A DNA stretch of 64,000 nucleotides from Stakelama pacifica (GTDB lineage: Bacteria > Pseudomonadota > Alphaproteobacteria > Sphingomonadales > Sphingomonadaceae), in assembly GCF_004361835.1 (NCBI RefSeq), contig NZ_SNWD01000002.1:372001-436000 (forward strand). Direction: 5' to 3'. Positions 1 to 64,000 of the stretch are shown piece by piece (within the stretch, counting starts at the first letter, position 1; every line of letters begins with the position of its first letter). A program made the translations under genes and the position numbers. Below the pieces are notes generated by a model that was not told the DNA's origin, ran no database searches, and worked only from the letters and a program-made list of their open reading frames with translations.

Positions 1-332
1 TTGCCCAGCGCCTTGATCGTCTGAATCGTGCGATGGAGATGCGGCCCGCTTTCGGGATGGACCGAGATGCAGTCCGCACCCGCATTGGCAAACGCTTCGA
101 TAAACGGATCGGCGGGGGTGATCATCAGATGCACGTCGAACGGCTTTGCGCTGTGCTTTCGCAATGCCTTTACCACGGCGGGGCCGATGGTGATGTTCGG
201 CACGAAATGCCCGTCCATCACATCGACATGGATCCAGTCGGCGCCCGCGGCGTCGATGGCGCGCACTTCTTCCCCCAGCCGCGCGAAATCGGCGGACAGG
301 ATGGACGGTGCGATACGTACGGGTTTCTGCAT
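1..332 (-). CDS. rpe: Ribulose-phosphate 3-epimerase, 3' end outside the window
   Basis: Interconverts ribulose 5-phosphate and xylulose 5-phosphate in the cytosol (pentose phosphate and Calvin pathways). The visible 110 residues begin [20 protein letters not shown] and carry the family signatures [13 protein letters not shown] and KPFDVHLM; the last visible part is [13 protein letters not shown]. These supply the metal-binding His/Asp residues at the mouth of a TIM barrel. The protein should be about 220 residues, so roughly half is missing beyond position 1. The ATG at 332 is the only sensible start. It lies downstream of rsmB on the same strand with a 48-bp gap, and rsmB-rpe order is common in alphaproteobacteria. 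Confidence 0.93.
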
Positions 333-380
333 GACGTCCCATGTAGCATGGCGCGAATCACCCGCAAGCCGAACGATCGA

Positions 381-1664
381 TCAGCGGGTGCGCATCATCC
401 GGCAGATGAAGAAGCCGTCCATGCCGCCCTCGCCCTCCAGCATTCCCGGCAGGGTACGCAGCCAGCCCTTTTTATCGGCGAAAACACCCTCGGGAAGTTC
501 GTCGGCGAGCACCGGGTCGATTGCGAAATCGTCGCGCGCGGCGGTGAAGCGCTCGATCTGCGCCTCGCCCTCAGCAGGTTCAAGCGAACAGGTGGCGTAG
601 ACGAGCAATCCGCCGGGCCGTACCCAGTCGGCAGCGCGGGCGAGCAGGCGTTCCTGCAACTCGGCCATTTCATCGATCAGGCGCGGATGGACGCGGTGGA
701 GCACATCGGGATGGCGGCGAAAAATCCCGGTCGCGCTGCACGGCGCGTCGAGCAGTACAAGGTCGAAGCTTTCGTCCGGTTCCCATTCGAGCGCGTCGGC
801 GGTGACGGCCTTTGCGGACAGCCCCGTGCGTTCGAGATTGTCGGCAAGGCGTCCAAGCCGCGATTCCGAAATGTCGAGCGCGGTCACATCCCATCCGGCA
901 GCGGCGAGTTGCAGCGTCTTGCCCCCCGGCGCGGCGCACAGATCGAGCGCGCGGCCGCTACCGCCGCCCGCAATCCGGGCGGGAAGCGAAGCGGCGATAT
1001 CCTGAACCCACCAGCGCCCTTCGGCGAAGCCGGGCCGGTCGGTCACGCCCGGACCATCGCCCAGCCGGACATGGCCGGGCATCAGGCTGGTGCCGTTCAG
1101 ATCGGTGGCAAGCGCGTCGGTTTCGCTCGTGTCGCGCAGGGTCACATCGGTCGGTGGCTGCTGCGCGATAGCGCGGGCGGCATGGGTGAGCATGTCCTGC
1201 CCCCACGCCTTTTTCCAGCGCGCGGCGACCTTTGGCGGCAGCGTGGTTTTTTCCGGCAGCGCAGCCTCTCCGCGCATCAGCGTGCCGAACACGCCATGGA
1301 CCAGCTTGCGCGGGCCGCCATCGACCAGCGGCAATACGGTCGAGATCGCGGCATGCGGGGGCGTATCCATCGCGAGCACCTGTGCCAGCGCCATGCGGAG
1401 CACGCTGCGCGCCTTGGCATCATCGGCAAGACGGCGCTGCGTCGCCGAATCGATCAGCGCGTCGAGATCGGGAAGCCGCCGCAGCACCTGCGCGACGATG
1501 GCATGGGCAAGCGCGCGGTCTTCGCGCCGGTCGAGACCGGCGGCGGCATTGTCGAGCGCAGCCTCCAGCGCCAGCCCGCGCCGCAGCACGGCGTCGAGTA
1601 GTTTCAGCGCAGCCCGCCGCGCCGGAACGCCGGGCGGTTCGGGGGCAAGCCGGGGACGCGCCAT
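381..1664 (-). CDS. rsmB: 16S rRNA m5C methyltransferase, RsmB-like
   Basis: SAM-dependent RNA cytosine-C5 methyltransferase (RsmB/Sun family), 427 residues. The N-terminal 130 residues are an all-helical NusB-type RNA-binding domain. The catalytic part has the SAM motif LDLCAAPGGKTLQLAAAG, the catalytic PC motif LDAPCSATG, and the second conserved cysteine in YATCSL. Both cysteines needed for the covalent mechanism are therefore present. The ATG overlaps the htpX stop by one base (TGATG), so the two genes are translationally coupled. The exact target cytosine (C967 in E. coli) is inferred from the family. Confidence 0.92.
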   Translation of the reverse strand: MARPRLAPEPPGVPARRAALKLLDAVLRRGLALEAALDNAAAGLDRREDRALAHAIVAQVLRRLPDLDALIDSATQRRLADDAKARSVLRMALAQVLAMDTPPHAAISTVLPLVDGGPRKLVHGVFGTLMRGEAALPEKTTLPPKVAARWKKAWGQDMLTHAARAIAQQPPTDVTLRDTSETDALATDLNGTSLMPGHVRLGDGPGVTDRPGFAEGRWWVQDIAASLPARIAGGGSGRALDLCAAPGGKTLQLAAAGWDVTALDISESRLGRLADNLERTGLSAKAVTADALEWEPDESFDLVLLDAPCSATGIFRRHPDVLHRVHPRLIDEMAELQERLLARAADWVRPGGLLVYATCSLEPAEGEAQIERFTAARDDFAIDPVLADELPEGVFADKKGWLRTLPGMLEGEGGMDGFFICRMMRTR

Positions 1665-2617
1665 CAGTCGCGCTTCAACGGGTCGAGCGCGCTGCGGCGG
1701 GTTTTGGGCGAGGCGGCGCGAGTGACGGGAACGCTCGCGTCGCGGGCGACGCTGCGCATCGGGGCAGCGCCCGCAACCTCGGGCATGGCGCCCGCGATGC
1801 GGCGAAGTTCGGCAATCCGGTTGCCGGTATCGGGATGGGTCGAAAACATGCTGTCGCCCTTACCCCGGGAAATGCCGGGAATGATATAGAGTTGCGACGT
1901 TGCCGGAATCCGCTCGGCCACCGGGTTGCGCACCCGTGCCGCCCCGCGATGCAGCTTTTCGAGCGCGGAGGCGAGCGCGAGCGGCTTTCCCGAAATCTCG
2001 GCGCTGGCCCGGTCGGCACCATATTCGCGGGTCCGGCTGATCGCGAGCTGCACGATCATCGCAGCGAACGGCGCGACGAATACGGCGAGCAGCCCCGCCC
2101 AGCCCGGACCGCGCCCGTCACCGCCGCGAAAGAACAGCCCGAAATTGGCGAGCATCGAAATCGCGCCCGCAATCGTCGCCACCATCGTCATGATCAGCGT
2201 GTCGCGGTTGCGAACATGGCCAAGCTCATGCGCCATCACTGCCGCGATCTCGTCACGGTCGAGAATGTTCAGCAGGCCGCTGGTTGCGGCAACCGCTGCA
2301 TGGTTCGGGTCGCGCCCGGTGGCGAAGGCATTGGGCTGCGGCTGATCGACGATATAGACGCGCGGCATGGGCAGCTTCGCGCGCTCGGCCAGTTCGCGGA
2401 CGATACCGTAAAATTCGGGCGCGCTTGCTGCATCCACCTCGCGCGCATGGTGCATAGAAAGAACGATCTTGTCGGCATTCCAATAGGTGAAGATGTTCAT
2501 CCCCACCGCGACCATCAGCGCGATAAGCATGCCCGTCCGACCGCCCAGCGTCAGGCCGAGCATCATGAACAAAGCGGTCAGCGCCGCCAGCAACATTCCG
2601 GTCTTTAGCGTGTTCAC
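1664..2617 (-). CDS. htpX: Membrane zinc protease HtpX
   Basis: M48-family inner-membrane metalloprotease involved in quality control of membrane proteins. Two N-terminal membrane segments are followed by the zinc site [10 protein letters not shown] and, about 60 residues later, the third ligand region [14 protein letters not shown]. Two further hydrophobic stretches lie between them, as is usual. I place the start at the GTG at 2617 ([10 protein letters not shown]), preceded by AAAGGAT about ten bases upstream, which matches the usual family N-terminus; an in-frame ATG at 2653 would add 12 unlikely residues. Length about 317 residues. The C-terminal tail after the protease domain is basic and low in complexity. 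Divergent from the DUF1674 gene. Confidence 0.92.
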
Positions 2618-2685
2618 TTGAACCACATCCTTTCGCCCCCAATGTGGGTGCAAAGCGCCTTTGGATCAATTGGAAGGAAGTCGCG

Positions 2686-2856
2686 ATGGGACAGCGCCCC
2701 CCGCATGTGAAGCCCCCGGCCCATCTGTCGAAAAGCCCGCCGGTGCCCGAACCCGATCCAATGCCGCGCGAACGAAGTGCCGAGGACGACCCGCTCGACC
2801 GCGATCCCACCCGCTATGGCGACTGGGAATTGAAGGGCATTGCGGTCGATTTTTGA
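2686..2856 (+). CDS. DUF1674 protein, SDHAF4-like succinate dehydrogenase assembly factor
   Basis: Small protein of 56 residues whose C-terminus reads DPTRYGDWELKGIAVDF, the hallmark of the DUF1674/SDHAF4 family. In mitochondria SDHAF4 binds the flavinylated SdhA subunit during complex II assembly; the bacterial role is inferred by homology. The proline-rich N-terminus is typical. The start at 2686 is chosen because GGAAGGAAG ends five bases before it; the in-frame ATG at 2644 lacks such a site. The gene lies between the htpX promoter side and a repeat-rich convergent junction with gpsA, not next to sdh genes. Confidence 0.82.
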   Translation: MGQRPPHVKPPAHLSKSPPVPEPDPMPRERSAEDDPLDRDPTRYGDWELKGIAVDF

Positions 2857-2889
2857 TCGCGCGTGAATGAAGAATCGCGCGCGTGAAGA

Positions 2890-2990
2890 AGAACGGTGCT
2901 TCGACAGGCTCAGCACCGACGGTCCTTGAGGCTGATGTAATCGCCTGAATACCGTTGACCCTGAGCTTGTCGAAGGGCCGTCCTTCTTGT
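2890..2990. repeat. Palindromic repeats, CTTCGACA-type family
   Basis: Non-coding junction between the convergent DUF1674 and gpsA genes. It holds GGTGCTTCGACAGGCTCAG followed by CACC (2895-2917, folding on GGTGCT/AGCACC) and, in the opposite sense, CTGAGCTTGTCGAAG (2961-2975). The two blocks share the core CTTCGACAxGCTCAG in inverted orientation about 45 bases apart. The same pair in reversed order occurs at 35011-35096. This looks like a dispersed REP-type family placed at gene ends. Confidence 0.8.
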
Positions 2991-2993
2991 CGC

Positions 2994-3971
2994 CTAAACC
3001 CCTTCAGGCCTGAGCGGGCGCTGCAACAAGGCATCCATCACCGCATCGAGCGGGGCGCCGCCGAGCAGATCGCACACCGCCTGCGCAATCGGCATCTCCA
3101 CGCCGGCGTCCCGCGCCGCTTCGCGCAGCACCGGCGCAGTTGCGGCACCTTCCGCGACCGTCTTGCGGTCAGAGAGCAGCGCCTCTGCCGCAATACCCTG
3201 CCCCAGCCCCACCCCGAGCGAGAAATTGCGCGAGCTGGTCGAGGAGCAGGTGAGGACCAGATCGCCCAGTCCGGCCAGCCCCGCCAGCGTTTCCTGCCGC
3301 GCACCACGCGCCATGCCGAACCGGGTCATCTCCGCAAAACCGCGCGCGATCAGCGAGGCGCGCGCGTTAAGGCTAAGTCCCGCCCCCTCGACCACGCCGC
3401 AGGCGATGGCGAGCACATTCTTCACCGCGCCGCCAATCTCCGCGCCCACCACATCGTTCGAGGCATAGGGGCGAAAGGTCGCGCTGGCGATCCGGTCGGA
3501 AAGGCGCCGGGCAAGCGCTTCGTCGGCACAGGCAAGTGTTACCGCCGTCGGCAGGCCCGCCGCCACTTCATGCGCGAAGGTCGGCCCCGACAGCACGGCA
3601 AGCGGGCTATCTGGATGCGCATCGGCCGCCACCTCGCTCACCAGCCGCTTGCTGCCCGCCTCGATCCCCTTGGCGCACAGAATCAGCGGGCGGCCCGCCA
3701 CCTTCGTCTCGCCAAGCACCGCGCCGATATGCTGCGTCGGAACGACGACAAGCAGCGCGTCGAGATCGTCGAGATCGCTCAGCCGGTCGGTCGCGCGGAT
3801 GGTCGGGGACAGCGCGACGCCGGGCAGGAAAATGCTGTTCTCATGGCGCGCATTGATCGCATCGACCACCTCACTTTCGCGCGCCCACAGCGTGACGGGC
3901 GAATCTCCCCGTGCCGCGACCTGCGCCAATGCGGTGCCCCATGCGCCCGCGCCGATGACTCCCAGTTTCAT
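2994..3971 (-). CDS. gpsA: Glycerol-3-phosphate dehydrogenase [NAD(P)+]
   Basis: Reduces dihydroxyacetone phosphate to sn-glycerol 3-phosphate for phospholipid synthesis; cytosolic, 325 residues. The N-terminal Rossmann motif is [29 protein letters not shown] contains the conserved GP(S/T)FA signature, and the catalytic lysine lies in [13 protein letters not shown], with the substrate-binding [10 protein letters not shown] further on. The ATG overlaps the tsaD stop by four bases (ATGA), so it is co-translated with tsaD. The gene ends at the repeat block shared with the convergent DUF1674 gene. Confidence 0.95.
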
Positions 3972-5002
3972 GCCTTTACTCCTGCCCCGCGCACCTTTTC
4001 TGCTTCGGGATCGAGCGGCCAGCGTGCGCGCGCCGGCGTGTCGAGCGGATCGGTCAGCCCGGCGGCAAAGCGCTCTGCCCCGGCCCAGCCGATCATCGCC
4101 GCATTATCGGTGCACAGCCATAGCGGTGGCGCGACAAAGCGAAGCCCTGCATTCGCCGCCAGCGTTTCCAGCATCGCCCGCACCGCGCCATTTGCTGCGA
4201 CCCCGCCCGCCACAACCAAAGCGGTCGCGCCGTGCGCTGACCGCAGCGCGCGGATCGTGCGGTCCTCCAGACAATCGACCACCGCTTTCTGAAACCCCGC
4301 CGCAATGTCTTCCGCGCGGTACACCCCGGCATCGCGGGCGCGCAGCACCGCGCTTTTCAGCCCGGCGAACGAGAAATGCGGTTCGGGCGAACCGAGCAGC
4401 GGACGCGGCAGCGGCACGGCAAGCGGATCGCCCTGCTTCGCCGCTTCCTCGACTCGCGGCCCGCCGGGATAGCCGAGGCCGAGCAGCTTCGCGGTTTTGT
4501 CGAACGCTTCGCCGGCGGCATCGTCGATCGTGGTGGCGAGGCGGCGATAGCGGCCCACCCCTTCGACCAGCAGCAACTGGCAATGGCCGCCCGAAACCAG
4601 CAGCAGCAGATAGGGAAATTGAAGATCGGGATCGGCGAGCCGGGGGCTGAGCGCATGCCCCTCCAGATGGTTGACCGCGACCAGCGGCTTTCCGCTCGCC
4701 AGCGCCAGCGCCTTGCCCGTAACCAGCCCGACCATCACCCCGCCGATCAGCCCCGGCCCCGCCGTTGCGGCGATGGCGTCGACATCGGACAGGGCAACGC
4801 CCGCCTCTTCCAGCGCGGCCTCGACCAGCGGGCCGAGAATCTCGACATGCGCGCGCGCCGCGATTTCGGGCACCACCCCGCCATAGGGCGCGTGCGCTGC
4901 CTCCTGCCCGGCGAGTTTGTGCGATAAGATACGCCGGTCGCCGGTGACGAGCGCCGCTGCCGTTTCATCGCAGCTCGATTCAAGGCCAAGGATGACTGTC
5001 AT
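3968..5002 (-). CDS. tsaD: tRNA threonylcarbamoyladenosine transferase TsaD
   Basis: Catalytic ASKHA-fold subunit that transfers the threonylcarbamoyl group to A37 of ANN-decoding tRNAs, working with TsaB, TsaE and TsaC. It opens [19 protein letters not shown], the family N-terminus, and has the metal-binding motif HLEGHALSP (the HxxxH pair), then [14 protein letters not shown] and [14 protein letters not shown] start at the ATG at 5002, preceded by GAGGAAAG; the in-frame ATG at 5035 would add 11 atypical residues. Length 344. Divergent from hemC across about 40 bases, so the two promoters must overlap. Confidence 0.95.
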
Positions 5003-5043
5003 GGGCTTTCCTCTACTGTGGCACATCGTTAGCACAAGGCGTC

Positions 5044-5958
5044 ATGCCTCAGCTTCGTCTCGGAACCCGCGGCTCGCCGCTCGCCCTTACCCAGGCCCAT
5101 ATGGTGCGCGATGCGCTTTGCGCACGCCATCGAATGTCGCCTGACGATATAGAGATCGTGGTGGTGCGCACCACCGGCGACAAGGTGCAGGACCGCGCGC
5201 TCGCCGAAATCGGCGGCAAGGCGCTTTGGACCAAGGAGCTGGATCGCGCATTGCTGAACGAAGAAATCGACTTTGCGGTGCATTCGATGAAGGATGTCGA
5301 AACGATCCGCCCGGTCGACATCGCGATCGCCGCGATGCTGGAGCGCGCCGATGTGCGCGACCGGATCATCGGGGCGGAGTCGGTCGAGACGCTGCCGCAG
5401 AACGCGCGGTTCGGGACCAGCTCGCCACGCCGCGCGGCGCAGCTTCGCTATCTGCGCCCCGATCTGTCGATCCTGCTGTTCCGCGGCAATGTCGATACAA
5501 GGCTCGCCAAGCTGGCGGCGGGAGAGGCCGATGCTACCATGCTGGCGGCGGCGGGGCTGGAACGGCTGAAGCGGCCGGATATCGGAAGACCGGTACCGAT
5601 CGATACGATGCTGCCCGCTCCCGCTCAGGGCGCAGTCGGGATCGAATGCCGGGCGGAGGATGCGGCGATGCGCGACCTGCTCGCCGCGATCGACCATGCG
5701 CCGACCAGCCGCTGCGTGCGGGCCGAGCGCGCGCTGCTAGCCGCGCTGGGCGCCGATTGCCATTCGCCGGTCGCGGCGCTTGCCACCGAAAGCGGCAGCA
5801 GCGTGCAGATGCGTGCGATGCTCTATGCGACCGACGGCAGCGAGCGGGTGGCCGGCGACGCCAGCGCGGGAATCGGCGATACCGGCTTTGCGGGCGCGCT
5901 TGCCCGCGACCTCCTGAACCGTGCGCCGCCCGCGATCCGGAGCCTGTTCGCCGGATGA
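5044..5958 (+). CDS. hemC: Porphobilinogen deaminase (hydroxymethylbilane synthase)
   Basis: Polymerises four porphobilinogen units into hydroxymethylbilane for heme and other tetrapyrroles. The 304-residue sequence has the N-terminal LRLGTRGSPLALTQA, the catalytic-loop region KDVETIRP, the arginine-rich GTSSPRRAAQLRYLRPDL substrate clamp, and the dipyrromethane-cofactor cysteine in GADCHSPVAALA. It is followed by hemD with a four-base overlap, the usual hemCD order. Divergently arranged with tsaD, a gene order widespread in alphaproteobacteria. Confidence 0.96.
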   Translation: MPQLRLGTRGSPLALTQAHMVRDALCARHRMSPDDIEIVVVRTTGDKVQDRALAEIGGKALWTKELDRALLNEEIDFAVHSMKDVETIRPVDIAIAAMLERADVRDRIIGAESVETLPQNARFGTSSPRRAAQLRYLRPDLSILLFRGNVDTRLAKLAAGEADATMLAAAGLERLKRPDIGRPVPIDTMLPAPAQGAVGIECRAEDAAMRDLLAAIDHAPTSRCVRAERALLAALGADCHSPVAALATESGSSVQMRAMLYATDGSERVAGDASAGIGDTGFAGALARDLLNRAPPAIRSLFAG

Positions 5959-6626
5959 GCCGGGCGATCGCCATTCTTCGCCCCGAACCGGGCAATAGCG
6001 TGACCGCGCGCCGGGTCGAGCGAGCGGGCGGCACGGCGATCCGCCTGCCGCTGTTCGTCGTGCGCCCGCTCCCCTGGCCCGCGCCGAAGCGTGAACATGA
6101 CGCGCTGATCCTGACCAGTGCCAATGCGATGCGCCATGGCGGCGCGCAGCTGGCGGCGCTTACCCATCTTCCGGTGTATGCGGTGGGCACGGCGACCGCG
6201 ACCTCGGCACAGGCGATGGGGTTCACGATCGCGCATGTCGGGACCGAGGGGGCCGATGCGCTGCTCGAACAGGCGCGGCGCGATGGTATCCGCCGCGCGC
6301 TGCACCTGACCGGGCGCGACCATCGCTTAAGCGCGATACCGCCGATCGTCGAACTGCGCGAAGTCTATGCGAGCGAGCCTTGCGAGATGGACGAAGGGCG
6401 CGCGGGTGCGCTGATCGATTGCGTTGCGATGGTCCATTCGCCGAGGGCAGGAGCGGCGCTCGCTGCGCTTGCCGATACGCACGGCCTCGATCGCGCGCGC
6501 ATCGCGCTGGCCGCGATCAGCGAAGCGGCGGCGGAAGCGGCGGGCACGGGCTGGCGCGCGATCGCAGTACCGCCCGGGATCGGCGATGCCGCGCTGGTCG
6601 ACACCGCGATCGCGCTCGCCGATTGA
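5955..6626 (+). CDS. hemD: Uroporphyrinogen-III synthase
   Basis: Cyclises hydroxymethylbilane with inversion of ring D. About 223 residues. The family is poorly conserved; the supports are the N-terminal IAILRPEPGNSVTARRVERAGG, the strand-turn DALILTSANAMRHGG, and a later VYAVGTATATSAQAMGF motif, plus the position directly after hemC. The ATG at 5955 overlaps the hemC stop (ATGA). Rapid divergence of this enzyme means assignment leans on the operon as well as on these motifs. Confidence 0.88.
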   Translation: MSRAIAILRPEPGNSVTARRVERAGGTAIRLPLFVVRPLPWPAPKREHDALILTSANAMRHGGAQLAALTHLPVYAVGTATATSAQAMGFTIAHVGTEGADALLEQARRDGIRRALHLTGRDHRLSAIPPIVELREVYASEPCEMDEGRAGALIDCVAMVHSPRAGAALAALADTHGLDRARIALAAISEAAAEAAGTGWRAIAVPPGIGDAALVDTAIALAD

Positions 6627-6657
6627 CCGGGCGATGCGGGGCGAGGATAAGGACGGC

Positions 6658-7551
6658 ATGGATAACGGCCAAGCGCATGACGGCGTCAACATTCCGCGCA
6701 AAAGCTCCGCAAGAATGCTTCTTCTCGTCGGGCTCATCGCGTTTCTGGCGGGGATCGCCGCAATGGGGCTCGGCTATGCCCTGTGGGGCAACCGGTTCGA
6801 TTTCGGCGGGCGCAAGGAAACGGCAGCCCCCGCCGCGATACGCAGCGCGACATCTCCCGACCCCCAGCGGCTGAATGCGCTTGCCGAGCGGGAGGCGATG
6901 CTCAGCACGCGGATCGACCAGCTGGAGGAGCGGCTGTCGGGAATCGACAGCGACAGCCGCACCGCATCGGGCTTTGCCACGCGTGCCGAAGGGCTGATGG
7001 TCGCCTTTGCCGCGCGGCGGGCGCTCGATCGCGGGCTGCCGCTCGGCTATATCGAGGGGCAGCTTCGCGAACGCTTCGGCGCGGTGCGGCCCAAGGCGGT
7101 GACGATCGTCGTGCGTGCGGCGCGCAGCCCGGTGACGCTGGAGGATCTTCGCCTTGCGCTCGATGCGATGGCGCCGCAGCTGATGAACGGCAATGAGGAT
7201 GCCGGATGGTGGGCGGCGACCCGGCGCGAACTGTCGAACCTGATCGTGGTGCGCCACGAACGCACGCCCAGCCCGCGCGCGACCGACCGGCTGGCGCGTG
7301 CCCGGCGGATGCTCGATGCGGGCAATGTCGACGGCGCGCTGGCCGAAGTATCGCACATGCCGGGGGCCGACGATGCCGCGAGCTGGATGACGGCCGCAAA
7401 ACGCTATATCGAGGCGCGGCGCGCGCTCGATGCGATCGAAACCACCGCGCTGGAAGGCGGGGCGCAGCCGCTCCCCCAGCCCGAACCGGCGGCACCCGAT
7501 GCGCAGCAGGGCGCGCAGGACGATGCGCCCGCGATAACGAACCAGAATTAA
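6658..7551 (+). CDS. Single-pass membrane protein of the hemCD operon, COG4223/mitofilin-like
   Basis: About 297 residues: a short cytosolic N-terminus, one membrane helix ([25 protein letters not shown]), a coiled-coil segment ([21 protein letters not shown]), then an alpha-helical domain ending in a proline- and alanine-rich tail. Proteins of this build follow hemD in many alphaproteobacteria and resemble both HemX of enterobacteria and the mitofilin (Mic60) family; the function is not established here. I choose the ATG at 6658 because AAGGA lies five bases before it; the ATG at 6634 has no such site. Confidence 0.72.
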
Positions 7552-7570
7552 GGCCGGAATTAAGGAACGG

Positions 7571-8758
7571 ATGATGACAGGTATGGGCCGGTTCGACTGG
7601 CAGGACCCTTTCGCACTCGATGCACAACTGACCGACGAAGAGCGGATGGTGCGCGACACCGCGCATAATTACGCCCGCGAAAAGCTGCTGCCGCGCGTCG
7701 GCTCCGCATTCGAGCGCGAGGAATTCGATCGCGACATCATGTCGGAAATGGGCGCGCTCGGCCTGCTGGGCGCGACGGTGCCGGTCGAATATGGCGGGGC
7801 GGGCCTTGGCTATGTCAGCTATGGGCTGGTCGCGCGTGAGGTGGAGGCAGTCGACAGCGGCTATCGCAGCGCGATGAGCGTGCAGTCGAGCCTCGTGATG
7901 CACCCGATCAACGCCTATGGCACCGAGGCGCAGAAGCAGAAATATCTGCCCAAACTGGCGACCGGCGAATGGGTCGGCTGTTTCGGCCTGACCGAACCCG
8001 ATGCCGGGTCCGATCCGGGCGGCATGAAGACGCGGGCGAAAAAGATCGATGGCGGCTATTCGCTGTCGGGGTCGAAAATGTGGATCACCAATTCGCCGAT
8101 CGCGGATGTCTTCGTCGTCTGGGCCAAGTCCGACGCGCATGACGGCAAGATCAAAGGCTTCGTCCTCGAAAAAGGGATGAAGGGCCTGTCCGCGCCGAAG
8201 ATCGAGGGCAAGCTGAGCTTGCGCGCATCAGTCACCGGCGAAATCGTGATGGACGAGGTCAAGGTTGGCGAGGATGCGCTCCTCCCCAATGTCGAGGGGC
8301 TGAAAGGGCCGTTCGGCTGTCTCAACCGCGCTCGCTATGGCATCGCATGGGGATCGATGGGCGCGGCGGAATTCTGCATGCACGCCGCGCGGCAATATAC
8401 GCTCGACCGGCACCAGTTCGGCGTACCGCTTGCCTCCAAACAGCTCGTTCAGATCAAGCTCGCCGATATGGAAACGGAGATTGCGCTGGGGCTTCAGGGC
8501 TGTCTGCGCGCAGGCCGGATGTTCGATGAGGGCAGCCTTGCACCCGAAACCATCTCGATCCTGAAACGCAACAATTGCGGCAAGGCGCTCGCCATCGCCC
8601 GCGTCGCGCGCGACATGCATGGCGGCAACGGGATTTCGGGCGAATTTCATGTGATCCGCCACGCGATCAATCTGGAAACGGTCAACACTTATGAAGGGAC
8701 GCATGACGTCCATGGCCTGATCCTCGGCCGCGCGATCACCGGCATTCCCGCCTTTTAA
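7571..8758 (+). CDS. Acyl-CoA dehydrogenase, probably glutaryl-CoA dehydrogenase
   Basis: FAD enzyme of 395 residues. It has the family motifs [18 protein letters not shown] and [18 protein letters not shown] (flavin and acyl-CoA binding). The C-terminal [18 protein letters not shown] contains the catalytic glutamate in the TYEGTHDVH context typical of glutaryl-CoA dehydrogenases. That enzyme oxidises and decarboxylates glutaryl-CoA to crotonyl-CoA in lysine, tryptophan and glutarate breakdown. The call is strengthened by the CoA-transferase 450 bases downstream, of a type that can make glutaryl-CoA from glutarate. AAGGAAC stands before the ATG at 7571. Confidence 0.85.
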
Positions 8759-8760
8759 CG

Positions 8761-9216
8761 ATGAGCGTCGCCTTTCGCCGCGATAGCGATGAGGAGCATC
8801 GCGAGCCGGAATTCGAATTGCCGATCCCGGTCGGGCCAAATCTCGTCACCGAACGCGGGCTGGCGCTGATCGGGGAGAAGATGGCTGCGCTGAAAGCAGC
8901 GGTTGCTGCCGAAAGCGATGAGGCGTCGACAAAGAAGCTGAGGCGCGAGCTGCGCTACTGGTCGACACAGGCCGCAACCGCGCAGATCGCCCCGCCGCCC
9001 GCGCCCGGAGAGGCGGGGCTTGGTTCGCTGGTCACGGTGCGTCGTGAGGGGCGCGAACACCAATTCCGGATCGTCGGGCATGATGAAGCGGACCCGGCGG
9101 CAAAGCTGCTCGCCTTTACCGCGCCCCTCGCCCGCGCGGTGATGGGCGCGATGGCAGGCGATCTGGTCGATTTCGGCGGCAAGGCGGAGTCGCTCGAAGT
9201 GGTGGCGGTCGCGTGA
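8761..9216 (+). CDS. GreA/GreB-family transcript cleavage-like factor
   Basis: 151 residues with a C-terminal half matching the GreA/GreB C-terminal domain (GLGSLVTVRREGREHQFRIVGHDEADP and later GDLVDFGG). The N-terminal part has a helical stretch (ALIGEKMAALKAAVAAESDEASTKKLRRELRYW) as in the Gre coiled coil, but the tip sequence is not the usual acidic DD/DE pair, so it may bind RNA polymerase without cleaving RNA. It sits two bases after the dehydrogenase stop and overlaps the CoA-transferase start (GTGA), so it is embedded in a catabolic operon, which is odd for a transcription factor. Confidence 0.72.
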   Translation: MSVAFRRDSDEEHREPEFELPIPVGPNLVTERGLALIGEKMAALKAAVAAESDEASTKKLRRELRYWSTQAATAQIAPPPAPGEAGLGSLVTVRREGREHQFRIVGHDEADPAAKLLAFTAPLARAVMGAMAGDLVDFGGKAESLEVVAVA

Positions 9217-10331
9217 AGCCGCTCGCCGGGATTCGCGTGGTCGAGCTTGCCCGCATCCTTGCCGGGCCATGGTGCGGGCAGCTGCTTGCCGATCTGGGGG
9301 CGGAGGTCATCAAGGTCGAGCGGCCCGGTGCGGGCGACGATACGCGCCATTGGGGGCCGCCCTTTCTGCACGATGCGGAGGGCGGGAATCTCGACGCTGC
9401 CTATTATCATTCGACCAATCGTGGGAAACAATCGCGCGCGATCGACATCACCACAGCGGAAGGACAGGCGGAAATCCGGGCGCTGGTCGCCGATGCCGAT
9501 GTCGTCATCGAAAATTACAAGGTCGGGGGCCTGAAGAAATACGGCCTCGACCATGACAGCCTGACCGCGATCAATCCGCGCCTGATCACCTGTTCGATCA
9601 CCGGTTTCGGCCAGACCGGCCCCTATGCCCATCGCGCGGGCTATGACTTCATCATTCAGGGGATGGGCGGGATCATGAGCCTGACCGGGGAGCCGGACGG
9701 GCCACCGCAAAAGGCAGGAATCGCCTATGCCGATATCTTTACCGGCGTCTATTCGGCGGTCGCGATCCTTGCGGCGCTGCGTCGGCGCGATGTCGAGGGG
9801 GTGGGCGCGCATATCGACATGGCGCTGCTCGATACGCAGGTCGCGGTGCTCGCCAATCAGGCGCTGAACTGGATGGCGAGCGGCAATGTGCCGTATCGGA
9901 TGGGCAACGGCCACGCCAATCTCGCCCCGTATCAGGCGTTCGAGACGAGCGACGGTGCCCTCATCATCGCAGTCGGCAATGACTCCCAGTTCGGCAAATT
10001 ATGCACGATTCTGAATCTGCCGCTTGCCCATGATCCGCGGTTTGCCACCAACCCGGCGCGGGTTTCGAACCGCGGCGAACTGATTCCCATTCTTGCGAAA
10101 GCGATCGAATCCTGGCGCAAGGCAGACCTTGCCGCCGCGCTGGAAAAAAGCGGGGTTCCGGCGGGACCGATCAACAATGTCGCCGAAGTGTTCGCCGACC
10201 CGCAGGTAGTCGCGCGCGGAATGCGCGTCGCGCCCGGCGGCCTTCCCGGCGTGGCCAGCCCGATCACCATCGACGGAAACCGCATGGTCGCCGATACGCC
10301 CAGCCCGCCGCGTGCCGCCAACGATGCGTAA
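9213..10331 (+). CDS. Family III (CaiB/BaiF) CoA-transferase, possibly glutarate-specific
   Basis: 372 residues opening with GIRVVELARILAGPWCGQLLADLGAEVIKVERP, the family III signature. The conserved catalytic aspartate of the family lies in the AHIDMALLDTQVAVL region. With glutaryl-CoA dehydrogenase in the same operon the likely reaction is succinyl-CoA + glutarate to glutaryl-CoA + succinate, as for human SUGCT; this is inferred from context. Translation starts at a GTG (9213) overlapping the Gre-like gene by four bases. Its stop codon is the point where a palindromic element begins. Confidence 0.82.
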   Translation: MKPLAGIRVVELARILAGPWCGQLLADLGAEVIKVERPGAGDDTRHWGPPFLHDAEGGNLDAAYYHSTNRGKQSRAIDITTAEGQAEIRALVADADVVIENYKVGGLKKYGLDHDSLTAINPRLITCSITGFGQTGPYAHRAGYDFIIQGMGGIMSLTGEPDGPPQKAGIAYADIFTGVYSAVAILAALRRRDVEGVGAHIDMALLDTQVAVLANQALNWMASGNVPYRMGNGHANLAPYQAFETSDGALIIAVGNDSQFGKLCTILNLPLAHDPRFATNPARVSNRGELIPILAKAIESWRKADLAAALEKSGVPAGPINNVAEVFADPQVVARGMRVAPGGLPGVASPITIDGNRMVADTPSPPRAANDA

Positions 10332-10502
10332 TACCAAGCTGCACGGATGCCCCCCAGCCGTCATGCCAGCGTAAGCTGGCATCTGCTGCTGGTACACTGC
10401 TCCGTGCTCCCCAAGCCCCCGGAGACCCCAGCTTTCGCTGGGGTGACGACTGGTGGCGAGGATCGCACTACGCGGACATATCCACATCAACGCAGCTTGG
10501 GC
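10331..10502. repeat. MITE-like palindromic element, copy 1
   Basis: Fills the whole gap between the convergent CoA-transferase and DUF72 genes. It has 9-bp terminal inverted repeats (CCAAGCTGC at 10334-10342, GCAGCTTGG at 10492-10500) and two internal hairpins: ATGCCAGC-GTAA-GCTGGCAT (10363-10382) and CCCCAGC-TTTC-GCTGGGG (10426-10443). A second copy in inverted orientation lies at 57514-57697 and matches along most of its length, including the stretch around CCCCAAGCCCCCGGAGACC. No coding potential is seen. The element starts on the last base of the upstream stop codon. Confidence 0.8.
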
Positions 10503-10504
10503 CG

Positions 10505-11302
10505 CTAAAGCCGTTCGAGCAGCGCCTGCGCCGCCGCCGGTGCCTTTTCCTTGAACCCGTTGATCATGAAAACGAAGGTGTCGCGCGGCCGAACGCCGTG
10601 ATCGCCCGTACCGAAAGTCGGGAGGCCCTGCGGCTGATGCCCCTCCGCCCAGCTTTTTGCGCGCGCAGCCCAGTCGTCTAGCGCGGACGGGGCATAGCCC
10701 GCCGCGAACCGCGCTTGCGCATTTTCCAGCCGGGCATAGACGAAATCGCCCGTCACATCGGCGATCGCCGGATAGTCGGCGGAATCGGCATAGACGATCG
10801 CGACGCCCGCATCGCGGCACATCGCGACGAAATCCGGGGTGTGGAAGCTGTCGTTGCGCACCTGCACCGCATGGCGCAGCGCCAGCCCGTCATGGCGATC
10901 GGGGAGCAGTTTCAGGAATGCGCCGAAATCGGCAGCATCGAACTGTTTCGTCGCCATGAACTGCCAGAGGATCGGGCCGAGCTTGTCGCCGAGCTCGGTG
11001 AGGCCCTGTCCCAGAAACGTCTGGATCGATTCGCCTGCTTCGGCGAGCACCTTGCGATTGGTGACATAGCGTGATGCCTTCACCGCGAAGACGAAATCGT
11101 CCGGAACCGTCTTTGCCCATGCAGCGAAGCTCGCCGGTTTTTGCAAGCGGTGATAGGTCGCGTTGATCTCAATCGCAGTGACCGCGCGGCTGGCATATTC
11201 CAGCTCGCGCTTCTGGACCAGATCGGCGGGGTAAAAATTACCGCCGCGCCAGGGCGGATATGTCCAGCCGCCGATCCCGACGCGGATGATTCGCTTGCTC
11301 AT
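10505..11302 (-). CDS. DUF72 family protein (YecE-like)
   Basis: 265 residues with the DUF72 TIM-barrel-like signatures: N-terminal RVGIGGWTYPPWRGGNFYP, then TAIEINATYHRLQKPASFAAWAKTVPDDFVFAVKAS, KLGPILWQFMATKQFD, and near the end DTFVFMINGFKEKAPAAAQALLERL (the F(V)xxNN-type end motif). The function of the family is unknown. I start at the ATG at 11302 (MSKRIIRVGIGG); an in-frame ATG at 11338 would add 12 residues without homology. No obvious ribosome-binding site precedes either start. Confidence 0.85.
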   Translation of the reverse strand: MSKRIIRVGIGGWTYPPWRGGNFYPADLVQKRELEYASRAVTAIEINATYHRLQKPASFAAWAKTVPDDFVFAVKASRYVTNRKVLAEAGESIQTFLGQGLTELGDKLGPILWQFMATKQFDAADFGAFLKLLPDRHDGLALRHAVQVRNDSFHTPDFVAMCRDAGVAIVYADSADYPAIADVTGDFVYARLENAQARFAAGYAPSALDDWAARAKSWAEGHQPQGLPTFGTGDHGVRPRDTFVFMINGFKEKAPAAAQALLERL

Positions 11303-11440
11303 CGGGCGAGTGTAGCCGGTTCGCGCTACAATTGGCATGGCGCGATGAAATCACGCTGCGCTACGCGGCAAGACGCGAATCTGCACATTGGTGCTTCCCA
11401 AGCGGGGCAAAGCGCGCTATCGGGCCGGTCCCACGCATCG

Positions 11441-11516
11441 GGGCGGTTAGCTCAGTTGGTAGAGCATCTCGTTTACACCGAGAGGGTCGGCGGTTCGAGC
11501 CCGTCACCGCCCACCA
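11441..11516 (+). tRNA. tRNA-Val (anticodon UAC)
   Basis: 76 bases that fold into a full cloverleaf. The acceptor stem GGGCGGT pairs with ACCGCCC, the D arm has TAGCTCAGTTGGTAGAGCA, the anticodon stem-loop CTCG-TTTACAC-CGAG gives anticodon TAC, and the T arm contains GGTTCGAGCC. The terminal CCA is encoded. Stands alone between the DUF72 and XRE-regulator genes. Confidence 0.97.
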
Positions 11517-11551
11517 TGCGTTCGGTGCCCCTCCCCGCAGCATCCCGGCCC

Positions 11552-12115
11552 CTATAGCGATCGGACCAGCCGAACCGTCATCGCGATCCATGCCGGGTCG
11601 GTCACGACGATCTGCCGCTGCCCGGCACCAGTGGGTAGCAATTGCAGCCGATCCGCCTCCAGCCCGATCAGTCGGCCAAAGGCAAAGCGGCCGACCGCGC
11701 GCGGCACGAGAACGTCCCGGTTAAGCGCGGTTGCAAAGTCCTGCGGCAACAGGCGGCGGCACCATAGCTCATCACCCGCGCGATAATCGCCGCTCGATCC
11801 GGTAACGGTCACCGCGACCATTTCGGGTTCGACGCGCGGCGCGACCACCATGGCGGGGCGGCGGGGCGCATGGGCCTCGCCATTGTCGAGCACCGCCGCG
11901 ACCGCCAGTTCGGCCTGATCGGGCAGCCTTACCAGATCGGCCGCCTCGACCCCCAGCGCATCGGCGATCCGGTTGAGCCATTTCACCGAAACGGTTCGCG
12001 TTCCCGTTTCCAGCCGCCCGACGGTCTGCGCGGTGGTGGGAGGCACGCAGCGTTTGGCGACATCTTCCAGCGTCAGACCCTTTGCCTTTCGCACATCGCG
12101 GATTGCGGTTATCAT
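11552..12115 (-). CDS. XRE-family regulator with a C-terminal S24/LexA-like domain
   Basis: 187 residues. The N-terminal helix-turn-helix reads DVRKAKGLTLEDVAKRCVPPTTAQTVGRLETGTRTVSVKWLNRIADALG, a classical Cro/CI fold. The C-terminal half (AGDELWCRRLLPQDFATALNRDVLVPRAVGRFAFGRLIG) resembles the S24 signal-peptidase/LexA fold, but I do not see a clear Ser-Lys dyad, so autocleavage is doubtful. The ATG at 12115 is preceded by AAAGGGG; an in-frame ATG at 12160 is less likely. Divergent from the DUF6456 gene across about 100 bases containing a palindrome, consistent with local autoregulation. Confidence 0.8.
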   Translation of the reverse strand: MITAIRDVRKAKGLTLEDVAKRCVPPTTAQTVGRLETGTRTVSVKWLNRIADALGVEAADLVRLPDQAELAVAAVLDNGEAHAPRRPAMVVAPRVEPEMVAVTVTGSSGDYRAGDELWCRRLLPQDFATALNRDVLVPRAVGRFAFGRLIGLEADRLQLLPTGAGQRQIVVTDPAWIAMTVRLVRSL

Positions 12116-12177
12116 TTTCGCCCCTTTTGAACCAGATCGGTTTTTCACTGTCCTACACATAGCGCTTTATGGCAAGC

Positions 12178-12193
12178 CCTGATTCGAATCGGG
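12178..12193. promoter_or_regulatory. Palindrome between the divergent XRE regulator and DUF6456 gene
   Basis: CCTGATTCGAATCGGG has a perfect 10-bp core palindrome (GATTCGAATC, 12181-12190) flanked by two more matching base pairs after one mismatch. It lies 22 bases before the DUF6456 start and 63 bases before the XRE start. This is a plausible operator for the adjacent regulator; no binding evidence exists in the sequence itself. Confidence 0.4.
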
Positions 12194-12214
12194 TGAGCCA
12201 GGAGGATATTCGCC

Positions 12215-12688
12215 ATGCGGCAACTGGAAGAACGCGAATTTCGCGACGGCCGAATCGCCGGACCGCCGAGCGGACGGGGACGCAGCGTTACAGTGAATTT
12301 GAACGAATCGCCGCTCGGCTGGCTGAAGGCGCGCGGGATGATCAGCGATGCGCAATATGAAGCGGGCGAGCGAGTGCGCGCCGATTATGAGACAGCCTCG
12401 CTTGGGCCCTGCGTCACTATGCGCTGGGACAGCGGGCCGCGTGCGCCCGCACGCGGCGCGGCGCCCGACCATGTCGACCCCTCGCATGTCCGGATCGCCG
12501 CGAAGGACCGCTTCGACGGGGCGATTGCGGCAGCCGGGCCGGGCCTGTCGGATATTGTCTGGCGGGTGATCTGCGCCAATGAAACGCTGCCGAACGCCGA
12601 AAAGGCCTTGGGATGGCCGGTGCGTGCGGGGAAGCTGGTGCTGACGCTGGCGCTGGACCGGATCGCCGATTTTTACGGCATTCGCTGA
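12215..12688 (+). CDS. DUF6456 domain protein
   Basis: 157 residues of an alphaproteobacterial family. The conserved part runs ESPLGWLKARGMISDAQYEAGERVRADYETA and ends with an HTH-like helical segment GLSDIVWRVICANETLPNAEKALGWPVRAGKLVLTLALDRIADFYG, where the LGWP.R.GK..L..AL..L..YG pattern is diagnostic. The role is unknown; the C-terminal helices suggest DNA binding. An excellent ribosome-binding site (AGGAGG) lies before the ATG at 12215. Divergent from the XRE regulator, with which it may be functionally paired. Confidence 0.78.
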   Translation: MRQLEEREFRDGRIAGPPSGRGRSVTVNLNESPLGWLKARGMISDAQYEAGERVRADYETASLGPCVTMRWDSGPRAPARGAAPDHVDPSHVRIAAKDRFDGAIAAAGPGLSDIVWRVICANETLPNAEKALGWPVRAGKLVLTLALDRIADFYGIR

Positions 12689-12711
12689 CGATGGCGCAGC
12701 GCCACGAGCGA

Positions 12712-14055
12712 TCAGATCCGACGGATCGTTTGCAGAAAGTCGCGCGCCTGACGCGAAAGTCGGCCGGCACCGTCGTTCAGCTGCGCGGCGATCGCCTGAA
12801 TATCGGCGGCGGCGTCCGAAGCCTCGCGCGTAGCTGCGGCCAGCGCCTCGACATCGTTCTGCGTCGCATCGGCCGAATCCACTGCCTCGCCGACATTTTG
12901 GGCAATCCGCCGCGTGACATGTTCTTCCGCCACCACCGACCGTTCGATTTTCTCGCTATATCGGCTGATCCGTTCGAACGCTGCTTCGACATCAGCATTG
13001 GCGGAGGATACCGCCGCAACCGATCCGCGAATCGAATCGACATGGGTGACGATGGTCGAGGCCGCCCGGCTCGTCTGATTCGACAATTGCTTGATCTCGT
13101 TGGCGACGACGCGAAAGCCCAGCCCCGCATCGCCCGCCCGTGCCGCTTCGATCGTGGCGTTGAGCGACAGCAGGTTCACCTGACGTGCGATATCGCCGAT
13201 CATCGCAATCACGGTGTCGATCGACTGGGCCGATCGGGTGAGATCTTCGGCGCGTTCGGTCACGCGGGCGACAAGCGCCGTCGCGGCCTCGGCCGCCTCG
13301 CGCGCTTCACGCGTGTTGGTTGCGATATCCGAAAGCGCGCGGGCAAGATGCTGACCATCGGCCTCGATCTCGGCGAGATTGGCGCGGCTCTGCGCCCCGG
13401 CGGCTGCGACCGACGATGCGCTTTCGCCCAGCAGCCCGGCACGCTGCGCCGTTGCGCTCGCATTGTCGTGCATTTGCGCCGACAACCGGACAAGCTCTTC
13501 CGCGAGTATCTCCACGTGTCGCTCAAAGCCGCAACTCGCCGTTTCGACGCGCTGGCCACGCTCGGCACGGGCGCGCACCCGTGTCAGTTCCTGTTCGGCG
13601 GTGAGATACAACAGGCGCCGGTTCGCGACGACCGCCCAAAATTCGCCGTTCAGCGTCAGGATCATGCCGTCGCTTCCCCGCGCGCGGCGATAGAGATCGA
13701 TCAGGCCGGAAAGCGGAAGCGTCGCCTCCGCCGCCGGGCAGGGTTTGACGAGGCTGCCCGGTGCCGAACCGTAAGCGGGGTTACGCATCAGTGCATGACC
13801 GAACGGGCTGAGCAGCATACGGCGAACGTCCGAGTCGTAAATGGCCCCGACCGGGCGCCGCTGGCTGTCGAGCACCGGCAGGATGCGCAAATCGCTCTCA
13901 ACCCGGAAATGTTCGGCGGCCTCGATCAGGGGCGTGTCTTCCATCACGAACGGATGGGAGCATTCCGCGCGGGTGATCCAGTCGGGCGGCGCCGAAGGCT
14001 CCGCGGTCGTGGCCGGATCGGCGCGGGGTTCCAGCAGGGTCAGCAGCGCTTGCAT
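12712..14055 (-). CDS. Soluble methyl-accepting chemotaxis-type protein with N-terminal CBS-like domain
   Basis: 447 residues with no membrane segment. Residues 20-150 resemble a CBS pair or related ligand module (EDTPLIEAAEHFRVESDLRILPVLDSQRRPVGAIYDSDVRRMLL). From about 190 a long helical hairpin follows whose tip reads IGDIARQVNLLSLNATIEAARAGDAGLGFRVVANEIKQLSNQTSRAA, the conserved methyl-accepting signalling core that contacts CheA/CheW. No che genes are near, so the partner kinase is unknown. Such cytosolic receptors sense internal ligands such as nucleotides; this is inference. Confidence 0.85.
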   Translation of the reverse strand: MQALLTLLEPRADPATTAEPSAPPDWITRAECSHPFVMEDTPLIEAAEHFRVESDLRILPVLDSQRRPVGAIYDSDVRRMLLSPFGHALMRNPAYGSAPGSLVKPCPAAEATLPLSGLIDLYRRARGSDGMILTLNGEFWAVVANRRLLYLTAEQELTRVRARAERGQRVETASCGFERHVEILAEELVRLSAQMHDNASATAQRAGLLGESASSVAAAGAQSRANLAEIEADGQHLARALSDIATNTREAREAAEAATALVARVTERAEDLTRSAQSIDTVIAMIGDIARQVNLLSLNATIEAARAGDAGLGFRVVANEIKQLSNQTSRAASTIVTHVDSIRGSVAAVSSANADVEAAFERISRYSEKIERSVVAEEHVTRRIAQNVGEAVDSADATQNDVEALAAATREASDAAADIQAIAAQLNDGAGRLSRQARDFLQTIRRI

Positions 14056-14142
14056 GGGCGGTGTCCTGTCAGAACAGGGTAAACAGGTTCTTAGCCGAAA
14101 ATGACAGTTCAGCGAAACGGCGATCTTTTTTCGCGGCGCGGT

Positions 14143-15249
14143 TCAGCGGTTCACCGCTGCCGGTTCGCCGCTGCGTAGCGCATGCGTGCATAATTGCGCC
14201 TCCGGCGTGTCGTCGCCGTCAAGCGCCTGCACCGTGACCCACCCCGCCGCGCGCAGTTCGGCGGCACGGGCCGGATCGGTGCCGATCGGCAGGAACAGGC
14301 GGCGGCGTTCGTCCTGCCCGACGCCAAGCGCCAATATGGCATCGGCATAGAGCGAGAATCCGACCGCAGGCTCTTCGCTGCAGTCGCCACGCAGAATCGT
14401 ATAGGCGCCGCCCCGCCCGATCGGGCCGCGCCCGCCCGACAGGAACAGCGAAAACCCGAACCAGCGTTGATATTCGAAGCCATGCCGCTCGGTCGGATCG
14501 AGCGTGACCGCGACATCGCCGCCCAGCCCCTCCGCAATTGCCGCGAGCCCGTCGAGGCGGCTTGCCAGCGCATCGCCCGATATTGCCCGCAGCTTCGCCA
14601 TGGCCGGTTCGAACGGCCCCGCCGCCGCGATCAGCGGCAGATAGGACGCATCGATAGCGGCAACCCCGGCGGCGTCCTTCGCATCCAGCCGGTCGCGCAG
14701 CGCGGCGAAATCGGCGGCGGTGAGCGTGTCCGCCGCCATGATGTCGATCAGGTCAGGCAATGTGAAGTCGATGGCGATCCCGTCCTCGACACCGGCAGCG
14801 CGGAGCGCCTCGACCGCGAGCGTCACCACTTCGCGCGCGGCGGCGACCGAATCGAGGCCGATCAGCTCGACCCCGATCTGGCGCTGCGCGCGTTCGGGCT
14901 TGAGCTCGGTTGCGCGCAATTTGAGCACCGGCCCGGCATAAGACAGACGGACAGGCCGCGGATGATGGCCCATGCGCGTGGCGGCGATCCGCCCGATCTG
15001 CGCGGTCATATCGGGCCGGATGGCGAGCGTTCGCTGCGACACCGGATCGACGAAGCGCACCGCGTCGCGCGCGCTTCCCGATTTCAGCCGCGCGGCGAAA
15101 CTGTCCTCGAACTCGGCAAGCGGGGGATCGACCTGTTCATAGCCATGGCCGTGCGCGACATCGAGCACCGCGCGTTCCAGCCGCGACGCAGCGCCCGCCA
15201 TCGGCGGCAGCCGGTCATGAAAACCTTCGGGCAGCAATCCGCCGCTCAC
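14143..15249 (-). CDS. hisZ: ATP phosphoribosyltransferase regulatory subunit HisZ
   Basis: Class II aminoacyl-tRNA synthetase-like protein (368 residues) that has lost tRNA charging and regulates the short-form HisG. Motifs inherited from HisRS are visible: LLPEGFHDRLPPMA at the N-terminus, RTLAIRPDMTAQIGRIAATR (motif 2 region) and GRGGAYTILRGDCSEEPAVGFSLYADAIL (motif 3 region). It is much shorter than HisRS and lacks the anticodon-binding domain. A GTG at 15249 is the start, with AAGGGAT upstream. It follows serA by 32 bases, so it is probably expressed with serC-serA. hisG is not in the window. Confidence 0.88.
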   Translation of the reverse strand: MSGGLLPEGFHDRLPPMAGAASRLERAVLDVAHGHGYEQVDPPLAEFEDSFAARLKSGSARDAVRFVDPVSQRTLAIRPDMTAQIGRIAATRMGHHPRPVRLSYAGPVLKLRATELKPERAQRQIGVELIGLDSVAAAREVVTLAVEALRAAGVEDGIAIDFTLPDLIDIMAADTLTAADFAALRDRLDAKDAAGVAAIDASYLPLIAAAGPFEPAMAKLRAISGDALASRLDGLAAIAEGLGGDVAVTLDPTERHGFEYQRWFGFSLFLSGGRGPIGRGGAYTILRGDCSEEPAVGFSLYADAILALGVGQDERRRLFLPIGTDPARAAELRAAGWVTVQALDGDDTPEAQLCTHALRSGEPAAVNR

Positions 15250-15281
15250 CGGTCGATCCCTTTTTGCATGTCAGCCTTTCG

Positions 15282-16859
15282 TCAGAACTCCAGCGCCATC
15301 GCCGTCTTCACGCCGGGAAGCGCGCGTACGGTATCAAGGAACGCCTTGTCCATCTCTCCATCGACCGAAAGGAGCAGGATGGCTTCGCCGCCCGCTTCAC
15401 GACGTCCCAGATGGAAGGTGCCGATATTGACGCCCTTTTCGCCGAGCAGCGAGCCGAGGCGGCCGATAAAGCCGGGCTGATCCGCATTCACGACATAGAG
15501 CATATGGCCCGCGAGATCGGCCTCCACCTGAATGCCGAACAGTTCGACCAGACGCGGCTTGTTATCGCCGAACAGCGTGCCCGCGACCGAGCGCTCGCCG
15601 TCCCTTGTCCGCACGGTGACGCGCAGCAGCGTGTGATAATCGCCCTCGCGATCATGGCGCACCTCACGCACGTCAAGGCCGCGCTCCTTGGCGAGGAACG
15701 GCGCGTTCACCATGTTCACCGTGTCGGTATACGCGCGCATCAGCCCGGCGAGCACCGCACCGGTGATCGGCTTCTGATTGAGCGCGGCGGCATCGCCCTC
15801 CGCCTCGATCGAAACGCCCTGCAATGCGCCATGCGCAAGCTGACCTACCAGCGAACCCAGTTTTTCGGCAAGCGCCATATAGGGTTTGAGGCGCGGTGCC
15901 TCTTCCGCCGACAGGCTGGGCATGTTGAGCGCGTTGGTGACGCCGCCCGACAGCAGGAAGTCGCTCATCTGTTCGGCGACCTGAATCGCGACATTGACCT
16001 GCGCCTCGGTCGTCGATGCGCCGAGATGCGGGGTCGAGATGAAGTTGGGCGTGCCGAACAGCGGGCTTTCCTTCGCCGGTTCGGTGACGAACACGTCGAG
16101 TGCCGCACCGGCGATATGGCCCGAATCGAGCCCTTCCTTCAGCGCCGCCTCATCGACCAGACCGCCGCGTGCGCAATTGATGATGCGAACGCCCTTCTTC
16201 GTCTTGGCGAGATTTTCCTTCGACAGGATATTGCGCGTCTGATCGGTCAGCGGCGTGTGCAGCGTGATGAAATCGGCGCGGGCGAGCAGCGTATCGAGAT
16301 CGACCTTTTCGACGCCCATTTCGATGGCGCGCTCTTCGGTAAGGAACGGATCATAGGCCACGACCTTCATGCGAAGGCCGAGCGCGCGTTCGGCAACGAT
16401 TGAACCGATATTGCCCGCACCGATCAGGCCCAGCGTCTTGGCGGTCAGTTCGACCCCCATGAACCGGTTCTTTTCCCACTTGCCCTGCTGCGTCGAAGCA
16501 TCCGCCTCCGGCAGCTGGCGGGCAAGCGCGAACATCAGCGCGATGGCATGTTCGGCGGTGGTGATCGAATTGCCGAACGGCGTGTTCATCACCACGACAC
16601 CGCGCGAAGATGCGGCGGGAATGTCGACATTGTCGACGCCGATCCCGGCGCGGCCAACCACCTTCAGATTGGTCGCGGCATCGAGGATTTCCTGCGTCAC
16701 CTTGGTCGAGCTGCGAATGGCAAGGCCGTCATAGTTGCCGATGATCGCTTTCAGCTCTTCGGGCGTCTTGCCGGTGATTTCATCGACCTCGACCCCGCGC
16801 GAACGGAAAATCTCGGCGGCTTTGGGGTCCATTTTGTCGGAAATAAGGACTTTGGGCAT
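15282..16859 (-). CDS. serA: D-3-phosphoglycerate dehydrogenase
   Basis: First enzyme of serine synthesis, oxidising 3-phosphoglycerate. 525 residues of the long (type I) form: catalytic and NAD-binding domains (GRAGIGVDNVDIPAAS; LGLIGAGNIGSIVAERALGLRMKV; INCARGGLVDEAAL), then an allosteric substrate-binding domain and a C-terminal ACT domain (MLYVVNADQPGFIGRLGSLLGEKGVNIGTFHLGR), the usual serine-feedback site. The catalytic histidine is in TPHLGASTTEAQ. The ATG at 16859 has AAGGAGG six bases upstream; the in-frame extension to 17045 is only repeat DNA. Downstream of serC, separated by a palindromic repeat. Confidence 0.96.
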   Translation of the reverse strand: MPKVLISDKMDPKAAEIFRSRGVEVDEITGKTPEELKAIIGNYDGLAIRSSTKVTQEILDAATNLKVVGRAGIGVDNVDIPAASSRGVVVMNTPFGNSITTAEHAIALMFALARQLPEADASTQQGKWEKNRFMGVELTAKTLGLIGAGNIGSIVAERALGLRMKVVAYDPFLTEERAIEMGVEKVDLDTLLARADFITLHTPLTDQTRNILSKENLAKTKKGVRIINCARGGLVDEAALKEGLDSGHIAGAALDVFVTEPAKESPLFGTPNFISTPHLGASTTEAQVNVAIQVAEQMSDFLLSGGVTNALNMPSLSAEEAPRLKPYMALAEKLGSLVGQLAHGALQGVSIEAEGDAAALNQKPITGAVLAGLMRAYTDTVNMVNAPFLAKERGLDVREVRHDREGDYHTLLRVTVRTRDGERSVAGTLFGDNKPRLVELFGIQVEADLAGHMLYVVNADQPGFIGRLGSLLGEKGVNIGTFHLGRREAGGEAILLLSVDGEMDKAFLDTVRALPGVKTAMALEF

Positions 16860-16871
16860 AGTTGCCTCCTT

Positions 16872-16951
16872 CGTCGCCCCGGCGCAGGCCGGGGCCGATA
16901 TATTGGGAATTCGAAACGGGGCGGCCCCGGCCTGACGCCGGGGCGACGCAT
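16872..16951. repeat. Inverted CCCCGGC palindromes between serC and serA
   Basis: Two palindromic arms, CCCCGGCGCAGGCCGGGG (16877-16894) and GGCCCCGGCCTGACGCCGGGG (16922-16942), face each other across about 27 bases, giving a long potential stem in the serC-serA transcript. A 23-base block (16872-16894) is identical to 47091-47113 inside truB. It could act as a messenger-stabilising or processing structure like REP sequences; that is inference. Confidence 0.75.
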
Positions 16952-16960
16952 TAATGGCGT

Positions 16961-18133
16961 TTAAGCGGGCTTTGCCTGTTCCCAGGCCCAGTCGAGCCAG
17001 GGGCCGAGCGTTTCGATATCGGCAGTGTCGACAGTCGCGCCGCACCAGATGCGCAGCCCCGGCGGCGCATCGCGATAGCCCGCAATGTCGTACGCGGCAT
17101 CTTCGGCTTCGAGCAGCGCGGCCATTTTCTTGATCGCTGCCGCCTGTGCGTCACTATCGGCATCGGTGACGAGCTTCAGGCAGACGCTGGTGTTCGAACG
17201 GATCGCCGGATCGGCGGGGAGATGGTCGAGCCAGTCGCGTTCCTCGACGATCCGGCCGAGCGCGGTGGCATTGGCCGTCGAACGCGCGATCAGGCCATTA
17301 AGCCCGCCGACCGATTTCGCCCATTCGAGCGCGAAGATATAATCCTCGACCGCCAGCATGGAGGGCGTGTTGATCGTTTCGCCCTTGAAGATACCTTCGA
17401 TCAGTTTCCCGCTTTTAGTCATGCGGAAAATCTTCGGCAGCGGCCATGCGGGCGTATAGCTTTCGAGCCGTTCGACCGCGCGGGGGCCGAGGATCAGGAC
17501 GCCATGGCCGCCCTCGCCGCCCATCACCTTCTGCCAGGAGAAGGTGGTGACATCGAGCTTGTCCCAGGGAAGCTCCATCGCAAACACTGCGCTGGTCGCA
17601 TCGGCGAAGGTCAGCCCCTCACGATCGTCGCGAATCCAGTCGCCATTGGGTACGCGAACGCCGCTGGTCGTGCCATTCCACGTAAAGATGACATCATGGC
17701 TCTGATCGACTTCGGCCAGATCGACGATCTCGCCATAGCCGGCCTTTTTGACGATCGGTTCGATCTTTAGCTGCTTTACCGCATCGGTGACCCAGCCCTC
17801 ACCAAAGCTTTCCCATGCAAGCGTGGTGACGGGGCGCTGACCCAGCATCGACCACATCGCCATTTCGACGGCGCCGGTGTCGCTCGCCGGAACGATGCCG
17901 ATCCGGTGCGTATCGGGAACGCCGAGAATTTCGCGGGTCAGATCGATCGCGCACTGCAACCGCGCCTTTCCGAGTTTCGAACGATGCGAGCGGCCGAGCA
18001 CTTCCGTCGCCAGTTTTTCAGGCGACCAGCCGGGCGGCTTGGCACAGGGTCCGGAGGAAAAATGGGGGCGCGCCGCTTTGGTGGCGGGCTTTGCGGACGC
18101 AGTTGTGGCGTCGGCGGCAGTCAAATCGGTCAT
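16961..18133 (-). CDS. serC: Phosphoserine aminotransferase
   Basis: PLP enzyme that converts 3-phosphohydroxypyruvate to phosphoserine (second step of serine synthesis). 390 residues of the alphaproteobacterial class: [64 protein letters not shown], and the PLP-lysine in [30 protein letters not shown]. The ATG at 18133 is preceded by TAAGGAGAG, which is part of a hairpin (see the leader entry). First gene of serC-serA-hisZ. A 30-residue Ala/Thr/Lys-rich N-terminal extension precedes the catalytic domain. Confidence 0.95.
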
Positions 18134-18210
18134 GTATCTCTCCTTACAGAGAGCACGCGCTGCGTTGGGACAGCGTGGCCCGTCGACGGCCCTAACGTGC
18201 CGCCAGTCGC
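18134..18210 (-). ncRNA. Candidate serC leader RNA (serC-motif-like)
   Basis: The 5' leader of serC, read on the minus strand, has a possible -35 element TTGACA (revcomp of 18211-18216) and two potential hairpins. One is GGCC-7 nt-GGCC at 18177-18191. The other is CTCTC-TGTAAG-GAGAG (18138-18153), whose 3' arm overlaps the Shine-Dalgarno of serC. A conserved serC RNA motif with a hairpin near the ribosome-binding site is known upstream of serC in alphaproteobacteria. Position and architecture fit, but I cannot run a covariance model, so the call is tentative. Confidence 0.5.
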
Positions 18211-18282
18211 TGTCAAGCTGCGTTTCACCGAAACAAGGCGGGCCGAGGGTGCAATTCGCATCGGCTGCGGTATGAAAGGGCC

Positions 18283-18966
18283 ATGCGTGTCCTTGTTCGC
18301 CTGTTGCCCGCCCTGCTGCTCCCCTGCCTGCTCGCCGCCTGTATCTTCGGCGGAGGCGGAGACCGGCCAACGCCGCGGCAATCGGCGCGGCAAAGCGCGC
18401 GCCCTGCGCCCAGCGCCCCGACGAGCCGCGAGACCCGGCAGTGCGAGGCCAATCTGACGCGCGCCGGATATAGTTTCCGATCGCTCCCCGACCGCGATTT
18501 CGGGGGCGGATGTTCGATTAACGGCGCGGTGCAGCTGCTCGACATCGGCGTGCCGGTGACAGGGATCAAGGCGATGCGCTGCGGCCTTGCCGACAAATTC
18601 ACTGGCTGGATCACCCATGGCGTCCGCCCGGCAGCGATCCAGATATTGGGCAGCGATGTCGTGCGGGTCGAAACTTTCGGCACCTATGCCTGTCGCAATA
18701 TTCGCGGCAATGCGGCCTATTCGACGAAGCGGTCCGAACATGCGAGCGCCAATGCGGTCGATATATCGGGATTCACGCTGGCGGACGGGCGGCACATCAC
18801 GATCGAAAAGGACTGGAATTCCAGCGACCCGCAAATCCGCCGGTTCATGGAAATCATTCACCGTTCGGCGTGCAAGCGGTTCCGCACGGTGCTCAGCCCC
18901 GATTATAATTCAGCACATTACAACCATTTCCACATGGATATGGGCGGCGGCACCTTCTGCCGATAG
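18283..18966 (+). CDS. Extensin-like family lipoprotein
   Basis: 227 residues. An N-terminal signal with lipobox LLAAC predicts a lipoprotein, followed by a low-complexity Arg/Pro/Ser linker. The C-terminal domain matches the bacterial extensin-like family: [64 protein letters not shown]. The conserved H..A.A.D and HxNHFH motifs resemble those of D-Ala-D-Ala/LAS-type metallopeptidases, so a cell-wall peptidase role is plausible but unproven. Divergent from serC across about 150 bases. Confidence 0.85.
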
Positions 18967-19014
18967 GGAAAGCGCCGGGTTGCGCCGCCCGCCCGATCCG
19001 CTAAGGCCGGGGCA

Positions 19015-19893
19015 ATGAGCGAACCCAAAGTACCGTCCCGCGTTTTCCGCCCCGCGCAGCAGGAGGCCGAAACCGCCCGCACCCATGGCCATACGCCGCA
19101 GACCGAAGATCCGGCCTATCGCCTTGCCTTTCAGGACATGGATTTCCTGCTGCGCGAGGATCTGCGCCCGGTGCGCTTCCAGCTGGAGCTGCTCAAACCG
19201 CAGCTCATCATGGACGAAGCGAATATCGGCTCGACGCTGGTCATGTATGGGTCGGCGCGAATCCCTGAGCCCGAAAAGGCGCAGGCGCTGCTCGACCTTG
19301 CCGAGGATGACCGGGCGAAGCGGATCGCCGAGCGGCTGATCGAGAAATCGAAATATTATGAAGTCGCGCGCGAGCTCGGCCGGATCGCCGGGAAGTTTCC
19401 GCGCGACGAGGATGGCAAGCGTCATTTCGTCGTCTGCTCAGGCGGCGGCCCTTCGATCATGGAAGCGGCCAATCGCGGTGCCGCCGATGTCGGCGCCGAA
19501 TCGATCGGGCTGAACATCGTCCTGCCGCACGAACAGGCGCCCAATCCCTATGTGACGCCGTCGCTGTCGATGCAGTTCCATTATTTCGCGCTGCGCAAGA
19601 TGCACTTCCTGCTGCACGCGCGCGCGGTTGCCGTTTTCCCCGGCGGGTTCGGGACGTTCGATGAGAGTTTCGAGCTGCTGACGCTGATCCAGACGGGCAA
19701 GATCGATCCGATGCCGGTGCTGTTCTATGGCAAGGAATTCTGGAACCGCGTGATCAATTTCGAGGCGCTGTGCGAGGAAGGCGTGATCTCCCCGCGCGAC
19801 CTCAACCTGTTCCATTTCGTCGAAACGGCGGAAGAAGGCTGGGAGCTGATCCGCGATTTCTATCGCAACCGCGACGGGGTCAAGCTCGACTGA
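19015..19893 (+). CDS. LOG-family protein (TIGR00730-like nucleotide 5'-monophosphate hydrolase)
   Basis: 292 residues. The Rossmann-like core has VMYGSARIPEP, VVCSGGGPSIMEAANRGA and the catalytic PGGFGTFDESFELLTLIQTGKI, matching the PGGxGTxxE motif of LOG proteins. Members are phosphoribohydrolases that can release cytokinins from nucleotides; many were mislabelled lysine decarboxylases. The protein is longer at the N-terminus (about 70 residues, with a helical segment LREDLRPVRFQLELLKPQL) than plain LOG enzymes, like other alphaproteobacterial homologues. Substrate unknown. Confidence 0.85.
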   Translation: MSEPKVPSRVFRPAQQEAETARTHGHTPQTEDPAYRLAFQDMDFLLREDLRPVRFQLELLKPQLIMDEANIGSTLVMYGSARIPEPEKAQALLDLAEDDRAKRIAERLIEKSKYYEVARELGRIAGKFPRDEDGKRHFVVCSGGGPSIMEAANRGAADVGAESIGLNIVLPHEQAPNPYVTPSLSMQFHYFALRKMHFLLHARAVAVFPGGFGTFDESFELLTLIQTGKIDPMPVLFYGKEFWNRVINFEALCEEGVISPRDLNLFHFVETAEEGWELIRDFYRNRDGVKLD

Positions 19894-19941
19894 TCGCCAT
19901 GGCGCGGCGGTTTGTTTCGCCGCGCCATCGCCCTTCACCGG

Positions 19942-20787
19942 TCAGGCGGCAAAGCCCGTCGATCGCGACAGCGCCTCCCACTCGGCCAGTTCCGCGCGCA
20001 TTGAATCGAGCTTTGTCCCGACCAGGCCGAGCGCATCGTCGCCGAGAAACAACCGCACCGGCGGCTCGGGCGAATCGACGAGGGTGAGCAGCGCGCGCGC
20101 CGCTTTCGCCGGATCGCCGGGCTGCTGCCCGCTTTTCTGCTGCCGCCCTGCGCGAATCGGGCCCATCACCGAATCATAATCGGCGATGCTGCGCGCGGTG
20201 CGGTCCATCGACCGGCCTGCCCAGTCGGTGCGGAACTGGCCCGGTGCGAGCGCCGTCACCCGGATGCCGAACGACGCCACTTCCTTGCCCAGCGCCTCGC
20301 TGATCCCCTCCAGCGCGAATTTGCTGCCGCAATAGAAGCTGATCCCCGGCATGGTGATGAAGCCGCCCATCGACGTGACGTTGACGATATGCCCGCGCCG
20401 CCGCTCGCGCATCGTCGGCAGGGCCGCCTTCGTCATCGCGACCGCGCCGAAGACATTCGCGGCGAACTGGCGCTGGAGATCGTCCATCGACGATTCCTCC
20501 ATAATCCCCTCATGCCCATAGCCAGCATTGTTCACCAGCACGTCGACCGGCCCGACGCGCTTTTGCGCATCGGCAACCGCGTCCGGAACCGCGTCATAGT
20601 CGGTAACATCGAGGAGTAGCGGATGCGCCCGCCCCCCGGCCATAGCAGCAAAGGCATCGGCATCGCTTTCGCGGCGAACGGTGCCGACGACGCTGTGCCC
20701 CGCCTCCAGCGCGGCTTCGGCAAAGGCGCGGCCGAGGCCCGAACTGACGCCGGTGATGAGAAAAGTTTTGGGGCTGGCGCTGGTCAT
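19942..20787 (-). CDS. Short-chain dehydrogenase/reductase
   Basis: 281-residue SDR: cofactor motif TGVSSGLGRAFAEAAL with RRES after the second strand (suggesting NADP preference), LVNNAGYG, and catalytic S...YxxxK as NVTSMGGF and FYCGSKFALEG. Substrate unknown. Divergent from the TetR-type gene, with a perfect 16-bp palindrome between the two starts, so it is probably the main target of that regulator. Confidence 0.88.
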   Translation of the reverse strand: MTSASPKTFLITGVSSGLGRAFAEAALEAGHSVVGTVRRESDADAFAAMAGGRAHPLLLDVTDYDAVPDAVADAQKRVGPVDVLVNNAGYGHEGIMEESSMDDLQRQFAANVFGAVAMTKAALPTMRERRRGHIVNVTSMGGFITMPGISFYCGSKFALEGISEALGKEVASFGIRVTALAPGQFRTDWAGRSMDRTARSIADYDSVMGPIRAGRQQKSGQQPGDPAKAARALLTLVDSPEPPVRLFLGDDALGLVGTKLDSMRAELAEWEALSRSTGFAA

Positions 20788-20812
20788 GGTCTACCTCGGA
20801 AATGATGTATAA

Positions 20813-20828
20813 CTATATCATGATATAG
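20813..20828. promoter_or_regulatory. Perfect 16-bp palindrome, likely TetR-family operator
   Basis: CTATATCATGATATAG is a perfect palindrome. It lies 25 bases upstream of the SDR start (20787) and 8 bases before the TetR-type start (20837), so it overlaps both promoters. Its length, AT content in GC-rich surroundings and central position are typical of a TetR-family operator controlling a divergent pair. Confidence 0.7.
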
Positions 20829-20836
20829 ATAGCGCT

Positions 20837-21439
20837 ATGACAAACAGCAACACCGAATCGGGCGGGCTTCGCGGTGAGCCGCTTCGCCATCGCGTGCTCG
20901 ACGCCGCCGAAACGCTCCTGCGCGACGGCAAGGCGGATTTTTCGATGCGCCAGCTTGCCGCCGAGGCGGGGGTCAGTTTTGCGACACCGTTCAATCAGTT
21001 CGGCAGCAAGGCGGCGATCATGCACGCGCTTTCGAAGCGCCGGATCGACACGATGAGCCGCCGGTTCACTGCCGCACCCGCGCCGCGCAATGCGCAGGAC
21101 CGGATATTGCTGGCGATCGATATCGCCGTGGCAGTCATGATCGAGGAACCGGCGATCAACCGCGCGGTGATGAGCTGGGTCGGCACCGCAGGGGGCGGCG
21201 ATGTGCTGCACCATTCGACGATGCTGTGGTCGCTCGCGCTCGGCGATGGCGAAGGCCTTGCCCCTGCGCGGCGGCAGGCAGCGCTGGATGCGTTGCCGCG
21301 CCAGCTCGCTTTCGCCTTTCGCGGCGTACTCTCCTTCTGGACCGCGGGCGAACTGGCCGGTGACGCGCTGGCATCGCATGCGCGCGAGGCAGCGCGGATG
21401 CTGCTGTCGGGCTTTACCGGACCGGCCCCGTCGGGTTGA
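20837..21439 (+). CDS. TetR-family transcriptional regulator
   Basis: 200 residues. The N-terminal DNA-binding domain reads LRHRVLDAAETLLRDGKADFSMRQLAAEAGVSFATPFNQFGSKAAIMHAL, a clear TetR helix-turn-helix with the F-x-SK-end signature. The C-terminal helical ligand-binding domain is poorly conserved, and no ligand can be inferred. It most likely represses itself and the divergent SDR through the palindrome at 20813-20828. Confidence 0.88.
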   Translation: MTNSNTESGGLRGEPLRHRVLDAAETLLRDGKADFSMRQLAAEAGVSFATPFNQFGSKAAIMHALSKRRIDTMSRRFTAAPAPRNAQDRILLAIDIAVAVMIEEPAINRAVMSWVGTAGGGDVLHHSTMLWSLALGDGEGLAPARRQAALDALPRQLAFAFRGVLSFWTAGELAGDALASHAREAARMLLSGFTGPAPSG

Positions 21440-21474
21440 GGCTGCTGCGGCCCGTTGACCCGCCGATATACGAA

Positions 21475-21501
21475 TCATATATGGTTCATATATTCATATA
21501 T
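21475..21501. promoter_or_regulatory. Three TCATATAT repeats upstream of the ParD-like gene
   Basis: The octamer TCATATAT occurs at 21475-21482, 21486-21493 and 21494-21501, in an AT-rich island bordered by CGAAT and ATTCG. The array ends 13 bases before the ParD-like start, where a promoter would lie. Repeated operators just ahead of a ribbon-helix-helix gene suggest autoregulation. Confidence 0.5.
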
Positions 21502-21514
21502 TCGGAGCGCGCGG

Positions 21515-21721
21515 ATGGGCATCGTAAAGATCGGGGACGAATTGCATGAGGAAGTGCGCAAGGCGAGCGGGGTGATGTGCCGCTCGATCAATGCGCAGGC
21601 CGAATTCTGGATCAGGATCGGCATGCTCGCCGAGGCCAATCCGCAATTGTCGTTCAACGATCTGGTCCGGCGCGAGCTCGACCGCGCTGAGGTCCGCATG
21701 CCCGATCGCGCGGCGGCCTGA
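21515..21721 (+). CDS. ParD-like ribbon-helix-helix protein
   Basis: 68 residues. MGIVKIGDELHEEVRKASGVMCRSINAQAEFWIRIGMLAEANPQLSFNDLVRREL fits the ParD-like family: a beta strand then two helices, as in Arc/MetJ-type DNA-binding antitoxins. No RelE/ParE toxin follows; a methionine aminopeptidase gene starts two bases after its stop instead. I start at the ATG at 21515 with GGAG upstream; an ATG at 21455 would run the reading frame through the repeat array. DNA binding and autoregulation are inferred. Confidence 0.75.
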   Translation: MGIVKIGDELHEEVRKASGVMCRSINAQAEFWIRIGMLAEANPQLSFNDLVRRELDRAEVRMPDRAAA

Positions 21722-21722
21722 C

Positions 21723-22502
21723 ATGGTAAAGACCCCGGACGAAATCGCGCTGATGCGGCAATCGGGCCGGCTGCTCGCCAGCGTGTTCGAAATGCTCGAT
21801 CGCGTCGACCTTGCCGGGCGGTCGACCATGGCGGTCAACGATCTGGTCGAGCGCTTCATCACGCATGACCTTGCCTCGCGCCCCGCGAGCAAGGGGCAAT
21901 ATGGCTTTGCCTATGTGCTCAATTGTTCGATCAACGATGTGGTCTGCCATGGCGTGCCCGACAATGATGTCGTGATTCGCGACGGCGACATCATCAATCT
22001 CGATATCACGCTGGAAAAGAACGGCTATATCGCCGATTCGAGCAAGACCTATCTGGTGGGTGACGTCGCGCCTGCCGCCCGACGGATCGTCCAGATCGCG
22101 CAGAATGCGATGTGGCGCGGCATCGGCGAAGTCCGGCCGGGTGCGCATCTGGGCGATATCGGCTTTGCCATCGAACGCTATGCGCGGCGCAACGGATGTT
22201 CCGTGGTGCGCGAATATTGCGGCCACGGCATCGGGCGCGAAATGCACGAAGAGCCGCAGGTGTTGAATTTCGGCCATCGCGGGCAAGCCGTGCAGTTGCG
22301 CGAAGGCATGGTCTTCACGATCGAACCGATGGTCAATCAGGGCAGCCGACGGGTCGTCACCCGCGATGACGGCTGGACCGTCGCGACGAAGGACGGGAAG
22401 CTCTCAGCGCAGTTCGAACATACGGTCGCGGTGACCCGTGACGGGGTCGAGGTGCTGACCCTGCGCAAGGACGAAACCCCGCCGGTGGCGCGCGCCGCCT
22501 GA
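21723..22502 (+). CDS. map: Type I methionine aminopeptidase
   Basis: Removes N-terminal methionine from new proteins; 259 residues. The metal ligands are present: Asp in INLDITLEKNGYIADSSKTYLVG (two Asp), His in YCGHGIGREMHEEPQVLNFG, Glu in FTIEPMVNQG and Glu in SAQFEHTVAV; the substrate-contacting His is in CHGVPDND. It is therefore likely to be active. It starts two bases after the ParD-like stop, so the two are one operon. This is the Ia-type catalytic core without a zinc-binding N-terminal domain. It may be a second copy of map, which cannot be judged from this window. Confidence 0.93.
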   Translation: MVKTPDEIALMRQSGRLLASVFEMLDRVDLAGRSTMAVNDLVERFITHDLASRPASKGQYGFAYVLNCSINDVVCHGVPDNDVVIRDGDIINLDITLEKNGYIADSSKTYLVGDVAPAARRIVQIAQNAMWRGIGEVRPGAHLGDIGFAIERYARRNGCSVVREYCGHGIGREMHEEPQVLNFGHRGQAVQLREGMVFTIEPMVNQGSRRVVTRDDGWTVATKDGKLSAQFEHTVAVTRDGVEVLTLRKDETPPVARAA

Positions 22503-22543
22503 GGAAGGCGGAGGGCGCGAAGGGGCACCGCCCGGGATCGCGC

Positions 22544-22582
22544 TACGTGTCTCGATTTCGCTCGACACGAACGGGGAAGGCG
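22544..22582. repeat. GTGTCTCGA-type palindromic repeat
   Basis: Between the convergent map and cytochrome c genes. GTGTCTCGATTTCGCTCGACAC, with a stem GTGTC.CGA/TCG.GACAC, is followed by GAACGGGG. A related copy in the opposite sense (CGTTCG...GTGTCGAGACACG) is at 57728-57755. The rest of the 190-bp junction (22503-22694) is GC-rich with no gene I can support. Confidence 0.6.
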
Positions 22583-22694
22583 TCGCTGCCCTATCCGGCG
22601 GAGCCGCCGCGTAAAACGGATGGCTCTGCGCACTGCCCCGCCCCGCCCCGCCAGGGCCCGCCGCATAAGCGACGACCCCGGCACGGCCCGGCGC

Positions 22695-23366
22695 TTACCG
22701 GTCGGGCGTGGGCTGCTGCCCCGTCTTAGCGGGCGGCATGTTGAGTTCGACCGCGTTCTCCTGCGCGCCGGTTTCGTTCGCCGCGCCCTCATTCGCTGCC
22801 GCCGCGCCCGCATTGTCGCCGCCGGTCGCGCCCGGCGGCGGCGGGGCGGGGAGCGGCAGGTTGGAGCCGTGCTGATTGAGATAGAGGATCACATCGGCGC
22901 GATCCTGCGGATCGGACAGCCCGGCAAAGGTCATCTTCGTGCCCGGCGCGAATTTGCGCGGTGACATCAGCCATTCGTCGAGATTTTCAAAGGTCCATTT
23001 GCCGCCATGCGATGCGAGCGCATCGGAAAAGGCAAAGCCGCGCTTGCCGTGGCCGATTTCCTCACCCACCGTTCCCCACAGATTGGGGCCGATGCCGTTG
23101 GGCGCGCCTTGCGCCACGGTGTGGCAGGCGGTGCATTTGTTGAACACCTTTTCACCCGCAGCGGCGTCAGCGGCGGCGAGCCGCGTCGCGATCGGGGCGA
23201 CCTGCGGCCCCGAATCGCCGCCGGTTTCGACACCTTCCACCGGATAGCCGAACTTCTCCGGCTCTGAATGCCCCAGAAAAATCATGCCGCCGACGATCGA
23301 AAGTCCCAGCGCCGCCACACAGGCTGCCAGCACCCACCCCGCAATTGTATTCGTTCGATTATCCAT
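22695..23366 (-). CDS. Membrane-anchored cytochrome c, class I
   Basis: 223 residues. One N-terminal membrane helix (IAGWVLAACVAALGLSIVGGMIF) acts as an uncleaved anchor. The periplasmic domain has the heme site KCTACHTVAQG (CxxCH) and the distal methionine in FAPGTKMTFAGLSDPQDRADVILYL, as in mitochondrial-type cytochrome c and CycM/c552. A 60-residue Ala/Pro/Gly/Asn-rich tail follows and is probably disordered. Likely electron carrier between the bc1 complex and terminal oxidase; divergent from pheA. Confidence 0.9.
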   Translation of the reverse strand: MDNRTNTIAGWVLAACVAALGLSIVGGMIFLGHSEPEKFGYPVEGVETGGDSGPQVAPIATRLAAADAAAGEKVFNKCTACHTVAQGAPNGIGPNLWGTVGEEIGHGKRGFAFSDALASHGGKWTFENLDEWLMSPRKFAPGTKMTFAGLSDPQDRADVILYLNQHGSNLPLPAPPPPGATGGDNAGAAAANEGAANETGAQENAVELNMPPAKTGQQPTPDR

Positions 23367-23479
23367 TGCCCCCGCCGATGCTTTGAGCCGTCTCAGGTAT
23401 TGCGTCTTCTATTGACGCTACCCTGCCACCGCAAGCCATGCTTGCCTAGAGCCGTACGGCGATCTACTTCGCGCGTCCC

Positions 23480-24376
23480 ATGCAACAATTTCCCGGCCCC
23501 GCGCAGCCCCTGATCGCGCGCATGACAGAAGCGGCGCTGGCAGCGCCCGAAAAAGCGGTCGCCTATCAGGGCGCGCCCGGCGCGAATTCGCACATTGCGG
23601 CACTCGGCGCCTTTCCCGACTGCCTGCCGCTTCCCTGTTTCGGATTCGGCGATGCGATCGACGCGGTGCGCGAAGGCCGGGCCGATCGCGCGATCATCCC
23701 GATCGAAAATTCGCAGCATGGCCGCGTCGCCGATATGCATTTTCTGCTGCCCGAATCGGGGCTGGTGATTATCGGCGAATATTTCCTGCCGATCCGCCAC
23801 GCGATGATGAGCATCGGCGAACGCGCGCGGATTCGTCAGGCGATCAGCCATGAACAGGCTTTGGGGCAATGCCGCCACTGGCTCGCCGGGCAGGGGATTT
23901 CGGCGCTTGCCTATCCCGACACCGCCGGGGCGGCCGCACGGGTGCGCGAAATGGACGATCCCGAAATCGCCGCGCTCGCCCCGCCGATGGCGGCGGAATT
24001 ATACGGCCTGACCCTGCACGAAGCGAGCATCGCCGATGCCGATCATAATACCACGCGCTTCGTCGTGCTCGCGCGCGAAGCCGTTCCGGCAGCGGCAGAC
24101 ACGCCGATGATGACGACATTGATGTTCGCGGTGAAGAATGTGCCCGCCGCGCTCTACAAAGCGCTGGGCGGGTTCGCGACGAACGGCATCAATCTCACCA
24201 AGCTGGAAAGCTATCAGCGCGAGGGCAGTTTCGCCGCGTCCGAATTCTATTGCGATGTCGAAGGTGGCCCCGGCGATGCCGCGCTGGATCGCGCGCTGGA
24301 AGAACTTCGCTTTCAAACGAAATGGGTGCGGCTGCTCGGCACCTATCCGCGCGCGCGCAAGCGCGGCGGCGATTAG
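23480..24376 (+). CDS. pheA: Prephenate dehydratase
   Basis: Converts prephenate to phenylpyruvate for phenylalanine synthesis; 298 residues. AVAYQGAPGANSHIAALGAFP starts the catalytic domain, with the conserved PIENSQHGRV and the TRF motif in DADHNTTRFVVLARE. A C-terminal ACT domain (TTLMFAVKNVPAALYKALGGFATNGINLTKLESYQREGSFAASEFYCDVEG, including the ESRP-like ESYQ) gives feedback inhibition by phenylalanine. There is no fused chorismate mutase; a separate one lies at 33598-33879. Confidence 0.94.
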   Translation: MQQFPGPAQPLIARMTEAALAAPEKAVAYQGAPGANSHIAALGAFPDCLPLPCFGFGDAIDAVREGRADRAIIPIENSQHGRVADMHFLLPESGLVIIGEYFLPIRHAMMSIGERARIRQAISHEQALGQCRHWLAGQGISALAYPDTAGAAARVREMDDPEIAALAPPMAAELYGLTLHEASIADADHNTTRFVVLAREAVPAAADTPMMTTLMFAVKNVPAALYKALGGFATNGINLTKLESYQREGSFAASEFYCDVEGGPGDAALDRALEELRFQTKWVRLLGTYPRARKRGGD

Positions 24377-24379
24377 GTC

Positions 24380-25255
24380 TCAGCCCGGCTCTTCCTCCAA
24401 CCATGCCGTCAACAACGCATGCGCAATGGCGTGCGGCGGCGGCGGCAGGAACGCGGCGCGCTCCTCCCCGGCAAGCGCGGCGCGTACCTCGTCACGCGTG
24501 AACCAGCGGGCATCCTCCAGTTCGTTGGTGTCGACCGTAATCGTGTCGGCGACGGCATCGCCGATGCACGCGATCATCAGCGAGGAAGGAAAGGGCCAGG
24601 GCTGGCTGGCGATATAGCGCACGCGCGACAACGCGATTCCGGCCTCTTCCAGCGTTTCGCGCGCAACCGCTTCCTCGATCGATTCGCCGACCTCCAGAAA
24701 TCCTGCCAGCGCCGAATAGCGCCTCTCGGGCCAGCTTGCCTGACGCCCCAGCAGCGCGCGGCCGTCATGCTGCGCGATCATGATGACAACCGGGTCGGTG
24801 CGCGGATAATGTTCGGTGCCGCACGAATCGCACAGCCGCGCCCATCCCGCACGGATGGGATGCGTCGGACCGCCGCACATCGCGCAAAAGCGATGGCGCG
24901 CATGCCAGGAAACAAGGCTGCGCGCCGCGGCATAATGCGCCATATCGGCGCGCGGCATCGCGGCGACCGCGCGCATGATCTCGAACATATTGCCGCCATC
25001 GGGCATCCCCGGCGGGACCGCGACGAAATGCGGCACCTCCCCGGCAAAGCCCAGCAGGACGAGATCGTCGCCTTCGCCCGCGTCACCAAGCGCCTCCCAG
25101 CGCAGCGCGCCGTCGGGATGGATCAGCGCCGCCAGCCCGTCCATCTGCAACAGCCGCGCGTCCGGGTGGCGCAGTGCCGCCGCATACGCCGCAGCATCGG
25201 TGCGGACATGATCGGCGCGGTCGAGCGTCCCGCCGGTAAAACCGGTTTCGATCAT
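24380..25255 (-). CDS. nudC: NAD+ diphosphatase / RNA deNADding hydrolase NudC
   Basis: 291 residues. A zinc ribbon (FCAMCGG...LCDSCGTEHYPRTDPVVI) precedes the Nudix box GFLEVGESIEEAVARETLEEAGI, and the NADH-specific SQPWPFPSSLMIA motif follows. This is the full NudC signature. The enzyme cleaves NAD(H) and removes NAD caps from RNA. The ATG at 25255 overlaps the stop of the upstream serine hydrolase (ATGA); an in-frame ATG at 25306 lies inside that gene and is rejected. Confidence 0.93.
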   Translation of the reverse strand: MIETGFTGGTLDRADHVRTDAAAYAAALRHPDARLLQMDGLAALIHPDGALRWEALGDAGEGDDLVLLGFAGEVPHFVAVPPGMPDGGNMFEIMRAVAAMPRADMAHYAAARSLVSWHARHRFCAMCGGPTHPIRAGWARLCDSCGTEHYPRTDPVVIMIAQHDGRALLGRQASWPERRYSALAGFLEVGESIEEAVARETLEEAGIALSRVRYIASQPWPFPSSLMIACIGDAVADTITVDTNELEDARWFTRDEVRAALAGEERAAFLPPPPHAIAHALLTAWLEEEPG

Positions 25256-26580
25256 TTGCCGAGATCGGCGTAGACGCGTGAGACGATCTCGCGCCGCAGC
25301 GGCCATTTGTCGGCCGGGATATAATTGACCATCACCGTGCCACGCACCTGCTTTTCAGGGTCAACCCAGGCGATCGTACCGGCAGCGCCGCCCCAGCCAT
25401 AGGTGCCCTTGCCCGGCCCGCCGGGCACATCCTCCAGATAGACCGAACCGCCCGCGCCATAGCCGGTTTTCGGACCCGCCGATCCGCCGGTCGCGCCATC
25501 GACGCTGGAATAGGTGACGCCTTGCGGAAGCAGGTTCGACATTGCGAGCTTCACCGTTTCGGGCTTCATCACCTGCGCCCCGTCGAGCGTGCCGCCATTT
25601 TGCAGCATGTGGAGGAACCGGTCGTAATCGCGCGCCGACATGACCAACCCCGCCCCGCCATAAGGAAAGCTGGGCGGATCGAGAAAGACCGAATTGGCAC
25701 CGGGATCGACCGCCACACGGCTGTCGCCCATCCAGATATAATTGGTGGCGAGCCGCGCCTTCTGATCGGCGGGGACCGTCCAATAGGTCGATTCCATTTT
25801 GAGCGGGGTGAGAATCCGCGTCTGGACATAGCGGTCGAACGGCATGCCGCTCGCTACTTCGATCACCCGGCCCATCAGGTCGAGCCCGATCGAATAGCTC
25901 CATTTCGTCCCCGGATCTGCGATCAGCGGCAATTTGGCGAGGCGGTCGGCGAATTCCTCCAGCGAGGCCGGACGAGTCGCGCGCACCCCCTGTTCATATC
26001 CCCGGCTGAGCGTTGCGGGGAGAATGCCGTTCTTTTCATATTCCTTCAGCAGCGCGCCCTTGGTCACGATCGAATAGCCGAGCCCCGCCGTGTGCGTGAG
26101 CAGGTTGCGGATCGTCATCTGCCGCTTTGCCGGGCGCGTTTCCAGACTGTCGGTATCGGGCGCGACGAGCACCTTCATATCCTTAAAGGCCGGAATGAAA
26201 TCGCTCACCGGCTGGTCGAGCGACATTTTGCCGTCCTCGATCAGCGTCATCGCCGCCATCGCGGTGATCGGCTTGGTCATCGAATAGACGCGCCACAAGG
26301 TATCGGGAGTCGCCGCCGTGTCGCTGTCATCGGCGATCCGGCCTTCGGTCACGAACGTCGGCGCATCGCCGTCCGCGCCGACCGCGATGACGATCCCCGG
26401 AGCCCGGTCGTCATTGACGAATTGCTTGGCAAAGGCAGCGGTACGCGGCAGCTCGATCGCCTTTGCCGAAACGCCCTCATGCGTCTGGGGCGCCGGTGTC
26501 TTTCCCTGTTCGGCAAGCGCTGCGCCGGGCGCGATCGCGACCATCGCCGCCAGTGCAAGTCCGAGCCGAATGTTCACCAT
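25252..26580 (-). CDS. Exported serine hydrolase of the beta-lactamase/class C family
   Basis: 442 residues with an N-terminal signal peptide (LGLALAAMVAIAPGAALA). The active site SxxK is SMTK in LWRVYSMTKPITAMAAMTLIEDG; the YxN-like element is YSIG in TKWSYSIGLDLMGRVIE; the C-terminal WGGAAGTIAWVDPEKQ corresponds to the HxG/KTG region. Members are esterases, D-aminopeptidases or peptidoglycan-related enzymes as often as beta-lactamases, so resistance should not be assumed. The start overlaps mutY's end by seven bases, with AAGGAAAC before the ATG. Confidence 0.85.
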   Translation of the reverse strand: MVNIRLGLALAAMVAIAPGAALAEQGKTPAPQTHEGVSAKAIELPRTAAFAKQFVNDDRAPGIVIAVGADGDAPTFVTEGRIADDSDTAATPDTLWRVYSMTKPITAMAAMTLIEDGKMSLDQPVSDFIPAFKDMKVLVAPDTDSLETRPAKRQMTIRNLLTHTAGLGYSIVTKGALLKEYEKNGILPATLSRGYEQGVRATRPASLEEFADRLAKLPLIADPGTKWSYSIGLDLMGRVIEVASGMPFDRYVQTRILTPLKMESTYWTVPADQKARLATNYIWMGDSRVAVDPGANSVFLDPPSFPYGGAGLVMSARDYDRFLHMLQNGGTLDGAQVMKPETVKLAMSNLLPQGVTYSSVDGATGGSAGPKTGYGAGGSVYLEDVPGGPGKGTYGWGGAAGTIAWVDPEKQVRGTVMVNYIPADKWPLRREIVSRVYADLGK

Positions 26581-27626
26581 CTTGTTTCCTTCATGATCCT
26601 GGCCGCCTTTGCGAACACGGTGGGCAGCCCGGCCGACTCCAGATCGGCTATCGGCCACCATTCCCCGACATTGTCCCCGATGTGCCCCGTGACATCGGAT
26701 GCCGCAAGCACAGCCTCAAGGGTAAAATGGGTGAAGCCATGCTGAACGATCCTTTCGGTCATCACCCATTCGGCATCGACCGGCGCACCGGCAAGTCCGG
26801 GCGCATCATCCTGCCAGGGGCCGGTGGGCAGCGCGCGCATGCCGCCCAGCATGCCCTTTTCCGGACGGCGCACGAGCAGCACCGAATCGCCGCGCCGCAG
26901 CCAGAAGAATGTCGCCCGGCGATGCGGGCGGGCGCGCTTGCGCTCGCGCCGGGGCCAGCTTTCGGGCTCGCCGCTCCGCTCAGCGGCACAAGCGCCGCTG
27001 AGCGGACATAACAGGCAGCGCGGCGAGCGCGCAGTGCAGATCGTCGCGCCGAGATCCATCATCGCCTGCGCGAAATCGCCCGCCCGGTCATCGGGCGTGA
27101 TCGTGTCGGTTAGCGCGCGTATCTCCGGCTTTGCGCGCGGCAAGGGCGTTTCGAGCGCGGCAAGGCGAGCTACCACCCGTTCGACATTGGCATCGACCAC
27201 CACCGCGCGCCTGCCGAACGCGATCGCGGCGACGGCAGCGGCAGTATAGTCCCCCACGCCGGGAAGCGCGCGCAGCGCCGCCTCGCTATCGGGCAGCCGC
27301 CCGCCATGGTCGTTCGCGACTGCGCGCGCGCAGGCGAGCATGTTGCGCGCACGGGCATAATAGCCAAGCCCCGCCCATGCCGCCATCACATCCGCATCCT
27401 CCGCCGCCGCGAGCGCAGCGAAATCGGGCCAGCGGCGGGTGAAAGTTTCGAAATAAGGCTTCACCGTCGCGACCTGCGTTTGTTGCAGCATCACCTCGGA
27501 CAGCCAGATGCGATAGGGGTCGCCGCGCGGCGCGCCGGGCGGGCTGCGCCAGGGCAGGACGCGCGCATGGCGGTCATACCATTTGAGAAGAAGCGCGGCG
27601 ATCGTCGAAGGAAGCTTGGCGGGCAC
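26574..27626 (-). CDS. mutY: A/G-specific adenine glycosylase
   Basis: Removes adenine mispaired with 8-oxoguanine; about 350 residues. WLSEVMLQQTQVATVKPYFETF and the helix-hairpin-helix LPGVGDYTAAAVAAIAFG are classic, and the catalytic Asp follows in VDANVERVVARL. The 4Fe-4S cluster ligands are CTARSPRCLLCPLSGAC (C-x6-C-x2-C-x5-C). The C-terminal NUDIX-like recognition domain is present. No good ATG exists at the family start; the GTG at 27626 (VPAKLPSTIAALLLKWYDRHAR) is the best choice, with a weak ribosome-binding site. Divergent from the DUF721 gene by 27 bases. Confidence 0.93.
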   Translation of the reverse strand: MPAKLPSTIAALLLKWYDRHARVLPWRSPPGAPRGDPYRIWLSEVMLQQTQVATVKPYFETFTRRWPDFAALAAAEDADVMAAWAGLGYYARARNMLACARAVANDHGGRLPDSEAALRALPGVGDYTAAAVAAIAFGRRAVVVDANVERVVARLAALETPLPRAKPEIRALTDTITPDDRAGDFAQAMMDLGATICTARSPRCLLCPLSGACAAERSGEPESWPRRERKRARPHRRATFFWLRRGDSVLLVRRPEKGMLGGMRALPTGPWQDDAPGLAGAPVDAEWVMTERIVQHGFTHFTLEAVLAASDVTGHIGDNVGEWWPIADLESAGLPTVFAKAARIMKETRW

Positions 27627-27653
27627 GCGCTGCCTATGGCATGGAGAATCGCG

Positions 27654-28190
27654 ATGACGAAGAGCGCAAAGACAAATTCGGGAAAAACTGTCGCCGGTGA
27701 CCGGCGATACGGCCATGCGCGCGCACTGTCGGACCTGCTGCCCGGCGTCGGCCGCGCGGCATTTCGCCGCTATGGCTTTGTCCAGAGCGCGATCGTCAGC
27801 CGCTGGCCCGAAATCGTCGGGGAGCGCTATGCCCGTGTTTCTGCACCCGAATCGATCCGCTTTCCGCGCGGCGAACGCACCGAAGGGGTGCTGAGCCTGA
27901 CCGTCGCCAGCGCGCATGTGACGATGATGCAGCATATCGCGCCCGAAATTATCGAGCGGGTGAACCGCTTTTTCGGCTATCCCGCCGTCGCCCGGGTCCA
28001 GTTCCGGCAGGGCGTGGTCGCGCGGGCAAAGCATCGCCCGCGCGCCGCTCCGGTGCCGCAGGCCCATTCCGAACTCGGCGAGGGATTGCGGACGATCGCC
28101 GATCCTGAGCTTCGCGAAGTGCTGGGCGCACTGGCGCTCAGCGTCGAGCGGCCGGTGGTGAACATCCCCCATTTAGGAAAGATCAGTTGA
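27654..28190 (+). CDS. DUF721 protein (DciA-like)
   Basis: 178 residues. The DUF721 core is RALSDLLPGVGRAAFRRYGFVQSAIVSRWPEIVGERYARVSAPESIRFPRG...GVLSLTVASAHVTMMQHIAPEIIERVNRFFGYPAVARVQFRQG. DciA, the better-known DUF721 protein, loads the replicative helicase; this alphaproteobacterial member is more distant, so that role is only suggested. It overlaps the next gene by four bases (GATGA-type), and the mutY/DUF721/DsbA/smc order is conserved in the class. Confidence 0.78.
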   Translation: MTKSAKTNSGKTVAGDRRYGHARALSDLLPGVGRAAFRRYGFVQSAIVSRWPEIVGERYARVSAPESIRFPRGERTEGVLSLTVASAHVTMMQHIAPEIIERVNRFFGYPAVARVQFRQGVVARAKHRPRAAPVPQAHSELGEGLRTIADPELREVLGALALSVERPVVNIPHLGKIS

Positions 28191-28852
28191 TGCGCCTGTT
28201 GCTCGCGCTGTTTGCCCTCCTGCTTACGTTCGGTGCCCCTGCCCTTGCGCAGGAGGCGGCAAAGGCCCCGGCAGTGTCGCAGGAGGGGGTCGACCTCGTC
28301 CTCGGCAATCCCGCCGCTTCGGTGACGTTCGATGAATATCTGAGCTATACCTGCCCGCATTGCGCGCATTTCAATGCAGAAGCAGGCCCCGCGATCGAGG
28401 ATATGGCGGCAAAGGGCGTGCTTCGCGTCCGCCTGATCCCTGCGGTGCGCGACCCGCTCGACATTGCCGAGGCGATGCTGGTGCGCTGCGCCGCGCCCGC
28501 CCACGCACTGACGCTGCACCATGCGTTTTTTGCCGGCCATGAGGATCTGTATAACGCCGCGCGGCGCGTTCCCGCTTTCTATACCGATATGGCCACCGCG
28601 AAGAGCGGCGATATCGCAGCGGTGGCAGCAGCGGCGGGGCTTGCCGACATTGCGAAGACCGGCGGGATCGACGCTGCCGCTTATACCGCCTGCCTTGGCG
28701 ATCAGCAGGCGCTGTCGACGCTGCAATCCTCGGCGATGGACAGCTGGAAGAAAATCGAAGGCACGCCCAGCTTCGCGATCAACGGCACCCTGCTTGACGC
28801 CAATGACTGGCCGACGGTGCAAAAGCGGCTTGAGGCGGCGCTTTCCCGCTAA
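28187..28852 (+). CDS. DsbA-family thiol:disulfide protein (CPHC)
   Basis: 221 residues with a cleavable signal (LLALFALLLTFGAPALA). The thioredoxin-fold active site is YTCPHCAHF and the cis-proline loop is EGTPSFAINGTL; a long helical insertion lies between, as in the DsbA/DsbG-like alphaproteobacterial family. Periplasmic oxidase or isomerase activity is likely; the exact direction is not decided by the sequence. Second gene of the DUF721-DsbA-DsbA-smc cluster. Confidence 0.88.
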   Translation: MMRLLLALFALLLTFGAPALAQEAAKAPAVSQEGVDLVLGNPAASVTFDEYLSYTCPHCAHFNAEAGPAIEDMAAKGVLRVRLIPAVRDPLDIAEAMLVRCAAPAHALTLHHAFFAGHEDLYNAARRVPAFYTDMATAKSGDIAAVAAAAGLADIAKTGGIDAAAYTACLGDQQALSTLQSSAMDSWKKIEGTPSFAINGTLLDANDWPTVQKRLEAALSR

Positions 28853-28888
28853 CATCCACATTCCGACTTGTTCAGGAGATTAGGTTCG

Positions 28889-29629
28889 ATGCGTTTCTGG
28901 ATTCTGGCCGCGCCGCTGATGCTGTTGGCGGCATGTTCGGGTAGCGGCGAGGCGAACGGCAATGCCGCGTCCGACACTGCCGCAGCGCCGGTCGCTGCAG
29001 TGAAGCCGCCCGAGGGCAAACAGTGGCGCGACGTGGTCAGCGCGACCGATCTCGGCATGCGGATGGGCAATCCCGATGCGCCGATCAAGCTGATCGAATA
29101 TGGATCGCGCATGTGCCCGACCTGCCGCAAATTCGAACAGGACGGCTTTGACCCCCTGATCAGCAATTATGTGAACAGCGGCAAAGTGAGCTTCGAATTC
29201 CGCGATTATCTCGTCCATGGCGCGCTCGACCTGCCGACCACGATCCTCGGCGAATGCGTGTCCGGCGACGCCTTTTTCCCGATTCTGGAGCAGATGTTCC
29301 AGGCACAGCCCGAATTTGCCGACAAATTCACCAATATGTCGGAGGCGGAGAAAAATTCGATCCAGTCAATGGATTCGAACGCCATCGCCCTGATGCTGGC
29401 GCAGAAGATGGACGTGATCGACTTCATGCAGAAGCGCGGCATGACCGCCGAAAAGGCGCGCGCCTGCCTTGCCGACAAGGGCACGATCCAGAAGCTCGCC
29501 GACCGGATGGGCGAAGCCGCGAAGATGGGCGTCAGCGGTACGCCCAGCTTCTTCCTGAACGGCAAGCAGGTCGAGGACGCCGTCACCTGGGACCAGCTTG
29601 AGCCGAAGCTGAAGGCGGCAGGCGCCTGA
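28889..29629 (+). CDS. DsbA-family lipoprotein (CPTC)
   Basis: 246 residues. The lipobox LLAAC predicts an anchored lipoprotein. The active site is RMCPTCRKFEQDGFD and the cis-proline region SGTPSFFLNGKQVED, typical of the DSBA-like thioredoxin family (DsbA/BdbD-like). It is a diverged paralogue of the gene just upstream but with a different CxxC dipeptide and anchoring, suggesting that the two act at different places or on different substrates. The ATG at 28889 has AGGAGA upstream; an in-frame TTG at 28868 is less likely. Confidence 0.87.
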   Translation: MRFWILAAPLMLLAACSGSGEANGNAASDTAAAPVAAVKPPEGKQWRDVVSATDLGMRMGNPDAPIKLIEYGSRMCPTCRKFEQDGFDPLISNYVNSGKVSFEFRDYLVHGALDLPTTILGECVSGDAFFPILEQMFQAQPEFADKFTNMSEAEKNSIQSMDSNAIALMLAQKMDVIDFMQKRGMTAEKARACLADKGTIQKLADRMGEAAKMGVSGTPSFFLNGKQVEDAVTWDQLEPKLKAAGA

Positions 29630-29652
29630 TCGCGCGATAAGGATATGCGCGG

Positions 29653-32600
29653 GTGCAGATAAAGAGGCTGCGGCTTTCGGGCTTCAAAAGCTTTGTCGAA
29701 CCCGCCGACCTGCGCATCGAACCGGGGCTGACCGGCGTGGTCGGTCCCAATGGCTGCGGCAAATCCAACCTGCTGGAGGCGCTGCGCTGGGCGATGGGCG
29801 AGAACAGCGCCAAATCCATGCGCGGTTCGGGCATGGAGGATGTGATCTTCGCCGGGACCAGCCGCCGACCGCAACGCGATTTCGCCGAAGTGTCGATCCT
29901 TGCCGAGGAAGTCGGCGGCACCGACGGTGATGAAGTCGAGATCGTCCGCCGGATCGAACGCGGTGCGGGCTCCGCGTATCGGATCAACGGCCGCGATGTC
30001 CGGGCAAAGGATGTCGCGCTGCTCTTCGCCGATGCAGCGACCGGCGCGCATTCGCCCGCCCTTGTCAGTCAGGGGCGGATCAGCGCGGTGATCTCCGCCA
30101 AGCCCGAACAACGGCGGCAGATGCTCGAAGAGGCTGCCGGGATCGCCGGGCTGCATGTCCGGCGCAGGGATGCCGAGCAGCGGCTGCGCGCGACCGAGAC
30201 CAATCTCGCCCGGCTCGACGAAATCATCGCTGATCAGGACTCTCGCGCCGCCGCGCTGAAACGTCAGGCGCGGCAGGCGGAAAAATATCGCCGCCTGACC
30301 GACGACATCCGGATTGCCGAAGGGCGGATGATCTTTGCGCGCTGGCGCGATGCTGCGGAAGCGGAAAAGGTGGCGAAGGCCGAGGCGAAAGCCGCCGATT
30401 CGCTGGTCGCCGAACGTGCCGAAGCGCAGGAAGCGGCCGCAGCGCATCAGCGTCAGGCGGCCGAGGCGCTGGCCGAGGCGCGCTCCGCCGCATTTGCCGC
30501 GCGTGATGCCGCCAATGCCGCGCGCCACCGGCTGGAAGTGCTGGAGACCGAGCGCGATACGGTGAGGCGGCGGCTCGCCGAACTCGATGCCGGACAGGCG
30601 CGGATCGCGGCGGACCGCGAACGTGAGGGCGAGCTCGCCAGGGATGCGAGCGCCGCCATTGCGCGCCTGACGGCCGAGGCGAAGCAGCTCGATCAGGCGA
30701 TCGCCGATGCCGCGACCCGGATACCGGAGGCGGATGCAGCGCTTGCCCGCGCCGAACGCGAATCGCGCGATGCCGAAGTGGCGCTCGCTCAGGCGCTGGC
30801 CGAGCAGGCGCGCGAAAGCGCCGACGCGCGGGTGGCGCAGGCTGCGCTTGCCGCCGCGCGCGACCGGCGCGACCGGGCGCAGCGCGATGCTGATCGGGTG
30901 GCGGCGGAGATCGCCGCGCTGGGCGATGCCGCACCGCTCGAAGCTGCGCGCGATACTGCCGCCCGGTGTCGGGCCGATGCGCTGACAAAGGGCGAGGCAG
31001 CACGCGATGCGCTTGGCGCAGCCGATGCAGCGCAAGGCGAAGCGCTTGCCCGGCAGGAAGCAGCGCAGACCGGGCGCGCCGCAGCGCATGCCGAACGCGC
31101 CGCGCTGGAAAGCGAAGCGGCGGCGCTGACTAAGGCGACCCGGCAGGACAAGCGGGATCGCGTGCTCGACCGGCTGACCGTCGCGCCGGGTTATGAGCGC
31201 GCGCTGGCTGCGGCGCTGGGCGACGATCTGGAAGCGGGCCTCGACCCGGCGGCGGAGCGCCATTGGGGCGGGGCTGAGCTGCACGCGAGCGACCCTGCTC
31301 CGCCGGCGGGCACGCAAAGGCTGTCGGACCATGTCACCGCACCGGAAGCGCTGGCGCGGCGGCTCGCTTTGTCGCTGGTCGCTGAGACCGATGCCGGGCA
31401 GATGCTCGCGCCGGGACAAAGGCTGGTGACGCTCGCGGGAAACCTGCGCCGCTGGGACGGGTTCGTCGCGAAATCGGGCGGCGCGGCGGCGGCGGAGCGG
31501 CTGGAGCGGCTGAACCGCCTGCGCGCGATCGAGGCGGCGCTTCCGCAAGCCATCGCTGCGGTCGAGGCAGCCGACCGGGCGCGCGAAGCGGCAGCGCAAA
31601 CCCTTGCCGAAGCGCGGGCGCAGGCGAGCGCCGCACGCACCGCGATCGATGCGGCGGACAAGGCAGCACGCGAAGCACTGCGCGAAGAGGATCGCGCGAG
31701 TGCGGCGCTCGAACGGCTGGCGGCACAGCGCAGCGATCTCGACGAGCGGCGCGCGCGCACCCGCCGTGATCTGGACGAGGCGGACGAAGCGCTCGCCGCG
31801 GCGCAAGCGGCGCTCGCCGCGCTTCCCGATGGCAGCGCCATGGCGGAGCGGGTGCGGACGCTGTCGGCGCTTGCCGAAAGCAAGCGCGCGGATGTCGCAT
31901 CGGCGCGCACCGACCGACGGTCGATCGACCGCGATCTTGCGCAGGCGCGCGAACGGGCAAGCGCGGTCGCCGCCGAGATTCGGGGATGGAAGTCGCGCGC
32001 GGGCGAAGCGACCCGGCGGATAGCGGAGATCGACAAGCGCGAGGCCGAACTGGCGCGCGAACGCGAAGCGCTGGCCGACAAGCCCGAAGCGATCGGGGGC
32101 AGGATCGACGCAGCCAGGGCGGCGGTCGAACGCGGCACCAGCGAAGCACAGGCGTCAGCACATGCCGAAGCCGAGGCAGAGGAAGCGCTACGGAGCGTCG
32201 AGGAAAAGGCCCGCACCGCCGCCGAAGCGCTTGCCGAGGCGCGCGAACGACGCGCCGGCGCATCGGCGCGCGCAGAGAGTCAGGAACTGCGCCGGGTGGA
32301 AATGGGTCGGGTCGCGGGCGAGCGCTTCGAATGCCCGCCGCCGCTGCTCCCGCAAAAAGCCGGGTTCGATTCGGCGAGCGTCGCCAGTCCGAAAGAGGAA
32401 TCGACGCGGCACGAGAAGCTGACACTGGAGCGCGAACGAATCGGCCCGGTCAATCTGGTCGCCGAAAGCGAATTGCAGGCGCTGGAAAGCGCCTCCGCCA
32501 CCAATCTGGCCGAGCGCGAGGAACTGGGTCAGGCAGTGAACCGCCTGCGCGGGTCGATCGGCACGCTGAACCGCGAAGGGCGCCAGCGCCTGCTCGCCGC

Positions 32601-33066
32601 ATTCGAGGCAGTGGACGGGCATTTCCAGCGGCTGTTCACCACGCTGTTCAACGGCGGATCAGCGCACCTGCAACTGGTCGATTCGGACGATCCGCTGGAG
32701 GCGGGGCTGGAGATCATGGCGCAGCCGCCGGGCAAGAAATTGCAGTCGCTCACGCTTTTATCGGGCGGCGAACAGGCGCTGACCGCCGTCGCACTGATCT
32801 TCGGCCTGTTCCTCACCAACCCTGCCCCGATCTGCGTGCTCGATGAGGTCGATGCGCCGCTCGACGATGCGAATATCGACCGGTTCTGCGACCTGCTCGA
32901 CCGCATGACCCGCGAAACGCGCACGCGCTACCTGATCGTGACGCACAATGCCGCGACGATGAGCCGCATGCACCGCCTGTTCGGTGTCACCATGGTTGAA
33001 CAGGGGGTGAGCCGGCTGGTCTCGGTAGACCTGGGCATGGCAGAGGAGCTAGTGTCCACATCATGA
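29653..33066 (+). CDS. smc: Chromosome segregation protein SMC
   Basis: Condensin ATPase of 1137 residues. Walker A is VVGPNGCGKSNLLEALRWAMGE, the ABC signature LLSGGEQALTAVALIFGLF and Walker B APICVLDEVDAPLDDANIDRF. Between them lie two very long coiled coils rich in Ala, Arg and Glu and a hinge near residues 500-620. The hinge is compact and coils are short for the family (about 1150-1200 residues), as in other alphaproteobacteria. Starts at a GTG (29653) with AAGGAT upstream. Ends overlapping the YcxB-like gene by four bases. scpA and scpB are not in the window. Confidence 0.95.
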   Translation: MQIKRLRLSGFKSFVEPADLRIEPGLTGVVGPNGCGKSNLLEALRWAMGENSAKSMRGSGMEDVIFAGTSRRPQRDFAEVSILAEEVGGTDGDEVEIVRRIERGAGSAYRINGRDVRAKDVALLFADAATGAHSPALVSQGRISAVISAKPEQRRQMLEEAAGIAGLHVRRRDAEQRLRATETNLARLDEIIADQDSRAAALKRQARQAEKYRRLTDDIRIAEGRMIFARWRDAAEAEKVAKAEAKAADSLVAERAEAQEAAAAHQRQAAEALAEARSAAFAARDAANAARHRLEVLETERDTVRRRLAELDAGQARIAADREREGELARDASAAIARLTAEAKQLDQAIADAATRIPEADAALARAERESRDAEVALAQALAEQARESADARVAQAALAAARDRRDRAQRDADRVAAEIAALGDAAPLEAARDTAARCRADALTKGEAARDALGAADAAQGEALARQEAAQTGRAAAHAERAALESEAAALTKATRQDKRDRVLDRLTVAPGYERALAAALGDDLEAGLDPAAERHWGGAELHASDPAPPAGTQRLSDHVTAPEALARRLALSLVAETDAGQMLAPGQRLVTLAGNLRRWDGFVAKSGGAAAAERLERLNRLRAIEAALPQAIAAVEAADRAREAAAQTLAEARAQASAARTAIDAADKAAREALREEDRASAALERLAAQRSDLDERRARTRRDLDEADEALAAAQAALAALPDGSAMAERVRTLSALAESKRADVASARTDRRSIDRDLAQARERASAVAAEIRGWKSRAGEATRRIAEIDKREAELAREREALADKPEAIGGRIDAARAAVERGTSEAQASAHAEAEAEEALRSVEEKARTAAEALAEARERRAGASARAESQELRRVEMGRVAGERFECPPPLLPQKAGFDSASVASPKEESTRHEKLTLERERIGPVNLVAESELQALESASATNLAEREELGQAVNRLRGSIGTLNREGRQRLLAAFEAVDGHFQRLFTTLFNGGSAHLQLVDSDDPLEAGLEIMAQPPGKKLQSLTLLSGGEQALTAVALIFGLFLTNPAPICVLDEVDAPLDDANIDRFCDLLDRMTRETRTRYLIVTHNAATMSRMHRLFGVTMVEQGVSRLVSVDLGMAEELVSTS

Positions 33067-33590
33067 GCGGCACGGCCACCTATCATCTTACGGCAGAACA
33101 TCTCGCAGCCGGGTACCGGTTCAACGATCGCCTCGCCTGGCGCAAACCGCGCACGCTGTTCGCGGTGGGCATGGCCATTGTGCTTTACACCATGATCTTT
33201 CTGCTTATCGGCGGAGTTTCGGGAATCGCAGCGTTCCGCTCGTTCGTAATCGCCGCAGCGATAATCGGGGGGTTCGTCTTTTTGGTCGTGATGATCCGGA
33301 AATGGCAGATACCGCGTCTGGCGAAGCGCCATTTTGCACAGCACAAGGCCCTTCAGGAGGCGATCAGCCTGTCATGGGATGCCGATTCGATCGAGCTTCG
33401 CCAGCCACGCTCGGTGGGCAATCATGATTGGACCGGGTTCATAAAATGGGGCGAAACGAGCGAGCTTCTGCTGCTCTATCAAACCGATATCATGTTCGTT
33501 CTGGTGCCGATCACCGCCTTGCCTGAACATGGGGCAGAGGAAATCACGACCTTTCTGACGGAGGCCGGCGTGCCGCGCGTTGGGCGCTGA
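33063..33590 (+). CDS. YcxB-like membrane protein
   Basis: 175 residues with two adjacent membrane helices (LFAVGMAIVLYTMIFLLIGG and SFVIAAAIIGGFVFLVVMI) and a C-terminal domain (ISLSWDADSIELRQPRSVGNHDWTGFIKWGETSELLLLYQTDIMFVLVPITALP) that fits the YcxB-like pattern of a PH-like beta fold. Function unknown. The ATG overlaps the smc stop, so it is co-transcribed; convergent with the chorismate mutase gene, eight bases away. Confidence 0.7.
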   Translation: MSGTATYHLTAEHLAAGYRFNDRLAWRKPRTLFAVGMAIVLYTMIFLLIGGVSGIAAFRSFVIAAAIIGGFVFLVVMIRKWQIPRLAKRHFAQHKALQEAISLSWDADSIELRQPRSVGNHDWTGFIKWGETSELLLLYQTDIMFVLVPITALPEHGAEEITTFLTEAGVPRVGR

Positions 33591-33597
33591 ACCGCTA

Positions 33598-33879
33598 TTA
33601 TTCCTCGCGCGCCTTTTGATGGTGGCGAATCACTTCGTCGATCACGAAGCGCAGGAATTTTTCCGAGAATTCGGGATCGAGATCGGCATCGCCGGCAAGA
33701 TTGCGCAGCCGTTCGATCTGCCGCTCCTCACGCCCCGGGTCGGCGGGGGGAAGGCCGTTTTCCGCCTTGTACCGGCCAACCGCCTGCGTGATCTTGAACC
33801 GCTCGGCGAGCATATAGATCAGCGCCGCATCGATATTGTCGATGCTCTGGCGATAGCGTGCAAGCACGTCTTCGGTCAT
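33598..33879 (-). CDS. Chorismate mutase (AroQ type)
   Basis: Rearranges chorismate to prephenate. A 93-residue all-helical domain: LARYRQSIDNIDAALIYMLAERFKITQAVGRYKAENGLPPADPGREERQIERLRNLAGDADLDPEFSEKFLRFVIDEVIRHH. The Arg, Lys and Glu of the AroQ active site are visible (R of RYRQSID, K of RYKAE, E of REERQ). I start at the ATG at 33879 preceded by GGGAGC; ATGs at 33912 and 33939 would add poorly matching residues. It supplies prephenate to the separate PheA at 23480. Confidence 0.9.
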   Translation of the reverse strand: MTEDVLARYRQSIDNIDAALIYMLAERFKITQAVGRYKAENGLPPADPGREERQIERLRNLAGDADLDPEFSEKFLRFVIDEVIRHHQKAREE

Positions 33880-33977
33880 CTGTCGCTCCCACGCATTTAC
33901 GAAAAGCCGCATATCCGTAGCGAAACCGCCCGGCAACACTTGCGTTTATCGCGCGGTCGCGCCACATCGCCAAATCG

Positions 33978-34991
33978 ATGACCGCAACCGTTCTCCGCCT
34001 CGACCCAAGCGACAAACCGACGCTCGATCCGATGATCAGCCTCGTCGCGACCGATATGAATCTGGTCAACAATGTCATTCTGGACCGGATGCAGTCGGAA
34101 ATCCCGCTGATCCCGGAGCTTGCCGGGCATCTGATCGCGGGCGGGGGGAAGCGGCTTCGTCCGATGCTGACGCTCGCCAGCGCCCGATTGCTCGATTATT
34201 CGGGGACGCGCCATCACAAGCTGGCTGCAGCGGTCGAGTTCATCCACACCGCCACGCTGCTCCATGACGATGTCGTTGACGGTTCCGATCTGCGCCGGGG
34301 AAAGCGCACCGCGAACCTGATCTGGGGCAATTCGGCGAGCGTGCTGGTCGGCGATTTCCTGTTTTCGCGCAGCTTCGAACTGATGGTCGAGGATGGCAGC
34401 CTGAAAGCGCTGCGAATCCTGTCCAATGCCTCCGCCGTGATCGCCGAGGGCGAGGTCAATCAGCTGACCGCGGTTCGCCGGATCGAAACGTCCGAGGAAC
34501 GCTATCTGGAAATCATCGGCGCGAAAACGGCGGCTTTGTTCGCCGCTGCCTGCCGGATCGGCGCAGTCGTCGCCGAACGCAGCGAAGCCGATGAGGCAGC
34601 GCTCGACGCTTATGGCCGCAATCTGGGCATCGCGTTCCAGCTCGTCGATGACGCGATCGACTATACGTCCGATGCGGGCACGATGGGCAAGGATGCGGGC
34701 GACGATTTCCGCGAAGGCAAGATGACGCTTCCCGTGATCCTCGCTTATGCCCGCGGGGACGAGGAAGCGCGCAAATTCTGGAAGGATGCGGTCGAGGGAC
34801 GGCGCGACAGCGACGATGACCTTGCCGAAGCAATCACCCGGATGCGCGAAACCCGCGCGGTCGACGATACGCTTGCCCGTGCCCGCCATTATGGCCAGCG
34901 CGCGATGGATTCGATCAGCGGGTTTCCGGCGAGCGCCGCAAAGGACGCGATGATCGAGGCGGTCGAATTCGCGGTCGCCCGCGCTTTCTGA
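33978..34991 (+). CDS. Polyprenyl diphosphate synthase (quinone side chain)
   Basis: 337-residue trans-prenyltransferase. GGGKRLRPMLTLASARL, the first aspartate-rich motif LLHDDVVDGSDLRRGKRTAN and the second FQLVDDAIDYTSD are complete. Two small residues before the first motif suggest a long product, consistent with an octaprenyl- or decaprenyl-diphosphate synthase (IspB/DdsA) for ubiquinone; ubiquinone-10 is usual in sphingomonads, which is outside knowledge. Divergent from the chorismate mutase gene across about 100 bases. Confidence 0.9.
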   Translation: MTATVLRLDPSDKPTLDPMISLVATDMNLVNNVILDRMQSEIPLIPELAGHLIAGGGKRLRPMLTLASARLLDYSGTRHHKLAAAVEFIHTATLLHDDVVDGSDLRRGKRTANLIWGNSASVLVGDFLFSRSFELMVEDGSLKALRILSNASAVIAEGEVNQLTAVRRIETSEERYLEIIGAKTAALFAAACRIGAVVAERSEADEAALDAYGRNLGIAFQLVDDAIDYTSDAGTMGKDAGDDFREGKMTLPVILAYARGDEEARKFWKDAVEGRRDSDDDLAEAITRMRETRAVDDTLARARHYGQRAMDSISGFPASAAKDAMIEAVEFAVARAF

Positions 34992-35010
34992 GGGCCTGCT
35001 GGGCATTTCC

Positions 35011-35096
35011 GTTGGCACTGAGCTTGTCGAAGTGCGGTCCTTATTCGCGCGTTTGAAGAGAAGAAAAACGGTGCTTCGACACGCTCAGCACCAGCG
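35011..35096. repeat. Palindromic repeats, CTTCGACA-type family, second site
   Basis: Between the polyprenyl synthase and hrpB genes: CTGAGCTTGTCGAAG (35018-35032) and, inverted, GGTGCTTCGACACGCTCAG followed by CACC (35070-35092), separated by an Arg/Lys-rich-looking spacer that also resembles the one at 2878-2894 (GAAGA-rich). The same two blocks occur in the other order at 2890-2990. Confidence 0.78.
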
Positions 35097-35105
35097 AGGG
35101 CGATA

Positions 35106-37568
35106 ATGTCCGAATCGCTTCCGATCGATGCGGTGCTGCCCGACCTGATCGCTGCGCTGTGCACCTCGTCCTGCGCAGTGCTGGTCGCCCCGCCCGGCGC
35201 GGGCAAGACTACGGCGGTCGCGCCCGCTCTGCTCGGCGAACCCTGGTGCAGCGGCGAAATTCTGCTCCTCTCCCCCCGCCGGATCGCGGCGCGCGCGGCT
35301 GCGGAGCGGATGGCGGCGCTGGCCGGGGAGCGGCCCGGCGAAACCTTCGGCTATGCGACGCGGATGGACAGCAAAAGATCGGCTGCAACGCGGGTGACGG
35401 TCGTGACCGAGGGAATTTTCGTCAATCGCATCCAGTCCGACCCTGAATTGTCGGGCGTTTCGGCGGTGCTGTTCGACGAGGTGCATGAGCGCAGCCTCGA
35501 CAGCGATTTCGGGCTGGCCCTCGCGCTGGATGCACAAGGCGGGTTGCGGCCTGACCTGCGCATTCTTGCCATGTCCGCGACGCTGGATGGGGCGCGTTTC
35601 TCGCAATTGATGGACGGCGCGGCGGTGATCGAGAGCGAAGGACGCAGCTATCCGCTCGACCTGCGCCATATCGGGCGCAATGCCGAGGCGCGAATCGAGG
35701 ATTCGATGGCCGCTGCCATTCGCCGTGCGCTGCGCGAGAGCGAGGGCGGCGTGCTTGCATTCCTGCCCGGCGTTGCGGAGATTGAGCGGACGGCGGAGCG
35801 GCTCGATTCGCTGGGCGAGGAAATCGTACTGCACCGCTTGCACGGCAGCCTCGACCCCGCTGCGCAGCGCGCGGCGATCGCACCCGATCCCGAGGGGCGG
35901 CGCAAGCTCGTGCTGGCCACGTCGATTGCCGAAACCTCGCTGACGCTCGACGGCATCAGGGTGGTGGTCGATTCAGGGCTGGCTCGTCGCCCGCGCTATG
36001 ACCGGGCGGGCGGGATGACGCGGCTGGTAACCGAGCGCGCCAGTCAGGCGGCAGTGACACAGCGCGCGGGGCGTGCCGCGCGGCAGGGGCCGGGGGTTGC
36101 ATGGCGGTTATGGGAAGAGGCAGCAACGGCGGGCCTGCCGCCCTTCGACCCGCCCGAGATATTGGAAGCCGACCTTTCGGCGCTGACGCTCGATTGCGCG
36201 CTGTGGGGCGTTGCCGATCCGGCCAGCCTGCGCTGGCTCGACCCGCCGCCGCCCGCCGCAATTGCCGAGGCGCGGATGCGGCTCACCGCGCTGGAGGCGC
36301 TCGACGGCGATGGTCGGCCCACTGGGCATGGGGCAGCGATTGCGCGGCTGCCGCTGCCGCCCCGGCTCGGCCATATGCTGGTTCGCGCGGCGGAGGGCGG
36401 ATTCGCGAAGAGTGCTGCCGAAGTCGCGGTCCTGCTGGGTGAGCGCGGGCTGGGCGGCAATGACGCCGATCTGGAACAGCGCCTGCGCCGTTGGCGGACA
36501 GAGCGCGGGCGGCGAGCCGACGGCGCGCGCAAGCTGGCACAGCGCTGGGCGCGGCTGGTCGAACCCTTTGCGGCGAAAGGCGCGGTGCCGCAGGGCGATC
36601 CGGTCGCGCTGTCGGTCGCGCTGGGCTTTCCCGACCGGATCGCGAAACGCCGCGATGCATCGGGCGAGCGCTGGATTTCGAGCGGCGGGCGCGGCTTTCG
36701 ACTCGATCCGGCCTCCTCGCTGGCGCGCAACGAATGGCTGGCGGTGGCGGAAACGCAAGGATCGGCATCGGGCGCGCGCATCCTCTCGGCAGCGCCGCTC
36801 GACCCGGCCGACATCGAAACGCTGTTTGCCGCACGAATCGAGATCCGGCGCGCGGTCCGGTTCGATCCGGCGAGCGGCGCGGTGGTCGCCGAACGGGCCA
36901 AAATGCTCGGCGCGATCCGCCTTTCCGCCGGGCCGGACAAACAGGCCGATGCGGAGGAGATCGCCGCCGCTCTGGTCGAGGGCGTGCGCGAACATGGCCT
37001 GGCGCTGCTCCCTTGGGGCGAGGGCGCGACTGCATTGCGAGACCGCGCCGCCTTTGCCGGAGAGAGCCCGCTCAGCGACGAATCGCTGCTCGCGCGGCTC
37101 GACGAATGGCTGCCGCCGCTGGTGGCGGGCAGGAAGCGGCTCGACCGGGTGGAGCCACAGGCGCTGACGCATGCGATGGAGGCGCTGCTCGGCTGGGACG
37201 CGCTGCAGGCGGTCAACCGCATCGCGCCGCGCGCCTTTACTTCGCCCGCCGGATCGACGCACAGCATCGATTATGCCGCTGAGGGCGGGCCGCGCGTGGA
37301 GCTTCGCGTACAGGCGCTGTTCGGCCTTGCCGAGCATCCGGTGATCGGCCGCGACCGCGTGCCGCTGGTGCTCAGTCTCACCTCACCCGCCGGGCGGCCG
37401 ATTCAGACGACGCGCGATCTGCCGGGTTTCTGGGCCGGAAGCTGGCGCGATGTGGCGAAGGAAATGCGCGGTCGCTATCCCCGACATCCCTGGCCCGACG
37501 ATCCGGCAAGCGCCGCGGCGACGCTGCGCACCAAAAAGACGGATGCAAGGCGAAGCGAATCGCGCTAA
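35106..37568 (+). CDS. hrpB: ATP-dependent helicase HrpB
   Basis: DEAH-box helicase of 820 residues. Walker A is APPGAGKTTAVAPALL; motif II DEVHERSLDSDFGLALA; motif III AMSATLDG; motif VI TQRAGRAARQGPGVAWRLW. The C-terminal half contains the HrpB-specific domain (GERWISSGGRGFRLDPASSLARNEWLAVAE). RNA helicase of uncertain substrate. Stands as a single gene after a repeat-containing spacer; GAGGG precedes the ATG. Confidence 0.93.
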   Translation: MSESLPIDAVLPDLIAALCTSSCAVLVAPPGAGKTTAVAPALLGEPWCSGEILLLSPRRIAARAAAERMAALAGERPGETFGYATRMDSKRSAATRVTVVTEGIFVNRIQSDPELSGVSAVLFDEVHERSLDSDFGLALALDAQGGLRPDLRILAMSATLDGARFSQLMDGAAVIESEGRSYPLDLRHIGRNAEARIEDSMAAAIRRALRESEGGVLAFLPGVAEIERTAERLDSLGEEIVLHRLHGSLDPAAQRAAIAPDPEGRRKLVLATSIAETSLTLDGIRVVVDSGLARRPRYDRAGGMTRLVTERASQAAVTQRAGRAARQGPGVAWRLWEEAATAGLPPFDPPEILEADLSALTLDCALWGVADPASLRWLDPPPPAAIAEARMRLTALEALDGDGRPTGHGAAIARLPLPPRLGHMLVRAAEGGFAKSAAEVAVLLGERGLGGNDADLEQRLRRWRTERGRRADGARKLAQRWARLVEPFAAKGAVPQGDPVALSVALGFPDRIAKRRDASGERWISSGGRGFRLDPASSLARNEWLAVAETQGSASGARILSAAPLDPADIETLFAARIEIRRAVRFDPASGAVVAERAKMLGAIRLSAGPDKQADAEEIAAALVEGVREHGLALLPWGEGATALRDRAAFAGESPLSDESLLARLDEWLPPLVAGRKRLDRVEPQALTHAMEALLGWDALQAVNRIAPRAFTSPAGSTHSIDYAAEGGPRVELRVQALFGLAEHPVIGRDRVPLVLSLTSPAGRPIQTTRDLPGFWAGSWRDVAKEMRGRYPRHPWPDDPASAAATLRTKKTDARRSESR

Positions 37569-37612
37569 CCGGACGTTGGTTCATTCAGGACGGAACGAGG
37601 AAGGGAAGTATC

Positions 37613-37894
37613 GTGGCTGTCGCGCGTATCTATCAGCGCCCAAAAAATGCGATGCAGTCGGGCCGCGCCCGCACTCAGGAATGGGTGGTGGAATTCGCGC
37701 AGACCGAACCGCAGGAACCCGATCCGCTGACCGGATGGGCGGGCCATGCCAACACGACCAGTCAGGTGCGGATGCGCTTTCCCACGCTGGAAGCGGCGAA
37801 GGACTATGCCCAGCGGGAGGGGCATGACTATCACGTCATTCCCACGCCCGAGCGCAAGCTGAAGCTTCAGGCCTATGCTGACAATTTCCGCTAA
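37613..37894 (+). CDS. Complex I accessory subunit, NDUFS4-like
   Basis: 93 residues matching the ETC complex I NDUFS4 family: ARIYQRPKNAMQSGRARTQEWVVEF, DPLTGWAGHANTTSQVRMRFPTLEAAKDYAQREGHDYHVI. In mitochondria this subunit stabilises the NADH-oxidising arm; alphaproteobacteria carry it too, which supports the taxonomic call. Starts at a GTG at 37613 with AAGGGAAG before it. It is not near nuo genes in this window. Confidence 0.92.
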   Translation: MAVARIYQRPKNAMQSGRARTQEWVVEFAQTEPQEPDPLTGWAGHANTTSQVRMRFPTLEAAKDYAQREGHDYHVIPTPERKLKLQAYADNFR

Positions 37895-37918
37895 AGCCGG
37901 GTGACATCACATTAATCC

Positions 37919-37944
37919 TCCCTCCCCTTCAGGGGAGGACCCGG
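37919..37944. repeat. Small hairpin repeat (CCTCCCCTTC/AGGGGAGG)
   Basis: CCTCCCCTTCAGGGGAGG at 37921-37938 forms an 8-bp stem with a two-base gap. It sits in the convergent junction between the NDUFS4-like gene and the next membrane-protein gene and may help end transcription, though there is no T-tract. The rest of the 95-bp junction shows no gene. Confidence 0.5.
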
Positions 37945-37990
37945 GGATGGCGCGCTTGCGCAAGCGTACCGTTCACAGGGGGACGGTTCG

Positions 37991-38482
37991 CTACACCATC
38001 TCGGTCGGGGTGATGTTGACGATCACGTCACGCACCGTGGTGAAGACCAGCAGCACCGTCGCGACCAGCAGCGCCGATAAAAGGCCGATCAGCGCGAACA
38101 GCGCGCGATAGAGCCAGATAAACCAGATATCGCTCAGCCCCTCAAACTCGCCCACCGGCAGGGTGAGGAGGAGGAGCAGCACGACCGATCCCAGCAGCGT
38201 TGCCGTCGCCATGCGCGACACACGATAGATGTTGCGATAGAAATGCGCGCCGAACTCGGCTTCGGCACGGCGCGCCATGCCGATCAGCGTCAGCATCAGG
38301 GCAAGCGTCGTTGCCGAGGCAGTGGCAATGGCCGACCCGAAATACAGTCCCGCCTGCGACAGCTGGTTGATCAGATCGATCGCCTTGGCGTCCGAATAGA
38401 CCTGACCCACCGCGTAAAATGCGCTGCCCGCAAGCGCCAGTGTCGCAACGGCGCCCACCCATGCCCAATAATGCGTCTTCAT
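37991..38482 (-). CDS. Hypothetical membrane protein
   Basis: 163 residues, not recognised. Four probable membrane helices: WVGAVATLALAGSAFYAVG, LYFGSAIATASATTLALMLTLIG, ATATLLGSVVLLLLLTLPVG and ALIGLLSALLVATVLLVFTTV. The loop between helices 2 and 3 (ARRAEAEFGAHFYRNIYRVS) is charged. It lies downstream of the nudix gene on the same strand with a 34-base gap. Confidence 0.7.
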   Translation of the reverse strand: MKTHYWAWVGAVATLALAGSAFYAVGQVYSDAKAIDLINQLSQAGLYFGSAIATASATTLALMLTLIGMARRAEAEFGAHFYRNIYRVSRMATATLLGSVVLLLLLTLPVGEFEGLSDIWFIWLYRALFALIGLLSALLVATVLLVFTTVRDVIVNITPTEMV

Positions 38483-38516
38483 GGCCGCCCCAACCCGAAA
38501 CCGCCGGGCAAGTTCC

Positions 38517-39056
38517 TCAATTTACTTGGTTTATCATGCCCGAGCCGAGCAGGAGCAGCAATTTGACGTCCATCGCCATACCCTCTTCGCGGCGCGCGGC
38601 GACATAATCGGCAAGCTGGCTGAGCGGTACGCGATGCACATTAATATCCTCGCCATCGACGCCGCCGCCCTCGCTCACTTTTTCAAGCTTGCTCGCGCGC
38701 ACCAGCGTAAAGCCTTCCGAGGCCATGCCGGGCGAGGAGAAAAACTCGCCGAGATTGTCTAACCGGCCGGCGCGATAGCCGGTTTCCTCTTCCAGCTCGC
38801 GCCCCGCCGCCGCTTCCGGCGCCTCATCACCGCCGTCATCGCCGACCAGCCCGGCGGGCAGTTCGAGGCAGCGACGGCCCAAAGGCGCGCGATATTGATC
38901 GACCAGCAGGACATCGCCGTCGATCAGCGCAAGGATGACGGCGGCGCGCATACCGCGCGCCCGGCTGACAAATTCCCACCGCCCCTGCTTCTTGGCGACG
39001 ATCCAGTCGCCCTGCCATTTGATTTCGACGGGCTTGTCGCTGTCGTGATGGTTCAA
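38517..39056 (-). CDS. NUDIX hydrolase, ADP-ribose pyrophosphatase type
   Basis: 179 residues. The complete Nudix box runs from GDDGGDEAPEAAAGRE to LEEETGY (G-x5-E-x7-REUxEExGU), with a family-typical ELPAGLVG just before it and FFSSPGMASEGFTLVRA after it, as in ADP-ribose pyrophosphatases (NudF-like). Cleaves ADP-ribose or related NDP-X; the exact substrate is not determined. The ATG overlaps the preceding TPM-domain gene by four bases, so it is the last gene of lemA-TPM-TPM-nudix. Confidence 0.88.
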   Translation of the reverse strand: MNHHDSDKPVEIKWQGDWIVAKKQGRWEFVSRARGMRAAVILALIDGDVLLVDQYRAPLGRRCLELPAGLVGDDGGDEAPEAAAGRELEEETGYRAGRLDNLGEFFSSPGMASEGFTLVRASKLEKVSEGGGVDGEDINVHRVPLSQLADYVAARREEGMAMDVKLLLLLGSGMINQVN

Positions 39057-39730
39057 AGCTCGATCAACCGATTGGGGAGTTCGTTGGGATTGCCTTCGCT
39101 TTTGGGGAAGGTCTCGGACAGGACGGTGCCCATGGCAGCAATGGCGGCGATCATACCGCCTGCGCGATCGCCCTTGCGGACATGGTCGATCAGTGCCGCC
39201 ATGGCGTCGCCCCAGCGCTCGGCGGGTACGCTGGTGTGGATCGCCTCGTCAGCGACGATCTCCGCCATATGCTCGTCGAGCGAGAGATAGAGCAGGATGC
39301 CTACGCGGGTTTCGGTGCGTTTCTCAGCCGAAGCGCGGAACAGCGCCACCGCCCGTCGCCGCACCCGGCGCGACCGGGTGGCGCGGGGGGTGAGTGCGAC
39401 GCGAAGCCGTCCCCATTCCAGCCCGTAGCGGATGAGGAGGAAAACCAGCGCCTGCACCACCAGCAGCACGACGAGCATTTCGGAAAGGCCCGGCGCCTCC
39501 CACCCGCTGGTGAACAGGCCGAGCTTCATTTCCAGCAATTTCGGGAACAATGCGAAGATCGCCGGGACCAGCAGCACGCCGAGCAGCGCATAATGCAGCG
39601 CGACATCCCGATATTCGTCCGAGCGATGCGCGATGATCGTGACGATCTCACCATCGGTATCGGCCTCCGCTTCGGCGACTGCACCTGCGATCCGCGCATG
39701 ATCCTGCGCGCTTAAAGCCTTGTAGGTCAT
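39053..39730 (-). CDS. TPM-domain membrane protein
   Basis: 225 residues. An N-terminal TPM-like segment (LSAQDHARIAGAVAEAEADTDGEIVTIIAHRSDEYRDVALHYALL) precedes two membrane helices (LLGVLLVPAIFALFP and LVVLLVVQALVFLLI) and a C-terminal half AETRVGILLYLSLDEHMAEIVADEAIHTSVP-type sequence that repeats TPM features. The family is linked to stabilising membrane complexes; the precise role is unknown. TAATG overlap with the upstream TPM gene shows coupling. Confidence 0.78.
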   Translation of the reverse strand: MTYKALSAQDHARIAGAVAEAEADTDGEIVTIIAHRSDEYRDVALHYALLGVLLVPAIFALFPKLLEMKLGLFTSGWEAPGLSEMLVVLLVVQALVFLLIRYGLEWGRLRVALTPRATRSRRVRRRAVALFRASAEKRTETRVGILLYLSLDEHMAEIVADEAIHTSVPAERWGDAMAALIDHVRKGDRAGGMIAAIAAMGTVLSETFPKSEGNPNELPNRLIEL

Positions 39731-40593
39731 TACCAGCCCCCCGAAGCGCCGCCGCCGCCGAACGAGCCGCCGCCGCCCGAAAAGCCGCCGCCGCCACCGA
39801 AACCGCCGCCTGAGCCCCCGCCCCAGCCCGAGCCGCCGCCTCCGCCGAAACCGGGGCCCCAGATGATGACCGGTCCCGCGCCCCGGCGATAGCGCCGCCC
39901 GCGCGCCCGGCCGAACAGCATCGGCACGACCACGAAGAACAGCACCGCCAGCCAGAACAGCCCGACGATCAGCCCCGATCCGTCATCGCCCTTGCGTCCG
40001 CGCGTCTTTGCCGCGTCGAGCTTCTGTTTGGCGCGCTGCTCCGCGGCCTCCAGCGGCAATTTCATCTGCTCGCCGATCGCGGCGGCGCCCGCCATGATAC
40101 CCCCCGCCATATCGCCCTTTTTAAAGCGCGGCAGGATATCGTCATGGATGATCATGCTCGACATCGCATCGGTCATCACCGGTTCGAGACCATAGCCGAC
40201 CTCAATCCGTACCTTGCGCTCGTTGGGTGCGACGATCAGGATGATGCCGTTATTCGCCTTGTCCTGCCCGATCTTCCACGCGCGGCCGAGGCGATAGCCG
40301 TAATCCTCGATCGGATAGCCCTGAAGATCGGGGATCGTCGCGACCACGAACTGCCGCCCCGATGCCTGCTCGATTTCTTGCGACAACTGGGTGAGCTGCG
40401 CCACCTGCTGCGGGTCGAGCAGATGCGCGTCATCGACGACCCGGCCGGTGAGCTTCGGAAAGGTCTGCGCCGACGCCGGCAGCGCGACGATCAGCAGCGC
40501 AAGCAGGGCGGTGATCAGCGCAAGCAGCGTTCGCGACGGAACCGCGCCAGGCCTGCTCGCCCGAACCGGTGGATGGTGCACTATCGCGCTCAC
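39730..40593 (-). CDS. TPM-domain (YgcG-like) protein
   Basis: 287 residues with a signal peptide (LLALLIVALPASA), a TPM domain (LTGRVVDDAHLLDPQQVAQLTQLSQEIEQASGRQFVVATIPDLQGYPIEDYGYRLGRAWKIGQDKANNGIILIVAPNERKVRIEVGYGLE), one late membrane helix, and a Gly/Ser-rich tail of repeated GGGGFGGGG-type sequence, typical of YgcG proteins. Four bases after the lemA stop, so the pair forms the usual lemA-ygcG unit. Function in envelope homeostasis is inferred. Confidence 0.85.
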   Translation of the reverse strand: MSAIVHHPPVRASRPGAVPSRTLLALITALLALLIVALPASAQTFPKLTGRVVDDAHLLDPQQVAQLTQLSQEIEQASGRQFVVATIPDLQGYPIEDYGYRLGRAWKIGQDKANNGIILIVAPNERKVRIEVGYGLEPVMTDAMSSMIIHDDILPRFKKGDMAGGIMAGAAAIGEQMKLPLEAAEQRAKQKLDAAKTRGRKGDDGSGLIVGLFWLAVLFFVVVPMLFGRARGRRYRRGAGPVIIWGPGFGGGGGSGWGGGSGGGFGGGGGFSGGGGSFGGGGASGGW

Positions 40594-40597
40594 CGCT

Positions 40598-41191
40598 TCA
40601 GTTCATATTCCCGAAATCGACCGTCGGCGCGACATCGGCGTTCGGGGTCGTCGCCTGATAGGGCACCATCGGCTTGGCACCGTAAAATACCTTGGCGCCG
40701 ATCGCATCGGGGAAGGTGCGGATGGTGACGTTATATTTCTCCACCGCTTCGTTATAATCGCGGATCGCAATGGCGATGCGGTTTTCGCTGCCTTCCAGCT
40801 GGCTCATCAGCGTCTGGAAATTGTCCTGACTCTTGAGCTCGGGATAGCGCTCCACCGTGGCGAGCAGACGACTGAGCGAACCGTTCAGATTGCCCTGCAC
40901 GCGCGAATATTGCTGCATCTTGCCCGCATCGGTCAGGTCGTCGGCCGAAACATTCACCTGCGTCGCACGAGCGCGCGCATTGATGACGTCCGATAGGATC
41001 TTGCCCTCCGACTGGGCCGATGCCTTTACCGTGGATACGAGATTGGGGATGAGGTTCGCCCGACGCTGATAATCAGCCTGCACATCGGCCCAGCGCGCCT
41101 TGGCATTTTCCTCTGCCGTGGGAACACTGTTCAGCCCGCAGGCCGAAAGCATCGCCGCCATTGCCAGTGCCATCACTGCCTTGAAACGCAT
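40598..41191 (-). CDS. LemA-family lipoprotein
   Basis: 197 residues. The N-terminal signal ends in the lipobox LSAC. The helical LemA domain reads ARWADVQADYQRRANLIPNLVSTVKASAQSEGKILSDVINARARATQ and NFQTLMSQLEGSENRIAIAIRDYNEAVEKYNVTIRTFP, both diagnostic. First gene of the lemA-TPM-TPM-nudix operon; divergent from mscL. Confidence 0.9.
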   Translation of the reverse strand: MRFKAVMALAMAAMLSACGLNSVPTAEENAKARWADVQADYQRRANLIPNLVSTVKASAQSEGKILSDVINARARATQVNVSADDLTDAGKMQQYSRVQGNLNGSLSRLLATVERYPELKSQDNFQTLMSQLEGSENRIAIAIRDYNEAVEKYNVTIRTFPDAIGAKVFYGAKPMVPYQATTPNADVAPTVDFGNMN

Positions 41192-41309
41192 GGAGTGTGT
41201 TCTCCCGGAAACAAACTTGCCTTTGCCCGTATTAGCGGGGCAGGATCATCAATGCGATGAAAATCCGGTTTCGTCGTGCCGAATGCCCAAAAGGATAAGG
41301 AGCCCGCCT

Positions 41310-41756
41310 TTGTTCGCCGAATTCCGTAAATTCGTGATGCGCGGCAATGTCCTCGACCTTGCCGTCGCAGTCATTATCGGTGCTGCGTTCGCCACGATCA
41401 CCAAATCGCTGACCGACGATGTCATCATGCCGGTGGTCGGATGGATTTTCGGCGGGTTCGATTTTTCGAGCTATTTCATCCGACTGGGGCCGATCCCCGA
41501 AGGCTATACCGGGTCGGTCAATAATTATGCCGCGCTGAAGGAAGCGGGCGTGCCGCTATTGGGCTATGGCGCGTTCGTGACGACGGTGATCAATTTCCTT
41601 ATCCTCGCCTTCATCATCTTTCTGATCGTTCGCAGCGTAAACCGGATGCTGGCACGGTTCGAGCATCAAAAACCCGAAGTGCCCGCCGCCGAACCGACCG
41701 ATGTCGTGCTGCTGCGCGAAATTCGCGACGAATTACGCAAACGCCCCGCGGAATAA
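41310..41756 (+). CDS. mscL: Large-conductance mechanosensitive channel
   Basis: Pentameric inner-membrane channel that releases solutes on hypo-osmotic shock. FAEFRKFVMRGNVLDLAVAVIIGAAFATITKSLTDDVIMPVVGW is the S1/TM1 region; a periplasmic loop and TM2 (FVTTVINFLILAFIIFLIVRSVNRM) follow, then the C-terminal helix DVVLLREIRDELR. I place the start at the TTG at 41310 because AAGGAG lies exactly seven bases before it and the protein then starts like E. coli MscL; the ATG at 41283 has no ribosome-binding site. 148 residues. Confidence 0.93.
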   Translation: MFAEFRKFVMRGNVLDLAVAVIIGAAFATITKSLTDDVIMPVVGWIFGGFDFSSYFIRLGPIPEGYTGSVNNYAALKEAGVPLLGYGAFVTTVINFLILAFIIFLIVRSVNRMLARFEHQKPEVPAAEPTDVVLLREIRDELRKRPAE

Positions 41757-41760
41757 GGCG

Positions 41761-42192
41761 TCAGGCGGCGGCGAGATCCTCGGCATTGGCATCGGCAAGG
41801 CTGGTGCCGTCGAGGATGCGAGCGGTTTCATCGCGGACCCGCGCCATCGCGATGCGAATCGCGCAGCTCGCCTCATCCCGGCAATCGTTGCACGGCTTAT
41901 AGGCGGTGCGGCTGACGCACGGGACGAGCGCCAGTGGTCCCTCGATCACGCGAATCACTTCGCCGAGCGAAATCAGATGTATGGGCCGCGACAGGCAATA
42001 GCCGCCCGCCTTACCCCGATACGAATGAATCAGCCCCGCCATGCGCAGATCGGCCAGGATAAGCTCAAGGAATTTGCGCGGGACATTCGCCTCCCCCGCG
42101 ATCCGCTTCATCGGCACGGGCCGGCTTCCGGCGGGATAATGCGCGAGATACAGCATGGCGCGCAGGGCGTAACGGGATCGCTGAGTCAGCAT
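41761..42192 (-). CDS. Rrf2-family transcriptional regulator
   Basis: About 143 residues: winged helix MLTQRSRYALRAMLYLAHYPAGSRPVPMKRIAGEANVPRKFLELILADLRMAGLIHSYRGKAGGYCLSRP. The cysteine cluster CVSRTAYKPCNDCRDEASC could bind an Fe-S cluster, as in IscR, NsrR or RirA. Target genes are unknown; it is divergent from ssrA. An ATG five codons upstream (42207) is also possible; neither has a clear ribosome-binding site. Ends four bases after the convergent mscL stop. Confidence 0.85.
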   Translation of the reverse strand: MLTQRSRYALRAMLYLAHYPAGSRPVPMKRIAGEANVPRKFLELILADLRMAGLIHSYRGKAGGYCLSRPIHLISLGEVIRVIEGPLALVPCVSRTAYKPCNDCRDEASCAIRIAMARVRDETARILDGTSLADANAEDLAAA

Positions 42193-42271
42193 GACGAGTG
42201 TCGCCATGCCCGATCAATGTGGCCAACGGATGGCCGGGCAACGCTTTTCTTTCGCGACAAAATGCCTATAT

Positions 42272-42632
42272 GGGGAATTGCCGGTTTCGACCGGCTATGG
42301 CGATAAATTGTGGCGTGCAATAGGCACAGCGGACCCGGGGGCAGTACCCGGCGGCTCCACCATAACCGGTGGTGTATCTGGACACCGTTTCTGACGGGGC
42401 CGAACCAGGATCGACGTGTGTTGAAAAACGCTGTTTTCGCTCGGAATGGGACCACCGAAACGGCCCATATTCACAAGTGCCAACGATAACGAAGCACTCG
42501 CTATTGCGGCGTAATCTGACGGCCTAACGGCCAAAGATTACTCTAAAATGCGCGGTTGGACCGCACCGGGCAACAGAAGCGGATTCCGGCGGCCGCCGGG
42601 GGGGCCGAGCAACAGAACCCCCCGGACCTTCT
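42272..42632 (+). ncRNA. ssrA: tmRNA, circularly permuted two-piece form
   Basis: Rescues stalled ribosomes with SmpB. The acceptor piece is encoded first and ends GGCTCCACCA at 42362; the coding piece begins GGGGCCGAACC at 42396, and GGGGCCG pairs with CGGCTCC to form the acceptor stem. The 33 bases between (42363-42395) are removed during processing. The tag reads ANDNEALAIAA followed by TAA (42479-42514). The 3' part has a GC-rich pseudoknot or terminator (stem 42596-42603/42618-42625) and TTCTTT. This permuted layout is specific to alphaproteobacteria and a few other groups. The outer ends are approximate. Confidence 0.9.
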
Positions 42633-42649
42633 TTCCCACAGGTTTCGAT

Positions 42650-43771
42650 TCAGACCGGCAGGATTAGCCGCGCTGTCGTACGATCGGTGCGAAACAGCTC
42701 GAATGTGCCGTTGAGCTGCCCGGCGAGCATCGCGGCGATGCGCAGGCCAAGGCTGTTGCTTGCCTCGATCGAAAATCCTTCCGGCAGGCCATGGCCGTCA
42801 TCGCGCACCTCAACCTTCACCAGATCCTCGCCATCGCGCGCGAGGTGCACCTCGATATGGCCGGCATCGCGGTCGCGAAAGCCGTGCTCGATCGCGTTCG
42901 CCATTGCCTCGGCAACGATCAGCGCGAGCGGCACCGCAGCGTCGGGATTGAGCGCGGCATCGTCGGTTACATTGATCGTGCAGGCAATACCGGTGCGTCC
43001 GCTCGCCTCCACCACATCGGCGCAAAGCGGCTCCAGAAATTCGCGGATTGTCCGGGTTGCGCCGCTGGCCGAATAAAGCTGGCGACTGATCTTGCCGATC
43101 AGCCCGAGCCGTCGTGAGGCCTCGTCCAGCGCCGCGCGCCCTGCTTCATCGCTGACCTGCCGCTTTTGCAGCGACAATAGCCCTGCCGCGACCTGAAGAT
43201 TGTTCGACACCCGGTGCTGCAGCTCGCGGAACAGCAATTCGCGCGTTTCGGCGAGCTTGCGATTATTCTCCCGCTCATCGGCAAGCTTCGCATTGGCGCG
43301 CTGCATCCAATGGATGATGACGATGTCGACGGTCACGACCAGCACGTAAAAGCCGAGCGCGATCCATCCGCCGCCGATCAGCGCGAAGCTGTAGAATGGC
43401 GCGATGAAGAAATACCAGGAGAAGAAGCCGCAAACCAAAGCCGCAATGCTTCCCCAGCGCGAGCCGAAGAAAAACGAAGACAGGATGACCGCGGGGAAAA
43501 AGGTGACATACGGAAAGCCGTTCGGCAACGCAGGGTCCGCCGCCAGCCGCAGGAACAGGGCAAACAGAACCAGACCCGCCACACATGCCGCTGCCAGAAG
43601 CGGGCGCGACCGGGCGATCGGCAGGCGTTCGAGAAAGCGAACCTGATCCACGCTGCTGCGCGAAGATGTGTCGGTGATGGTGAAACCCTTTGCCAGTACG
43701 AAACCCGCGGAACTGCCGCCGGTCCCATATAGATTACCCGCCTGCCCGCGCCAAGGATGGGCGTTCTCCAT
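42650..43771 (-). CDS. Membrane sensor histidine kinase (DUF4118 + HisKA_2/HWE type)
   Basis: About 373 residues. The four membrane helices (PLLAAACVAGLVLFALFLRL to WIALGFYVLVVTVDIVIIHW) with PNGFPYVTFFPAVILSSFFFGSRWG match DUF4118. A coiled coil leads to the phospho-acceptor ELQHRVSNNLQVAAGLLSLQ and an ATPase domain VPLALIVAEAMANAIEHGF...VEVRDDGHGLPEGF, as in general-stress (PhyK-like) kinases. No response regulator is adjacent. The ATG at 43771 abuts the pnp terminator, so the true start may be a downstream GTG (codon 41, 43651). Signal unknown. Confidence 0.85.
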   Translation of the reverse strand: MENAHPWRGQAGNLYGTGGSSAGFVLAKGFTITDTSSRSSVDQVRFLERLPIARSRPLLAAACVAGLVLFALFLRLAADPALPNGFPYVTFFPAVILSSFFFGSRWGSIAALVCGFFSWYFFIAPFYSFALIGGGWIALGFYVLVVTVDIVIIHWMQRANAKLADERENNRKLAETRELLFRELQHRVSNNLQVAAGLLSLQKRQVSDEAGRAALDEASRRLGLIGKISRQLYSASGATRTIREFLEPLCADVVEASGRTGIACTINVTDDAALNPDAAVPLALIVAEAMANAIEHGFRDRDAGHIEVHLARDGEDLVKVEVRDDGHGLPEGFSIEASNSLGLRIAAMLAGQLNGTFELFRTDRTTARLILPV

Positions 43772-43803
43772 AAGAAAAGGGGCCGGAATGACCCGGCCCC
43801 TCT
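43772..43803 (-). terminator. Rho-independent terminator after pnp
   Basis: Minus-strand hairpin with stem GGGGCCGG (43793-43800) and CCGGCCCC (43779-43786), a six-base loop, and the tail TTTTCTT (43772-43778). It lies 32 bases after the pnp stop (43832) and directly before the histidine-kinase ATG. Confidence 0.85.
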
Positions 43804-43831
43804 TCCTGTTTCGTGAAGCGATCGGTTGTGA

Positions 43832-46150
43832 TCAGTCTTCGGTGATGAAGGACGGCAGGCCGATATCGCTGCCGTCTTCCTCGCTGCGCGGTTTGTCGCC
43901 CCGGTCGCGGCGCGGACCGCGAGGTCCCCGGCCACCACGATCGCCGCCACGGTCACCGCGATCGCCGCCCCTGTCGCCACGATCCCGACGCGGACCGCGA
44001 TCGCCACGATCGCCACGCGGTTCGCGTGCTTCGCGCGGCGGACGGGTGTCCTCCAGCTCTTCGCCGGTTTCCTGATCAACGACGCGCATCGACAGGCGAA
44101 CCTTACCGCGCGGATCGATCTCGAGAACCTTGACCTTCACTTCCTGACCTTCGGACACGACGTCCGAGGGCTTTTCGACGCGCTCATTCTTCATTTCGGA
44201 GACGTGGACGAGGCCGTCCTTGCCACCCATGAAGTTCACGAATGCACCGAAATCGACGATGTTGACGACCTTGCCGTTGTAGACCTTGCCGACTTCGGCC
44301 TCTTCCACAATGCCCTTGATCCAGTTCATCGCCGCTTCGATCTGGCTCGGATCGGACGAGGAAATCTTGATCTGACCTTCGTCGTCGATATCGACCTTCG
44401 CGCCGGTGGTTGCGACGATCTCGCGGATCACCTTGCCGCCGGTGCCGATGACTTCGCGGATCTTGGTCTTGTCGATCTGCATCGTTTCGATGCGCGGCGC
44501 ATGTTCGGAGACGCTTTCACGCGTGTGATCGAGCGCCTTCGACATTTCGCCGAGGATGTGCGCGCGGCCTTCGTTCGCCTGAGCGAGCGCGACCTTCATG
44601 ATCTCCTCGGTGATGCCGGCGATCTTGATGTCCATCTGGAGCGAGGTGATGCCCTTGCTCGTACCGGCAACCTTGAAGTCCATGTCGCCGAGATGATCTT
44701 CATCGCCAAGGATGTCGCTCAGTACCGCGAAATCCTTGCCTTCGAGGATCAGGCCCATCGCGATGCCCGAAACCGGGCGCTTCAGCGGAACGCCCGCATC
44801 CATCATGGCCAGCGAACCGCCGCAGACCGTCGCCATCGACGACGAACCGTTCGATTCGGTGATGTCAGACAGAACGCGGATCGTGTACGGAAATTCTTCC
44901 GCATCCGGCAGCACCGGATTGAGCGCACGCCATGCCAGCTTGCCATGGCCGATCTCACGACGACCCGGCGCGCCGAAGCGGCCGACTTCACCGACCGAAT
45001 AGGGCGGGAAGTTATAGTGCAGCATGAAGCGCTGATACGACAGGCCGGGCAGGCCGTCGATCATCTGCTCGGCATCCTTGGTGCCAAGCGTGGTGGTGCA
45101 GATCGCCTGCGTCTCACCACGCGTGAACAGCGCCGAACCATGGGTACGCGGCAGGAAGTGGACCATCGCTTCGATCGGACGAACCTGCTTGGTATTGCGG
45201 CCGTCGATCCGCTTGCCGTCCTTGAGGATGGCGGTGCGGACGATCTCCGCTTCCAGCTTCTTCATCATCTTGCCGGCGGCCATCTGTTCCTGGCCCTCTG
45301 CATCAGCAAAGGCTTCCTTCACCTTCGCCCGCGCTTCGTTGAGGGTAGCCGAACGCTCGGACTTGTCGGTCAGCTTGTACGCTGCCGCAATATCCTTGCC
45401 GACCAGATCCTTGATCTTCTTCTTGAGCGCGCTGGTATCGCCCTGCGGCGCCAGTTCCCAAGGCTCTTTCGCTGCCTGTTCAGCCAGATCGATGATCGCG
45501 CCGATGACTTTCTTCGATGCGTCATGCGCGAACATGACCGCGCCCAGCATCTCGTCTTCTGAAAGCTCCTTCGCTTCCGATTCGACCATCATCACTGCAT
45601 CGTGGGTTGCCGCGACGACGAGGTCGAGATCGCCTTCCTTGCACGCTTCGAGCGAGGGGTTGAGCTGATATTCGCCGTCCTTGTACCCCACGCGCGCTGC
45701 GCCGATCGGGCCCATGAACGGAACGCCCGAAATCGTCAGCGCTGCCGAAGCGGCATACATCGCGACGATGTCCGGCTCATTCTCGCCATCATAGGAGAGG
45801 ACCTGACAGATCACGTTGATTTCGTTGTAGAACCCTTCCGGGAACAGCGGGCGGATCGGACGGTCGATCAGGCGGCTGGTCAGCGTCTCCTTTTCGGTCG
45901 CGCCGCGCTCACGCTTGAAAAAGCCACCCGGAATACGACCGGCGGCCGAGAATTTTTCCTGATAATGGACGGTCAGCGGGAAGAAATCCTGTCCTTCCTT
46001 TACCGACTTTGCGGCGGTCACTGCGCACAGAACCACCGTTTCGCCGAGCGTCGCGAGCACCGCGCCGTCGGCCTGCCGCGCAACGCGGCCAGTTTCGAGG
46101 CTGAGGGTCTGTCCGCCCAGCTCGATTTCGACTTTCTTCATATCAAACAT
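43832..46150 (-). CDS. pnp: Polynucleotide phosphorylase
   Basis: 3'-to-5' exoribonuclease of the degradosome; 772 residues. Two RNase PH-like cores ([72 protein letters not shown]), a KH domain ([20 protein letters not shown]) and an S1 domain ([33 protein letters not shown]) follow in order. The C-terminus is an Arg/Gly/Asp-rich repeat tail (RGDRGD). It follows rpsO but beyond the rpsO terminator, so a promoter of its own must lie in 46151-46320. Confidence 0.96.
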
Positions 46151-46324
46151 TCGATTTCCTTCGTACCGGGCGCCCTATGCGCACCGGGGCATACGGATGC
46201 GAGCCAGGTTCGGCTCTTTTTTCGGGGATGGGCCGGATTGCCCGCCCCTCGACAATGCGGCGCTTATCCCATCGGGGGGCGCCGGGTTGGGGCAGCATGA
46301 TCGTAAAATGCTGCCGCGTCATGA

Positions 46325-46352
46325 CAAAAGGGCGCCCGATGGGGCGCCCTTC
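46325..46352 (-). terminator. Rho-independent terminator after rpsO
   Basis: On the minus strand AGGGCGCCC (revcomp of 46342-46350) pairs with GGGCGCCCT (revcomp of 46329-46337) across a four-base loop, followed by TTTTGTCAT. The 9-bp stem ends just below the rpsO stop (46360). In many bacteria rpsO-pnp readthrough is controlled here. Confidence 0.8.
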
Positions 46353-46359
46353 GTTCGAT

Positions 46360-46629
46360 TTATTTGCGAATGCCGAGCTTCGCGATAAGGTCCGAATAGC
46401 GGCCGTGGTCTTTCTTCTTCAGATAGTCCAGCAGGCTGCGGCGCTTGTTCACCAGCATCAGCAGGCCGCGGCGCGAATGGTTATCCTTCGCATGCGTCTT
46501 GAAATGCTCGGTAAGGTTGGCGATGCGTTCGGTCAGGATCGCGACCTGTACTTCGGTCGAGCCGGTGTCGCCTTCGCCGCGACCATGTTCCTTGACCAGC
46601 GCATCCTTGCGCTCTTGCGTAATCGACAT
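46360..46629 (-). CDS. rpsO: 30S ribosomal protein S15
   Basis: 89 residues: [89 protein letters not shown]-like sequence with the invariant GDTGSxEVQ, HxKDxxSRRGL and LLxYLK motifs. Primary binder of 16S rRNA central domain. Twenty-one bases downstream of truB, upstream of its own terminator and pnp: the standard order. Confidence 0.97.
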
Positions 46630-46650
46630 TCTGTTTCCTTCGACATCGCG

Positions 46651-47655
46651 TTACAGATTGAACCCGCGAACGACACGGACCGACTGGTCCTCGACCTCCA
46701 CCAGCGCGACCGGGACATCGTCCAGCATCGCAAAAGCAGGGCCATCGTTGGCGGCGATCCCGTCCAGTTGCCGCCCCTGACGGAGCAACCCTGCCTGGTC
46801 GGGCGATAGGGAGAGAGCCGGGATGTCGTCCAGCCCCGCCCTTAATGGCAGGCAAACATCTTCAAGGGCGCGGGCCATAGCGGCTTCGTGCAATTTGTCC
46901 AGCGAAATCGCTGAATTCAGGTCGAACGGACCTGCCTTTATCCGGTGCAACATGGTGACATGTCCCACCGAATCAAGGGCATAAGCGATATCGCGGGCGA
47001 GGCTGCGGATATAGGTGCCCTTTGAGACATGGGCGGTCAGGGTGATGGCGTCGAGTGGCGCGTCGGGTAAGGGGCCGCCGGTTTGCTCGACGTCGCCCCG
47101 GCGCAGGCCGGGGTCGTCCGGATTTTCCGGTTCGCGCGCCTCATGGCGATCCCGGCCTTCGCCGGGATGACGAGTAGCAGCGGGATGACTGACCGTCAGT
47201 GCGTGGATCGTCACCCGCCGCGTCGCGAGTTTTACCTCGCCGCCCTGCCGGGCGATGTCATAGGCGCGCTGGCCATCGACCTTCAGCGCCGAATAGGCTG
47301 GCGGCATCTGATCGATTTCGCCGGTGAAGCGCGGCAGCACCGCTTCGACATCGGCGAGGGTCGGGCGATTTTCGCTGGTCGCCACGACCTGCCCCTCACC
47401 ATCCAGGGTATCGGTTTCGCTGCCGAAGCTCAGCGTGAAATCGTAAATCTTGTCGCTGTCGAGCATCCGCCCGGCCAGCTTAGTCGCTTCGCCCAGCGCG
47501 ATCGGCAGCACCCCGCTCGCCAGCGGGTCGAGCGTGCCGCCATGGCCGACCTTGCGCTTCGGATAGTCGCCGGTGCGCAGCGCGCGCTTCACCGCGCTGA
47601 CCGCCTGAGTCGAGCCGAGCCCCACCGGCTTGTCGATAATGATCCAACCGTTCAT
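46651..47655 (-). CDS. truB: tRNA pseudouridine-55 synthase, with in-frame palindromic insertion
   Basis: Makes pseudouridine 55 in the T-loop of tRNAs. 334 residues from the ATG at 47655: WIIIDKPVGLGSTQAVSAVKR, catalytic Asp in GGTLDPLASGVLPIALGEATKL, QMPPAYSALKVDGQRAYDIAR, and SKGTYIRSLARDIAYALDSVGHVTMLHR. About 40 residues (roughly 157-200) rich in Arg, Glu, Asp and Pro separate the two beta strands TIHALTV and AITLTAHVSKGTYIR, which are close together in other TruB proteins. This extra stretch is encoded by a palindromic element (47091-47175). An in-frame ATG at 47703 is less likely. Confidence 0.92.
   Translation of the reverse strand: MNGWIIIDKPVGLGSTQAVSAVKRALRTGDYPKRKVGHGGTLDPLASGVLPIALGEATKLAGRMLDSDKIYDFTLSFGSETDTLDGEGQVVATSENRPTLADVEAVLPRFTGEIDQMPPAYSALKVDGQRAYDIARQGGEVKLATRRVTIHALTVSHPAATRHPGEGRDRHEAREPENPDDPGLRRGDVEQTGGPLPDAPLDAITLTAHVSKGTYIRSLARDIAYALDSVGHVTMLHRIKAGPFDLNSAISLDKLHEAAMARALEDVCLPLRAGLDDIPALSLSPDQAGLLRQGRQLDGIAANDGPAFAMLDDVPVALVEVEDQSVRVVRGFNL
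47091..47175. repeat. Palindromic repeat inside truB
   Basis: Two hairpins, CCCCGGCGCAGGCCGGGG (47096-47113) and ATCCCGGC-CTTC-GCCGGGAT (47150-47169), are separated by about 37 bases. Bases 47091-47113 are identical to 16872-16894 between serC and serA. The element is translated in frame (visible as HPGEGRDRHE and DPGLRRGD) without a stop codon. Confidence 0.85.
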
Positions 47656-47699
47656 GGCGCGCGGCCCTAACCGCGTGTCATCGGTTTCGCCAGCCCGGA

Positions 47700-48086
47700 T
47701 CATTTATCGGGAAGCGGCCCCGCGACGCCCGGCCCGCCATATTGCGGCGGCTTTGCGCTGCGCACGATACTGCGCACGCCGCATTTGCGCTCGCTATTCT
47801 GCAATTCATAGACGAACGAAAAGCGGTCGAAGCGCGCATTGGTGTCGGTCGTATAGCCAAGCGAGGGCTGGCCTGCTGTCCGGATACACGGGCCGGACAG
47901 CGTGATATAATACCAGCGCAGCGTGCGATCCTGGACATAAAGCGAGGAATCATCAGGGCCGCGCGTCCAGTTTTGCAGCCCGCCATTGGCCGCGTTGGCG
48001 ATCGTCACCTGCGGCCGGTCCTCGATCGGAGGCGGCGGGGCATCCTGAGCGGGGGCGAGGGCGAGCAAAAGCGCAGCGATCATCAT
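47700..48086 (-). CDS. DUF6491-like exported protein
   Basis: 128 residues with a hydrophobic N-terminal signal (MMIAALLLALAPAQDA). The mature part VTIANAANGGLQNWTRGPDDSSLYVQDRTLRWYYITLSGPCIRTAGQPSLGYTTDTNARFDRFSFVYE matches my memory of the DUF6491 pattern (N.GG..W.......YVQ...RWYY....GPC....F). Two cysteines (GPC and KCGV) may form a disulfide. Function unknown. The ATG at 48086 has AAAGG upstream. It lies between tdk and truB, where no such gene occurs in the standard operon. Confidence 0.65.
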   Translation of the reverse strand: MMIAALLLALAPAQDAPPPPIEDRPQVTIANAANGGLQNWTRGPDDSSLYVQDRTLRWYYITLSGPCIRTAGQPSLGYTTDTNARFDRFSFVYELQNSERKCGVRSIVRSAKPPQYGGPGVAGPLPDK

Positions 48087-48096
48087 GACGGCCTTT

Positions 48097-48714
48097 CTAT
48101 CCTGTCCCGACTGAACCGGTGCTGAGCGGGGCGGTTCCGCCCGACAGCGCCTCAGCGAAATGGCGGCGGCACATGGCGACATAGCGTTCATTGCCGCCGA
48201 TTTCGGTCTGCTGCCCCTCGGCCACCGGATTGCCCTCGCCATCGACCCGCAGGTTCATCGTCGCCTTTCGTCCGCACCGGCACACAGATTTCAGCTCGAT
48301 CAGCGCATCGGCAATCGCCAGCAGTCGCGCCGAGCCGGGGAAAAGATCGCCGCGAAAATCGGTGCGCAGGCCATAAGCGAGGACGGGGACGTTGAGATCG
48401 TCGCACACCCGGGCGAGCTGCCCCACCTGATCGGGGGTGAGGAACTGCGCCTCATCGACCAGAACGCAGCCCGTGGCGCGCTCCGCCCGGTCGGCGGCGA
48501 TGGCGGCGAACATATCGGTGTCGGGGGTGAAGACGTGCGCGGCGGCGGCAAGGCCGATGCGCGAGGCGATCCGCCCCTCCCCCGCCCGATCGTCGATCGC
48601 GCTGGTCCACAGCATCGTCGTCATGCCGCGTTCGCGATAGTTGAAATCGGCCTGAAGCAGCGTGGTCGATTTCCCCGCGTTCATTGAGGCGTAGTAGAAA
48701 TAGAGCTTAGCCAT
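48097..48714 (-). CDS. tdk: Thymidine kinase
   Basis: Type II thymidine kinase, 205 residues: P-loop YASMNAGKSTTLLQADFNY, lid region RAERATGCVLVDEAQFLTPDQVGQLARVCDDLNVPVLAYGLRTDFRGDLFPGSARLLAIADAL, and the zinc-binding Cys pairs CRCGRKATMNLRV...YVAMCRRHF. Salvages thymidine. Eleven bases upstream of the DUF6491-like gene. Its presence between rbfA and truB breaks the usual operon. Confidence 0.95.
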   Translation of the reverse strand: MAKLYFYYASMNAGKSTTLLQADFNYRERGMTTMLWTSAIDDRAGEGRIASRIGLAAAAHVFTPDTDMFAAIAADRAERATGCVLVDEAQFLTPDQVGQLARVCDDLNVPVLAYGLRTDFRGDLFPGSARLLAIADALIELKSVCRCGRKATMNLRVDGEGNPVAEGQQTEIGGNERYVAMCRRHFAEALSGGTAPLSTGSVGTG

Positions 48715-49035
48715 GATTCGGCCTGTCTGACCCGTCCCTCGCGTGTCGGAAGTTGTGGAAGTTCACACTACGTCCCCCTGCCCCCTTCCCCCCGTGGCGC
48801 ACCGAAAGGTGCGGTCGGGCGAGAGGGAGAAGGACGTCATCCGACCGGCATGGCAGATCGGGGGCGTGTAGGACAGGGGTTTATGCGGGCGGCGCGGGGG
48901 CTGGCGGTGTGGGGGATGTGCGGTGAGGGCGCATAGAGAAACATTACCGTTAGTGCGCGCCGGTCCGGATTGCCTCACCCGCTTTTGCGGGTTCGCGGAG
49001 ACGAGGATTGGGTTCGGTTCGGGCTCTTTCTCCGT

Positions 49036-49062
49036 ATTCCCGCGAAGGCGGGAATCCAGCGG
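49036..49062. repeat. REP-like palindrome ATTCCCGC-GAAG-GCGGGAAT
   Basis: Hairpin ATTCCCGC-GAAG-GCGGGAAT followed by CCAGCG in the 704-bp gap between tdk and rbfA (48715-49418). This is the common sphingomonad REP type whose conceptual translation contains LDSRLRGNT. The rest of that gap is GC-rich, with no credible gene, and ends in the tandem repeat below. Confidence 0.7.
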
Positions 49063-49118
49063 CAAGTATGTGCCCGCATCTCCCTCGGCACGATATTCGT
49101 CAAGCCCCGATCGGACGG

Positions 49119-49415
49119 CGCGGCCAAGGCAGCGGTGCGCGTGAGGCTCTGGACCCCGGATCAGGTCCGGGGTACCCGAATAGGGCTGGCGCTCTCGCCA
49201 GACCGAACGTCGTTCTTAGCGGAGGCGGGATTCCATTGCGCGACCAACGCATCGGTGCGCGCGGGGCTCTGGACCCCGGAACAGGTCCGGGGTACCCGAA
49301 TGGGGCCGGCGCTCTTGCCAAACCGAACGTCGTCCTTAGCGGAGGCGGGATTCCATCGCGCGGCCAACGCAGCGGTGCGCGCGGGGCTCCGGTCCCCGGA
49401 ACAGGTCCGGGGTAC
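49119..49415. repeat. 120-bp tandem repeat, about 2.5 copies
   Basis: Bases 49141-49260 and 49261-49380 align without gaps with 11 differences in 120 (about 91% identity). Partial copies flank them at 49119-49140 and 49381-49415. Each unit holds a CCCCGGA-xCA-GGTCCGGGG hairpin and GCGGAGGCGGGATTCCAT. Located directly downstream of rbfA, so it may be transcribed; no open reading frame with sense is seen. Confidence 0.9.
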
Positions 49416-49418
49416 GCC

Positions 49419-49826
49419 TCAGCCCTCGCTGTCGTCAGCGTCGTCCAGGTCCTGCGCCACCTTGGGGTCGCGCAGCAGTTTTTCGATATGACTTGCCTCG
49501 TCAAAGCTCTCGTCGGCGAGGAATTTAAGCTTCGCGGCGTATTTCGTGCGAATACGCTGGGCGACTTCGCGCTGAAGATAGGCGGTGTTGGTGCGCAGCG
49601 CTTTGAGCACCGCTTCCTCATCCTTGCCCAGCAGTGGCTTCACGAACACCGTCGCATGGCGCAGATCGGGCGACATCCGCACTTCGGTGACGCTCACCAT
49701 ATGCTGGCTGAGCGTATCGTCATGCACATCGCCCCGGCTCAATATGTCGGAGAGGACATGGCGCACCTGTTCACCGACGCGAAGCGTACGGACGGACTGG
49801 GATTCGGGAGTTTCGCTGTGGCGCAT
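49419..49826 (-). CDS. rbfA: 30S ribosome-binding factor A
   Basis: 135 residues: [57 protein letters not shown] and [35 protein letters not shown] are the RbfA KH-fold hallmarks. Helps mature the 30S subunit, and is required for cold growth in E. coli. The acidic C-terminus ([10 protein letters not shown]) is typical of alphaproteobacteria. It normally follows infB directly, but here 560 bases with a small-gene locus and repeats separate them, so it probably has its own promoter. Confidence 0.93.
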
Positions 49827-49828
49827 AC

Positions 49829-49857
49829 TTGAAATTTTCGTCGTTTTCGCTTATTCA
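49829..49857 (+). promoter_or_regulatory. Sigma-70-like promoter for the candidate small RNA
   Basis: TTGAAA (49829-49834), a 17-base spacer and TATTCA (49852-49857) on the plus strand. This is close to consensus, with transcription expected from about 49864. It lies just inside and upstream of the rbfA start on the opposite strand. Confidence 0.5.
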
Positions 49858-49863
49858 ACCATC

Positions 49864-49930
49864 ACTACGGCGGAAGTGTTCAACGCTTCCATCTCCAGGG
49901 CTCGGATGTTGCAGCATCCGGGCCCTTTTT
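49864..49930 (+). ncRNA. Candidate small structured RNA (possible antitoxin RNA)
   Basis: Predicted about 67-nt RNA from the promoter at 49829-49857. The first hairpin has a 7-bp stem GGAAGTG-TTCAA-CGCTTCC (49872-49890). The second is a strong terminator with an 11-bp stem (49898-49908/49915-49925), loop TTGCAG and TTTTT (49926-49930). Its 3' end points at the tail of the oppositely oriented small-peptide gene (49973-50071), so the RNA would be antisense to that gene's 3' untranslated region. There is no coding potential. It is predicted from sequence only. Confidence 0.5.
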
Positions 49931-49935
49931 GATTA

Positions 49936-49963
49936 GGCTCCCGGCGTTGCAGCGCCGGGAACC
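49936..49963. terminator. Hairpin between the small RNA and the small-peptide gene
   Basis: Stem CCCGGCG (49940-49946) / CGCCGGG (49953-49959), flanked by extra pairs, with the same loop TTGCAG as the terminator hairpin at 49898-49925. It lies 9-10 bases beyond the small-peptide stop, in its probable 3' untranslated region. No T-tract follows on the minus strand, so termination there is uncertain. The shared loops contain the self-complementary TGCA and could kiss. Confidence 0.5.
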
Positions 49964-49972
49964 CGTCAGGCA

Positions 49973-50071
49973 TTATTTGTGCTTCAGCTCAATGAGCTTC
50001 ACCACAAGCCCGAGCAACGCGACAAGGAATGTCGCGAAACTCAGCGCCAATACTACGGCAGTTATGTCCAT
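49973..50071 (-). CDS. Small hydrophobic peptide, candidate type I (holin-like) toxin
   Basis: 32 residues: a short polar N-terminus (MDIT), one membrane helix of about 21 residues (AVVLALSFATFLVALLGLVV) and a charged tail KLIELKHK. Size and build match small membrane toxins of type I systems and the putative holin-like toxin family. The start is marked by an extreme Shine-Dalgarno, AAAGGAGGTGA (50078-50088), six bases ahead of the ATG, but this site is locked in a long hairpin (50081-50115). An opposite-strand promoter and terminator lie just past its stop. Toxicity is inferred. Confidence 0.6.
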   Translation of the reverse strand: MDITAVVLALSFATFLVALLGLVVKLIELKHK

Positions 50072-50080
50072 CGGCTTTCA

Positions 50081-50115
50081 CCTCCTTTCGACCGCGTGGT
50101 GCGGTCGAAAAGAGG
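50081..50115 (-). promoter_or_regulatory. Hairpin sequestering the Shine-Dalgarno of the small-peptide gene
   Basis: On the minus strand CCTCTTTTCGACCGC (revcomp of 50101-50115) pairs over all 15 positions (one G-U) with GCGGTCGAAAGGAGG (revcomp of 50081-50095) across the loop ACCAC. The 3' arm is the ribosome-binding site. Translation would be blocked unless the stem is opened or the messenger is processed, as in known type I toxin messengers. Confidence 0.75.
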
Positions 50116-50193
50116 TGTAGCAGAACGGCGACTGCCGGGTAGCTGGTCCCGCCTGCTTTCACAGCAAGCCGGCCTTTTCATCGCGAAACCCGA

Positions 50194-50335
50194 CGTCATT
50201 GCGAGGAGCGAAGCGACGAAGCAATCCAGCGGTTCGCGTGACGCTCTGGATTGCTTCCCCCGGCTCAAGGCCGGGGTCGCAATGACGGAGATGCACAGCT
50301 CGTCTTGTCCCGGCGCACGGCCGGGGTCGCAATGA
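50194..50335. repeat. Composite palindromic repeat block (CGTCATTGCGAGGAGC type)
   Basis: CGTCATTGCGAGGAGCGAAG (50194-50213) begins an inverted arrangement with GCAATCCAG and CTGGATTGC (50220-50256), ending GTCGCAATGACG (50275-50286). A further unit, GTCCCGGCGCACGGCCGGGGTCG with a GCAATGACGA end, reaches 50335. This repeat family is widespread in alphaproteobacteria. It separates infB from the small-peptide locus. Confidence 0.8.
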
Positions 50336-50384
50336 CGACTGCGCGTAAAAGCCGGGCGCAAGGTCTCCCTCGCGCCCGAACCTT

Positions 50385-53123
50385 TTACAGCGTGCGTTCG
50401 CGCATCTCGACTTCGAAGGTTTCGAGATAGTCGCCCGGTTTGATGTCGGTGAAGTTCTGCGTGAACGTCACACCGCATTCCAGCCCGGCGCGCACTTCGG
50501 GGACATCGTCCTTGAAGCGACGCAGCGATGCGATTTCGCCCTGATAGATGATGACATCGTCGCGCGTGATGCGAGCCTTGAGCGCCTTGCGGATCGACCC
50601 TTCGGTGACCAGCAGACCGGCGGCCTTGCCATGCTTGCCAGCCGAGAAGACCTCCTTGATCTCCGCACGGCCGACGACCGTTTCGAAGGCTTCGGGGCCA
50701 AGCTCGCCTGCCATACCGGCACGGATATCGTCGGTCAGGTCATAGATGACGTCATAATATTTGAGCGCCACCGCCTGACGTTCCGCAATCTCGCGCGCCT
50801 TTGCATTGGCGCGGACATTGAAGCCGATGATCGGCGCACCGCTCGCGCCCGCAAGCGACACGTCGCTTTCGGTGATCCCGCCGACGCCCGAATGCAGGAT
50901 GCGCACGCGGATATCCTCAGTCGAAATCTTGTTGAGCGAACCGATGATCGCTTCCACGGTCCCCTGGGTATCGCCCTTGATGACCAGCGGATATTCGATC
51001 GCCTGCTTGTCCTTCAAAGCACTGAACATGCTTTCAAGGCTGGCCGGTGCCTGAGTCGTGCGCTTCTGCTGCATCACGCTCTGGCGATATTCGGCGATTT
51101 CGCGTGCCTTGGTCTCGGTATCGACCACCTGAAGCTGGTCGCCCGCCATCGGCACGCCCGACAGGCCAAGGACTTCGACCGGCGTGGAAGGACCAGCCTT
51201 CTTCACCTGCTTGCCCTTGTCGTCGATCATCGCACGAACCTTGCCGCTTTCCGCGCCAACGACGAAGATGTCACCGACCTTCAGCGTGCCGCGACGAACG
51301 AGGATCGTCGCAACCGGACCACGGCCCTTGTCGAGCTTTGCCTCGACCACCGCACCTTCGGCGGCGCGACCGGGATTGGCCTTCAGTTCGAGCAGTTCGG
51401 CCTGAAGCTGGATCTTGTCGGTCAGGTCATCGAGACCGGTCTTTTTCAGCGCGGAAACTTCCACGTCCTGAACGTCGCCCGACATTTCCTCGACGATGAC
51501 TTCATGTTCCAGCAGACGTTCGCGGATCTTTTGCGGATTCGCCTCGGGCTTGTCGCACTTGTTGATCGCAACGATCATCGGCACGCCCGCCGCCTTGGTA
51601 TGATGGATCGCCTCGATCGTCTGCGGCATCAGCCCGTCGTCTGCGGCAACCACCAGCACCACGATATCGGTCACATTCGCACCGCGTGCGCGCATGTCCG
51701 AAAAGGCTTCATGGCCCGGCGTGTCGAGGAAGGTGATCTGCGACTTGTCCTTCAGCGTTACCTGATAGGCGCCGATATGCTGGGTAATGCCACCGGCTTC
51801 GCCCGCAGTCACATCGGTCCCGCGCAGCGCGTCGAGGAGCGAAGTCTTGCCGTGATCGACATGGCCCATGATCGTGACGACCGGAGCGCGCGGCTTCAGA
51901 TCCGCTTCGTTATCTTCGGTCGTGTCGAGTTCCAGTTCCACATCGGCGTCGGAAACGCGGCGGACATTATGCCCGAAATCGGTGACGAGCAGTTCGGCCG
52001 TGTCCTGATCGATGGTCTGATTGACGGTGACCGCCATGCCCATCTTGAACATTGCCTTGACCAGATCCGCGCCCTTTTCCGCCATACGATTGGCGAGTTC
52101 CTGCACGGTGATCGCTTCGGGCACCTGAACGTCGCGGACCTGCTTGTGCTGGTCGCCGCGCGAACCGCCGACATTCGAACGCTTTTCCTTTTCCCGGGCG
52201 CGTTTCAGCGCGGCAAGGCTGCGGGCGCGTGCGCCCTCTTCGCCGCCAAGCGCGCGATTGACGCTGAGCTTGCCCGAACGCCGGTCGTCGCGTTCCTTGC
52301 GGCCACCGCGATTGTCCTTGCCGCCCGGCGCATCGCCGGCACCCCGCTTGGGCGCTGCGTCGCGCGACGCAGGCTCTGCCTTGGGCTTCGGCTTGGGCTT
52401 CGGAATTTCGGGACGCTGCACCGGCGTGAAGCGGCGCGGCGCGGGGCGGCTCGGATCGAGGCCAAGTCCGACCTCGGGCGCTGCAGGCGCAGGCGTTTCC
52501 GCCTTTGCCGGTGCTTCGGCCTTTGCAGGCGCTTCCTGCTGGGCCTTTACAGGCTCTGCCGCTTTCGGCTCTTCCGCAGCTTCCTGCTTCGGCTCAGCCT
52601 TGGGCGCGTTTGCAGCTTCGGCAGCGTCCTTCGCTGCCTGAGCTTCGGCGGCCTTTTTGGCTTCGGCTTCTTCGGCTGCCTTACGCTCGGCGTCTTCTTC
52701 TGCCTTGCGCTTTTCCTCGGCGCGGCGGCGTTCGTCTTCCGACGCCTGCTGCTTTTCCTGCTCCTCGCGGCGACGCGCTTCTTCAAGCGAGTTCATGCGC
52801 GCCTCTTCGGCCTCGCGAAGCAGGCGCTCCTGCAATTCGCGGCGCGAATTGGCGTCCGCTGCCGGGCGCGGCGCGGGCGTGGGTGCAGGCGCGGGCGCCG
52901 GCTTCTTCTTCGCCTCGGGAGCGGGAGCGGGCGTCGGCGCGGTATCTTCGCGCTGCTGCTCCTCGCCCGGACGGCCGAGCACGCGGCGCCGCTTCACCTC
53001 AACCACCACGGTATTGGAACGGCCATGGCTGAAGCTCTGCTTCACCTTGCCCGTTTCCACCGTGCGCTTGAGGCCAAGCGTGCGTGCGCCCAGTTTCGGC
53101 TTTTCCTTGTCCGTATCGCTCAT
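50385..53123 (-). CDS. infB: Translation initiation factor IF-2
   Basis: GTPase that places fMet-tRNA on the 30S subunit; 912 residues. A long N-terminal region has Ala/Glu/Lys-rich helical repeats and a conserved [29 protein letters not shown] segment, then the G domain: G1 [16 protein letters not shown]3 [17 protein letters not shown]4 NKCDKPEA, and domains II-IV ending [16 protein letters not shown] start at the ATG at 53123; a TTG at 53135 overlapping ylxR is possible. Normally followed by rbfA, here by a repeat block. Confidence 0.96.
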
Positions 53124-53127
53124 CCGG

Positions 53128-53901
53128 TTACTCAAAATCCTTCGTTTTTTCTACGCCAGCAGGCTCGAATGCCGATGCGCCCTGCGATTCACTTTCGCAA
53201 GACAGCGTGAAGCATTCGGGTCCGATAAAGTGCAGCCAGCGGTCGAGTGCTTCGCGCACCCGCTTCGCCGCCTGGGCGTCGGTCAGCCCGGCATGTACCA
53301 CATTTTCGCGGCCAAGGGCCAAGGACAATATGGTGCGTCCTACCGGCAATGCCAATCCCTTCAGACCGGAACCTTCCGATTCCGATCCGACCCGCCACGC
53401 CTGGGCGAGTTTCGCAGCGCCGTCGGCGCGCGCATCATTTGCGTGCAGCAACATGCACAGCTTACCCGAGCGCGCCGCCTTTTCGATGCGCTCCGATCCT
53501 ATAATAAGCCTTCCGGCGCGCGACTCCAACCCCAGCCGGTCGAGCGCATTGCGTTCGAGCGCGGCGGCGATGCGCTCGCCAAGGTCGTCGGGCACCGATA
53601 ATTTCGCGCCCTTGAAGGCGCGGGCAAGCGCGCCGCGAAGCTTTCCCTTCGCCTGCGCTTCTTCCAGTTCGGCGCGGGTAACGCCGATCCATGCGCCGCG
53701 CCCGGGGGCCTTTGCCCGCACATCGGGGAGCACATCACCGTCCGGCGAAATGGCGAGCCGGATCAGCCCCTCACGCGGCGATTCCTCGCGCGACAGGATG
53801 CAGGTGCGGATGGGGGCGCATGCGTCCGTGGATGCCGGGACCAGCCCGGCATGACGGAGTGTATCGGTGCTTAGCGCCGTATCATTGTTCGGAGTCCGCA
53901 A
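53128..53901 (-). CDS. YlxR (DUF448) protein fused to an L7Ae-like domain, TTG start
   Basis: About 257 residues. The DUF448/YlxR domain reads RTCILSREESPREGLIRLAISPDGDVLPDVRAKAPGRGAWIGVTRAELEEA. The C-terminal half (SRAGRLIIGSERIEKAARSGKLCMLLHANDARADGAAKLAQAW) fits the ribosomal L7Ae-like RNA-binding fold. The start is set at the TTG at 53901 because AGGAGG lies six bases ahead; this overlaps the nusA stop by 20 bases. Residues 16-27 (TLRHAGLVPAST) come from a palindromic repeat and look like an added segment. ylxR always sits between nusA and infB. Confidence 0.85.
   Translation of the reverse strand: MRTPNNDTALSTDTLRHAGLVPASTDACAPIRTCILSREESPREGLIRLAISPDGDVLPDVRAKAPGRGAWIGVTRAELEEAQAKGKLRGALARAFKGAKLSVPDDLGERIAAALERNALDRLGLESRAGRLIIGSERIEKAARSGKLCMLLHANDARADGAAKLAQAWRVGSESEGSGLKGLALPVGRTILSLALGRENVVHAGLTDAQAAKRVREALDRWLHFIGPECFTLSCESESQGASAFEPAGVEKTKDFE
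53830..53858. repeat. Palindromic repeat inside ylxR
   Basis: ATGCCGGG-ACCAG-CCCGGCAT (53832-53852) followed by GACGGAGTG, translated in frame as RHAGLVPAS on the minus strand. It lies in the N-terminal extension before the DUF448 domain. It shares the ATGCCGG-loop-CCGGCATGAC pattern with the hairpin at 57637-57656. Confidence 0.7.
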
Positions 53902-55531
53902 TTGCGTCCTCCTGCGCCGAATCCGGCGTCTGCTGATCGGTTTCGGCCGGAGCCGCTTCCTCATCGTCGAACCAATGCGCGCGCGCGGCCATGATGATTT
54001 CGTTACCCTGTTCTTCGGACAGGCCATATTCGGCGAGCACGCCGCCCTTGTCCTCGGTGCGCTTCGGCGCGGCGTCGTTGCGACGGCGCGGTTCGGCGCG
54101 CTTCTTCGCGACCAGTTCGTCGGTGGCGAGGTCGGCGAGATCGTCGAGCGTCTTGATCCCCGCCTTGCCCAGCGTGACCAGCATCGCTTCGGTCATATAG
54201 GGCATGGTGGCGAGATCGTCCTCGACGCCGAGCGCGCGGCGCTGCTCACGATTCGCTTCCTCGCGGCGGTCGAGCGCTTCCTGCGCACGACTTTGCAGCT
54301 CCTGCGCCAGATCGTCGTCGAAACCTTCGATCGCGGCGAGTTCGTCGAGTTCGACATATGCGACTTCTTCAAGCTCGCCGAACCCTTCGGCAACCAGAAG
54401 CTGTGCCAGCGTTTCGTCGACATCGAGTTCCTTCTCGAACATCGCCGAACGTTCGACAAATTCCTTCTGCCGCTTCTCGCTCGCATCCGCTTCGGTCAGG
54501 ATATCGATCGCCTTGCCGGTCAGCTGGCTGGCGAGGCGGACATTCTGGCCGCGACGGCCGATGGCGAGGCTCAGCTGATCGTCGGGCACGACGACCTCGA
54601 TCCGCTCCTCTTCCTCATCGAGCACCACGCGCGCCACATTCGCGGGCTGAAGCGCGTTGACGACGAAGGTCGCGATATCTTCCGACCAGGGAATGATGTC
54701 GATCTTTTCGCCCTGCATTTCCTGAACGACCGCCTGAACGCGGCTACCCTTCATGCCTACGCATGCGCCGACCGGATCGATCGAACCGTCATGGCTGATC
54801 ACGCCGATCTTCGCGCGGCTGCCCGGATCGCGGGCCGCTGCCTTGATCTCGATAATGCCGTCATAGATTTCGGGCACTTCCTGCGCGAACAGCTTCTTCA
54901 TGAAGTCGGGATGCGCGCGGGAAAGGAAAATCTGCGGACCGCGATTTTCGCGGCGAACGTTCAGGATCAGCGAACGGATGCGGTCGCCAACGCGAACGAC
55001 TTCGCGGGGAATCTGCTGGTCGCGGCGGATAACGCCCTCGGCGCGGCCCAGATCGACAACGACATGGCCGAATTCGACGCGCTTGACGACGCCGGTGATG
55101 ATTTCGCCCGCGCGATCCTTGAACTCGTCATATTGACGCTCGCGCTCGGCATCGCGGACCTTCTGGAAGATGACCTGCTTCGATGCCTGTGCGGCGATAC
55201 GGCCGAATTCGATCGGGGGCAGCGGATCGACGATATAGTCGCCGACAGCGGCGCCCTTCTGGAGCTTCTGCGCGTCCTTGACCGAAACCTGTTTGAAGAA
55301 GTCGTCGACCTGTTCGACCACTTCGACGACGCGCCACAGACGCAGATCGCCGCTATTGGGATCGAGCTTTGCACGAATGTCGTTTTCCGCGCCGTAGCGG
55401 GCACGCGCCGCGCGCTGGATCGCGTCTTCCATCGCCTCGATGACGATCGCCTTGTCGATCAGCTTCTCACGCGCGACGGCGTCGGCAATGGCGAGCAGCT
55501 CTGCCTTATTGGCGGAAATCGCAGTGGCCAT
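53882..55531 (-). CDS. nusA: Transcription termination/antitermination factor NusA
   Basis: 549 residues: N-terminal RNA polymerase-binding domain, S1 domain, two KH domains (PVGACVGMKGSRVQAVVQEMQGEKIDIIPW and LAIGRRGQNVRLASQLTGKAIDIL), and a helix-hairpin-helix acidic repeat at the end (ATMPYMTEAMLVTLGKAGIKTLDDLADLATDELV) that is variable outside alphaproteobacteria. ATG at 55531. Part of rimP-nusA-ylxR-infB, four bases after rimP. Confidence 0.96.
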   Translation of the reverse strand: MATAISANKAELLAIADAVAREKLIDKAIVIEAMEDAIQRAARARYGAENDIRAKLDPNSGDLRLWRVVEVVEQVDDFFKQVSVKDAQKLQKGAAVGDYIVDPLPPIEFGRIAAQASKQVIFQKVRDAERERQYDEFKDRAGEIITGVVKRVEFGHVVVDLGRAEGVIRRDQQIPREVVRVGDRIRSLILNVRRENRGPQIFLSRAHPDFMKKLFAQEVPEIYDGIIEIKAAARDPGSRAKIGVISHDGSIDPVGACVGMKGSRVQAVVQEMQGEKIDIIPWSEDIATFVVNALQPANVARVVLDEEEERIEVVVPDDQLSLAIGRRGQNVRLASQLTGKAIDILTEADASEKRQKEFVERSAMFEKELDVDETLAQLLVAEGFGELEEVAYVELDELAAIEGFDDDLAQELQSRAQEALDRREEANREQRRALGVEDDLATMPYMTEAMLVTLGKAGIKTLDDLADLATDELVAKKRAEPRRRNDAAPKRTEDKGGVLAEYGLSEEQGNEIIMAARAHWFDDEEAAPAETDQQTPDSAQEDAIADSEQ

Positions 55532-55535
55532 GGGG

Positions 55536-56081
55536 TCAGTCCTGTCCTTCTTCGATAAATTCGTCAGCACCCTCTGCGGAGAGCGCCTGCGTTGCAGCGA
55601 TCAGCCGGTCGGTCATTACCAGCTTGGCATCGTCGATCGCGTCGATCGGCAGCAGGTGTTCCTGCTCCTGCGCATCGACGATCTTCACCGATTCGCCTTC
55701 GACGCCCGTCAAAATGCCCTTGAACGCCTTTCGCCCGTCGCGCTTTTCGGCAAGCGTGATCTTCGCCTCATGCCCTTCCCATGCGGCGAAATCCTTCAGC
55801 CGGGTGAGCGGGCGGTCGATGCCGGGCGACGACACTTCCAGCCGATAGGCATAGGGAATCGGGTCCTTGCCCGCCTCCTCTAGCGCGTCGAACTTTTCCG
55901 ACACGCGGCGCGACAGATTGGCGCAGTCGTCGATCGTGAGCTGCCCGGTTTCGGGGCGCTCGGCCATGATCTGCAACGTCGGGTCCGATTCGCCGCCGAA
56001 CATCTTCACGCGCACAAGTTCGAACCCAAGGGCAGTCGCCTCCGGTTCGATCAGCGCGGTCAGTCGGGCAATATCGGTCAT
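55536..56081 (-). CDS. rimP: Ribosome maturation factor RimP
   Basis: 181 residues. IARLTALIEPEATALGFELVRVKMFGGESDPTLQIMAERPETGQLTIDDCANLSRRVSEKFD and YRLEVSSPGIDRPLTRLKDFAAWEGHEAKITL are the two diagnostic stretches (the SSPGIDRPL motif). Helps 30S maturation. The ATG at 56081 has AGGA five bases before it. First gene of the nusA operon; its promoter lies in about 56090-56290, divergent from the sugar dehydrogenase gene. Confidence 0.94.
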   Translation of the reverse strand: MTDIARLTALIEPEATALGFELVRVKMFGGESDPTLQIMAERPETGQLTIDDCANLSRRVSEKFDALEEAGKDPIPYAYRLEVSSPGIDRPLTRLKDFAAWEGHEAKITLAEKRDGRKAFKGILTGVEGESVKIVDAQEQEHLLPIDAIDDAKLVMTDRLIAATQALSAEGADEFIEEGQD

Positions 56082-56294
56082 GCAGATCCTGTACATATAG
56101 CTTCGGCGCCGCCGGAGCCCGTTGGGACCCGACCTCTGCAACAGTAACGATGTAGAGAAAGCGCATTGGCCATATAGGCGATCGCAAGCCCTGCGGCAAG
56201 TGCCGTTGCGATGCCATGGTTGCGCTTGCGCAGGGATACGCTTTGGGAGGAAAAGCGTTCGGTCACAATCACTCAGCATCTGAAGGGGGACGCG

Positions 56295-57500
56295 ATGCGC
56301 CCGATCCATCTGCTTTGCACTTCGCTAGTCGCGCTTGCCGCCTGTTCGGGCGGATCGTCCGGTTCGGGCAGTACGGTAACGCCCGCCCCCAGTCCGACGC
56401 CCACGCCGGGCGCCACCCCCGCGCCCGGCGCTACGCCTGCGGGCACGCCGGTTTCCATCCCGGCGAGCGATGCGCCCTTCACGGTGCAAAGCTATGGCAG
56501 CTTCGACAATCCCTTCTCGGTCGCGTTCCTGCCCGACGGGCGCGCCCTCGTCACGGAGAAGCCGGGCACGATCAAGCTGGTGACGATCGGCGGCACCACC
56601 AAAAATGTCGGCGGCGTTCCGGCGGTCGAATATGGCGGTCAGGGCGGCCTGCTCGACATCGCGCCCGCGCCCGATTTCGCGACCAGCAAGACGGTGTATC
56701 TCAGCTATTCACAGCCCGGTCAGGGCGGCAGCGCGCTGGCGATCGCACGCGCCACGCTGAACGAGAGCGGATCGGCACCGACGCTCGGCAATCTGAAGGT
56801 CATTTTCCATCAGCAACCGGCAGGCGATGGCGGGCAGTTCGGCGGGATCATCGCCTTTGCCCCCGACGGCAATTCGCTGTTCCTCTCCTCGGGCGAGCGG
56901 ATGCGCAAAACGCCCGCGCAGGACCCGAACAGCGCGCTCGGCAAAATCCTGCACATGACGCCGGACGGCAAGCCCGCGTCCGATAATCCGTATCGCTCGG
57001 CGGGCGGCGAGCGCGCCTATATCTGGTCGAGCGGGCACCGCAATCCCTATGGCCTTGCCTTCGACGCGGCAGGCAATCTGTGGGAAAACGAGATGGGGCC
57101 GAAGGGCGGCGACGAACTGAACCTGATCGAAAAGGGTGCGAATTACGGCTGGCCCGAAGTGTCGAACGGCGACAATTATGACGGCTCGCCCATCCCCGAC
57201 CACGACACCCGCCCCGAATTCGCCGCGCCGAAACTATGGTGGAATCCGTCGATTTCTCCCGCCGGGCTGGTGATCTATTCAGGGAATGTCTTCCCGCAAT
57301 GGAAGGGATCGGCGTTGCTGGGCGCGATGTCGGGGCAGGCGCTGATCCGCGCTTCGCTGAACGGTACCGCTGCGCAAAAGGCGAACCAATGGGATATGGG
57401 CATGCGCATTCGCGACGTGGCGCAAGCGCCCGACGGGTCGCTATGGGTGATACAGGACGGCGATGACGGCAAGCTGATGCGGCTGGTGCCCAAGGGGTGA
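56295..57500 (+). CDS. PQQ-dependent sugar dehydrogenase (soluble-type, lipoprotein)
   Basis: 401 residues. Lipobox LVALAAC, then a Pro/Thr/Ala-rich linker, then a beta-propeller of the aldose sugar dehydrogenase (Asd/Yli) family: FDNPFSVAFLPDGRALVTEKPGTIKLV, GGLLDIAPAPDFATSKTVYLSYS, FIHQQ-like strands, SSGHRNPYGLAFDAAGNLWENEMGPKGGDELNLIEKGANYGWPEVSNG. The NPYGLAFD and GPxGGDEL motifs bind PQQ and calcium. The ATG at 56295 has AAGGGGG upstream. Oxidises aldoses in the periplasm; the actual sugar is unknown. Confidence 0.88.
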   Translation: MRPIHLLCTSLVALAACSGGSSGSGSTVTPAPSPTPTPGATPAPGATPAGTPVSIPASDAPFTVQSYGSFDNPFSVAFLPDGRALVTEKPGTIKLVTIGGTTKNVGGVPAVEYGGQGGLLDIAPAPDFATSKTVYLSYSQPGQGGSALAIARATLNESGSAPTLGNLKVIFHQQPAGDGGQFGGIIAFAPDGNSLFLSSGERMRKTPAQDPNSALGKILHMTPDGKPASDNPYRSAGGERAYIWSSGHRNPYGLAFDAAGNLWENEMGPKGGDELNLIEKGANYGWPEVSNGDNYDGSPIPDHDTRPEFAAPKLWWNPSISPAGLVIYSGNVFPQWKGSALLGAMSGQALIRASLNGTAAQKANQWDMGMRIRDVAQAPDGSLWVIQDGDDGKLMRLVPKG

Positions 57501-57513
57501 TGTGCCGGGCCTG

Positions 57514-57697
57514 ATACCAGGCTGCGTTGATATGGACCGATCCGCGTATTGCGATCCCTGCCACCGGTCGACACCGTAGCGAAAGCTGGGGTCTCCGGGG
57601 GGCTTGGGGAAGAACGGAGCCGCGCACCTCCAGCAGATGCCGGCTTGTGCCGGCATGACGGCGGAGGGATGGGACGCCATCCATGCAGCCGGGTATT
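57514..57697. repeat. MITE-like palindromic element, copy 2 (inverted relative to copy 1)
   Basis: Begins 14 bases after the sugar dehydrogenase stop. Terminal repeats are ATACCAGGCTGC (57514-57525) and GCAGCCGGGTAT (57686-57697), matching at 11 of 12 positions. Internal hairpin ATGCCGGC-TTGT-GCCGGCAT (57637-57656) and the AGCGAAAGCTGGGGTCTCC stretch align with copy 1 at 10331-10502 read in reverse. About 184 bp against 172 bp. No coding potential. Confidence 0.8.
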
Positions 57698-57717
57698 ACG
57701 GCCCGGCAAGCCTTGCA

Positions 57718-57760
57718 ACTCTGCCCGTTCGCGTCGAGCGGTGTCGAGACACGTCGGCCG
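57718..57760. repeat. GTGTCTCGA-type palindromic repeat, second copy
   Basis: CCCGTTCGCGTCGAGCGGTG followed by TCGAGACACG is an inverted-orientation relative of the repeat at 22544-22582 (shared core in the GTGTCTCGAC...GCTCGAC...GAACGGG order). Together with the preceding element it fills the convergent junction down to the thioesterase stop at 57807. Confidence 0.55.
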
Positions 57761-57806
57761 GGGTGCTCAGAACCAAAGTGCTCTTACGAGCACGCGCGGT
57801 TCGCGC

Positions 57807-58184
57807 TCAGGCCCGATCGAGCAGGCACGTCAGCCGGGCAGCCGCAATCGGGCGGGCAGGATCGTCCTGCCATGCATGCGCCTCGACATTCGCGATCCGG
57901 GTGCCGAGGCGGATGATCGTTCCGACCGCACGGGTCGGTTTTTCGCGCCCCCCGCGCATATAATCGACCGTCACATTGACCGGCTTGATCCGCGCCTCCG
58001 CCTCACCCAGCGCATTATAGAGCGCTGCGATCGCCGCCATTTCGAGCAGGCCACCGATCGCGCCGCCATGGACGAAGCCGGGCCGCCCGGTCACATCGCG
58101 GGCGAACGGCATGACGAGCACCGGCGCGCCTTCTCCCGTCTCGACCGACAGGCCCAGCAGATCGGCATAAGGCGGCAGCTTCAT
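57807..58184 (-). CDS. Hotdog-fold thioesterase (PaaI-like)
   Basis: 125 residues: hotdog motif GRPGFVHGGAIGGLLEMAAIAALYNALGE with the conserved HGG and the following acidic helix residue, then RIKPVNVTVDYMRGG and a last strand AHAWQDD. Acyl-CoA thioesterase of unknown substrate. Starts four bases inside the stop of the upstream thioesterase (ATGA), so they are translated together, probably as a hetero-oligomer or tandem pair. Confidence 0.85.
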   Translation of the reverse strand: MKLPPYADLLGLSVETGEGAPVLVMPFARDVTGRPGFVHGGAIGGLLEMAAIAALYNALGEAEARIKPVNVTVDYMRGGREKPTRAVGTIIRLGTRIANVEAHAWQDDPARPIAAARLTCLLDRA

Positions 58185-58618
58185 TTGCGGTCCAGCAGCA
58201 TGAAGGTGCCGGCGACATGGGCGAGCGGATCGTCCGGATCGCCGTCATGCGCATGGCCGCGCACAAAGGCGATCGAGCGCGTGACGCGATAGCATTCGCC
58301 ACGGCCGATCACCGTCCGGTGCGGGCTGGCGGGGCGGAGATAATCGATGCGCAGGTCAAGCGTGGCGTGCGGCAGAAAGGCGCCGCGCTTCAGCCAGACC
58401 GCGCCGCTGCACGCCATGTCCATCAGCGCAAGGATCGGCCCCGAAGCAAGGATGCCGCGGGCTTCGTCGCCGATCAGCTTCGCATCATAGCCAAGCGCCA
58501 GTTCGCACCAGTCATCGCCATGCGCATGATAGTCCATGCCGAGCGCATTGCCGTGCAGGTCGAAGCGCCGGGCGAACAGCGCCTGCGGATCGAAAGAGGC
58601 CGGTTGTGCGGACGACAT
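58181..58618 (-). CDS. Hotdog-fold thioesterase (PaaI-like), second of a tandem pair
   Basis: 145 residues. The hotdog core is seen as CELALGYDAKLIGDEARGILASGPILALMDMACSGAVWL, with a substitution of the usual HGG (here ILASG), then ATLDLRIDYLRPASPHRTVIGRGECYRVTRSIAFVRGHAHDGD. The loss of the canonical His suggests altered or lost catalysis, so it may be a structural partner of the downstream paralogue. ATG at 58618; divergent from the small-peptide cluster. Confidence 0.8.
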   Translation of the reverse strand: MSSAQPASFDPQALFARRFDLHGNALGMDYHAHGDDWCELALGYDAKLIGDEARGILASGPILALMDMACSGAVWLKRGAFLPHATLDLRIDYLRPASPHRTVIGRGECYRVTRSIAFVRGHAHDGDPDDPLAHVAGTFMLLDRK

Positions 58619-58688
58619 GATAGCGGCGTACCGCGGGCGGCGCTTACCCGCAATATGGCATGCCCGCCGCTGCCTTTCGCCGCCGAAC

Positions 58689-58704
58689 GTTACAGCGATG
58701 TAAC
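58689..58704. promoter_or_regulatory. Palindrome GTTACAGCGATGTAAC
   Basis: Perfect GTTACA-GCGA-TGTAAC inverted repeat between the divergent thioesterase and small-peptide starts, 66 bases ahead of the peptide ATG. Suits an operator for a dimeric regulator, plausibly the winged-helix protein encoded three genes downstream. Confidence 0.5.
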
Positions 58705-58770
58705 TACCGTGCCGCGCGTCGCGGGGGATAGCATTTGCGCGGTTTATCGAACCCACAGGGAGTCCATGCC

Positions 58771-58902
58771 ATGCCGCGCATTATTTTCAGCGACGCCGAG
58801 ATTGTCGACCTGCCCGTATCGCTTGCGCTTGCCGGAGCGATCGGCGGCGAGCCAGCCGGGGACGGCATATTGGAAATCATCGTCGCGGTCGCCAATGGCT
58901 GA
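58771..58902 (+). CDS. 43-residue peptide, candidate precursor of a peptide-modifying cluster
   Basis: Not recognised. The peptide starts MPRIIFSDAEIVDLPVSLAL and continues with Gly/Ala-rich AGAIGGEPAGDG and ILEIIVAVANG. The first part is acidic and hydrophobic, like a leader, and a GG motif occurs before EPAG. AGGGAG lies eight bases before the ATG at 58771; a second ATG at 58766 opens another frame that makes Arg/Ser-rich protein with no features. No Cys and no Ser/Thr-rich core is visible. Followed three bases later by the interrupted gene. A role as a RiPP-type substrate is inferred only from position and size. Confidence 0.55.
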   Translation: MPRIIFSDAEIVDLPVSLALAGAIGGEPAGDGILEIIVAVANG

Positions 58903-58905
58903 GCG

Positions 58906-59778
58906 ATGACGGCAGCGGAGCGAGGGAGCGGCGGCGGCGATCCGGGCGGTGTCGCGCGCGCGGTCGCCGATGCTGCGGATGCGGATGGCGCGTTGGCGAT
59001 CCTCGAAAGGGCGCTCGGCGATCCGGCATAGGTTGCCGCGCTGATCGCGCCGATGCTGGCGCAGCTGCGCGACGATCCGCTGGCTCAGCCATCTTTGCCG
59101 GTGAAGCGCGACGGCGACCGGATCGCGATTCTGTTGCACGATGATGTCGCCTTCAGCCTGTCGGCGCGGATCGTCGATCCCGACGGCGGTTCGGCGGTCG
59201 AGGCGCTACCCGACCGGCTTGCCCTGTCAGGACAGCGAAGTGTCACGCGCTATCTCGCCGCCGAGGGGGCGACGCTCCATCGCTGGCGGCTGGCGGGTGA
59301 TCGGCTGCATCCGGCCGGGACGCTTGGCTTGCACAGCGGGATGATCGTGCGCTGCGACGGCAGGGTGGAGGCGCAGCATGCGGCCCCCGGCAGCGGCGCT
59401 GCGCTGGCCGCGCTGACGGCCACGCTTCACGGGCGGGCGACGGACCCTATCCGAGAATATGCGCTGGACGACGGCGCGCTGCTGCGCACCGGCACGCGCG
59501 ATCTCGACGCATCGCGGCGCCGGATGCTGTTGCGGCTGTTGCGCGAAACCGGGCATCCGCGCGCCGATGCTGCATTCGATGCTGCAAGCCGTCACCCGCA
59601 ATATTTTCTGCGCTGGGAGGCGATGCGCGAATGGCTGGGCCATGACGCATGCGCAGCGCTGCCCCGGCTGCGCGAGATGGCAGCGAGCGACCCCGCCCGA
59701 GACGTGCGCTGTGCGGCGACCGAAATGGCGCGGCGAGTCGAGGCGAAAATCGCGACTGAGGTGCGATGCCCCGCCTGA
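58906..59778 (+). pseudogene. Unknown protein gene interrupted by an in-frame amber codon
   Basis: The frame opens with ATG at 58906, runs 41 codons (..LAILERALGDPA), meets TAG at 59029-59031, and continues for 248 more codons to 59778 without another stop. The sequence reads smoothly across the stop. A restart at the ATG at 59053 (MLAQLRDDPLAQPSLPVKRDG) would give a 241-residue protein. The C-terminal part (PQYFLRWEAMREWLGHDACAALPRLREMAASDPARDVRCAATEMARR) looks like alpha-helical HEAT-type repeats. Family not recognised. Overlaps the next gene by 13 bases. Could be a recent nonsense mutation, sequencing error or readthrough. Confidence 0.6.
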
Positions 59779-60689
59779 TCGATACCGGGCCGGTGTCGCC
59801 CGTCTCCTATGACGCTTTTGCCGAGGCGCTGGCGGTGAGCCCGATCGATATTCGCGATGAAGATGGCTTTGCGTCGCTGGCGCCGCTGCTCGCCCGGCTG
59901 GGGGCCAATCGCGACTTTCTGGCCGAAGCGGCGATTGCGGCGCTTGAACGCAGCCCGGCGGCGAAGGCGGGACACGGCTACGCGCCGCAGGTGCTGCTGC
60001 TCGATTCGCCCGATCCGCGCTTCGTGCTGCGCGCCGCTTTCTGGCCCGCCGCGGGCGACGCAGCGATGCGCGCGAGCGGCGGCGACGCCTTTGTGTATGG
60101 CCTGACCCACAATCATAATTTCGCGTTTCTGACGCATGGCTATATCGGCCCCGGCTATGACAGCGACTATTGGGCGTTCGATCCCGATAGCGGTGCATCG
60201 CGGCCCGGCGATGCTGCACAGCTTCGCTTTGCCGGTCGTTATCGCCTCAGCTCCGGCACTACGATGCTGGTTCACGCGCATCGCGACGTGCACCGGCAAA
60301 TGCCGCCCGAGCGCTTTTCGGTCTCGCTCAACATCCTTGCGCGGCCCGGCGGCACGCCGTGGCAGCCGCAATATCGGTTCGATCCGGCGCGCGACATCAT
60401 CACCGGCGAGATCGCGACGCTGCCCTCGCACGCGCTGATCGCGCTGGCGGCGCATTGTTCGCCCGCCGGGCGCGATCTTGCCGCGAGCTTTGCGCAAGAC
60501 CATCGCTGCCCGCGCATGCGGAAAGCCGCGCTCTCCGCCTGTTGCGCGGCGCGGCTGCCCGATGCGGTGCGAATCGCCGAGGGCGCGGCGTCGGACGGCG
60601 CGACGGCGCTCGCCCGCCATGCCCGCGCGCTGCTCGGTCGCTCCGAAACGGATCAGTCTACCCCTGTGCAGGACCGCGCCGCGCGATAA
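59766..60689 (+). CDS. Cupin-like candidate oxygenase of the small-peptide cluster
   Basis: 307 residues, family not named with confidence. The middle has an HxH pair (His115 and His117 in THNHNFAFLTHGYIGPGYDSDYWAFD) and a later His-rich stretch VHAHRDVHRQMPPERFSVSLNI (His170, 172, 176), a spacing expected of a cupin-type metal site with the second strand pair after about 55 residues. An N-terminal helical region and a C-terminal HEAT-like helical tail flank it. No transposase-type catalytic motif is seen. It lies next to a small-peptide gene and a regulator. Confidence 0.6.
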   Translation: MPRLIDTGPVSPVSYDAFAEALAVSPIDIRDEDGFASLAPLLARLGANRDFLAEAAIAALERSPAAKAGHGYAPQVLLLDSPDPRFVLRAAFWPAAGDAAMRASGGDAFVYGLTHNHNFAFLTHGYIGPGYDSDYWAFDPDSGASRPGDAAQLRFAGRYRLSSGTTMLVHAHRDVHRQMPPERFSVSLNILARPGGTPWQPQYRFDPARDIITGEIATLPSHALIALAAHCSPAGRDLAASFAQDHRCPRMRKAALSACCAARLPDAVRIAEGAASDGATALARHARALLGRSETDQSTPVQDRAAR

Positions 60690-60701
60690 GGGCGTTCGCG
60701 C

Positions 60702-61334
60702 ATGAACCGCGCCGTGGCCATTGATGTCGATTTGCCCGGCCTGTTCGGCGCGATGCTGGCGCGCGACCTCGACGCCGTGCCCGCTGATGCCGCCGCGCGG
60801 CGATCGCCGCTGCTCACCCGCTGGGACGCGGGGCGGCAATGCGCGGCGGCGCGAGTCGCTGCGCTGCGCGAATCGGGGTGGCACGGGCCGCTGATGCTGC
60901 TCGCCGGTCGCGGCGCGCCGCTTGCCGAGGCGCTGGATGCGGGCGTCGAGGATGCCGCGACGACCGATATGGCGGCGGGCGAGATTGCCGCGCGGCTGGC
61001 GCGGATCGTCCGGCGCACGCCTGTGGCTGCGCTGCGCATCGGCGATGTCATGATCGATCCGCAGCGGCGCGATGCGTTTCGCGGCGGCAACCCGCTCGGC
61101 CTGTTGCCGCGCGAATTTCTGCTGCTGAGCTATCTTGCCGAACGGCGCGACCGCGCGGTCAGCCGTGCCGAATTGCTGCGCGCGGTGTGGAAGCTGGATT
61201 TCGATCCGGGCACCAATGTCGTTCAGGTCCATGTATCGCGGCTGCGCGCCCGACTGCGCCGCAGTGCGGCCCCGCTGATGCTCCATACCGAATATCGTAA
61301 AGGGTATCGCCTCACCGCCCCGCGCCCGGCATAA
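60702..61334 (+). CDS. OmpR-type winged-helix regulator with a degenerate receiver domain
   Basis: 210 residues. The C-terminal DNA-binding domain (PREFLLLSYLAERRDRAVSRAELLRAVWKLDFDPGTNVVQVHVSRLRARLRR...LHTEYRKGYRL) is a clear Trans_reg_C winged helix. The N-terminal part keeps the tail of a receiver fold (PLMLLAGRGAPLAEALDAGVEDAATTDMAAGEIAARLARIVRR) but lacks an evident phospho-aspartate, so it is probably not phosphorylated. No kinase is adjacent. Eleven bases after the cupin-like gene, so it may autoregulate the cluster. Confidence 0.8.
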   Translation: MNRAVAIDVDLPGLFGAMLARDLDAVPADAAARRSPLLTRWDAGRQCAAARVAALRESGWHGPLMLLAGRGAPLAEALDAGVEDAATTDMAAGEIAARLARIVRRTPVAALRIGDVMIDPQRRDAFRGGNPLGLLPREFLLLSYLAERRDRAVSRAELLRAVWKLDFDPGTNVVQVHVSRLRARLRRSAAPLMLHTEYRKGYRLTAPRPA

Positions 61335-61363
61335 GCCGAAGCGAGCAACCAAGGAGGCGAAGC

Positions 61364-62149
61364 ATGACGCAAGCGCGCATTACCCTGACCATCGATCGCG
61401 GCGTGGCCGATGTCCGGCTGAACCGGCCCGACAAGCTGAACGCGCTCGACCCGGCGATGTTTGCGGGCATCGCCGATACCATCGCAACGCTGGACGCGAC
61501 GCCGGCCTTACGCGCCGTGGTGCTGTCAGGCGAAGGCCGCGCCTTTTGCGCCGGGCTGGATATGGCGAGCATGGCGTCGGGCGATAACGACACCGATCTG
61601 CTGGCGCGCGACCATGGCGATGCCAATCTGGCGCAGCAGGTCGCCTGGGGCTGGCGCAAGCTCGCCGTACCGGTGATCGGCGCAGTGCATGGGCTGGCCT
61701 TCGGCGGCGGGCTGCAGATCCTGTCGGGCGCCGATATCCGCTTTGCCGCAGCCGAAACGCGCTTTTCGGTGATGGAAATGAAATGGGGAATCGTCCCCGA
61801 TATGGGCGGGTACGCGCTGTGGCGCGGACTGGTGCGCGACGATGTTCTGCGCGAGCTGATCTATACCGCGCGCGAGTTCGAAACGGACGAGGCAGTCGAA
61901 GCCGGTTTCGTCACGCATATCGCCGATGATCCGCGCGCGGCGGCGCTGGCGCTTGCCCGCGACATTGCGGGGCGCAACCCGCATGCGATCCGTGCGGCGA
62001 AGCGGCTTGCCAATCTCGCCTCCGATGCATCATCCGCCGATATCCTGATCGCCGAAAGCGACGAGCAGGTAAAATTGCTACGCAGCCCCAACCAGATCGA
62101 GGCGGTCGCCGCGAATATGGCGAAGCGCGCGCCCGATTTTACCGACTGA
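61364..62149 (+). CDS. Enoyl-CoA hydratase/isomerase family protein
   Basis: 261-residue crotonase-fold protein: VRLNRPDKLNALDPAMF, oxyanion-hole GEGRAFCAGLDMAS and AVHGLAFGGGLQILSGADIRFAA. In classical hydratases two glutamates are catalytic; here one site reads EMKWGIVPDMGG, with Asp at the usual second glutamate position, so isomerase or thioesterase-like activity is possible. AAGGAGG precedes the ATG. Followed by a thiolase, suggesting fatty-acid or related acyl-CoA degradation. Confidence 0.82.
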   Translation: MTQARITLTIDRGVADVRLNRPDKLNALDPAMFAGIADTIATLDATPALRAVVLSGEGRAFCAGLDMASMASGDNDTDLLARDHGDANLAQQVAWGWRKLAVPVIGAVHGLAFGGGLQILSGADIRFAAAETRFSVMEMKWGIVPDMGGYALWRGLVRDDVLRELIYTAREFETDEAVEAGFVTHIADDPRAAALALARDIAGRNPHAIRAAKRLANLASDASSADILIAESDEQVKLLRSPNQIEAVAANMAKRAPDFTD

Positions 62150-62230
62150 ACCTCTCTTGCCCCGTCGCGCCGCCCGGTTAGAGTAAGCGCCCATACCGAA
62201 GGTTCGAAACAACCGAGAGAGAGGATCGCC

Positions 62231-63427
62231 ATGCGGGAAGCCGCCATTGTCTCCACTGCCCGCACCGGCATCGGGAAAGCCTATCGCGGGGCGTTCAACG
62301 ATACCGAGGCGCCGGTGCTGGGTGCGCATGTCATGAATGCGGCGATCCGCCGGGCGGGGATCGACCCGGCTCGGATCGACGACATCTTCTGGGGCGTGGG
62401 CAATCAATGGGGGACAAGCGGCGCGAATGCTGCACGCATGGCGGCGTTCGCGGCTGGCCTGCCGCAAAGCGTGCCGGGATTTACGCTCGATCGTAAATGC
62501 GGGTCGGGGCTGACCGCGCTGGCGCTCGCAGCACGCTCGATCATGTGCAACGAAATCGATGTCGCGCTGACCGGCGGGATGGAGTCGATCAGCCATACCG
62601 TCACGGCGGACGCGCCGCGCTATCGCAACGCATCGGTGCTCGCGAACCAGCCGCATGCCTATATGCCGATGATCGAAACGGCGGAGATCGTCGCCGAACG
62701 CTATGGCATTGCCCGCGAGGCGCAGGATGCCTTCGCTGCCGTCAGCCAACAGCGCGCGACCGCCGGGCTGGCGCAGGGCGCGTTCGAAGAAGAGATCGCG
62801 CCGATCACCGTCGAAAAGGCACTGTTCGACAAGGAAGGCAAGCGGATCGGGACCGAGACGGTGACGCTGTCGGCCGATGAGGGGATTCGCCCCGGCACCA
62901 CCGCCGAAGTCCTGTCGGGCCTGAAACCGGTGTGGAAGAACGGCGAGGTGGTGAAACAGGGGCGCAATGTCACTGCGGGCAATGCGAGCCAGCTGTCCGA
63001 CGGCGCGGCGGCGCAGATCGTCATGGACCGCAAAACCGCGCAAGCCGAGGGGCGCGAGATACTGGGCATCTATCGCGGCTTTCAGGTCGCGGGATGCGCG
63101 CCGGAGGAGATGGGCATCGGCCCGGTCTTCGCGATCCCGAAGCTGCTCGACCGGGCGGGGCTGCGCGTCGAGGATATCGGCCTGTGGGAAATCAACGAAG
63201 CCTTTGCCAGCCAGTGCCTCTATTGCCGCGATCAGCTGGGCATCGATCCCGAAAAGCTGAACGTCGACGGCGGCGCGATCGCAGTGGGCCATCCCTTCGG
63301 CATGACCGGCGCGCGGCTGGTCGGCCATGCCCTGATCGCAGCGAAGAAGCGCGGGGTGCGCTGGGCGGTCGTGTCGATGTGCACTGCGGGCGGAATGGGT
63401 GCGGCGGGATTGTTTGAGATCGTTTGA
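62231..63427 (+). CDS. Acetyl-CoA acyltransferase (thiolase)
   Basis: 398 residues. [19 protein letters not shown] at the N-terminus; the active-site cysteine in [37 protein letters not shown]; His in [19 protein letters not shown] and the second Cys in [19 protein letters not shown]. Cleaves 3-ketoacyl-CoA or condenses acetyl-CoA units. It is likely the partner of the crotonase 80 bases upstream. Confidence 0.93.
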
Positions 63428-63449
63428 GGGGGAATAGAGGCAGCAGATT

Positions 63450-63536
63450 CTATCCGAGCGCGTCGGCCCCCGCCTCGATTGCCATGGCCGCTTCCGCAGG
63501 CGAGGCAATGCAACAGATCTTTACGCGGGTTCGCAT
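63450..63536 (-). pseudogene. Truncated phosphoribosylanthranilate isomerase-like fragment
   Basis: 28 codons, [28 protein letters not shown] then TAG. The VKICCI..xxEAxMAIxAGADAxG pattern matches the start of TrpF-like isomerases, whose first catalytic Cys lies in KICG/KICC. The rest of the gene is absent: the thiolase stop is only 23 bases from the fragment's end. It is therefore a remnant. An ATG four codons upstream (63548) is also in frame. Confidence 0.6.
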
Positions 63537-63710
63537 GGAAACGTGCATGTCAACTGTCGGCCCGAGAAGCAATATCGGCCTGAAGACCGTCCGGTTCGCG
63601 GTGGTCGCAAGCCTTTGTTCAGCCGCCCCGATCCATTTGGTGGATGGGAAATGATCCAAAATGCGCCTCCGGACATTGTGCTTCCAACCCGCCTGAAGGA
63701 GTTTTACGCC

Positions 63711-64000
63711 ATGCACCCCCGCCTGTCCCTGCTCGCTCTGCCGCTTGCGCTTGCTGCCTGTAACGGGGGCGGGGCGAAGGTCGACCATGCCGACGATCTC
63801 GCCAATGCGCAGGCGACACCGCCGTTCAACAGCGCCGCGCCTGCACCGACACCCACGCCAGCGGCATCCGCGAAGCCGATTCTCCTGTCGCAGGAGGATG
63901 AGAGCATCGATTTCGATTATGCGATCGCGGCGCAGGCGGCGGCGATTCCCGCGCTTCGCGATCAGCTGCTCCAGCGCGCGCAGGCGGACAAATCGGTCAT
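63711..64000 (+). CDS. Lipoprotein of unknown family, 3' end outside the window
   Basis: 96 visible residues. MHPRLSLLALPLALAACNGG has a clear lipobox (LAAC), followed by a Pro/Thr/Ala linker and IDFDYAIAAQAAAIPALRDQLLQRAQADKSV. The latter resembles, loosely, the start of DUF3298/DUF4163-type domains, but too little is present to decide. AAGGAG stands before the ATG at 63711. Confidence 0.75.
   Translation, partial: MHPRLSLLALPLALAACNGGGAKVDHADDLANAQATPPFNSAAPAPTPTPAASAKPILLSQEDESIDFDYAIAAQAAAIPALRDQLLQRAQADKSV

Follow-up and report, generated by a model that had tools for sequence, protein, structure and literature searches.

A probable RiPP-like peptide-maturation cassette around a predicted cysteine-dioxygenase-fold oxygenase in Stakelama pacifica and its relatives

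In the 3.98-Mb genome of Stakelama pacifica, a palindrome, a 43-codon open reading frame and three larger genes follow one another closely, and a first-pass annotation, made from the sequence alone, proposed that they form a peptide-modifying system of a type it did not recognise. This raises the question of whether the small frame is a gene at all and what its neighbours, named B, C and R here, might do to its product. The window is the whole stretch of 64,000 nucleotides that was analysed (contig NZ_SNWD01000002.1, positions 372,001 to 436,000). On its + strand, the order is palindrome, peptide, B, C and R, with the following features:

58689-58704, no strand: palindrome GTTACAGCGATGTAAC (arms GTTACA and TGTAAC around GCGA), probable operator; read directly
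58757-58762, + strand: AGGGAG, ribosome-binding site of the peptide gene, 8 nt ahead of its ATG; read directly
58771-58902, + strand: 43-aa precursor-like peptide (43-codon ORF); from the family HMM and dN/dS
58906-59778, + strand: B, predicted cysteine dioxygenase (CDO)-fold paralogue of C that ends in HEAT repeats, interrupted in this copy; from homologues in relatives, a profile match and a model
59029-59031, + strand: in-frame TAG interrupting B at codon 42
59766-60689, + strand: C, 307 aa, predicted 3-His non-heme metal oxygenase with a C-terminal helical, HEAT-like region; from a model, PDB matches and invariant His residues
60108-60116, + strand: codons of H115-N116-H117, holding the first two predicted metal ligands; from alignments
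60291-60293, + strand: codon of H176, third predicted metal ligand; from alignments and register with the third His of thiol dioxygenases
60702-61334, + strand: R, winged-helix (Trans_reg_C) regulator with a pseudo-receiver; Pfam PF00486, E=1e-20

Upstream of the cassette, two PaaI-like thioesterase genes lie on the opposite strand, and the enoyl-CoA hydratase and thiolase genes found downstream are ordinary. An antisense ORF at 59592-61352 (- strand) was discarded as spurious, since it overlaps B, C and R. The tight spacing described earlier holds at these positions, and the 13-nt overlap of B and C seen in the window recurs in 49 of 73 loci.

The first-pass annotation had staked its reading on a small gene being conserved beside the cupin-like protein, here C, and this is what the relatives contain. 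In the 20 loci examined in full, an ORF of 39-63 aa lies directly upstream of B, and B directly upstream of C. A peptide HMM, seeded with 11 peptides and then trained on its own hits, was applied to 101 loci (the window, these 20 and 80 more, with a few genomes included twice) and matched just upstream of B in 95 of them. Five of the six loci without a hit stop at a contig edge before the peptide and the sixth (L119) has a degraded B, which leaves a match in 95 of the 96 testable loci. The HMM was specific: when all 7,782 small ORFs of the loci were scanned, a second hit was obtained in only two loci, in both cases preceding further cassette genes. The peptide is, thus, co-inherited with the adjacent paralogues B and C. 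When 176 peptide pairs were compared by codon, the median dN/dS was 0.27 and the ratio was below 0.5 in 91% of pairs, which indicates that the frame is translated and selected; on this codon evidence, we take the peptide to be a translated product under purifying selection. The 43-residue gene and its ribosome-binding site are where the earlier reading had placed them, and most relatives have a purine-rich site in the position of AGGGAG.

The window peptide combines the N-terminal motif (I)VDLPV..ALAGAI with the hydrophobic tail ILEIIVAVANG. In the family, the consensus (I)D(I/L)xx(L/I)P(D/E)LxTx(V/T)Gx(F)G(S/A) is followed by a variable linker and a hydrophobic segment, the latter usually after an acidic residue, and L19 and G27 (alignment columns) are conserved in 97% and 94% of the 88 distinct peptides, respectively. 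The tail is conserved in character and is not hypervariable as in many RiPP families, and most sphingomonad loci contain one peptide. No Pfam or NCBIfam family was found for the peptide or its relatives, and a matching peptide was not recognised in the distant relatives L148 and L172. A double-glycine leader was rejected: some peptides have EVGG, but most lack GG, and the spacing of the hydrophobic residues does not fit. A membrane-anchored micro-protein was rejected as well, as many hydrophobic tails, including that of the window, are just 9-12 residues long. Cysteine is present in only 30 of the 88 distinct peptides, and its oxidation was, therefore, discarded as the general reaction on the peptide.

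No Pfam, NCBIfam or PHROG family was found for C, which gave only a sub-threshold HEAT match. Structure prediction, proposed as a check in the first-pass annotation, was run with 51 relatives and yielded a model with a mean pLDDT of 90.1, in which residues 8-217 resemble the cysteine/thiol dioxygenases of the PDB (Z 13.4-12.4). The matches included mercaptosuccinate dioxygenase (Z 13.4, rmsd 3.6, 170 residues), a Pseudomonas aeruginosa thiol dioxygenase (Z 13.1, 24% identity over 162 residues) and the rat and human cysteine dioxygenases (Z about 12.5), while Z was about 10 for plant PCO and human ADO. The HxH...H spacing read from the 307-residue protein corresponds to H115, H117 and H176, all invariant among 52 sequences, and R89, W93, D174, Q178, S185, N189 and Q202 are likewise invariant in this set. 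Comparison of the C profile with known thiol dioxygenases gave a weak match (pairwise E=0.0012, probability 19.5%), with HDH and the third His in register; the presumed kinship of C to these enzymes rests on predicted fold and motif register. Sequence searches of PDB and Pfam with C were empty. The CDO_I model (PF05995) matched nothing in the Stakelama pacifica genome, and among 29 C members, neither this model nor the Pfam models for JmjC and 2-oxoglutarate hydroxylases gave a match. From the model, C is predicted to be a 3-His non-heme metal oxygenase of the cysteine-dioxygenase fold. The second-sphere S-x-H-x-Y of thiol dioxygenases is replaced in C by S-x-N-x-(L/M), within SVSLNI(L/M) and with an invariant Asn, and, with its second sphere altered in this way, ordinary thiol dioxygenation is not indicated. 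A further invariant residue, H246, is located in the C-terminal helical part of the protein.

The gene between the peptide and C had been listed as an unknown protein; it is indeed present, but it is not a gene of a separate kind. Since the copy in the window is broken, B was modelled from the intact homologue of Stakelama flava (pLDDT 93.5), and the top PDB matches of the model were cysteine dioxygenases, with a Z of 13.3 for the Bacillus enzyme. The B profile matches C (E=7.5e-7 over 257 columns), HEAT repeats are found at the C-terminal end, and B homologues occupy the same place in the relatives. Conserved His columns are absent from B, the best reaching 25 of 47 sequences versus 52 of 52 at four His columns of C, so that B should be unable to hold the metal site of C. 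Judged from these alignments, B is a diverged paralogue of C without its metal site. According to the models, both proteins combine the CDO/thiol-dioxygenase cupin fold with HEAT repeats, and only C keeps the three-His site.

The flanks on both sides of the TAG in B align with the intact Stakelama homologue. Read-through of this codon was rejected, as relatives have an ordinary sense position there and a nonsense change or an assembly error is simpler. In Sphingosinithalassobacter portus, B is also broken; the lesion there is another one and involves a change of frame. The peptide and C are intact in both genomes. This would mean that B matters less than C or that both copies with a broken B were inactivated recently. 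Because B is interrupted, the cassette of the window is probably inactive or only partly active.

Some clades extend the cassette by genes for exporters, for another ABC transporter or for a TldD/TldE pair, or by additional precursor paralogues. On plasmid pASTE61-200 of Alteromonas stellipolaris (L171), the order is Yip1, HlyD, ABC ATPase, MacB permease, two peptides, B, C, ABC ATPase and ABC-2 permease, with all genes on the same strand and mostly overlapping. A similar arrangement is found in L181 (HlyD, ATPase, MacB, two peptides, B, C and ABC ATPase), and in L173/L174, three C genes lie within 15 kb, accompanied by Yip1, HlyD and MacB, by an ABC ATPase with an ABC-2-type permease, and by a regulator that contains a Trans_reg_C domain. 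In L178, peptide, B and C are directly followed by TldE-like and TldD-like genes, the latter with the motif HEAIGH. Sphingomonas sp. S2M10 (L129) has two peptide-B-C units, which lead into an ABC exporter gene with a start overlapping the second C. Three tandem peptides go with a single B-C pair in L182; they share the leader LDxLIAxL(D/E)xxV and differ in their aromatic tails. One cassette is located on a plasmid, beside a Tn3 transposase. Transporter and protease genes are absent from the cassette of the window and from most sphingomonad copies.

Compared with the traits of RiPP clusters, a precursor conserved beside tailoring enzymes is seen in 95 of the 96 testable loci, and several precursors share one enzyme set in L182 (three), L181 and L171 (two each). 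A leader protease or an exporter within the cluster is found in L171, L173/L174, L181, L178 and L129, but neither in the window nor in most sphingomonad loci. We consider it probable, at roughly 0.7, that these genes form a compact peptide-maturation cassette, RiPP-like and of undescribed type. The transporters, TldD/TldE genes and precursor paralogues of the relatives lend independent support to the peptide-modifying system proposed earlier; we call the cassette RiPP-like because the modification that would define it is a step that we infer.

In such a cassette, the conserved N-terminal half of the peptide (DI..LP.L..xVG..GS) would serve as the leader, with B and/or the HEAT repeats as its binding site and B as a non-catalytic partner. 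C, using Fe and O2, would oxidise the C-terminal half of the peptide. As most peptides lack Cys, the oxidised residue would probably be a different one. The leader would then be trimmed by a protease, the dedicated TldD/E in one genome and a host enzyme elsewhere, and the product would leave the cell through the ABC/MacAB pump where present, or by host factors elsewhere. Expression of the operon would be controlled by R, perhaps via the upstream palindrome.

The same genes could be read differently. The peptide might be a structural or regulatory subunit of a B-C complex in which C oxidises a small molecule (e.g., a thiol or a carboxylate) and leaves the peptide unmodified. The closest folds to C are those of enzymes acting on small thiols, and the lack of transporter and protease genes in most sphingomonad copies, together with a tail conserved in character and mostly one peptide per locus, would suit a subunit. 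However, the gammaproteobacterial relatives have exporters, TldD/E and up to three precursors per B-C pair, and C has an Asn and a hydrophobic residue where thiol dioxygenases carry their second-sphere His and Tyr, so that we consider this role unlikely. A small hydrophobic peptide that acts unmodified, like a bacteriocin or a toxin, with B, C and the transporters providing immunity or export, seems quite improbable. An invariant metal triad is not expected in an immunity protein, PADLOC gave no defence model match for B, C, R or the peptide, and in L182, a single B-C pair goes with three precursors that are closely related, although hydrophobic tails, ABC-2 and MacAB neighbours in some gammaproteobacteria and the plasmid cassette beside the transposase would be compatible with a bacteriocin.

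The dioxygenase fold by itself could also mean that C is an ordinary cysteine or 3-mercaptopropionate dioxygenase gene beside a chance ORF. This is contradicted by the data and hardly credible: C is missed by Pfam CDO_I and by the PDB sequence search, the small ORF is conserved in nearly all testable loci (95/96) and selected as a protein, and a metal-less paralogue accompanies C in nearly every locus.

Among known systems, C shares with cysteine, 3-mercaptopropionate and mercaptosuccinate dioxygenases its predicted fold and the register of HDH and the third His. It differs from them in its Ser-Asn-Leu/Met second sphere, where they have Ser-His-Tyr, in its extra HEAT domain, in being accompanied by a metal-less paralogue and a peptide gene, and in remaining unmatched by CDO_I. 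In the N-terminal-cysteine dioxygenases, plant PCO and animal ADO, dioxygenases of this fold are known to work on polypeptide substrates, and C resembles them in its cupin fold (Z about 10); unlike in their case, oxidation of an N-terminal Cys cannot be general here, with Cys in 30 of 88 distinct peptides. No description of the cassette was found in the open-access literature, where the nearest precedent found is PbsQ. This JmjC-related cupin belongs to the biphenomycin-like pbs cluster, which also encodes the MNIO PbsC, the RRE partner PbsD and the TldD-type PbsP; PbsQ is a secondary tailoring enzyme beside the MNIO, in company with the TldD-type protease (PMC12257519). Both systems have a short precursor, a metal oxygenase with a non-catalytic partner (both predicted in our case), a TldD-type protease (here in L178) and, in several relatives of the cassette, exporters. 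In contrast to the pbs cluster, the sole predicted oxygenase of the cassette is a 3-His CDO-fold protein and not an MNIO, a radical-SAM or a JmjC/2-oxoglutarate enzyme, and its partner B is the diverged paralogue of C itself instead of an RRE protein.

Searches of Pfam, NCBIfam, PHROGs and PADLOC, the last covering peptide, B, C and R, gave nothing that matches this type of cluster. We see about an even chance that the cassette represents a new class of RiPP systems. Its modifying unit would be a heteromer of two CDO-fold proteins with HEAT repeats, one catalytic and the other metal-less, and the reaction would be an O2-dependent change at a residue other than Cys of a short hydrophobic peptide. 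This class, present in Alpha- and Gammaproteobacteria, would have gone unnoticed because its enzymes and precursors are absent from the curated family libraries searched. If this is true, the CDO fold with a dead paralogue as partner would be an added family of RiPP tailoring enzymes, and the profiles of C, B and the peptide offer a sequence handle on a cluster type that Pfam, NCBIfam, PHROGs and PADLOC do not match.

As to regulation, the palindrome noticed ahead of the peptide is present and is beyond chance. The only match to RTTACANNNNTKTAAY in all 3.98 Mb of the genome is the one at 58689-58704, and an element within 3 mismatches of GTTACANNNNTGTAAC was found in 41 of 95 loci versus about 5 in shuffles; in many relatives, the palindrome-like element is placed 70-100 nt upstream of the peptide start. 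From this recurrence, the palindrome is probably the operator of the cassette. The Trans_reg_C match of R (E=1e-20) agrees with the winged-helix regulator called earlier, as does its receiver half, which is variable and degenerate, and the N-terminal half lacks a conserved phospho-acceptor Asp in 27 sequences. R has, thus, the winged helix but not the phosphorylatable receiver of a two-component response regulator. An R homologue follows C on the same strand in 26 of 80 loci, these being the best of 342 stretches encoding C relatives. Some clades without a linked R keep the palindrome element, and the binding of R to it is, therefore, put forward only as a proposal.

A scan of the genome collection with the single C protein found nothing. 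The 342 stretches were obtained from a species-level collection by a degenerate-pattern scan with the C alignment; they come mainly from Sphingomonadales, and the best 80 all bear sphingomonad-type or unresolved alphaproteobacterial names. Stakelama flava is among the relatives, with 63% identity. C relatives were detected in 5 of 385 genomes of a class sample (one outside the family) and in 15 of 398 of a phylum sample (two outside the family), most with a recognisable peptide-B-C order. Two families of gammaproteobacterial type, a class assigned from plasmid hits in Alteromonas and Vibrio and not certain for every single genome, contained them in 6 genomes each, out of 149 and 148 sampled. 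B, the metal-less paralogue, accompanies C in nearly every locus. No relative was found in the viral contigs searched, and there is, hence, no sign of a phage gene set. Within the family, C homologues were found in 74 of 200 sampled genomes, from 41 of 96 genera; since these 74 genomes carry the cassette, it probably belongs to the regular biology of sphingomonads.

Disrupted copies of B, the paralogue of C, were found in two genomes, the Stakelama pacifica window and Sphingosinithalassobacter portus. The lesion in the latter differs from the nonsense codon of the window, and both genomes retain an intact peptide and an intact C. In C itself, a fourth invariant histidine, H246, is present in all 52 sequences and lies within the helical part at the C terminus.
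59029-59031, nonsense codon in B
60501-60503, codon of C residue H246

In the relative carrying locus L182, a single C/B set adjoins three tandem peptides (7320-8008 of the reversed locus), which have a common leader and differ in their aromatic tails (IWVFIWLR, LIWYLRFFG and LFWLWRKYG), making them promising natural variants. Cassette genes are also repeated in a Sphingomonas clade comprising S. gei, S. trueperi and relatives (L087, L094, L127 and L129), where the first C is followed by a winged-helix/MarR-like protein of 163-164 residues and then by more cassette genes; in L129, these form another complete peptide-B-C unit, which continues into an ABC exporter.

A short B-C-like pair is located on a Vibrio sp. 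ED002 plasmid (NZ_CP080241.1, 10254-12847), with a C of about 225 residues apparently devoid of the HEAT region. No peptide matching the cassette family was recognised at this locus. The pair is neighboured by a Tn3 transposase and restriction-modification genes.

The window cassette is flanked by the following genes.
57807-58184, minus strand, PaaI-like thioesterase
58181-58621, minus strand, adjacent PaaI-like thioesterase
61364-63427, enoyl-CoA hydratase and thiolase, immediately 3' of the cassette

The two thioesterase genes are oriented divergently to the cassette, and many sphingomonads share their synteny with it. Enoyl-CoA hydratase and thiolase genes also lie downstream in two same-genus genomes (L151 and L152).
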